Shown: positions 1 through 32,250 of the stretch, piece after piece
How the letters are laid out: the number at the start of each line of letters is the position of its first letter
Position numbering within the stretch: position 1 is the first letter of the stretch
Assembly: GCF_009268105.1 (NCBI RefSeq)
Contig: NZ_VWXM01000006.1
Span: 1 to 32,250 of the forward strand
Direction of reading: 5' to 3'
DNA: 32,250 bases
Origin: Candidatus Phytoplasma sacchari
GTDB taxonomy: Bacteria; Bacillota_I; Bacilli_A; Acholeplasmatales; Acholeplasmataceae
Made by a program: the position numbers and the translations under genes
Notes under the pieces: generated by a model
The model's database searches: none
Seen by the model: the letters and a program-made list of their open reading frames with translations, nothing else
Told to the model about the DNA's origin: nothing

Positions 1-49
1 TTTTTAATTTTTTTTAATTTTTTTTAATTTTTTTTAATTTTTTTTAATT
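1..49. repeat. A/T tandem repeat, 10-bp period
   Basis: Four perfect copies of a 10-bp unit (TTTTTAATTT) fill positions 1-40, and a partial fifth copy runs to about 48. The tract touches the window edge, so its true length is unknown. The 10-bp phasing of A/T tracts would be expected to give intrinsically bent DNA. No gene lies over it. Confidence 0.8.
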
Positions 50-91
50 AACAAAATTTTTTTTAATTAACAAAATATTAAATTTTGTTAA
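41..91. repeat. 19-bp direct repeat x2 followed by an inverted copy
   Basis: Two copies of a 19-bp unit (41-59 and 60-78, 18 of 19 identical) share the core TTAATTAACAAAAT. The core TTAACAAAAT at 67-76 then recurs inverted as ATTTTGTTAA at 82-91, giving a perfect 10-bp stem with a 5-base loop. Neither strand has a clear T-run after the stem, so a terminator role is weak. The order direct, direct, inverted resembles the larger array at 29106-29261. Confidence 0.7.
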
Positions 92-230
92 AGAATGACT
101 GTATTTAATAAAAAATTTTTCATCAAGAAAAAAACATATCACTCATAGATGATTATACAATATATTATTTAAAAAATAAACAATATTCTAAAAAAAATAA
201 AAAATAACTAATAAATAATGATAATAATAA

Positions 231-265
231 AATAATATTAATTAAAAAAAAAATTAATTATTATT
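231..265 (-). terminator. A/T hairpin downstream of the metal ATPase gene
   Basis: Arms at 231-243 and 252-265 are complementary apart from one inserted base. They are separated by an A-run that becomes a U-run loop on the minus strand. The hairpin lies just 3' of the ATPase stop codon on that strand, where a terminator is expected. It contains only A and T, so its stability is modest. Confidence 0.4.
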
Positions 266-287
266 ATTAGTAATAATTCTATTATTT

Positions 288-2267
288 TTATTTCAAAACT
301 CTTAAACAATTTAAAATAACTAAAATAGTACTAGTTTCATGTAAAATGCCAGCACATTGGAAAGGAATAGTAACAAAAAAATTTGTAATAGAAAGGATAA
401 TAATAACTAAAATAGAAAAAATTATATTTTGTTTTACAATTTTATTTAATTTAACTGATAATTGATGAGTATAAATTATTTTTCCCAAATCATTTTGTAT
501 TAAAACTATATCAGATAATTCAATAACAATATCACTTCCTTCTTGAAAAGTTATAGAAACGTCAGAATTAACTAAAGCTAAAGAATCATTAACTCCATCA
601 CCTATCATTGCTATAGGATTATATTTTTTTTTAATCTTTGTTGTATATTCAAGTTTATCTTCAGGCAAGCAATTAGATAAACATAAATCTAATAACAAAA
701 AAGAATTTGTATATTCAGCTACTTTTTCATTATCACCCGTCAACATTACAGTTTTAATTTTTTTATCTTTAAAATAATGAATCATATTTTTAGAAGAAGA
801 CCTTATTTTATCAGATAAAGCAATAACCATTATTATTTTTTCATTATGACTAAAATAAATAACTGTTTTACCTTGAGATAAAAATTTTTCAGTTTCTTTT
901 TTAATATTATCAGATATACAATAAAATGAATTATTAAAATAATTATATTTAGCTATATTATAACTACTTTTGCCTTCTTCATATTTTATTCCTATACCAA
1001 CAGAATTTGATACATTTATTCTTTTATTGTTCAATGGTTTTATAATATTTTTTAAATATTTTTGTATAGCAAAGGATATAGGGTGATTGGTATTTTTTTC
1101 CATTTCAAACAAAATATTTAAATATTCCTCCTTTTTATCTTCATCTATAGAATTACAAGAATTAAAAATAATTTTTTCAACATAAGGTTTTCCTTCAGTT
1201 AAAGTTCCTGTTTTATCAAAAATAATAGCCCTAATATTAGAAAAAACATCTAAAGATTTACCATTTTTTAATAAAATTCCTTTTTTAGCCAAATTAGAAA
1301 TTGCAGATAAAGTGGCTGGAATATCAGAAACTGCCAAAGCACAAGGAGAAGATACAGTTAAAAAAACCATCATTTTTTTAAAAATATTTTCAAATTTAAA
1401 ATATCCAAAAAATGGAAAATTAAAACGTAATTGACTTATTATAGAACTAATAAATAAAACTAATAAAACTATCAAAATAACAGTTCTAACATAAAAAGGT
1501 TCTATTTTTTTTATAAAAGAAGCTTTCTTAGAAACTTTTTTCTTTATTTTTTGACTTATTTTAAGAATTTTGTTAAAAATAGCATTATCAACGGTTTTGG
1601 TAATTTCAACAATCAAACTATTAGTTAAATTTATATTACTACCAAAAATTTTATCACCCTCTTTTTTTTCTATGGGCATGCTCTCGCCAGTTATGTTAGA
1701 TTCATCTATAAAAGAGCTTCCTGAAATAATAATACCATCCGAAGGTATTTGATCACCATTCAAAATTAATACTTTATCACCTATTTTTAATTCTTTAGTT
1801 TCTATTAAAGTAAAATCACCATTTTCATGATATAATCTTGCTTTTTCAGAAGTAATCTTAAAAAGATTGTTAATTTCCCTATGACTTTTATTTTCGATAT
1901 ACTCCTCTAGAAAATTAGCTCCTGCAAAAATAATAATTAACAAATTAGCTTCATTAAATTCTTTTAAATATATAGCACCTAAAGCTCCTAAAATCATCAA
2001 TATATGAATATTAGGAGTGAATTTACCTTCTTTTCTTGAATTTTGATAAGTTAATACAAAACCTTCAATAATAATATGATAACCAGAAAAAAACAAAATA
2101 AATATCGTGATTATAAATTGTAATAAACAATTGCTATCATAATTTTTAAATAAAATTTTATTAATATGAACAAAATTTAAAGGAACAAAAAAGAAAAAAT
2201 AAAATAAAACTCCACAAAAAAAAAGAAAAAAATGCTTTTTTTCATTTTTTTTTAAATATTGATTCAA
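288..2267 (-). CDS. P1B-type metal-transporting ATPase (probably a Co/Fe/Zn exporter)
   Basis: Membrane pump that would export transition-metal ions using ATP. All P-type landmarks are visible in the 659 residues: TGES (193-196) in the actuator domain, DKTGT with the phosphorylated Asp351, the HP motif of P1B pumps (395-396), TGDN (510-513) and GDGVND (556-561). The metal-site motif in the fourth core helix is SPC (307-309) rather than CPC, and the last helix region carries HETST (643-647). SPC with HExxT is the pattern known for the P1B-4 subgroup (CoaT/PfeT type), which also often lacks an N-terminal heavy-metal domain, as here. The protein starts directly with hydrophobic helices at about 13-30 and 48-72. 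The start is TTG, with GGAGA eight bases upstream. The substrate is inferred from motifs only. Confidence 0.9.
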   Translation of the reverse strand: MNQYLKKNEKKHFFLFFCGVLFYFFFFVPLNFVHINKILFKNYDSNCLLQFIITIFILFFSGYHIIIEGFVLTYQNSRKEGKFTPNIHILMILGALGAIYLKEFNEANLLIIIFAGANFLEEYIENKSHREINNLFKITSEKARLYHENGDFTLIETKELKIGDKVLILNGDQIPSDGIIISGSSFIDESNITGESMPIEKKEGDKIFGSNINLTNSLIVEITKTVDNAIFNKILKISQKIKKKVSKKASFIKKIEPFYVRTVILIVLLVLFISSIISQLRFNFPFFGYFKFENIFKKMMVFLTVSSPCALAVSDIPATLSAISNLAKKGILLKNGKSLDVFSNIRAIIFDKTGTLTEGKPYVEKIIFNSCNSIDEDKKEEYLNILFEMEKNTNHPISFAIQKYLKNIIKPLNNKRINVSNSVGIGIKYEEGKSSYNIAKYNYFNNSFYCISDNIKKETEKFLSQGKTVIYFSHNEKIIMVIALSDKIRSSSKNMIHYFKDKKIKTVMLTGDNEKVAEYTNSFLLLDLCLSNCLPEDKLEYTTKIKKKYNPIAMIGDGVNDSLALVNSDVSITFQEGSDIVIELSDIVLIQNDLGKIIYTHQLSVKLNKIVKQNIIFSILVIIILSITNFFVTIPFQCAGILHETSTILVILNCLRVLK

Positions 2268-2516
2268 TATAAACTTCTCCTAATATATATTAAATATTAT
2301 TCTGTAATATTAATTAAATATTGATAAAAATTTATTTTTAATATTAAAAAATATAAAATTTGACAATTAAAAAATTTAATTATAAATATAAAATGAAATT
2401 AAAATAATAAAATCAAAATTATAATAGTAAAAAAATAAAAAATTTTTTAGTTATCTATTTTTTAATATTTAATTTCAATATAAATTATTATGACAATTAT
2501 TTTTTAATTTTATTAA

Positions 2517-3404
2517 CTATAAATTCTCTATCTCTATACTATCTTCTGATCTTTTAATCATTTCTTCAAAATATTTCTTAATAACGCTTTCTATTTTATT
2601 TCTAACTTCTGAATTAATAGGATGAGCGATATCTAAAAATTCTGGTGAATCTTCATCATTATTATCAGTTACTTCAGAATCTGCATTTTTTTTGTTATTT
2701 AGATAATTTTTCTTAAATTTTTTAATATTATCATTAATTCCATCATCTTCCTTAATTCCATCATCTTCCTTAGGAAATTTAGGAACACTAGGCATAGCAA
2801 TAAAAATGCCTTCATCACCTTGAATTATTTTAATATTACGTACCGCAAAAGAATTATCAAAAGTTATAGAAGCAATTCCTTTTAATCTATTTTGACTTTT
2901 ATATTTTTTTTTAATCCTAACAGAAGTAACATGAAAATTATTATAATCAACATCACTATTTAATTTTATCTCTATTCTATCATTTGAATTTGTTATCATT
3001 TCTTTATAATAATGAGAAATTTCTTTAACTATAATTTGACGAGTTTCTGAATTAATAGGATTAGCAATATCTAAAAAACGTCTTCTTTTCTTTTTCTTTA
3101 ATTCTTCTTTTCTTTTTTCAAACTTTTCTTTATCTATATTTTCATATCCATGTGTTAATATAAATTCTTCTATTTTTTTTATTTCTAATTCTTCTTTTTT
3201 AATTTCTTCCTCTAACTCTAATTTTATTTTTCTTCTAATACTTGGCATTCCTAAAAAAACACCCTTTTCATTTTCAAAAATTTTTATATTATGAACTACA
3301 AAAGCATTATCAAAAGTTATTGAAGCAATCCCTTTTAACAAAAATAATAACCTACTTTTTGTGTTTTCTTTAATTTTTTTGATTCTAATGTAGGTAATTT
3401 TCAT
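2517..3404 (-). CDS. spoVG: Tandem two-domain SpoVG-family protein
   Basis: SpoVG proteins are small (about 85-100 residues) nucleic-acid-binding regulators found across Firmicutes. Here 295 residues hold two SpoVG units. Unit 1 (about 1-138) has KGIASITFDNAFVVHNIKI and MPS (53-55), then FLDIANPINS (110-119). Unit 2 (about 157-285) has KGIASITFDNSFAVRNIKI and MPS, then FLDIAHPINS (256-265). Each has a charged insertion of about 50 residues at the same place, between MPS and FLDIA. The frame is open for 24 more codons upstream, but the ATG at 3404 is chosen because GGGGGA lies just before it and SpoVG homology begins there. It lies downstream of rsmA, as in the Bacillus ksgA-spoVG neighbourhood. 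The duplicated form is unusual, and its role here is unknown. Confidence 0.9.
   Translation of the reverse strand: MKITYIRIKKIKENTKSRLLFLLKGIASITFDNAFVVHNIKIFENEKGVFLGMPSIRRKIKLELEEEIKKEELEIKKIEEFILTHGYENIDKEKFEKRKEELKKKKRRRFLDIANPINSETRQIIVKEISHYYKEMITNSNDRIEIKLNSDVDYNNFHVTSVRIKKKYKSQNRLKGIASITFDNSFAVRNIKIIQGDEGIFIAMPSVPKFPKEDDGIKEDDGINDNIKKFKKNYLNNKKNADSEVTDNNDEDSPEFLDIAHPINSEVRNKIESVIKKYFEEMIKRSEDSIEIENL
2734..2769. repeat. 18-bp exact tandem duplication inside spoVG
   Basis: Two identical 18-bp units (2734-2751 and 2752-2769) lie head to tail in frame. They produce the repeated peptide EDDGIK/EDDGIN in the acidic insertion of the second SpoVG unit. The perfect identity suggests recent slippage. 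Confidence 0.85.
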
Positions 3405-3538
3405 TTTTATTCCCCCATTTTTACCTTTTTTTAAGTAATTAATTATATTAATATATTCTACAAAGTATTCTATCATATTATTAATAGATATAGTTTTATT
3501 TATAACTTTGTTATCATATAATTTTATAGTTTATTATA

Positions 3539-4378
3539 TTAATATGTTTTACAAATTAAATCTTTATGAAAAAAATTATAAAAAAAACTGGATATTTCTT
3601 TAAATCTTAAAATATCTATTTGTTCCGCTCTAATATTCAAAGGTATTTGATATTTTTTTAAAAAAAACAATATTTTCTCTTTTGATATTGAAAAATTAAT
3701 ACTTAGATTATTTATTAGTTTTTTTCTTTTATAACAAAAAGAAGCTTTTAAAAATAAAAAAAATTCATTTTTTATAAATAATTTTTCTTTTTCGCTTAAT
3801 AACAATTTATCAAATTTTAAAACTATTCCATCAACTTTAGGTTTTGGAAAAAAAGAAGTATTTTTAACAACTCTAATTTTAGTAATATTAGTTAAAGATT
3901 GTAAAAAAACACTTAAAAAACAATTACATTTTTTTTTTTCTCTAGATAAAATTCTCAATCCCATTTCTTTTTGAATAAGAAAAATAAAACTTTTAACTCT
4001 ATCTAGAAATAAAATTTTAAATATTAAAGGACTTGTTATATTATAAGGTAAATTACCAATCATAACTAAATCTTCTTTTGAAAAATATTTATTAAAATCT
4101 AAAACAAAATCTCTTTTTAAAACATCATCATAAATAACAAAAATATTTTTATAATTATCAAATTCTAAAAAAGGTTTTAAAGATTTATCAATTTCATATG
4201 TTAAAACTTTTTTAGCTTTTTTAGATATTAAACGAGTTAAAACTCCTTTGCCTGATCCGATTTCTACAACATTTTTATTTTGAAAATCTGATTTTTGTAA
4301 AATTAATTTTAATAAATTTTTATCATTTAAAAAATTTTGTCCATATTTTTTTTTAAATATGTGTTTTTTATTTTCCAT
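3539..4378 (-). CDS. rsmA: 16S rRNA adenine dimethyltransferase RsmA (KsgA)
   Basis: Dimethylates two adjacent adenines in the 3' terminal hairpin of 16S rRNA using S-adenosylmethionine, acting late in small-subunit assembly. The 279 residues carry the family opening GQNFL (13-17), the SAM-binding loop EIGSGKG (39-45), the acidic YEID (61-64) and the catalytic motif GNLPYN (108-113). Length is normal. An ATG start follows an A-rich leader without a strong ribosome-binding site. It lies 32 bases after the HD phosphohydrolase gene and upstream of spoVG, as in other low-GC Firmicutes. Loss of this enzyme gives kasugamycin resistance in other bacteria. Confidence 0.97.
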   Translation of the reverse strand: MENKKHIFKKKYGQNFLNDKNLLKLILQKSDFQNKNVVEIGSGKGVLTRLISKKAKKVLTYEIDKSLKPFLEFDNYKNIFVIYDDVLKRDFVLDFNKYFSKEDLVMIGNLPYNITSPLIFKILFLDRVKSFIFLIQKEMGLRILSREKKKCNCFLSVFLQSLTNITKIRVVKNTSFFPKPKVDGIVLKFDKLLLSEKEKLFIKNEFFLFLKASFCYKRKKLINNLSINFSISKEKILFFLKKYQIPLNIRAEQIDILRFKEISSFFYNFFHKDLICKTY

Positions 4379-4410
4379 TTTTTTATCTATTTATAAATTT
4401 CATATTTATT

Positions 4411-5685
4411 TTATTGTTTTCTATAAAAAAACTTGAAATTTTTTTTTTTATTTTGTATTAAACAATTAATAAAAAATGACTTTTTACTTAATTTTTGAAT
4501 TTTATTTTTTTTATTTTTATCCAAATTATAAATTAAAATTTGTTCACCAAAATTTTTTTTATTTTCGCAATAAGTATTTGGGGTTATTTTTTTTTCTTGG
4601 GTATAATAAAAAATTTCCTCTTCATTTTTAAAACTATTTAAAATTTTACTTTTTTTATTAAATATATCGTTTTTATCTGAAAAAGACCAAATATTACGAT
4701 TTAAAAAATCTTTACATAAATTAGATAAAATCAAGTCTTTTTCATTTTTAAAATAAAAAATTAAACTATTAATATAAAAATCATCTATTTCTAAATAATA
4801 ATTAATATTATTTTTATTCTTTATAAATTTTTTAAATAAAGAAATAATGGATTCTAAATCAAAAGCATATTTTGAATTAACTAAATATTGGATTCTATGA
4901 AAAATTTTTTCTAAAATAATAGAATAACCTATAACTTTTGGATGATAATAAACTTGATTATACATATGATATCTGCTTATTAAATAATTTTCTATAGAAG
5001 AAACACCACTTTGCTTAAAAACAACTTGATTATTTTCAATATCTATGATCCTTATAAGCCTATCAGTATCGATAAATCCATAACTAACTCCTACAAAAAA
5101 AGCATCCCTCTTCAAATAATCCAAACGATCAAAATCTAATTGACTAGATAAAAGCTGTTCTATCAATTTAAATTTACCTTTTTTTTTAATAATAGAAGAT
5201 ACATCATGTTTAAACTCTTCATCAATTTCGTTTAATATTGAAATAATTTCAGAATTAGAAACTATAATTTGAGCGCTTTTATCTTCATGTTTAGTTTTAA
5301 AAATATTTTCAAAAACATGAGAATATGCTCCATGACCTACATCATGTAATAAAGATGAAGTTAAAAGTAATAACTTTGTTCTTAAATGAATTTTATTGTT
5401 TAAAAAAAAAGAATTAGTTTCTAAAAATTTTCTAGCTAGTTCATATACTCCCAAACTATGAGTAAAACGTGAATGTTCAGCGCCGTGATAAACAATATTA
5501 ACACAACCTAATTGTTTAATTCTTCTTAATCTTTGCATAACACTAGTATCAACTATTTTTTTAAGAAATACATAATCAAAATAAATATAACCATAAATAG
5601 GATCTCTAAAAACTTCTGGTTTTAAGAATTTATCTAATTTTTTTTCTAACTCTTTGTTTTTTTTAAATTCAAAAAAATTAGTCAT
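4411..5685 (-). CDS. HD-domain phosphohydrolase, YwfO/dNTPase-like
   Basis: Metal-dependent phosphohydrolase of the HD superfamily, related to Bacillus YwfO and to Firmicute dNTP triphosphohydrolases. Such enzymes hydrolyse dNTPs and influence the nucleotide pool. The N-terminal half shows FRDPIYGYI (26-34), QRLRRIKQLG (51-60), HSRFTHSLGVYE (71-82), the metal-binding LLHDVGHGAYSH (112-123) and LDFDRLDYL (about 183-191). This is the full set of His and Asp ligands expected. The C-terminal about 150 residues are Lys/Asn-rich and poorly conserved. Length (424) is typical. Substrate specificity cannot be read from the sequence. It lies 32 bases upstream of rsmA on the same strand, so the two may be cotranscribed. 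Confidence 0.9.
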   Translation of the reverse strand: MTNFFEFKKNKELEKKLDKFLKPEVFRDPIYGYIYFDYVFLKKIVDTSVMQRLRRIKQLGCVNIVYHGAEHSRFTHSLGVYELARKFLETNSFFLNNKIHLRTKLLLLTSSLLHDVGHGAYSHVFENIFKTKHEDKSAQIIVSNSEIISILNEIDEEFKHDVSSIIKKKGKFKLIEQLLSSQLDFDRLDYLKRDAFFVGVSYGFIDTDRLIRIIDIENNQVVFKQSGVSSIENYLISRYHMYNQVYYHPKVIGYSIILEKIFHRIQYLVNSKYAFDLESIISLFKKFIKNKNNINYYLEIDDFYINSLIFYFKNEKDLILSNLCKDFLNRNIWSFSDKNDIFNKKSKILNSFKNEEEIFYYTQEKKITPNTYCENKKNFGEQILIYNLDKNKKNKIQKLSKKSFFINCLIQNKKKNFKFFYRKQ

Positions 5686-5754
5686 AATTTTTAATAAATA
5701 AAATATCTCTTTCTGATTTTATTTATATTTATTCAAATATAAAAAAAATAAATT

Positions 5755-6357
5755 TTAAAAAACTAAAATTTCATCTAATAATCGAATAAAATCACCATTT
5801 TTTAGTAAAAAAGCACTTCCATCATCAGTATCCAAATGACATTCCAAAACAAAACTATTATCTACTCTACATAAAACTTTACCTAAAATACCTGGTTTAA
5901 TACCTTCTATTTTAATATTCACTAATTGTTTATCTTTTACTTTTAGTTCTTCTGCGTCTTTTTTATTTAAATGTATATGTCTATCCGGAATAATAACACC
6001 TTCTGATATTTTTACTTGTCCCTTTGGTCCAATAAGAGTAGCTTGTCCAGAATTACTAATATCTCCAGATGATCTAATAGGCGCATTAAACTTACATCTT
6101 AAGTTATCGCTTTGACTTACTTCTACTTGATTAAAATTTCTAACAGGTCCTAAAACACGAACACCGATTAAAATTTTTCCTTCATCGCTTAAAACATCAA
6201 TTTTTTCTTCAGCAGCATATTGACCTGTTTGTTTTAAATTTTTAAAACATTTTAATTGATAATTAAAACTACCAAATAAAATATCTATAGTTTCTTGTGT
6301 TAAATGAACATGTCTTCCGGATATGCCTACAGGAATTTTTTTTTTAATACAAAACAT
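5755..6357 (-). CDS. pduL: PduL-type phosphate acyltransferase
   Basis: Interconverts acyl-CoA and acyl-phosphate. In a small fermenter it would make acetyl phosphate from acetyl-CoA, which acetate kinase turns into ATP. The 200 residues match the two-fold PduL pattern: PVGISGRHVHL near 9-19, QTGQYAAEEK, a GPVRNFNQVEVS segment, and a second RHIHL block that supplies further zinc-ligand histidines. Pta of the ordinary type is unrelated. PduL-like enzymes have been described as the Pta replacement in phytoplasmas, which supports the taxonomic guess. No microcompartment targeting extension or shell gene is seen, so it is taken as cytosolic. The ATG start has AGGA nine bases upstream. It diverges from ychF across a 343-bp gap. 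Confidence 0.93.
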   Translation of the reverse strand: MFCIKKKIPVGISGRHVHLTQETIDILFGSFNYQLKCFKNLKQTGQYAAEEKIDVLSDEGKILIGVRVLGPVRNFNQVEVSQSDNLRCKFNAPIRSSGDISNSGQATLIGPKGQVKISEGVIIPDRHIHLNKKDAEELKVKDKQLVNIKIEGIKPGILGKVLCRVDNSFVLECHLDTDDGSAFLLKNGDFIRLLDEILVF

Positions 6358-6700
6358 AATATAATATCCTAAAATCTCCTTTAATTAAAAAAATAATAAA
6401 TATAAATACATAATATAAAAAAACAAACATACTTTTTAATTTAATATTCAATAAAAAAATAGTATATAATATTTAATATGCGTTTTTTAAACCTATTTTT
6501 TATAAAATTAAAAATTGATTTATTATTAAACTTATAATAATTTAATTTAAATGATTATTAAAACTAATTTTTATATAGATAAATTTTCAAATTATATTTT
6601 GTATTTATATTATGTTACTTTAATTATATAATAAAATTTAATAAATTGAAAATTCATTTATTTTTAAAACAATAATAAGAAAGGAATTAAAGATAATATT
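6358..6700. other. Divergent intergenic region between pduL and ychF
   Basis: This 343-bp A/T-rich gap must hold promoters for both directions. A TATAAT hexamer is present on the plus strand at 6627-6632, but no matching -35 at 16-18 bp was found. Two tiny ATG frames (6479 and 6551, 19 and 26 codons) have no ribosome-binding site and look like chance. No RNA gene was recognised. Confidence 0.6.
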
Positions 6701-7780
6701 ATGAAAGTTGGTATTGTAGGTTTACCAAATGTTGGAAAATCCACTTTATTTAATATTTTGACTAAATCAAAAGTATTAGAAGCAAATTATCCATTTGCTA
6801 CCATAAATCCAAATAAAGGTATTGTTATTGTGCCAGAACCAAGATTAGATGCTTTAGCTAATATATTCAAATCTCAAAAAAAAATTCCAACACAAATAGA
6901 ATTTGTAGATATAGCAGGATTAGTTAAAAATGCTTCTAAAGGTCAAGGATTAGGGAATCAATTTTTAAGCAATATAAGAGATGTAGATGCTATATGTCAT
7001 ATTATAAGATGTTTTGATAACCCAAATATTGTTAATGTAATGGAAAAAGTTGATCCTATAGAGGAAATAGAAATTATAGAAACAGAAATTATTTTATCTG
7101 ATTTAGAACAAATAGAAAGACGTATTAAAAAAACAAATAAACAAAATTTGAAAGAAATAGAAATTTTAGAAAAAATAAAAGAATATTTATTTTCATTAGG
7201 AGAAAAAAAAATATATCAAAAAGAATTAAGCAATGAAGAAATAAAAACAATAAAAAATTTTAATTTAATTTCTTTTAAACCAAAAATATATATAGGAAAT
7301 TTTGAAGAGAAAGACTTAAATAATTTATCAGAAAATATTTTTTTTCAACAAATAATTAACTACAGTAAAAATAAAAATATTCATTTCATACCAATATGTA
7401 TAATATTAGAAAAAAAAATACTTGAATTTGAAATCCAAGAACAAAATAAAATTCTAAAATTATATAAAATAAAAAATAATGCATTGAATCAAATTATTCA
7501 AAAAAGCTACGAAATTCTCAATTTGCAAACTTATTTCACTACAGGACAAAAAGAAAGCAAAGCATGGTCTTTTTTAAAAGGTATGACAGCTCCAGAATGT
7601 GCTGGAATTATACATACAGATTTTCAAATTGGTTTTATCAAAGCAGAAGTTTTTAATTATGAAGATCTAATAAAATATCAAGATTTAATTAATTTAAAAA
7701 AAAGAGGTAAAATAAGACTTGAAGGCAAAAAATATTTAGTTCAAGATGGAGATATAATAACTTTTTTCTTTAATGTTTAA
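6701..7780 (+). CDS. ychF: Ribosome-associated GTPase/ATPase YchF (OLA1 family)
   Basis: Universal Obg-family P-loop NTPase that binds ribosomes and, in studied members, prefers ATP. The 359 residues begin with the Walker A loop GLPNVGKS (7-14). They continue with a switch/G3 region DIAGLVKNASKG, in which family members carry a hydrophobic residue in place of the catalytic Gln. The TGS domain at the C-terminus has AWSFLKGMTAPECAG and ends QDGDIITFFFNV, a near-universal YchF tail. A purine-rich AAAGGA lies about 15 bases upstream of the ATG, somewhat far. It is the first gene of the plus-strand block. A perfect 17-bp inverted repeat covers its stop codon. Confidence 0.97.
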   Translation: MKVGIVGLPNVGKSTLFNILTKSKVLEANYPFATINPNKGIVIVPEPRLDALANIFKSQKKIPTQIEFVDIAGLVKNASKGQGLGNQFLSNIRDVDAICHIIRCFDNPNIVNVMEKVDPIEEIEIIETEIILSDLEQIERRIKKTNKQNLKEIEILEKIKEYLFSLGEKKIYQKELSNEEIKTIKNFNLISFKPKIYIGNFEEKDLNNLSENIFFQQIINYSKNKNIHFIPICIILEKKILEFEIQEQNKILKLYKIKNNALNQIIQKSYEILNLQTYFTTGQKESKAWSFLKGMTAPECAGIIHTDFQIGFIKAEVFNYEDLIKYQDLINLKKRGKIRLEGKKYLVQDGDIITFFFNV

Positions 7781-7819
7781 ATTTTATTTTTATATTTAAC
7801 ATTAAAAATAAAATTTAAA
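7776..7819 (+). terminator. Perfect 17-bp inverted repeat at the ychF 3' end
   Basis: Arms 7776-7792 and 7803-7819 are exact reverse complements, with a 10-base loop. The left arm includes the ychF stop codon. The stem is entirely A/T and lacks a following T-run, so it may be a weak terminator or a 3' end stabiliser. It separates ychF from ileS. Confidence 0.5.
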
Positions 7820-7882
7820 TAAAAATTGAATTTAAAAATTACATTTAATTTGCTATTTACTTTAATTAGGAGAAAAATTATA

Positions 7883-10636
7883 ATGTTTAATAATGGTGAT
7901 TTTAAACAAACTTTATTAATGCCTCAAACCGATTTTCCAATGAAAGCTAATTTGAGTAAAAAAGAAATTGAAATAGAATACTTTTGGGATAATATTAATT
8001 TATATAAAAAAAATTTAGAAAAAAATAAAAAAAATAATCTTTTTATATTACATGATGGGCCACCTTATACAAATGGTGATATTCATATAGGTCATGCATT
8101 AAATAAAATTCTAAAAGATTTTATTTTAAGATTTAAAACAATGCAAGGTTTCTATTCACCTTTTATTCCAGGTTGGGATAATCATGGTTTACCAATTGAA
8201 ATTGCTGTTTTAAAAAAAGAAAATAAAAAAAAAATAGAAGATAAAAATATTTTCTTACTAAAATGCAAAAAATTTGCTTTAGATTTTGTAGAAAAACAAA
8301 AAAAAAGTTTTAAAAGATTAGGAATAATGGCTGATTGGGATAATCCTTATTTAACTTTAAATAAATCTTTTATATCAGATCAAGTTCGTATTTTTGGAAA
8401 AATAGTTAAAAAAAATCTAATTTTCAAAGATCTCAAAAATATTTACTGGTCTCCTTTTTTAAATTCTGTTCTAGCTGAATCAGAGATAGAATATAAAAAA
8501 TGTTCATCTATATCAATTTTTTTTACTTTTAAAATTATTAGCAAAAATATTTTTGAAAATGCAAAAATTTTAGTTTGGACCACAACTCCATGGACTTTAC
8601 CAGCTAATGTGGCTGTTTGTGTGCATCCTAAAAAAAAATATTATCTTTTTTCTACATCCAATAATGATAAATATATAGTAGGAGCTAAAACATTAGAAAA
8701 AATTAAAAAAAAAATTGATGAATGGAAAGAAATAAAAATTATTAAAGATTTTGAAGGTTCTTTTTTAGTAAATACAATATATGAAAATAATTATTTTTGT
8801 AATTCTAAAAAAGGAGAAATTATTTCAGATGAATTTGTTTCCGAAGAAGAAGGAACAGGATTAGTACATATAGCTACAGGACATGGTGAAAATGATTTTT
8901 TAGTAGGAAAGAAAAATAATCTACCTATACTATCTAGTGTGGATAAAAAAGGATGTATGACTGAAATATCAGGTAAATATCAAGGTATTTTTTATCAAAA
9001 AGCTAATCAACTCATTGTAGAAGATTTAAAAAAACAAAATATTATTTTAAAATCAGAAATTATAAATCATTCATACCCTCACGATGATAGAATTAAAAAA
9101 CCTGTAATTTCTATAGCTATTCCACAATGGTTTCTGAATATTAAAAAAATTAGAAATAATTTATTAGATAAAATAAAGCAAATTGAATGGATTCCTAATT
9201 GGGGTCTAATAAAAATGGTTAATATGATAAAAGATAGAAAAGATTGGGTAATAAGTAGACAAAGAACATGGGGGGTTCCTATACCAATTTTCTATACTGA
9301 AGACAAAAATCCTATTTTAGATTCAAATTTAATTGATCATATAGCTAATCTATTTGAAAAACATGGATCATCAATTTGGTTTGAATGGGATTCACAAAAA
9401 TTATTACCTCCGAACTATAAACATCCTAAAAGTCCAAACAATATATTTATTAAAGAACAAGATATTATAGATGTATGGTTTGATTCTGGAACAAGTTATA
9501 GCATATTTCAAAAATTTTCATCTAAATTTATTTCCTCAGATATATGTTTAGAAGGATCTGATCAATATAGAGGTTGGTTTAATTCATCTTTAATAACATC
9601 TGTAGCTGCTTTTGATCAAATTCCATATAAAAAAATAATTACACATGGATTTGTTTTAGATGGATTAGGACAAAAAATGAGTAAGTCATTAAATAATGTT
9701 ATAAATCCTTTAAATATAATCGAGAAAAAAGGATCAGATATTCTAAGATTATGGGTTGCTAGTATTAACTATAATATAGATGTTAAATTAGATTTAACAA
9801 TTTTAAGACAAATAGAAGAAAAATATAGAAAAATAAGAAATATTTTACGTTTTATGTTAGGTAATTTAAATAATTTTGATCCTAAAAAAAACTACGTAAT
9901 TTTAGAAAAAAGAACTACTTTTCATCAAATATTCATTTTAGAATTTTATGAAATTGTATTAAAAGTTATATATTTATACGAAAAACATAATTTTGAAAAA
10001 ATTATAAATTTATTATATTTGTTTATTAATAATAAAATGAGTTCTTTTTATCTTGATTTTTCAAAAGATATTTTATATATTGAAAAAGAAAATAATAAAG
10101 AAAGACGAATAATTCAATCTAATATATATGATATTCTTAAAAATTTGTTAAAAATACTTACGCCTATTATTCCGCATACAACATCAGAAGCATACAAATA
10201 TTTTTTCTGTTTAAATAAAAAAGAAGATATATATTTAGAATCATTTCCTAAAAAAAAAGAAATTGATATTTTATTTAATAATAAAAAATTTAATGAAATA
10301 AAAAAAAGTTATAAATTATTTTTTCAATTAAGAGATTTAATACTTAAAGAACTAGAATGTGCAAGAAATAATAAAATTATTAATAAATCTTTAAGTGCAA
10401 AAATAATTTTAGAATTACCAGAAAAATATATAAAAATTCTAAATGATTTAAAAATAACAAAAATTTTTAATCAATTATTAATTATTTCACAACTAGAAAT
10501 AAAAGAATCTAAAGAACTAAAAATTAAAATAGTTAAAGCTTTAGGAAGTGAATGTCCTAGATGTTGGAATATTATAGAAAAAAAAGAAAAAAATGAATTA
10601 TGTAAACGTTGCGTTTTATCTATTAAAAAAAAATAA
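7883..10636 (+). CDS. ileS: Isoleucyl-tRNA synthetase
   Basis: Charges tRNA-Ile, with an editing domain that clears valine. The 917 residues show the class I HIGH motif (68-71), preceded by DGPPYTNGD, and the KMSKS loop (598-602). Editing-domain landmarks include TTTPWTLPANVA and GTGLVHIATGHGENDF. The C-terminus ends in a zinc-binding pair CPRC (891-894) and CKRC (907-910), typical of bacterial IleRS type 1. The frame is open 19 codons further upstream from a TTG, but the ATG at 7883 is chosen because TTAGGAGA precedes it and the homology (FKQTLLMPQTDFPM) begins there. No T-box leader is visible in the 102 bases after ychF. Confidence 0.98.
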   Translation: MFNNGDFKQTLLMPQTDFPMKANLSKKEIEIEYFWDNINLYKKNLEKNKKNNLFILHDGPPYTNGDIHIGHALNKILKDFILRFKTMQGFYSPFIPGWDNHGLPIEIAVLKKENKKKIEDKNIFLLKCKKFALDFVEKQKKSFKRLGIMADWDNPYLTLNKSFISDQVRIFGKIVKKNLIFKDLKNIYWSPFLNSVLAESEIEYKKCSSISIFFTFKIISKNIFENAKILVWTTTPWTLPANVAVCVHPKKKYYLFSTSNNDKYIVGAKTLEKIKKKIDEWKEIKIIKDFEGSFLVNTIYENNYFCNSKKGEIISDEFVSEEEGTGLVHIATGHGENDFLVGKKNNLPILSSVDKKGCMTEISGKYQGIFYQKANQLIVEDLKKQNIILKSEIINHSYPHDDRIKKPVISIAIPQWFLNIKKIRNNLLDKIKQIEWIPNWGLIKMVNMIKDRKDWVISRQRTWGVPIPIFYTEDKNPILDSNLIDHIANLFEKHGSSIWFEWDSQKLLPPNYKHPKSPNNIFIKEQDIIDVWFDSGTSYSIFQKFSSKFISSDICLEGSDQYRGWFNSSLITSVAAFDQIPYKKIITHGFVLDGLGQKMSKSLNNVINPLNIIEKKGSDILRLWVASINYNIDVKLDLTILRQIEEKYRKIRNILRFMLGNLNNFDPKKNYVILEKRTTFHQIFILEFYEIVLKVIYLYEKHNFEKIINLLYLFINNKMSSFYLDFSKDILYIEKENNKERRIIQSNIYDILKNLLKILTPIIPHTTSEAYKYFFCLNKKEDIYLESFPKKKEIDILFNNKKFNEIKKSYKLFFQLRDLILKELECARNNKIINKSLSAKIILELPEKYIKILNDLKITKIFNQLLIISQLEIKESKELKIKIVKALGSECPRCWNIIEKKEKNELCKRCVLSIKKK

Positions 10637-10669
10637 ATTATAAAAAATGAAAGAAAAAAATATTAATAT

Positions 10670-11476
10670 ATGTTGAAAAAAAAAGAAACAAAAATTGATT
10701 TAAAAATTATTGCAATAGGAATTTTTTGTAGCCTTATATATATTTTATCAGATGCTCTTTTTGTTAGTGGTCAATATGATATAAAAATTTATACTACTGG
10801 TATTCATGGTATCGGAGATGCTATAGCCAAAATCCTCAAAGACGCAGGGGATAAAGGTTATTTAGTAAATATTCCTTTTTTATTCAAATATACTCAAAAT
10901 AATGATTTTAATGGTGTTTTTGCCGGATTATTTTATGGTCTGGTTAATATTATGTTATTTGTTTTTATAGCTTTCCCGAAATTAGATTCTAAATTTACTA
11001 TTAATTCTTTTATAAATAGTGTTTTTTTATTTATTTTTATAATAATTTTAGCACAACAGATAAATGGAGATAATGGTCATTTAAAAAAAATGAGAAACTG
11101 TTTTGGTTTATTCAAACCGGAAGGAGATTTTTTAATTTCATTCTTTAGAATAGTTATAACTTCTATACTAGCTGGTATAGCTCATGGTTTTTCAATAAAA
11201 ATTGGTAGTTCAACAGGAGGAACAGATATTATTGCTAAATATTTATCCAATTATAAAAAAAAAGACATATCTTTTTATATAACTATATCTAATTTTTTAA
11301 TTTGTCTCATTGCAGTATTTATTCTTTTTTTCTTTAAAAGAGAATTAGAATGGAAATCTCTTATTTTATCTATGACTAAAATATTCATAACAGGATATAT
11401 AATATATTTTATAGTTAATAATTTCTCAATTAAGAAATTAATAAAATCAAATGAAAACCTTTTTAAAAAAATTTGA
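10670..11476 (+). CDS. YitT-family membrane protein without the C-terminal DUF2179 domain
   Basis: Integral membrane protein of unknown function. The segment GFSIKIGSSTGGTDIIAKYL (173-192) is the hallmark of the YitT/DUF161 family. About five or six hydrophobic stretches are visible (around 11-33, 82-103, 112-129, 155-176, 201-222 and 231-252). The protein stops at 268 residues soon after the last helix. The soluble DUF2179 domain that many Firmicute homologues carry is therefore absent. The start ATG is followed at once by TTG, and the ribosome-binding site is weak. The gene ends in TGA inside xer, a 26-base overlap, so the two are probably translationally coupled. Transport substrate and role are not known. 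Confidence 0.85.
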   Translation: MLKKKETKIDLKIIAIGIFCSLIYILSDALFVSGQYDIKIYTTGIHGIGDAIAKILKDAGDKGYLVNIPFLFKYTQNNDFNGVFAGLFYGLVNIMLFVFIAFPKLDSKFTINSFINSVFLFIFIIILAQQINGDNGHLKKMRNCFGLFKPEGDFLISFFRIVITSILAGIAHGFSIKIGSSTGGTDIIAKYLSNYKKKDISFYITISNFLICLIAVFILFFFKRELEWKSLILSMTKIFITGYIIYFIVNNFSIKKLIKSNENLFKKI

Positions 11477-12380
11477 GTTTTATTTAACAAATGAGATATT
11501 ATTATCTCATAATACTGTTTATTCATATATAAATGATATAAAACAATATTTAAAATTTATACAAAATAATCTTAAAATCAAATATCTAAATAAAATTACT
11601 CAAAAAAACGTATCTATATTTTTATCTTACATAAAAAATAAAAATAGAATAAGTAGTAAAACTTTAGCAAGAAAAATAGTTGTAATAAAAAAATTTCATT
11701 TTTTTTTAAAATTAGAAAAAAAAATTAAAAAAAACGTAGTTCAAAGTATTAAAACACCTAAAATAAGTAAAAAATTACCTTTAGTTCTATCATTAAAAGA
11801 AGTTTTTTTATTTCTTAAAAAAATAAACATAAACAAATCATTTTTAGATTTTCGAAATCGAGCTATTTTCGAACTAATGTATGGTTCAGGGTTAAGGGTA
11901 ACAGAACTTTTAAATTTAACTATAAACGATTTAAATTTAAAAAATTTGTATATTAATATTATGGGAAAGGGTAATAAAGAAAGAATTGTTCCTATTACTA
12001 AATATTCTTGTAAAACTATAAATTACTATTTAACAAAAATACGTCCTTTTTTATTAAATAAAGAAAAAGAAGTTTGTTATGTTTTTCTAAATAAAAAAGG
12101 AGAGCGTTTATCTAGACAAGGTTGTTATAAAATTTTTAAAAGTAAGTTAAAATTAACTAATTTAAAATTAAATTATTCTCCACATAGTCTTAGACATTCT
12201 TTCGCCACTCATTTACTTGAAAACGGAATTGATCTAATAAGTTTACAAAATATTTTAGGCCATAAAGATATTTCAACAACTCAAATTTATACTCATATTA
12301 GTCAAAAATATTTAAAAAAAATTTATCTCCAATATCATCCTAGAGCAATACAAAATAATAAAAACAAAATAAATAAATGA
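11451..12380 (+). CDS. xerD: Tyrosine recombinase of the XerC/XerD family
   Basis: Site-specific recombinase expected to resolve chromosome dimers. Residues 1-100 form the SAM-like N-terminal DNA-binding domain. The catalytic domain has all expected residues: Arg149 (SGLRVTELL), Lys173 (GKGNKER), His245 and Arg248 (PHSLRHSFATHLLENG), His271 (LGHKDISTTQIYTHIS) and the nucleophile Tyr280. Length (309) is normal. XerC and XerD cannot be told apart with confidence from sequence alone, and this is the only copy in the window, so the symbol is provisional. The start overlaps the end of the YitT-like gene. The TGA stop is followed 16 bases later by holA, so the three genes look like one operon. It does not sit beside any mobile-element gene. 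Confidence 0.9.
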   Translation: MKTFLKKFEFYLTNEILLSHNTVYSYINDIKQYLKFIQNNLKIKYLNKITQKNVSIFLSYIKNKNRISSKTLARKIVVIKKFHFFLKLEKKIKKNVVQSIKTPKISKKLPLVLSLKEVFLFLKKININKSFLDFRNRAIFELMYGSGLRVTELLNLTINDLNLKNLYINIMGKGNKERIVPITKYSCKTINYYLTKIRPFLLNKEKEVCYVFLNKKGERLSRQGCYKIFKSKLKLTNLKLNYSPHSLRHSFATHLLENGIDLISLQNILGHKDISTTQIYTHISQKYLKKIYLQYHPRAIQNNKNKINK

Positions 12381-12396
12381 AAGGATTTTCATTTTT

Positions 12397-13416
12397 TTGA
12401 AAATATATTATTTAAATTTATTTTTTTATGAGCAAAATTTTTTTAAAGAAAAACAAAAAAATATTCTAAAAAAATTTTGTGAAAAAAATAAATACTATTT
12501 TGTTCATTATAAAATAGAAAAAGATAATTATAAAGATATAATACAAAATTTAGAGGAAGAAATTAATACTAATTCATTGTTTGCAGATAAAAAAGTAATT
12601 TTGATAGAAAATATATCTTTACTGATTAATAATGAAAATAAAAATAAATCTATTACTAATTTTTCTTTTTTATTTAATTATTTTAAAAAAATAAGAAAAG
12701 ATATTTTTCTTTATTTTGTAGAAAAAAAGGATACTTTTAATATTGATATAAAAAAAATATTTGAAAAATATTTTTTGATTAAAAAAATAAATCCTATTCA
12801 AAAAAAAGAAATAATTCCTTATGTTTTTAATATTTTTAAAAAAGATAATTTTATCATAAAAAATAAAATAGTTTATAAAATTATTGAAAAAACAAACGGA
12901 GACTTAATCTTATTAAATAGAGAAATTGAAAAAATAAAACTTTATTATTGGAATTTTAATAATAAAATTATTGATAATGAAAAAATAATAGATCAGTTAA
13001 TATATTCTGAAAATATGAATATTTTTTTATTAATCAATTCATTTTTAAATAAAAAAAGATTAATAGATAATTTTATATTTATTAAAAAAACAATAATAGA
13101 TAAAAAACAAAACTTTTTCTTAATAATAAGTCAAATTTTAAAAAAATTAAAAGATTTTATTATTATAAAACAAATAAAAAAAGAAAAAAAAAATAAAGAA
13201 AAAATAATATCTATTTTTAAATATTTTTTTAAATATTCTGAAAATGAAATAAACTTTATAATTAAAGAATCTAAAAACTTAAAAATAGAAAAAATTAAAA
13301 GTTTATTTTTATTTTTTTCTAATTTAGTCTATAAAATAAAAAAAGAAAAAATATTATTAAAAAATAACTTAGAAATTTTTTTTCTAATGGAAATGTTTGA
13401 AAATAAATTTATTTAA
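12397..13416 (+). CDS. holA: DNA polymerase III delta subunit (HolA)
   Basis: Clamp-loader subunit that opens the beta ring. The 339-residue protein is highly divergent and Lys/Ile/Asn-rich. The N-terminal pattern is that of HolA: a short beta strand, a helix, then NSLFADKKVILIEN (about 58-71). The next domain carries NGDLILLNREIEKIKLY (about 167-183), and the C-terminal part is helical. The start is TTG at 12397, with AAAGGA nine bases upstream overlapping the xer stop. Its last 33 bases overlap the 3' end of tsaC on the opposite strand. Because similarity is weak outside those motifs, the assignment rests on length, motifs and the replication setting. Confidence 0.8.
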   Translation: MKIYYLNLFFYEQNFFKEKQKNILKKFCEKNKYYFVHYKIEKDNYKDIIQNLEEEINTNSLFADKKVILIENISLLINNENKNKSITNFSFLFNYFKKIRKDIFLYFVEKKDTFNIDIKKIFEKYFLIKKINPIQKKEIIPYVFNIFKKDNFIIKNKIVYKIIEKTNGDLILLNREIEKIKLYYWNFNNKIIDNEKIIDQLIYSENMNIFLLINSFLNKKRLIDNFIFIKKTIIDKKQNFFLIISQILKKLKDFIIIKQIKKEKKNKEKIISIFKYFFKYSENEINFIIKESKNLKIEKIKSLFLFFSNLVYKIKKEKILLKNNLEIFFLMEMFENKFI

Positions 13417-13962
13417 TTTTTTTAAAATATTAGGAGTTCCTCTTCTAATTATTTGCCATTTAACAGTTGTAGTATCAATAATAGTTGAAGAAATGCCCGA
13501 TGATAAATTTTTATAATTATCAGGATATACATAGTCAACTTTATTTCCATATTTTTCTTTAATTTTTTGATAATTATTTAAAGAAGGTTGCCCGCTCTTA
13601 TTAATAGAAGTTGTTCTTAAAGGACCTAGTTTTTTTAATATTTTCAAGGCTAATGGATGATTAGGAATCCTGATACCCATCTTTTCTTCTTTTATACAAA
13701 AATAAGAAGGATTTTGAGTATAAACAATTAAAGTTAAAGGTCCTGGCCAGAAAATATCAGCTATCTTCCTTATATTATCATCAATAAATACTATTTTTTC
13801 AATCTGATCTAATGAATAAAATAGAACAGATATTGGTTTATCCAAATTTCTCTTTTTAATTTGATAAATTTTTTTTAAATTTTCTATATCATCAATTTTT
13901 GTACCTATACCATAAACAGTATCTGTAGGAAAAATTATAATTTTTTTTTCATTATTTTTCAT
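13384..13962 (-). CDS. tsaC: Threonylcarbamoyl-AMP synthase (TsaC/Sua5/YwlC family)
   Basis: Makes threonylcarbamoyl-AMP from threonine, bicarbonate and ATP, the first step in the t6A37 modification of ANN-decoding tRNAs. The 192 residues show the YrdC fold motifs: PTDTVYGIGT (12-21), KKRNLDKPISVL, FWPGPLTLIVY, GIRIPNHP and the TSINKSGQPS loop. The C-terminal Sua5 domain is absent, so this is the short TsaC form. It begins 12 bases after prfA. The prmC gene that usually sits between prfA and tsaC in Firmicutes is missing here. Its end overlaps holA tail to tail. Confidence 0.95.
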   Translation of the reverse strand: MKNNEKKIIIFPTDTVYGIGTKIDDIENLKKIYQIKKRNLDKPISVLFYSLDQIEKIVFIDDNIRKIADIFWPGPLTLIVYTQNPSYFCIKEEKMGIRIPNHPLALKILKKLGPLRTTSINKSGQPSLNNYQKIKEKYGNKVDYVYPDNYKNLSSGISSTIIDTTTVKWQIIRRGTPNILKKLNKFIFKHFH

Positions 13963-13974
13963 TTATATTTAACA

Positions 13975-15039
13975 CTAAAATTCTTTTTTTATTTTTTTTT
14001 TATTAAATTCTTCTATGATATGATCAATTACTATATTTATTTTACCATCCATAAAAAGATCTAACTTATAAAAAGTTAAATTAAATCTATGATCTACAAT
14101 TTTATTTTGAGAATAATTATAAGTTCTTATCTTTTCACTTCTCTCTCCTTTTCCAAAAACTTTCTTTTTAATAATATTCTGTTTTTCATGTTGGAAATTA
14201 GAAATTTGATAAAATATTCTATTTTTTAATAACTGGAAAGCTTTTTCTTTGTTTTGATGTTGACTTTTAGCAATCTGACAAGCAACACTTATTTTAGTTG
14301 GTAAATGTGTTAATCTTACGGCAGACTTAGTAGTATTAACAGATTGTCCACCTGGACCACTTGCATTAAAAGTATCTACCCTAATATCTTTCCAATTTAA
14401 ATCTAAATTTATCTTTTTTTGTTCTGGGATAACAAGTATTTTTACAGTAGAAGTATGTATTCGTCCTTTTTTTTCAGTTATCGGGACTCTTTGAACTCTA
14501 TGTATTCCTGATTCATATTTTAAAAAAGAATAAACATCTTTACCATAAATTAAAAATTCTATAAAAGAAAAACCATTTTTAAAACCTGTGTTATAATTAA
14601 CTACTTCTGTTTTCCATTTTTTATTTTCAGAATATTTCATATAAGCGCGAAATAAATCAGCAGCGAATAAATGAGATTCATTACCTCCTGCTGCTCCTTG
14701 AATTTCAATAACAACTCCATTATATTCTTCTTCTTTTTTTGAAAAAATTTTTTCTTTCAGCTGCAAATTAGTTTTTTGAATTCTATCTCTCAAGATTTTC
14801 AATTCTTCTTTAGCTAAAATAATTAATTCATTATCCTCGTTTTTATCATTCTTAATAATTTCAATTATCTTTTTTTCTTCTTTTTTTAATAAAATATATT
14901 CATCATAAAGTAAGATAATTTTTTCTAAATTATGTATTTTTTTTAACAAATCAATATTTATAAAATCTTTATGATTTTCTGAAATTTTTTTTTTAAAATC
15001 AAAATATTTTTTTTTTATAATATCTATCTCTTCAAACAT
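13975..15039 (-). CDS. prfA: Peptide chain release factor 1
   Basis: Recognises UAA and UAG and triggers peptide release. The 354 residues contain GGQ (230-232) in ASGPGGQSVN, the peptidyl-transferase contact, and the recognition tripeptide P-I-T (186-188), of the RF1 PxT type rather than the RF2 SPF type. The GAAGGNES segment (115-122) is also standard. Length is normal, and the ATG start has a purine-rich GAAAGAG upstream. Because TGA is a working stop in this window, a separate prfB must exist elsewhere. It is followed directly by tsaC without prmC, the methyltransferase for the GGQ glutamine. Confidence 0.98.
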   Translation of the reverse strand: MFEEIDIIKKKYFDFKKKISENHKDFINIDLLKKIHNLEKIILLYDEYILLKKEEKKIIEIIKNDKNEDNELIILAKEELKILRDRIQKTNLQLKEKIFSKKEEEYNGVVIEIQGAAGGNESHLFAADLFRAYMKYSENKKWKTEVVNYNTGFKNGFSFIEFLIYGKDVYSFLKYESGIHRVQRVPITEKKGRIHTSTVKILVIPEQKKINLDLNWKDIRVDTFNASGPGGQSVNTTKSAVRLTHLPTKISVACQIAKSQHQNKEKAFQLLKNRIFYQISNFQHEKQNIIKKKVFGKGERSEKIRTYNYSQNKIVDHRFNLTFYKLDLFMDGKINIVIDHIIEEFNKKKIKKEF

Positions 15040-15117
15040 TTGTACAAATTTTTTCTCTTTCGAAAAATATTAAACATATATTAAAATAATTAATATAATT
15101 AAAATCTATATTTAAAA

Positions 15118-16494
15118 CTAATAAACTTCTTTATTCAACTCTACTTCATAAAATAACAAACAATTAGAATCAAAATTAAAAGTTTTTGTACTTGTTGCTC
15201 CATTTCTGTTTTTAGCAATAATTAATTCTGTATAACCTTTTATATCATTATTAATTTCATTTTCTTTATTTTTAAATTTATTATAATAACTTTTTCTATA
15301 TAAAAACATTACAATATCAGCATCTTGTTCAATACTACCAGAATCTCTTAAATCAGATAAAATAGGTCTTTTATCTTCTCTTTTTTCCACTTCTCTTGAT
15401 AATTGAGATAAAGCAATCACAGGAATTTTTAATTCTCTAGCCATTTGTTTTAAACTTTTGGAAATATCGGATACTTCTTCTTGTCTATTCCAAAAATGAT
15501 TATTAGATTTACTAGGTTTTTTTATTAATTGTAAATAATCAATAATAACTATATCTAATTTATTTTGATTTTTAAGTTGTCTGCATTGTGATACTATATC
15601 CAAAATATTAACTGTGGTAGTATCATCAAAATAAATATTCAAATTTTCCAACTGATAAATAGAAGCATTAAGTATATTTATCTGTTTTTCGCTCAAAATA
15701 CCTAATTGAATTTGTTTATGAGGTATTTCACTTATAGAACTTAAAATTCTAGTTCCTAATTGTTCATTAGACATCTCTAAACTGAAAATAGCTACAGAAG
15801 CTTTGGATTTTTTATTTTTTTGAGCTATATTAACAGCTATATTCATCATAAAGCTACTTTTACCCATAGAAGGGCGAGCTGCTAAAATAATTAATTCTTC
15901 AGGTTTAAAACCTAAAGTTATCTCATCTAAATTTTCATAACCACTACTTAAACCAATAATATTATGTTCTCGTCTTATATTAATTGTTTTTTCTTTTATT
16001 TCATGTAATAAAGAATTAATTCTTATAAAATTGCTATTTTTTTTTCTTTGAGAAATTTTAAAAATTTTTTCTTCAGCAAAATTTAAAAAACTCTGTGAAT
16101 CTATATCACTGTTGTTAACTCCATCATAAACAATAGTAGAAGCAGCATTAATAATTTCTCTTTTAAGAGAAGCTTCAAGTAAAAAATCAATATAATTATC
16201 TAAATGATAAATTGAAGGAAATAAACTACCTAATTTAATTAAATAATCTTTACCACCTTCGATATTTTGTTTTTTTTCCTCAAGAAAAATATAAACGGAA
16301 TAATAATCAATTTCCTTTCTTTGATAATAAAGTTCTTTCATAACAGAATAAATACGTTGATGATCTATATTGAAAAAATCATCAACTTCTAAACGATTAA
16401 TAATATTAATTATTTGTTTAGGGTCTAAAAAAATAATACCCAAAACAGATTGTTCTGCATCTAAATAATAAGGTAACTTAAAATTTTTATTCAC
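15118..16494 (-). CDS. dnaB: Replicative DNA helicase DnaB (DnaC of Bacillus)
   Basis: Hexameric helicase that unwinds the fork. The N-terminal domain (about 1-100) opens with LPYYLDAEQSVLGI. The RecA-like domain carries Walker A ARPSMGKSS (206-214), SLEMS (238-242), the Walker B strand DIVIIDYLQL and the DLRDSGSIEQDADIV segment. Length (458) is normal and no intein is present. The start is GTG at 16494, eight bases inside the end of the GdpP-L9 gene (the shared bases are GTGAATAA), so translation is probably coupled. The gdpP-rplI-dnaB order is conserved in Firmicutes. Confidence 0.97.
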   Translation of the reverse strand: MNKNFKLPYYLDAEQSVLGIIFLDPKQIINIINRLEVDDFFNIDHQRIYSVMKELYYQRKEIDYYSVYIFLEEKKQNIEGGKDYLIKLGSLFPSIYHLDNYIDFLLEASLKREIINAASTIVYDGVNNSDIDSQSFLNFAEEKIFKISQRKKNSNFIRINSLLHEIKEKTINIRREHNIIGLSSGYENLDEITLGFKPEELIILAARPSMGKSSFMMNIAVNIAQKNKKSKASVAIFSLEMSNEQLGTRILSSISEIPHKQIQLGILSEKQINILNASIYQLENLNIYFDDTTTVNILDIVSQCRQLKNQNKLDIVIIDYLQLIKKPSKSNNHFWNRQEEVSDISKSLKQMARELKIPVIALSQLSREVEKREDKRPILSDLRDSGSIEQDADIVMFLYRKSYYNKFKNKENEINNDIKGYTELIIAKNRNGATSTKTFNFDSNCLLFYEVELNKEVY

Positions 16495-19030
16495 TTTTTT
16501 TATCCACTTTATCTTTTTTATTATCTTCTTCTAAAACATTAATATAAAAAAAAGCAATTATATCTTTATCTAAAATAACATTAACCTTATACTTTTCATT
16601 TACAGAATGAATTTCTCCCCTATCTAAAGAAATCTTTTTATTATCAATTAAAATTTTATATTTTTTATAAAAAATTTCAGTAATTTGATTTAGAGTTATT
16701 TTACCATAAAATTTACCTTGAGGTCCTACTTTTACTTTTATTTCTATTTCTTTGTTATCTATATCTTTTTTCATTTTATTTAATAAAAGAATATGTTTTG
16801 TTTTTTCTTCATCTTCCTTCTTTTTTCTATCTTGTAATTCTTTTATAGTTAAATTATTAGCTATAATAGCTTTTCCTTCTTTAATTAAAAAATTACCATA
16901 ACCCATATTTACTTCGACAATATCATTTTTCTTACCTTTATTTTTAATATCCTCTAATAAAATAATTTTCATATTTTTCCAATTTCCTTTACATTCAGAA
17001 AAAATTATATTTTTTAATTTTATAACAACTTCTTCAATATCATCGCAATATATTTGTGTAGCAGCACTATTTATATGCCCTCCACCACCCATTTGTTCCA
17101 TAATAATTTGTACATTATAATCATTGTAAGAACGAGCGCTTATTCCTACTAAATTTTCATTTAATTTACAAATAGTAAACGCTGCATCAATGTTTTTAAT
17201 ATTCAAAAGATTTTCAGATACAGTAGATAAAAAAGATCTACTTTTATATATTTTATTACTTTTAACAATTGCATATTTTTTCATATAAATTTCTACTTTA
17301 GAAATTAACTCATTAATTTCTAATATTTTTTCAAATGATTGCCTTAACCAAAATTTAACTTTAGAACCATCAGCACCTTTAGCAATTAATTGTGATGCAG
17401 CTTCCAAAGTTCTAGCACTAGTGCGATAAATAAAATAGTTAGTATCAATAATCATACCCCCATACATGATGCTTGCCTCTAAAGGAGTAATATCTATTTT
17501 TTGATTAAAAAAATATGTCAATTCTATTAACATTTCTGAAGTAGAAGAGGATGAAGAATCGATATAAGAAAATAGTGTGTTTTTAATAACTTCTTCTGTT
17601 GAACGATGATGATCAATAATAATAATATTAGAAGTTAAATTTAATAAAGAAGGACTATGAATAATATTCTTACTTTGAGTATCAAGAATTATTAATAAAG
17701 AATTTTCATCAATCATTTTTTCTGCTTTTTGAGTAGTAATAATGTTTCTTGAAATATCTTTATCTTCTCTAACTATTTCATTATAAATAAATTCAAAGTT
17801 TTTTTCTATTTTTTCTTTATCTAAAATTAAATAATGATTATGATTACTACTAATAGATAAAGCAATTTTATAAAAAGCAATCATAGAACCAAAAGAATCT
17901 AAGTCAGGAAAAATATGTCCCATAATAAAACAATTACCTTTATTTTTTAAAAAATCTTTTATAATTTCCGCATTAACTCTAACTGAAACTTTTGAATCTT
18001 CGCTTAAAGATATTTGTGTAGCACCAAAATACTTGATTTTTTGATTTTCTATATCTAAAACCACTTGATCTCCTCCTCTTTTTTTAGCAAGTTCAATAGC
18101 GTTTTGAGCATAAGAAGCTAATTTATTATAACTTGAGTTATAACAAGCAACCCCCATAGAAAGAGTTATTCTTAAATTATATCTATTAGAAATATTACGT
18201 ATATTCTTTAAAATATAAAATCTATCTTCTATCATTTTTTCTAATTGTTGTCTATTTAATAAAAGCAAAAATTTATCATCTGTAAATTGTTTTAAAAAAC
18301 CTTCGTATATTTCATTGAAATCATATAAAGCACTAAAATATTCAACTTTGATTTGAGATTGTTCAGCTAGATCACATTTTTTCATGGAATTTTCAAAATT
18401 ATCAAAAGAAATAAAAATTAAAGATGAAGTATTTTGATTATAAAGTTTTTTTATTTTTTCTCTTTCGGTCGTATTAAAGAGATAAAAAACATTAAATTCT
18501 TCCTTATACATACAATCAAAAATATTCGAATCTAATTTTAAAATTGTCTTTTTTTGATTATATTCTATAAGTTCAAACATCTGACTATTTAATTCTTTTA
18601 AAGATATATTTACAATATCTTGTATTTCAAAAATTTTCTTTGCATAATTATTTAACCATTGAACTTCTTTAGAAATAGAATCTATAACAACAATACCTAT
18701 TGGTAATTCATTAAAAACTTCTTCTCCTATATCGTTCACATAATAAGACAATTTAGACCATAATTCAAGTCTATTTTTTAATCTTATAATTTCAAAATGT
18801 TTATGAATGTTAGAATAAATACAAATTATTACACAAAGAATTATAATTTTTCCAAAAATACTAATAAATAAAGAAAAAATAATAGCTTTAATTTCTTCTA
18901 ATGCGCGATTTGGTTCTTGAACAATTTCTTTAATCCAACTAACGTCAAAATATATAGTATGAAGAAGAATAAAAAATAAAATTAAAAAAAATATAATATA
19001 TCTATTATTTTTTTTAAATATACCAAACAT
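16487..19030 (-). CDS. gdpP-rplI: GdpP-type cyclic-di-AMP phosphodiesterase fused to ribosomal protein L9
   Basis: One 847-residue frame joins two proteins that are separate neighbours in most Firmicutes. Residues 10-28 and 50-72 are membrane helices. A PAS-like region (about 100-200) and a degenerate GGDEF domain (about 200-330, ending KKRGGDQVVLD) follow. The DHH domain has GHIFPDLDS (371-379), Asp450, DHH (473-475) and Asp529. DHHA1 ends in GGGGH (648-652). These match GdpP, which hydrolyses c-di-AMP. Residues 687-847 are a complete L9: MKIILLEDIKNKGKKNDIVEV, the long central helix, and a C-terminal domain with KVGPQGKFYGKIT. Met687 (16970-16972) has AAAGGA and GGA just upstream, so free L9 might be made by internal initiation. 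I recall similar fusion names in other Mollicute annotations, so it may not be unique. Confidence 0.93.
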   Translation of the reverse strand: MFGIFKKNNRYIIFFLILFFILLHTIYFDVSWIKEIVQEPNRALEEIKAIIFSLFISIFGKIIILCVIICIYSNIHKHFEIIRLKNRLELWSKLSYYVNDIGEEVFNELPIGIVVIDSISKEVQWLNNYAKKIFEIQDIVNISLKELNSQMFELIEYNQKKTILKLDSNIFDCMYKEEFNVFYLFNTTEREKIKKLYNQNTSSLIFISFDNFENSMKKCDLAEQSQIKVEYFSALYDFNEIYEGFLKQFTDDKFLLLLNRQQLEKMIEDRFYILKNIRNISNRYNLRITLSMGVACYNSSYNKLASYAQNAIELAKKRGGDQVVLDIENQKIKYFGATQISLSEDSKVSVRVNAEIIKDFLKNKGNCFIMGHIFPDLDSFGSMIAFYKIALSISSNHNHYLILDKEKIEKNFEFIYNEIVREDKDISRNIITTQKAEKMIDENSLLIILDTQSKNIIHSPSLLNLTSNIIIIDHHRSTEEVIKNTLFSYIDSSSSSTSEMLIELTYFFNQKIDITPLEASIMYGGMIIDTNYFIYRTSARTLEAASQLIAKGADGSKVKFWLRQSFEKILEINELISKVEIYMKKYAIVKSNKIYKSRSFLSTVSENLLNIKNIDAAFTICKLNENLVGISARSYNDYNVQIIMEQMGGGGHINSAATQIYCDDIEEVVIKLKNIIFSECKGNWKNMKIILLEDIKNKGKKNDIVEVNMGYGNFLIKEGKAIIANNLTIKELQDRKKKEDEEKTKHILLLNKMKKDIDNKEIEIKVKVGPQGKFYGKITLNQITEIFYKKYKILIDNKKISLDRGEIHSVNEKYKVNVILDKDIIAFFYINVLEEDNKKDKVDKKSE
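16970..16986 (-). promoter_or_regulatory. Possible internal ribosome-binding site and start for free L9
   Basis: On the minus strand, AAAGGAAATTGGAAAAAT leads directly into the ATG at 16972. This is exactly the first codon of canonical L9 (MKIILLEDI). Two purine blocks lie 12 and 5 bases upstream of that ATG. It is an inference from position only, because A/G-rich runs are common in this genome. Confidence 0.4.
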
Positions 19031-19110
19031 TCTATTAATTAACTCATTTTCTTTAATTATTTATTATTCACTAAATTTACAATTAATATATCAAAAATAA
19101 AATGATATAA

Positions 19111-19162
19111 AAAAAATAAACAAGATTCTTAATATTATAATTTATTTTCTTGTTTATTTTTT
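19111..19162 (-). terminator. Intrinsic terminator after rpsR
   Basis: A perfect 14-bp stem (19111-19124 with 19149-19162) contains two G-C pairs, has a 24-base loop, and on the minus strand is followed directly by a T-run. The 5' arm begins inside the rpsR stop codon. It would end the rpsF-ssb-rpsR transcript before gdpP-rplI-dnaB. Confidence 0.75.
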
Positions 19163-19394
19163 ATCGAACTACAAAAGGAATCAAACCCATATGCCTTGCT
19201 CTTTTAATTTCTTTCGCTAAAATTCTTTGCCATTTAGCAGATGTACCAGTAGTCCTACTGGATAAAATTTTACCTCTATTAGTAATAAATTTACTCAATA
19301 ATTCTACGTCTTTAAAATCAATATAAGTAAATTTATTTTGTGTAAAAAAACACACTTTTTTACGTTTTTTAAAATATTTTTTTGATTGTTTCAT
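19161..19394 (-). CDS. rpsR: 30S ribosomal protein S18
   Basis: Small-subunit protein that pairs with S6 on the platform. The 77 residues have the family pattern: a basic, Cys-containing N-terminus ([13 protein letters not shown]), [47 protein letters not shown]. Length is normal. It is the third gene of the conserved rpsF-ssb-rpsR cluster. Its stop codon lies in the 5' arm of the terminator. Confidence 0.97.
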
Positions 19395-19451
19395 AATTTT
19401 TATAAAAAACCTTTTTTTGAAATTATTTTTATTGATAAAATTAACTATTCT

Positions 19452-19940
19452 TTAAAAGGGTAAACCATCTTCCTCTTCAATATTAATAACATCCTCTTCT
19501 AAATCTGTTTCTTTCTCAATATCTTTATTATTTTGAAGATTTTTTAAGTTAATTTTGTTAAAACTACTGTCTTTTTTTTCATCATTAAAATCAGTATTAC
19601 TTTCTTGTTTAATTCTATTTTTTTTAGACTCTAAGAAATAAACAGAAATGCAAGAAATTTCAGTTATATATTGTTTTTGATTATTTTCATTTTCAAAAGA
19701 ATTAACACGAATATTACCTTCAACTCCTAATAAAGCTCCTTGTGAAACATACCTTGCTAAATTTTCAGCTTGCTTACGCCATACAACACAACGAATAAAA
19801 TCAGTCTCTTTATTACCCAATGAATTAACAAAATTTCTATCCACAGCTAAAGTAAATCGAACCAAAGGAATATCCTCATTAACAAATCTTAATTCTGGTT
19901 CTTTAGTTATCCTTCCCACTAAAATAACTTTGTTTATCAT
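19452..19940 (-). CDS. ssb: Single-stranded DNA-binding protein
   Basis: Tetrameric OB-fold protein that coats single-stranded DNA at forks and recruits repair proteins. The N-terminal domain (about 1-108) opens MINKVILVGRITKEPELR and contains NFVNSLGNKETDFIRCVVWRKQAENL. A low-complexity acidic linker follows, then the essential interaction tip DGLPF at the end. Length (162) is normal. The start ATG is 38 bases inside the rpsF coding region, with GAGAGGG upstream, so translation is coupled to S6. Confidence 0.97.
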   Translation of the reverse strand: MINKVILVGRITKEPELRFVNEDIPLVRFTLAVDRNFVNSLGNKETDFIRCVVWRKQAENLARYVSQGALLGVEGNIRVNSFENENNQKQYITEISCISVYFLESKKNRIKQESNTDFNDEKKDSSFNKINLKNLQNNKDIEKETDLEEDVINIEEEDGLPF

Positions 19941-20229
19941 ATTTTTTTCCCTCTCTATTAATTAAAATAAAACGAATTATTTCTTCAGTAACATTTACTT
20001 TATGATTAAATTCTTCAATATCTTGATTATTAGCTAATACCAACAAAGAATTATAAAAACCTTCTTTGAATTTTTTAATCGGATAAGATATTTCTTTTAA
20101 CTCTGGTTTTTGATATTCTAAAATTTTTCCTTTTTTTAAAAAAATATCTCTAATACTACTATTAATGCTTTTAATTTTTTCATCACTTAAAGTAGGATTT
20201 AAGACATACATTATCTCGTATCTTTTCAT
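19903..20229 (-). CDS. rpsF: 30S ribosomal protein S6
   Basis: Small-subunit protein and partner of S18. The 108 residues start MKRYEIMYVLNPTLSDEKI and contain ELKEISYPIKKFKEGFYNS, both characteristic. It is first in the rpsF-ssb-rpsR operon. An extended -10 promoter lies about 120 bases upstream. The leader of roughly 110 bases was inspected for the S6:S18-binding autoregulatory motif with its CCG bulge, and none was found. Confidence 0.96.
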   Translation of the reverse strand: MKRYEIMYVLNPTLSDEKIKSINSSIRDIFLKKGKILEYQKPELKEISYPIKKFKEGFYNSLLVLANNQDIEEFNHKVNVTEEIIRFILINREGKKYDKQSYFSGKDN

Positions 20230-20348
20230 TTTAAAACTTAAAAAAACCTCTCTTTAATAGTTAATATTTATTGTTCTTAACAAAAATATTTTAATTTTCT
20301 AAATCGTTTATTTTATACAAAATAAAAAAATTTAATAATTTTTACGAA

Positions 20349-20357
20349 ATTATACCA
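20349..20357 (-). promoter_or_regulatory. Extended -10 promoter for the rpsF operon
   Basis: The minus strand reads TTGGTATAAT, a perfect TATAAT with the TGn extension. A poor -35 lies upstream, as is usual for extended -10 promoters. The start site would be near 20342, giving a leader of about 110 bases before rpsF. Confidence 0.65.
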
Positions 20358-20659
20358 AGACAATTTTATCAAATTTTAAAAAAAAGTCAATATTATTATT
20401 AATTTAAAAATTAAAAAAATGTAAAAATTTCAATAAATTTTATTAAATATGCAAAAATAATATTAAATAATTTAGAAATATATAAAAAAAGAGAAATAAT
20501 AAAATATTTTTTAGTTAAAAATAATTTTACAAATAATTTTACTATTTCATCAATTTTTATATATTTATTTAAAATATAAAATCAATCAAAAAAAACAAAA
20601 AGTAAAAACAAAATCATATATAAAAAATTTATAATCAATAAAAAAAATAATTAGGACAA

Positions 20660-20693
20660 AAATATTTTTGAAATCGATGATTTAAAAATATTT
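20660..20693 (-). terminator. Terminator hairpin after the coiled-coil gene
   Basis: Arms 20660-20675 and 20679-20693 pair over 15 positions with one bulged base and a 3-base loop. Each arm includes a G-C pair. On the minus strand a T-rich run follows a few bases later. It lies about 35 bases 3' of the stop codon at 20727. Confidence 0.6.
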
Positions 20694-20726
20694 ATAAAAT
20701 TTATAAATAATAATTAATAATAATTA

Positions 20727-21491
20727 TTATGATATTGAATTAATTTTCTTTACTAAATTTTCTTTTTCTTCTTTTAACGATTCTAATTCTTTATTATCAT
20801 CTTCAGATAAACTTCTTTCTTTTTCTAATTCTAATTCTTGAATCATTTTTTCTACTTCTAAATCAACTTTAATAGGATCTGGATCTTTTAAATTCTTAAA
20901 TCTTTCATATTCGTTTTTATATTTTGCCATTATTTCTTTTTCTAATTTTGTAATAATGTTATTTATTTCAGATTGTTTTTCACTTTCATTATCACTTTCT
21001 AATTTACTTATTATACTTTGAATTTCTAAAATTTTGTTTTGATCATTTTCACCATTTTGCATATGAGAAATTTCATCTTTTAAATAATTTATAATTTTTT
21101 CGGATGACTCATTTACATCAGTATTTGCTGTCAAAAAGATCAAAAGATCAAACGACATCGATGATTGTTTCAAATATGATGATGAAGATTCCATTACTTC
21201 AAATATTGTTGTGCGTGCTGTTTCTGGATTTTTTAATTTGGCTAAAATTTCTTTTTTTTTAGGATCGAAAGTATTTTTATTTTCGCTTTCTATTGAATTA
21301 ATTAATTTTTCTACTTCTTGTAATCTTTTTCTATAATTTTTTAATTTTAACTGAACAGATTTTTCATCCTCTTGTAAAGATTTTGTTTTTTTGTTTAAAA
21401 AAATATCTGTAGAAAAAAATAAAATTATTCCTAAAAATAATAAAGAAGATAATATTAAAATAAATATTTTAATCTTGAAATTTTCATTCAT
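20727..21491 (-). CDS. Membrane-anchored, highly charged coiled-coil protein of unknown function
   Basis: I do not recognise this 254-residue protein. Residues 6-31 form a single strong hydrophobic helix after a short lysine-bearing N-terminus, so it is either a signal anchor or a signal peptide. No clear signal-peptidase or lipobox Cys site is seen. The rest is rich in Glu, Lys, Asp and Ser, with heptad-like stretches at about 36-70, 140-190 and 205-252, and a more mixed segment around 85-122 (NPETARTTIFEVMESSSSYL). If the helix is an export signal, the coiled coil would be outside the cell. It stands alone between two A/T gaps with its own terminator. AAGGAG lies 18 bases upstream of the ATG and also precedes a 6-codon mini-frame (MKYIFL) whose TGA overlaps the start. 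Function is unknown; surface protein or secreted effector is only a guess. Confidence 0.7.
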   Translation of the reverse strand: MNENFKIKIFILILSSLLFLGIILFFSTDIFLNKKTKSLQEDEKSVQLKLKNYRKRLQEVEKLINSIESENKNTFDPKKKEILAKLKNPETARTTIFEVMESSSSYLKQSSMSFDLLIFLTANTDVNESSEKIINYLKDEISHMQNGENDQNKILEIQSIISKLESDNESEKQSEINNIITKLEKEIMAKYKNEYERFKNLKDPDPIKVDLEVEKMIQELELEKERSLSEDDNKELESLKEEKENLVKKINSIS

Positions 21492-21811
21492 AAAAAAATA
21501 TATTTCATACTCCTTGACTAAATAAAATAATATAAAATAAAAAAATTTAATAATATATAATTATGATTCACTTCTTAATTTTTAATGATTTTAAACTCAA
21601 AAAAAATAATTTTATTAAAATAAATTAATCTTATTTATGTCAAAAAAACAATAGTGATCAAAACACATATAACTTATTATATATTATATGAGAGAAATAA
21701 ATTTATATTTTTTTAAATTTATTTTGGATTTCTTGAAAAAAATAAAAGTATATTTATTAAAAAAAATTTTTAAACATTAACAAAAAAAAAAATAAATTTT
21801 ATTTAATCTCT
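21492..21811. other. A/T-rich gap between trpS and the coiled-coil gene
   Basis: A 320-bp gap with no supported gene. It holds the palindrome at 21695-21724 and must hold the promoter of the coiled-coil gene, for which no convincing -35/-10 pair was found. Confidence 0.6.
21695..21724. repeat. Perfect 11-bp inverted repeat downstream of trpS
   Basis: AAATAAATTTA at 21695-21705 is repeated inverted at 21714-21724 with an 8-base loop. It lies about 90 bases 3' of the trpS stop. It is pure A/T without a T-run on the minus strand, so termination is possible but weak. Confidence 0.5.
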
Positions 21812-22825
21812 CTATTTCAAACCTATTTTTTTTTTAACTTGATCTATTTTTTTTTTTGCTTCAATGTCGACTATTTTAGCATTTTTTTCTAAAAATTCCT
21901 TTAAAGAGGTGTTTTCATCAAAATAAAAAAATCTTTTTTGAATCATAGAAATTTCTGATAATAACAATTCGGACAATTTTTCTTTGAAATAATTATATGA
22001 ACTATCACTAAAATATGATTCTGTTTTTTCAAAATCCCATCCTTTTAAAGAAGAATATATATTAATGAGATTACTTATTCCAGGTTTATTATTAGGATCA
22101 TATTTTATTTTATTTTCAGAATCAGTTTTAGATTTCATAATTTTTTTTTTAATATTTTGCAAATTCTCTAAAAGAAAAATACAACCATTATCATCATTTT
22201 CTTTGCTAATATTTTTACTCTTACTCATTTTTTTGGTAGGATCTGTTAAAGATTTAATTGTATTACCTATTTGCATAAAATCAGGTATAGTAAAAGTTGG
22301 ACCATATAAATTATTAAAACGTATTGCTAAATTTCTTGTTAATTCTAAATGTTGTTTTTGATCTTTCCCTACAACAACAATATCTGAATCATAAAGCAGA
22401 ATGTCGGCTGCCATTAGAACAGGATAAGTAAAAAAAGAAGTTCTAATATTTTTAAATTTATTTTTTAAACAATAATCCTTAAATTGATTCATACGTTTTA
22501 ATTCTCCTAAATAAGTATTACATTCTAAAATATAACTTAAATATGTATTTTGAGAAATATCCGATTGAACAAACAACACAATATTGTCTATATCTAATCC
22601 GGAAGCTAAATATAAAAGAGCAGTGTTTTTTATCCTTTTTTTTAGCAAAAAAGGTTCTTGAAAATTAGTCAAAGCATGCAAATCAGCTATAAAGGCATAA
22701 AATTCATATTCTTTAGGAAATTTTTTTTGAAAAAGTATTAATGGCTTTATAATTCCTAAATAATTTCCTATAGTTAAATCTCCACTAGGTTTGATTCCTG
22801 TTAATAATCTCTTCTTTTTAATCAT
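21812..22825 (-). CDS. trpS: Tryptophanyl-tRNA synthetase
   Basis: Class I synthetase that charges tRNA-Trp. The 337 residues show the HIGH-equivalent TIGN (18-21) in KPSGDLTIGNYLG, the DLHALT segment, PVLMAADILLYDSD followed by VGKDQKQHLELTR (152-164), and KMSKS (199-203). Length is normal. A TATAAT lies about 40 bases upstream. The leader is too short for a T-box. Only TGG appears as Trp in this window, consistent with a single tRNA-Trp. Confidence 0.98.
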   Translation of the reverse strand: MIKKKRLLTGIKPSGDLTIGNYLGIIKPLILFQKKFPKEYEFYAFIADLHALTNFQEPFLLKKRIKNTALLYLASGLDIDNIVLFVQSDISQNTYLSYILECNTYLGELKRMNQFKDYCLKNKFKNIRTSFFTYPVLMAADILLYDSDIVVVGKDQKQHLELTRNLAIRFNNLYGPTFTIPDFMQIGNTIKSLTDPTKKMSKSKNISKENDDNGCIFLLENLQNIKKKIMKSKTDSENKIKYDPNNKPGISNLINIYSSLKGWDFEKTESYFSDSSYNYFKEKLSELLLSEISMIQKRFFYFDENTSLKEFLEKNAKIVDIEAKKKIDQVKKKIGLK

Positions 22826-22863
22826 AATTTTTTAATAACCTTATTTTTTAACTAAAAAAGTTT

Positions 22864-22869
22864 ATTATA
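22864..22869 (-). promoter_or_regulatory. -10 element of the likely trpS promoter
   Basis: TATAAT on the minus strand, about 40 bases before the trpS ATG. A T-rich -35 region (TTTTTT/TTGTTT) lies upstream at a less certain spacing. The leader would be about 30 bases. Confidence 0.45.
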
Positions 22870-23220
22870 TCTTTTTTTGCATAAAACAAAAAAATAAAAA
22901 AAATAAAAATATAAAAAATAAAATTAAAATTCTTAACAAAACTAAAATTTTACTTTTTTTTTATTAAAATTATAAAATACAGTATCATTTACAAAAGTGT
23001 CATGATAAACCACATTGAATAGAAAGGTAATGAAAAAAACATTTATTGTTGTATGTTTCTTTCTGATCAAAAAAAGAAAAGAAAAAAATGACAAATAATA
23101 AAATAAGGATGCATGAAAGTATAAAAATTTTTTGTAACTTTAGAAAAATAAAAATAAATAAAAAAATAAAATAAAATATAGGAATAAGAAAATGTTGAAA
23201 TATACTTAAAATTCTTAAAT

Positions 23221-23290
23221 CGTTTTTTCAAATTATAATATTAAAAAATAAATTTTTATTTTATATTATAATAAAATTTGAAAAAAATCG
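23221..23290. repeat. Large imperfect inverted repeat
   Basis: TTTTTTCAAATT at 23223-23234 pairs exactly with AATTTGAAAAAA at 23275-23286, and both arms are closed by CG/CG at the outer ends (one extra A/T pair bulges). After a bulge of about 5 bases, ATAATAT pairs again further in. It could form a long hairpin or cruciform. Confidence 0.6.
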
Positions 23291-23630
23291 CTTTTTTCTG
23301 TATTACAAACAGGGTTAAGATATATATTATAAATTAAAAAATTAATTATAACATCAACTAAAAAAGAAAATATAAAAAAAGAATATATCTCTTTTTTGAT
23401 TCTGAAAAAAAAAAAAAAAAATAAAATGACCAAAACAAAAATAAAACAGTTTGATTAGTAAAATAATACAATAAATACTTTAATACTGAAAAATAATTAT
23501 CATTTGATTTTATAAAAAATAAAAAAAATCAGTAAAAAAAGAAAAAAATAACTATACTAAATAAAATAAAAAAATTTTTTTTCCTTTTATAACATAAAAA
23601 AGTAATTATACTTAAAAAATTTTTTTTATA

Positions 23631-23650
23631 TGAAAAAAAATTTTTTTTCA
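23631..23650. repeat. 20-bp perfect palindrome of A8T8 type
   Basis: TGAAAAAAAATTTTTTTTCA reads the same on both strands. A similar A6/T8 tract lies just before it. It sits about 55 bases 3' of dnaN. It may be part of a dnaN terminator or a bent, easily melted site. Confidence 0.7.
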
Positions 23651-23705
23651 GAAATATAAAAATAAAAATTATTTATTTTCAATTTATTTTTAAAATTATA
23701 AAAAA

Positions 23706-24848
23706 TTACTTATTCAAAAAAGGAAGAATTAAATAAAAAATTGTTTTTTCTTCATGACTATACAAAATAAAAGATTGATTAGGATTCTGAAAGGAAAAAA
23801 TAATCTCTTTTGATGGAAAAATTTTTACAATTTCCTCTAAATACTTTATATTAAAAACTACAGTTACATCTTCTAACAAAAAATTATCCAAAATATCTAT
23901 TTTTTCTAAAGCATTACCGATTTCTTGGCTATTAGAAGAAATTTCTATAATATTTTCCTTTATATTTGTTTTAAATTTAACAACATTATCAATAATACTA
24001 CCTTCTTTTGGTAAAAATAAAGATACTCTTTCAAAAATTTTAATTAATTTTTCTTTATTTAGTTTAAAAAAATAAATAAATTTTTTTTCATCAATATTCG
24101 ATAATTTTGGATATTCACCTTCCAAAAGAGAAGTTTTAAAAATCAAAGAATTAGTATATAAAAAAAACTTTTGTTCATTTATAAAAAATCTTAAACATTC
24201 TTCTTTTTCAAATTCTAAAAGTTTAATCAACTCTTCTAAACTTTTATTAGGTAAAATAATATTAAAATTATAATAATCAAAATTTAAATCTATTTTTTTT
24301 TTACTTAAACGAAAAGAATCTGTAGATGAAGCTATTAAAAAAGGTTTTTTGTATTTTAAGTTAACTCCTGTTAAAACAATATTTTTATGTTTATCTTTAG
24401 AAGTGGTCACATTTGTTTCTTTGATTAATCTTTTAAAAAGATTAATTTCTATTTCGAAAAAATTTTTAAAATCCAAATTAAAATCCATAAAAGGAAAATC
24501 ATCTAAATAAATAATTTTCAATTTATATTCTGAAAACAAAGTTCTAATAACCAAAAAATTATTTTCCATAGAAGATATTTGAATTATTTGAGAATCAATT
24601 TTTTTTATAATATCGATAAAATATTTACCAGATACAATTGCAAAACCTTCTTTTTTTATTTTTAAATTTTCGTTTTCTATTTTAATTTGTACAGCAATAT
24701 TCATATTACTTACTTCTAGAAACAAAAAATTTTCTTTAGTATAAAGTTTAATACAATAATATATAGGAAAAAAAGTTTTTTGAGGAAGTATTTTTTGAAT
24801 TTGAATTAGATAATTCAAAAAAAAATCTTTTCTTATTGCAAAATTCAT
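23706..24848 (-). CDS. dnaN: DNA polymerase III beta subunit (sliding clamp)
   Basis: Ring-shaped processivity clamp. The 380 residues fit the three-domain clamp. The N-terminus is FAIRKDFFLNYLIQIQKILPQKTFFPI, the middle contains DSFRLSKKKI (a family SFRLS-type motif), and the C-terminus ends YLILPFLNK in place of the usual QLILPVR-type tail. The sequence is diverged but full length. It starts 9 bases after dnaA, the standard order. No recF follows; an 880-bp gap does. Confidence 0.95.
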   Translation of the reverse strand: MNFAIRKDFFLNYLIQIQKILPQKTFFPIYYCIKLYTKENFLFLEVSNMNIAVQIKIENENLKIKKEGFAIVSGKYFIDIIKKIDSQIIQISSMENNFLVIRTLFSEYKLKIIYLDDFPFMDFNLDFKNFFEIEINLFKRLIKETNVTTSKDKHKNIVLTGVNLKYKKPFLIASSTDSFRLSKKKIDLNFDYYNFNIILPNKSLEELIKLLEFEKEECLRFFINEQKFFLYTNSLIFKTSLLEGEYPKLSNIDEKKFIYFFKLNKEKLIKIFERVSLFLPKEGSIIDNVVKFKTNIKENIIEISSNSQEIGNALEKIDILDNFLLEDVTVVFNIKYLEEIVKIFPSKEIIFSFQNPNQSFILYSHEEKTIFYLILPFLNK

Positions 24849-24857
24849 ATCTTTTTT

Positions 24858-26267
24858 TTAATCTCTTTGATTATTTATTTTTTTTAAAATAATTTCTAAT
24901 GATTTTTTTAAATCGTTATTAGTTTTTATTTTTTTTTCTATTTTTTTAAAAGCTTTTAAAATAGAAGAATATTTTCTATCCAAAAATATACTAATTTTTT
25001 GAAAAGATATACCTTTAAAACTTTTCATTATATAAATAGTAATATGTCTAGGTAAAGTGTATTTATTATGTCTTTTTTTATTTTTCAAATCTTCTTTATT
25101 AATATTATAAAATTCACTTATTATTTCTTTTAATTTTTCTAAAAAAGAATTATTTTTATAAAATAATTTTTTGTTTTTTAACAATGGTTCTAAAGATTCT
25201 ATAGTGTTTTGTAAATTAACTTTTAAATCATAAATTTGAGAATAATTTAAAATTCTTAATAAAGCTCCTTCCATTTCTCTTATATTATCACAAAATTGAT
25301 TAGAAATAAATTCTAAAACATCTTTTCCAAATTTATTTTTATAACCTTGAAATTCAAAAATTTTTTTTTTTAAAATATCTAAACAATGCTTAGAGTCAGG
25401 TTTTTGAATATCTACAATTAATCCTGCTTTAAAACGATTAGTTAATCTTTCCATAATATTATTTAATTCTGTAATAGGTTTATCACTTGTTATAACTATC
25501 TGTTTTTTATTTAAATTTAAATAATCAAAAATTTTGAAAAATTCTATCTGAGTTCTTTTAGCTTCAGACATCATCTGAATATCATCAACTAAAAGAACAT
25601 CTATATTTCTATATTTTTGTTTAAAAAAATCCATTCTTTCTCTTCTTAATTGGTTTGTAAAATCTTCTACAAATTCATCTGCTTTTATATACAAAATCTT
25701 TTTATAAGTTTTTTTTTTAAGAATAAAATTTCCTATAGAATGAAGAAGATGAGTTTTTCCTAAACCTACAGAACCAAAAATATACAAAGGATTTATACAA
25801 ATATTTTCGGACTCAGCAATTTTTTTAGCCATTTTAAAAGCAAAAAAATTACTTTCTCCCTTAACAAAATTATCAAAATTATAATTAGAGTTCAAATTAC
25901 AATAATCCAAAATATTAAAATTATTTATTTTTTCATTTTGTTTGAAAAAATCTAAATGATTTTCTTTTTTATCTTTTTTTATAATATCATCATAAGTAAT
26001 AAATCTAAAAGAAATTTTTTCGCTAGTATATTTTCTAGATATTTCTTCTATTTTATCTAGATAGATATTGTACATTTTTCTTTTAATGAACTCATTCTCA
26101 ACTAAAATAAAAAAGATACCTTTTTCTATTTTATATGGTTTTTCTATATTTGCAAAATTTTCTCTAAAAACTTCTTCGCTATAAATCAGAGATAAATTAT
26201 TAAAAATATTAAACCAAATTTTTTCTTCTTTAGATAAAGAATCTTTTTTTTCCATCACTAAAATCAT
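24858..26267 (-). CDS. dnaA: Chromosomal replication initiator DnaA, with an atypical recognition helix
   Basis: AAA+ ATPase that opens the origin. Domain I is at about 5-90. Domain III has FNFDNFVKGESN-like entry, Walker A GSVGLGKT (165-172), Walker B LLVDDI (225-230) and the NRFKAGLIVDIQ segment with the arginine of box VII (277-288). Domain IV keeps LPRHITIYI (405-413). The signature that is GGRDHTTV-like in most bacteria reads LDRKYSSI (429-436). The Asp, His and Thr residues known to read the DnaA box in E. coli are replaced. Start choice is uncertain: AAAAGG touches the first ATG (26267), so GTG at 26258 or ATG at 26255 (MEKKDS) may be the real start. dnaN follows after 9 bases. Confidence 0.95.
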   Translation of the reverse strand: MILVMEKKDSLSKEEKIWFNIFNNLSLIYSEEVFRENFANIEKPYKIEKGIFFILVENEFIKRKMYNIYLDKIEEISRKYTSEKISFRFITYDDIIKKDKKENHLDFFKQNEKINNFNILDYCNLNSNYNFDNFVKGESNFFAFKMAKKIAESENICINPLYIFGSVGLGKTHLLHSIGNFILKKKTYKKILYIKADEFVEDFTNQLRRERMDFFKQKYRNIDVLLVDDIQMMSEAKRTQIEFFKIFDYLNLNKKQIVITSDKPITELNNIMERLTNRFKAGLIVDIQKPDSKHCLDILKKKIFEFQGYKNKFGKDVLEFISNQFCDNIREMEGALLRILNYSQIYDLKVNLQNTIESLEPLLKNKKLFYKNNSFLEKLKEIISEFYNINKEDLKNKKRHNKYTLPRHITIYIMKSFKGISFQKISIFLDRKYSSILKAFKKIEKKIKTNNDLKKSLEIILKKINNQRD

Positions 26268-26327
26268 ACCTTTTAAAGTATTTTATTTTCAAAATATAAA
26301 TTTATTAAATAAAAAAAACAGTAAAAA

Positions 26328-28799
26328 TTAAATACTACAGGACTCACAATCATCTATTTTTAATTTTTGAGTTCTAGTATAATAAAGTGTTTTTATACCT
26401 TTGTGATGAGCATATAAATAATATTTTTGTAACTCCCTTGTAGTTATATCGGAAGTAATACATAATTCAAAAGAAATTCCTTGATCTATATGTTTTTGAG
26501 CCATAGCAATAATATCTATTATTTTATATTTATCCATTTTATAAGCTGTTTCATACATAAAACCAAAATCTTCTAAAAAAGGAGAGGGAAAATAAGTTTT
26601 AGAATTACCATAAGTTCTTTCTTCAACTAACTGTCTAATAGGAGTTAAAGAGGGAGTGGCAGACATAATATAACCTATAGAACCATTTGGTGCAACAGCT
26701 AATCTGTGTGAATTATAAAGACCATATTTCATTATATTTTCTTTTAATTTAAACCAATCTTCGTCTGAAGGTATATAAATATTTTCAAATATTTTTTTAA
26801 TTTTAAGCGAAACTGGATAAATAGCTTTTTTATTTTCAAAATATTTACCATTAGAATATGAAGATTGATTAAATTTAAAAAACTTTTGGCCTGTTTGAAT
26901 AGATTTCAAATTAGAATGAAGCAAAGAATAATAATTAATAATATTAAAAAAAACATCTATCAATTCTATATCTTCTTCACTACCAAAATCTATCATTTGT
27001 TCTGCTATAAACCCATGATGACCCATTATACCAAAACCAACACTTCTATTTAATTTATTAGCCTTCGAAACAGCAGGTACATAACTAATATTGGTTTTAT
27101 CAGAAACAGAATTCATAATTTCCATAGCAGAAAATACAGTTTCTTTTATTTTTTTATTTTTAAGCATATTACCCATATGTCCAGAAGATAAGTTACAAGA
27201 AATATCCATTCCTATTTTATCTTCTTCTCTTTTATCATAAAAAGCATAATTAGAAGTTATAGTTGGTTGTAAAATTTCAGTACACAAATTAGAAAATTTA
27301 ATCTTATCAGAAGAAGTATTATTTCTATTAGCATTATCACAAAACATCAAATAAGGATATCCAGACTCACCTTGAAGATGAGAAATCAACTCTAACAAAA
27401 TTCTAGGATTAATAAATTTTTTTTCAATTTTAGGATTTTTAACTAAAGTATCATACCATTCATCCATAGAAACACTTATATCTGCAAAATTTAAACCATA
27501 TTCTAAAAAAACATTATGAGGGAAAAATAAAGCCATTTCTTCATTATTTTTAGCTAATTCAATCATTTTATCAGGTATAACAACACCTAAAGATAAAGTT
27601 TTTAGTCTAAAATCTTCATCAGCATTTAATTTTTTAGAATTTAAAAAATCTTCGATATCAGCATGAAAAACATTTAAATAAACTGCACCTGCTCCTAATC
27701 TTTGACCCATTTGGTCAGCATAACGAAAAGCATAATCTAAAAGCTTAGAAACTCCTAAAACTCCTTTTGAAACATTTAAAATTTCCTTTATTTTTTCACC
27801 CTTAGCTCTTAAATTAGACAAATTTATAGAAACTCCGCCACCAATTTTAGAAAGTTGCATAGAAAATTCTACGATACGAGAAATATCATTCAAAGAATCA
27901 CCAGCTTCTAACAAAAAACAAGATACAAATTCTCCCCTTTTTTTCAAACCTGTATTTAACAAAGTAGGAGTAGCTGGAGTAAAATTCTGTTCTATTAAGT
28001 TTTCTATAATTTTTTTTGCTAATTCAAAATTTCCAGAAGAATGATATAAAGCATTAACAGCTAAACGATCTTCATAAGTTTCTAAATATTGTTTTTTATC
28101 TCTTGATTTTAATGAATAATCATTATAAAATTTAAAAGCACCAATAAAAGAAGGGAATACAAATTTTTTATCATAAGCTATTTGATAAATTTTTTTTATT
28201 TGATCAAAATCATATTTTTCTAAAAAATCTTTTTCATAATATTCATTTGTTATCAAAAAATTTATTTTTTCTTGTAAAGTATTAAATTTTTTTAACTTAG
28301 GATTAATTTCTTCTTTTAAATAAGAATTTAAAGCTTCTTTATCTTTTTTTAGATCCTTAATGTTACCATTTTCATCTATTATTTGATTATTCAAAAAAAT
28401 CCAAGAAGGAATTTTTTTATATTTTCCTTTTTTTTCCATTTTATATTCTTCTAACCATTTTTTTAATTTTTCAACATCTTCTGATAAACCACTGCCTTCA
28501 AATTTTAATACTAAAGGAATATTAAATTTTTTAGAAATTAATTCTCCTGCTAAAGCATAATTTTTTCCAAAATTTCTATTTCCTGAAACGGCTACACCTA
28601 TTACATTTAAAGAATATTTTTCAAGAAAAAATTCAGCACTTTTAGTCATTTCTCCAAAATTAACAGTTTTAGTTATTAAAAAAATATCTTCGTTATTACT
28701 ATGATTTTCAAAATTTTCTATTTTTTCTATTGAATATCCTAGTTTATTCGCAAAATCAAAAACATTCCCATTTTCATAACCATCATAAACTATTTTCAT
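26328..28799 (-). CDS. nrdIE: NrdI-NrdE fusion: flavodoxin-like activator joined to class Ib ribonucleotide reductase alpha subunit
   Basis: Residues 1-118 are an NrdI flavoprotein: MKIVYDGYENGNV, TKTVNFGEMT (43-52), GVAVSGNRNFGKNYALAGELI (68-88) and FEGSGLSEDVEKLKKWLEE. Residues about 128-823 are a full-length NrdE: Cys294 (FVSCFLL) and Cys535 (ISCNLSS) as the redox pair, NLCTE (504-508) with the radical-relay Cys506, Tyr806-Tyr807 (YYTRTQ), and the C-terminal shuttle CESC (818-821). NrdE reduces NDPs to dNDPs; NrdI normally supplies the oxidant to activate NrdF. The two are usually separate genes. No nrdF is in the window. TTAGGGTG precedes the ATG. It is transcribed toward dnaA, 60 bases away. 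The join is continuous in frame, so a simple sequencing error is unlikely. Confidence 0.95.
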   Translation of the reverse strand: MKIVYDGYENGNVFDFANKLGYSIEKIENFENHSNNEDIFLITKTVNFGEMTKSAEFFLEKYSLNVIGVAVSGNRNFGKNYALAGELISKKFNIPLVLKFEGSGLSEDVEKLKKWLEEYKMEKKGKYKKIPSWIFLNNQIIDENGNIKDLKKDKEALNSYLKEEINPKLKKFNTLQEKINFLITNEYYEKDFLEKYDFDQIKKIYQIAYDKKFVFPSFIGAFKFYNDYSLKSRDKKQYLETYEDRLAVNALYHSSGNFELAKKIIENLIEQNFTPATPTLLNTGLKKRGEFVSCFLLEAGDSLNDISRIVEFSMQLSKIGGGVSINLSNLRAKGEKIKEILNVSKGVLGVSKLLDYAFRYADQMGQRLGAGAVYLNVFHADIEDFLNSKKLNADEDFRLKTLSLGVVIPDKMIELAKNNEEMALFFPHNVFLEYGLNFADISVSMDEWYDTLVKNPKIEKKFINPRILLELISHLQGESGYPYLMFCDNANRNNTSSDKIKFSNLCTEILQPTITSNYAFYDKREEDKIGMDISCNLSSGHMGNMLKNKKIKETVFSAMEIMNSVSDKTNISYVPAVSKANKLNRSVGFGIMGHHGFIAEQMIDFGSEEDIELIDVFFNIINYYSLLHSNLKSIQTGQKFFKFNQSSYSNGKYFENKKAIYPVSLKIKKIFENIYIPSDEDWFKLKENIMKYGLYNSHRLAVAPNGSIGYIMSATPSLTPIRQLVEERTYGNSKTYFPSPFLEDFGFMYETAYKMDKYKIIDIIAMAQKHIDQGISFELCITSDITTRELQKYYLYAHHKGIKTLYYTRTQKLKIDDCESCSI

Positions 28800-29105
28800 T
28801 TTAATTCACCCTAATTTTTTTAAAATTAATAATATAAAAAATTACATTTATTTTGTATTTTTTTATAATAATATTTTTTTTAGCAAAATTCCATATTATA
28901 TTTTTTTAACTTTATATTAAACCATGTGAATATTTTAACAAATTTAAAATAAATTTTAAATTCATAATAAAAAAATAATTAAAGAAAAAAATAAAAATTA
29001 ACAATATTATAATATCATAATTATTTTTTTAAAAATAAACATAAGAAAAACAAAAATTTTTATCCAAAAAATATTATTTTGTTAATTTTATTTTAAAATA
29101 TTTAT

Positions 29106-29189
29106 AAAAAATGTGACTAACTCACTAAAAAATGTGACTAACTCACTAAAAAATGTGACTAACTCACTAAAAAATGTGACTAACTCACT
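29106..29189. repeat. Four perfect tandem copies of a 21-bp repeat
   Basis: Units at 29106-29126, 29127-29147, 29148-29168 and 29169-29189 are identical. Each is A6 followed by TGTGACTAACTCACT. The non-A part has a short dyad, GTGA-N5-TCAC, and its minus strand contains TTAGTCACA, one mismatch from the loose DnaA-box consensus TTATNCACA. There are no spacers, so it is not a CRISPR. The GC content is well above the surrounding DNA. Confidence 0.95.
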
Positions 29190-29261
29190 AAAAAAAAAAT
29201 AATTTTTTTTATCTTTTTAATGAATTTTAGAAAAAATTAGAAAAAGTTAGTCACATTTTTT
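29169..29261 (-). terminator. Long hairpin between the fourth repeat and an inverted copy, downstream of pgi
   Basis: GTTAGTCACATTTTTT at 29246-29261 is the exact reverse complement of the first 16 bases of each 21-bp unit. With the nearest unit (29169-29184) it makes a perfect 16-bp stem, and on the minus strand the 3' arm ends in a T-run, as in an intrinsic terminator for pgi. The 61-base loop is long. The same inverted copy could pair with any of the four units. Confidence 0.5.
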
Positions 29262-29292
29262 AAAATTACTAATAATAATAATTAATAACTAA

Positions 29293-29309
29293 ATATATAT
29301 ATATATATA
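29293..29309. repeat. (AT)n microsatellite
   Basis: An uninterrupted run of alternating A and T, 17 bases, lies between the repeat array and the pgi stop codon. It is prone to slippage and easily melted. Confidence 0.85.
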
Positions 29310-29373
29310 ATAATATTTTAAAATTACTTAAAATATAAAAAATAAAAAAATAATTATTTATTATTTTATATTT

Positions 29374-30663
29374 TTAAAAACATTTTAAAAAACTTGACAA
29401 TTTTGACTTATATAATTCTACTCCTGGTTGATTAAATGGATTAACATTGAAAAGAAAAGAAGATATAATAGAAACTCTTTGAAAGAAAAAAACTAAATAA
29501 CCAAAATTATATTCATCTAAATTTTTAAAAATTATTTCTAAATTAGGAACATTTCCTTCTATATGAGCCAATTTAGTAGATTTTAAAATTTTATTATTAA
29601 TATAAGAAAAATATTTACCAGATAGATAATTGAGTTTATCTAGATTTTTTTCATCTTTAGTTATAAAAAAATCTTTTTTGTTAGAATTAATATTTAAAAT
29701 TGTTTCGAATAAAATTTTAGAACCATTTTGTATAAATTGTCCTAGAGAATGAAGATCTGTAGAATTATGTGAAGCGCTTATAAAAATACCCTTATTGTCT
29801 TTACCTTCTGACTCCATAAAAAGCTGTTTTAACCATTCTGTAAAATAAAAAAGTTGAGGTTCATAATTAACAAATAATTCTATTTTTTTGTCTAATTTAT
29901 TAAATAAAATATATCTAATAGCAGCATACTTATAAGCCATATTTTTGTCTAAATTTTCTGAAGTAGTATCTTCTAGTGCTTTTTTAGCTCCTTCTATCAT
30001 ACTCTCTACTTTTAAACCTGCAAAAATAAAAGGTAAGAAACCAACATTAGTTAATACGCTGAATCTACCAATTATTTCATCAGGGATAAAAAATTTTTCA
30101 TAATTTTCTAAACTAGCAATATTAAATAAAAGATTTTTATTGTTACTTGTTGTAACAAAAACTCTTTTTTTAGATTCTTTTGATCCATATTTTTTTTCAA
30201 TTTCTTTTTTAAGAAATCTAAAAGATAAAATTGGTTCTAAAGTTGTTCCTGATTTTGAAATTACGTTTATTGCCCAATTTTTGTCTTTTAAATATTTAAT
30301 TAAAAATTTTAAATAAGTGCCAGAAACTTGATGTCCAGCAAAAATAATTTCAGTTTTGTTTTTTTTAAAAAATGGTTTTTTAACAAATTCTATACCTGCT
30401 TTAGTTCCTAAAAATGATCCTCCTATACCTATAACAACTAGAATATCCAATCCTTTTAATTTTTCTTTTATTTTTTTTATTTTATTTATTTCTTCGAAAT
30501 CAAAATTAATTGGTAAGTTTATAGATCCTAGGTATTTTTTTTTTATCTCCTCATTTTTATCTATTTTACTATTAATATCTTTTAATTTATCCAAAATTTC
30601 ATTTTTTTCATTTTTCCAATTAAAAAAATTTTTTATTCCATCTATTTTTAATTTAACTTTCAT
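29374..30663 (-). CDS. pgi: Glucose-6-phosphate isomerase
   Basis: Glycolytic enzyme converting glucose 6-phosphate to fructose 6-phosphate. The 429 residues are the short Firmicute form. Landmarks are IGIGGSFLGTKA (78-89), SKSGTT (136-141) for phosphate binding, ESEGKDN (284-290) with the catalytic Glu, His305 and the signature NQPGVELYKSKL (411-422) with Lys420. All active-site residues look intact. It starts 45 bases after the MATE gene on the same strand. The 21-bp repeat array lies beyond its 3' end. Confidence 0.97.
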   Translation of the reverse strand: MKVKLKIDGIKNFFNWKNEKNEILDKLKDINSKIDKNEEIKKKYLGSINLPINFDFEEINKIKKIKEKLKGLDILVVIGIGGSFLGTKAGIEFVKKPFFKKNKTEIIFAGHQVSGTYLKFLIKYLKDKNWAINVISKSGTTLEPILSFRFLKKEIEKKYGSKESKKRVFVTTSNNKNLLFNIASLENYEKFFIPDEIIGRFSVLTNVGFLPFIFAGLKVESMIEGAKKALEDTTSENLDKNMAYKYAAIRYILFNKLDKKIELFVNYEPQLFYFTEWLKQLFMESEGKDNKGIFISASHNSTDLHSLGQFIQNGSKILFETILNINSNKKDFFITKDEKNLDKLNYLSGKYFSYINNKILKSTKLAHIEGNVPNLEIIFKNLDEYNFGYLVFFFQRVSIISSFLFNVNPFNQPGVELYKSKLSSFLKCF

Positions 30664-30708
30664 ATTTTTTTCATTTTTTCTCTTTTCTTTTTATTATATA
30701 AAAATATT

Positions 30709-32115
30709 TTAATTAGAAATTTTTTCTTTTTTTAAAAAAAGAAAAAATAAAAAAAATGTTATTATTAAAACAATAGAATTGCTTAAAAAAATGCTTAAAC
30801 CAAATTGATTATAAGAAGAAATGGACAAAATTTTTATTTTATATAATATCCATAAAATGATTATCCTACTAATAATTCTTATTATGTTCATTAATAGAAC
30901 TATTTTTGCTTTTTTTGTATAAGCAACTATAAAACTAATCATTAATGAAGACAAAATAGATGTAAATAATGAAGTTTGTTCCCAAAAAATACCTATTTCA
31001 AAACCTTTTTTTTCTTCTAAATTTAAGTTTTTCCCCTTTTGAATTATTTTTAATAGATTATTACCGATGAATTTATTAGTTAAAACTCCTATAATACCGA
31101 TAATTGAAGTTATGAATACAACATTTTTAAAAATTATCAAAGTTTTTTTTTTTTCTTTTGATGCTATACTTTGAGAAATCATCAAAGTTTGAGCTTCTTC
31201 AAAAGATTGTGAAATAGAATAAAAAATTCCATTAACCAAAGCAACATAACCTACAGTAATCATTATTACAGAATCTTTCCCATAAAAACTATTTGCCATA
31301 TCTAAAATAATTTTTTTTCCATAATCATATGTAGTTTTACCAACTATTATAGTAAAAGATAATTTTATTATTTTTTTAATAATTTCTTTTGAGAAAATTG
31401 TTTTTTTAAATTTTATTTTAAATTCGTTTTTAGAATCTAAAAACATTGAATAAAAAGAAATTAAACTAATAATTAAATGAGACCATAAATTAGCATAAGC
31501 TAGATGAACAACAGAGACGTTTTTTATTCCATAAATAATTTTGTATAAATAAGAAAAAAATATTCTAGAACTAATGATAATTAAATTTAATAAAATCAAT
31601 TCTTTTTTTTTACCCTTAGCTCTTTCTAAACTCATATAAAGAGTATTAATAGTTATAAATATAAATGATATTAAAGTTATAAAATAATATTGTAAACCTC
31701 CATCTGAATAATATGATTTGTTTAAAAAAATGTTGCAAAAAGGATATGGTAAAAAAACTCCAAAATATAAAAATATAAAAAATAAAAAAGAAATAGAAAG
31801 AGCTATGATAAAAGATACAGATGCATATTGTTGGGCTATTATTTTTTCATTTCTTTTATATTCTCGAGCAACTAAAACAACACCAGCACTTCCTAAAGCA
31901 ATACCAATACTTTGAAGAAATTTCTGAGTTTGTTTCATATAAGATATAGTTTGTCTAACATTTGGTGTTATTTTTGATTCTCCTACTATAAAGTAATCTA
32001 CACATGTTCCTAAATGTTGAAATAAAAAGTATATAGCTATAGGAAAGGCGAAAATTATCAAATTTAACCAAATATATTCTTTTTTATTTTTCTTTATTTT
32101 TTTTTTTAAGTTCAT
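30709..32115 (-). CDS. MATE-family multidrug/Na+ efflux transporter
   Basis: Twelve-helix membrane antiporter of the MATE/DinF type. The 468 residues begin with a lysine-rich stretch and then a helix (IIFAFPIAIYFLFQHLGTCVDYFIVG) that fits the family's first helix. Later segments include GIALGSAGVVLVAREYKRNEK near residue 68-88 (family pattern GxxxGxxxxxxxxxGxxxxxxA) and, in the second half, GYVALVNGIFYSISQSFEEAQTLMISQ. The frame extends 28 codons further to an ATG at 32199. The start at 32115 is chosen because AAGG lies six bases before it, and because another gene's reading frame covers the longer version up to 32124. Substrate is not predictable. Confidence 0.85.
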   Translation of the reverse strand: MNLKKKIKKNKKEYIWLNLIIFAFPIAIYFLFQHLGTCVDYFIVGESKITPNVRQTISYMKQTQKFLQSIGIALGSAGVVLVAREYKRNEKIIAQQYASVSFIIALSISFLFFIFLYFGVFLPYPFCNIFLNKSYYSDGGLQYYFITLISFIFITINTLYMSLERAKGKKKELILLNLIIISSRIFFSYLYKIIYGIKNVSVVHLAYANLWSHLIISLISFYSMFLDSKNEFKIKFKKTIFSKEIIKKIIKLSFTIIVGKTTYDYGKKIILDMANSFYGKDSVIMITVGYVALVNGIFYSISQSFEEAQTLMISQSIASKEKKKTLIIFKNVVFITSIIGIIGVLTNKFIGNNLLKIIQKGKNLNLEEKKGFEIGIFWEQTSLFTSILSSLMISFIVAYTKKAKIVLLMNIIRIISRIIILWILYKIKILSISSYNQFGLSIFLSNSIVLIITFFLFFLFLKKEKISN

Positions 32116-32123
32116 ACAATACC

Positions 32124-32250
32124 TTAATTTTTTATAAATTTTATTAAAGGATTTTGAATTATTTTTTTCTTTATTATTTTTTTTAATTTGAAAAAACATA
32201 AATTGCCTTTATATAAACTAACCCCTACATTATATATTTCACGTTCTAAC
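32124..32250 (-). CDS. 3' end of an unidentified gene cut by the window edge
   Basis: On the minus strand, from the window edge to the TAA at 32124-32126, one frame is open for 41 codons. It reads protein-like, beginning LEREIYNVGVSLYKGN and ending NPLIKFIKN. Its stop lies 8 bases before the MATE ATG and overlaps the likely ribosome-binding site, a normal operon junction. The fragment is too short to name. Confidence 0.5.
   Translation of the reverse strand, partial: LEREIYNVGVSLYKGNLCFFKLKKIIKKKIIQNPLIKFIKN

Follow-up and report, generated by a model that had tools for sequence, protein, structure and literature searches.

Phytoplasmas are plant pathogens that insects transmit and that resist cell-free culture. 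In their class Ib ribonucleotide reductase (RNR) the activase NrdI is joined permanently, by way of a flexible linker, to the N-terminal end of NrdE, the large subunit, and on balance this arrangement is best read as a working tethered activase in an enzyme that is probably of the manganese type. NrdI makes superoxide for manganese class Ib enzymes and is encoded universally in class Ib genomes (PMC8463856). How the three proteins NrdI, NrdE, and NrdF are shared among themselves in cells matters, as class Ib enzymes need NrdI for the manganese radical. A natural fusion found throughout the sampled genus offers a single protein with which one could examine whether the enzyme is activated and turns over within one complex.

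The fused nrdI-nrdE gene (here called nrdIE) occupies positions 26328..28799 of the window, that is, of the whole analysed stretch of 32,250 nucleotides from Candidatus Phytoplasma sacchari. It lies on the minus strand, starts with an ATG at 28799, and has a stop codon ending at 26328, which gives 823 codons and the stop; the plus strand across the same interval is full of stops. The preliminary description had proposed a NrdI-NrdE fusion in one continuous frame at these coordinates, and both the fusion and its extent were borne out by Pfam and NCBIfam domain searches; the coordinates are right as well and only the strand, absent from that description, has to be supplied. Along the protein the NrdI domain of flavodoxin fold (residues 1–118; 28446..28799, minus strand) is followed by a linker (residues 119–132; 28404..28445, minus strand) and by the class Ib large subunit NrdE (residues 133–823; 26331..28403, minus strand; TIGR04170), which begins with a partial ATP-cone (RNR_N; residues 133–213; 28161..28403, minus strand) where T45 and F47 of the I-site loop of B. 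subtilis are not kept.

In the Pfam search of the fused protein Flavodoxin_NdrI (PF07972) matched residues 10–113 with 72.9 bits against a cut-off of 27, followed by RNR_N at 133–213, Ribonuc_red_lgN at 215–287, and Ribonuc_red_lgC at 292–808 (433.5 bits). The NCBIfam search assigned it to class Ib NrdE (TIGR04170, 876.6 bits, cut-off 750) and gave 75.4 bits for the NrdI profile TIGR00333, just 0.75 above the cut-off of 74.65; a structural match agrees with the flavodoxin fold. The catalytic NrdE motifs are present in 29/29 fused proteins with one exception: P0009, a sequence recorded as partial, has no C-terminal CxxC. The closest named proteins belong to ‘Candidatus Phytoplasma oryzae’ and ‘Ca. 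P. cynodontis’, which puts the window among phytoplasmas near these two. No second NrdI was found in the genome of the window (505 kb, 29 contigs, completeness 90%), where NrdI is present only as the fused domain.

Among the 29 sampled Phytoplasma genomes, the window's own included, 27 carry a NrdI domain, which in 25 of them is part of one open frame of 823–878 amino acids; in G025 the contig stops within the fused gene. In G028 a frameshift lies inside the NrdI part, and both pieces match P0025, a cluster of 35 sequences with the frame intact, at 99–100% identity. Both genomes without NrdI (G002 and G022) are also without NrdE and are incomplete (85% and 75%, respectively). NrdE was found in 21 of the 23 genus genomes checked, every time in a fused frame of 825–878 amino acids, and no separate nrdI was found in the 25 genomes with the intact fused frame, each of which gave a single NrdI match. 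A stop codon or frameshift missed in assembly near the junction, which the preliminary description had named as one way in which the fusion could fall, is therefore rejected with practically nothing left in its favour, because 25 Phytoplasma genomes read through the junction without a stop, with differing linker sequences, and the same frame recurs in 29 protein clusters, two of which have 35 and 60 members; nothing in the window's genome speaks for such an error, and the G028 frameshift sits inside the domain and in another genome.

In genome samples of the class and of the phylum, which overlap, NrdI matches were obtained in 96/395 genomes (8 phytoplasmas) and 142/392 genomes (7 phytoplasmas), respectively. 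No fusion was found there outside the genus: the above-cut-off NrdI among the matches listed sit in frames of 117–197 amino acids, a range that does not refer to the sub-cut-off matches in longer frames of G083 (270) and G102 (742). A search of 5.8 billion proteins, restricted to fusion-sized ones and reaching only relatives that share short words with the query, returned for query residues 1–160 a set of 29 proteins with both domains, the window's own included, and two more hits that are NrdE without NrdI. The organism, where shown, is a phytoplasma or a plant-disease name cut short (P0006 and P0012), and P0005, P0011, P0013, and P0024 show none; with the NrdI of a relative as query three two-domain proteins were returned, all from phytoplasmas. 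The rarity supposed in the preliminary description is borne out by these samples, while its reservation that the fusion could be widespread or already described in Mollicutes holds for Phytoplasma, where it is indeed widespread, and fails for the other Mollicutes sampled and for the literature searched. Among the phage records listed (the best 15 of at least 5000 and the best 15 of 408) a single hit had the look of a fusion, and this one, in Listeria phage LIS04, proved to be a pair of genes that overlap; phage Goe12 has two genes as well. In LIS04 the nrdI-like frame that overlaps nrdE (L127, 1501–1887) is unannotated.

No description of a NrdI-NrdE fusion was found in the open-licence literature searched, a body of text that excludes most subscription journals. 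In the available passages of phytoplasma genome papers the gene is given as nrdE or nrdA (PMC10176825, PMC3633829, PMC3743221, PMC3322544); the sequence databases mark both domains, and one record (P0014) carries the name NrdI.

In close relatives of the genus the genes mostly form an nrdI-nrdE-nrdF operon. Of 11 such stretches read in relatives, 9 have nrdI and nrdE as immediate neighbours in this order, with a gap of 0–13 bases in six, a gap of 140–149 bases in two, and an overlap of 8 bases in G277; other reading frames stand between the two genes in G032 and G035. The nrdF gene comes after nrdE in 10 of these stretches, the remaining one being too short to show it. In a tree of 124 NrdI sequences all 29 fused domains group in a single clade (support 0.999), and in the NrdE tree rooted on other relatives the fusions together with G277 form a clade with support of 0.998, that of the fusions alone being weak (0.559). 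These trees are most simply explained by a single fusion event in the ancestor of the genus. An nrdI-nrdE-nrdF operon whose genes touched or overlapped would have been its starting point, and F47 and R117, which belong to the N-terminal region of NrdE where NrdI is attached, had probably been lost by then.

The gene that starts 60 bases downstream of nrdIE in the window (24858..26267, minus strand) is presumably dnaA, to judge by its protein sequence, and it was matched between genomes by tblastn only. Neighbours could be read in 26 genomes, G025 being left out: in 13 of them (the window and L077, L101, L102, L107–L109, L113, L115–L117, L119, and L121) dnaA lies no more than 0.7 kb downstream of the fused gene, in 3 more it comes next across the ends of one contig, in 7 the fused gene stands before nrdF, and in 3 neither dnaA nor nrdF is found within about 3 kb. 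The adjacency to dnaA links dNTP supply with replication-initiation genes. A scan of 28500–29400 gave 22 promoter-like sites against 10.9 expected, on which nothing is built here, and no terminator-like site. Elsewhere in the window a long minus-strand frame at 16487–19030 also seems to join two protein parts, which we take, from their protein sequence, to be a GdpP-type phosphodiesterase and a C-terminal ribosomal protein L9-like part.

The NrdF partner is encoded in the genome of the window by a separate gene on another contig, adjoining a gene that we take from its sequence to be recA-like. All six metal ligands, namely, two His and four carboxylates, together with the radical Tyr, are present in 26/26 phytoplasma NrdF, the window's genome included. 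The metal-free class Ie RNR of Mesoplasma florum, Streptococcus pyogenes, and Aerococcus urinae, in which three metal ligands are replaced, resembles the phytoplasma enzyme in its use of NrdI and in its occurrence in another Mollicute; it differs in that phytoplasma NrdF keeps all ligands, the three carboxylates that class Ie replaces being intact in every one of the 26 sequences. By these residues NrdF is a metal-dependent class Ib protein and not a class Ie one, which settles the choice between the two patterns left by the preliminary description. The motif MENAVH first looked ligand-deficient, and class Ie was dropped as MENAVH also occurs in the sequence of the B. subtilis structure. Of the NrdF superoxide channel Tyr166, Ser196, Lys263, and Asn267 are kept in the 26 phytoplasma sequences and Ser162 is replaced by Thr (Bacillus cereus numbering, mapped by motif).

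No NrdF match was obtained in G001 and G022 among the 29 genomes, and G002 gave only a piece at a contig end. G001 (L077; a single contig, 94% complete) has an intact fused gene and no NrdF match, which counts against a tethered activase. A relative's recA, the neighbour of nrdF elsewhere, also found no match in G001, and because this neighbour is missing too, the region may have been deleted or may fall in a gap of the assembly. On a small contig of G013 (contig 8, 1–4400; L079) several degenerate pieces of NrdF lie in either orientation, while an intact NrdF is present elsewhere in that genome; the pieces look like decaying duplicates.

The statement of the preliminary description that the NrdI domain is complete stands as far as the domain match is concerned; it is too simple, because the flavin-phosphate loop, the change of which had been missed, is altered. 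In the window this loop reads DGYENGNV (residues 6–13; 28761..28784, minus strand), with no Thr and with one residue more than in separate NrdI. The flavodoxin phosphate loop has the consensus S/T-x-T-G (PMC7084853), to which none of the 29 fused loops conforms, the motif being altered in 29/29 fused NrdI and usual in 84/84 separate relatives. The loop Thr is found in 0/29 fused against 95/95 separate NrdI, and one residue has been gained in 29/29 fused loops. Around the predicted flavin ring Gly73, Asn74, Gly78, and Glu101 are kept in 29/29 fused domains and Thr43 in 26/29, while position 77 is aromatic in 29/29, with Trp77 replaced by Tyr or Phe in 21/29. The residues that would face the ring of the flavin in NrdI and those of the superoxide channel in NrdF are, taken together, mostly intact; the use of flavin is nevertheless not assured, because the phosphate loop is changed in all 29 proteins and Trp77 is replaced in 21 of them.

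With regard to the supply of flavin, riboflavin kinase/FAD synthase domains were found in 3/23 phytoplasma genomes (G006, G007, and G015) versus 14/14 genomes from other families of the order, these two sets making up the sample. Their absence from the other 20 phytoplasma genomes, five of which are single contigs, counts against a tethered flavin activase. In the passages available, the kinase is given as lost outside groups 16SrXII and 16SrXIII (PMC11857868) and is reported in strain OY-M (PMC3322544). The loop change occurs in G006, G007, and G015 as well, and since these three genomes keep the kinase, it is not a consequence of kinase loss. Which flavin is used becomes a direct question when the changed loop is considered together with a riboflavin kinase that most lineages have lost.

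Between Trp115 and Asn137 the linker measures 19–51 residues in 28 proteins (P0009 left out), and because its length is not conserved, a fixed geometry of NrdI and NrdE is disfavoured. In the AlphaFold model of the whole fused protein, built with 28 sequences, the linker has low confidence from residue 124; with a mean pLDDT of 66, much of NrdE poor, and a VIA rmsd to NrdE of 16 Å, the model was too poor for conclusions on NrdE geometry and interdomain placement, and none were drawn. Selection was estimated by the Nei-Gojobori method in 25 genomes, where 181/300 pairs had 0.1<dS<1.2 in both parts. In nearly all pairs used the dN of the linker is above that of either domain. The median dN/dS in the 181 pairs is 0.389 for NrdI versus 0.193 for the NrdE part in these loci, and in the 13 pairs whose two parts both show dS below 0.45 the NrdI value is 0.067–0.262. 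For NrdI the ratio is above 1 in two distant pairs, for which dS cannot be relied on in DNA this rich in AT, and 0.98 in one more; these values, with a median twice that of NrdE, count against the tethered activase. The NrdI domain is thus under constraint, at roughly half the strength seen in NrdE.

For the tethered activase it is proposed that the NrdI domain would dock on NrdF, held meanwhile by NrdE, and reduce O2 to superoxide, upon which the tyrosyl radical would form on NrdF, the steps from flavin reduction to the radical being borrowed from class Ib enzymes already characterised (PMC8463856). As NrdF is bound by NrdE too, via its C-terminal tail, the tether would raise the local concentration of the activase, and NrdF could be re-activated without a separate encounter. 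It is plausible that the tether also fixes the stoichiometry of NrdI and puts the oxidant generator inside the putative holoenzyme.

The same architecture might have come about by neutral compaction of the operon, in which a lost stop or a small frameshift joined the neighbours and left a normal activase swinging freely on a tether of no advantage. Since nrdI and nrdE touch or overlap in relatives (six of the 11 stretches with 0–13 bases between the genes and one with an overlap), fusion would be an easy event in shrinking genomes, and the variable linker, disordered in the model, agrees with it; the loss of any separate nrdI from the 25 intact-frame genomes and the unfused state kept by the sampled bacteria outside the genus count against it, though not decisively. 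Neutral compaction is given a minor share of the probability. Much the same standing is given to a flavin activase with changed cofactor use, which would work with riboflavin, FAD, or loosely held host FMN and would be kept close to NrdF only by its tether to NrdE, the phosphate cradle having been given up at the genus base before most lineages lost the kinase. If this were true, the fusion would compensate for weak binding of cofactor or partner, and class Ib activation would have a hitherto unknown form.

It is rather improbable that the NrdI domain has ceased to be a flavin activase and serves as a structural or regulatory N-terminal domain, with NrdF loaded with iron and O2 in a way that needs no NrdI, although class Ib NrdF can form its radical from the di-iron form and O2 (PMC7239806), and the loss of the loop Thr with the one-residue insertion in all 29 proteins, the 20/23 genomes in which riboflavin kinase was not found, and the weaker constraint relative to NrdE point in that direction. 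Against it, most of the flavin-ring residues are invariant, which would be unexpected in a domain without flavin, and the loop change is shared by the three kinase-keeping genomes. A gene yielding two polypeptides, whether the product is cleaved or translation starts a second time within the linker, is still harder to credit and receives a very small probability. Met120 of the window sits about where an nrdE start would be, and AGGA(G) bases precede an ATG in 1/25 linkers and a GTG or TTG in 3/25; in the same scan no Shine-Dalgarno-like bases were found at the window's own linker ATG, and in-frame ATG, GTG, and TTG are all absent from 7/25 linkers, by which a conserved internal start for free NrdE is ruled out.

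The tethered activase is most similar to the class Ib RNR of B. subtilis, which provides the best matches among solved structures for NrdE (6cgl, 776 bits), NrdF (4dr0), and the NrdI domain (1rlj). It differs from the B. subtilis enzyme in that NrdI and NrdE are one protein, in the replaced residues of the I-site, and in the changed flavin-phosphate loop of NrdI. Another parallel is found in RNR subunits fused to glutaredoxin (Facklamia ignava Grx::ATP-cone::NrdB and others), where a separate helper is likewise joined to a subunit in a fusion that was shown to work (PMC6187632). That helper is, however, a reductant and is carried mostly on NrdB, with Grx::NrdE in Streptococcus pneumoniae (PMC6187632), whereas the phytoplasma helper would be the activase of radical generation and is carried on NrdE; no NrdI fusion is named in the passages of PMC6187632 covering 12 of 20 places.

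The N-terminal partial ATP-cone of B. subtilis NrdE holds the I-site, at which dAMP or dATP drives formation of an inhibited dimer with the involvement of N42, T45, F47, and R117 (PMC6572854). In the alignment to this protein F47 and R117 are replaced in 29/29 fusions and T45 in 28/29, P0009 keeping the Thr, while N42 is kept in 10/29, so that the residue set of a B. subtilis-type I-site is complete in none of the fusions. This loss of residues predicts an RNR without this form of overall-activity control by dATP. The I-site loop and R117 are kept in 11/12 NrdE of relatives. F47, R117, and T45 are replaced in G277 too, and because its genes are separate, it is suggested that the I-site was lost before the fusion. 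With overlapping nrdI and nrdE and the I-site residues lost, G277 (L070), which lies outside the genus, may represent an intermediate state.
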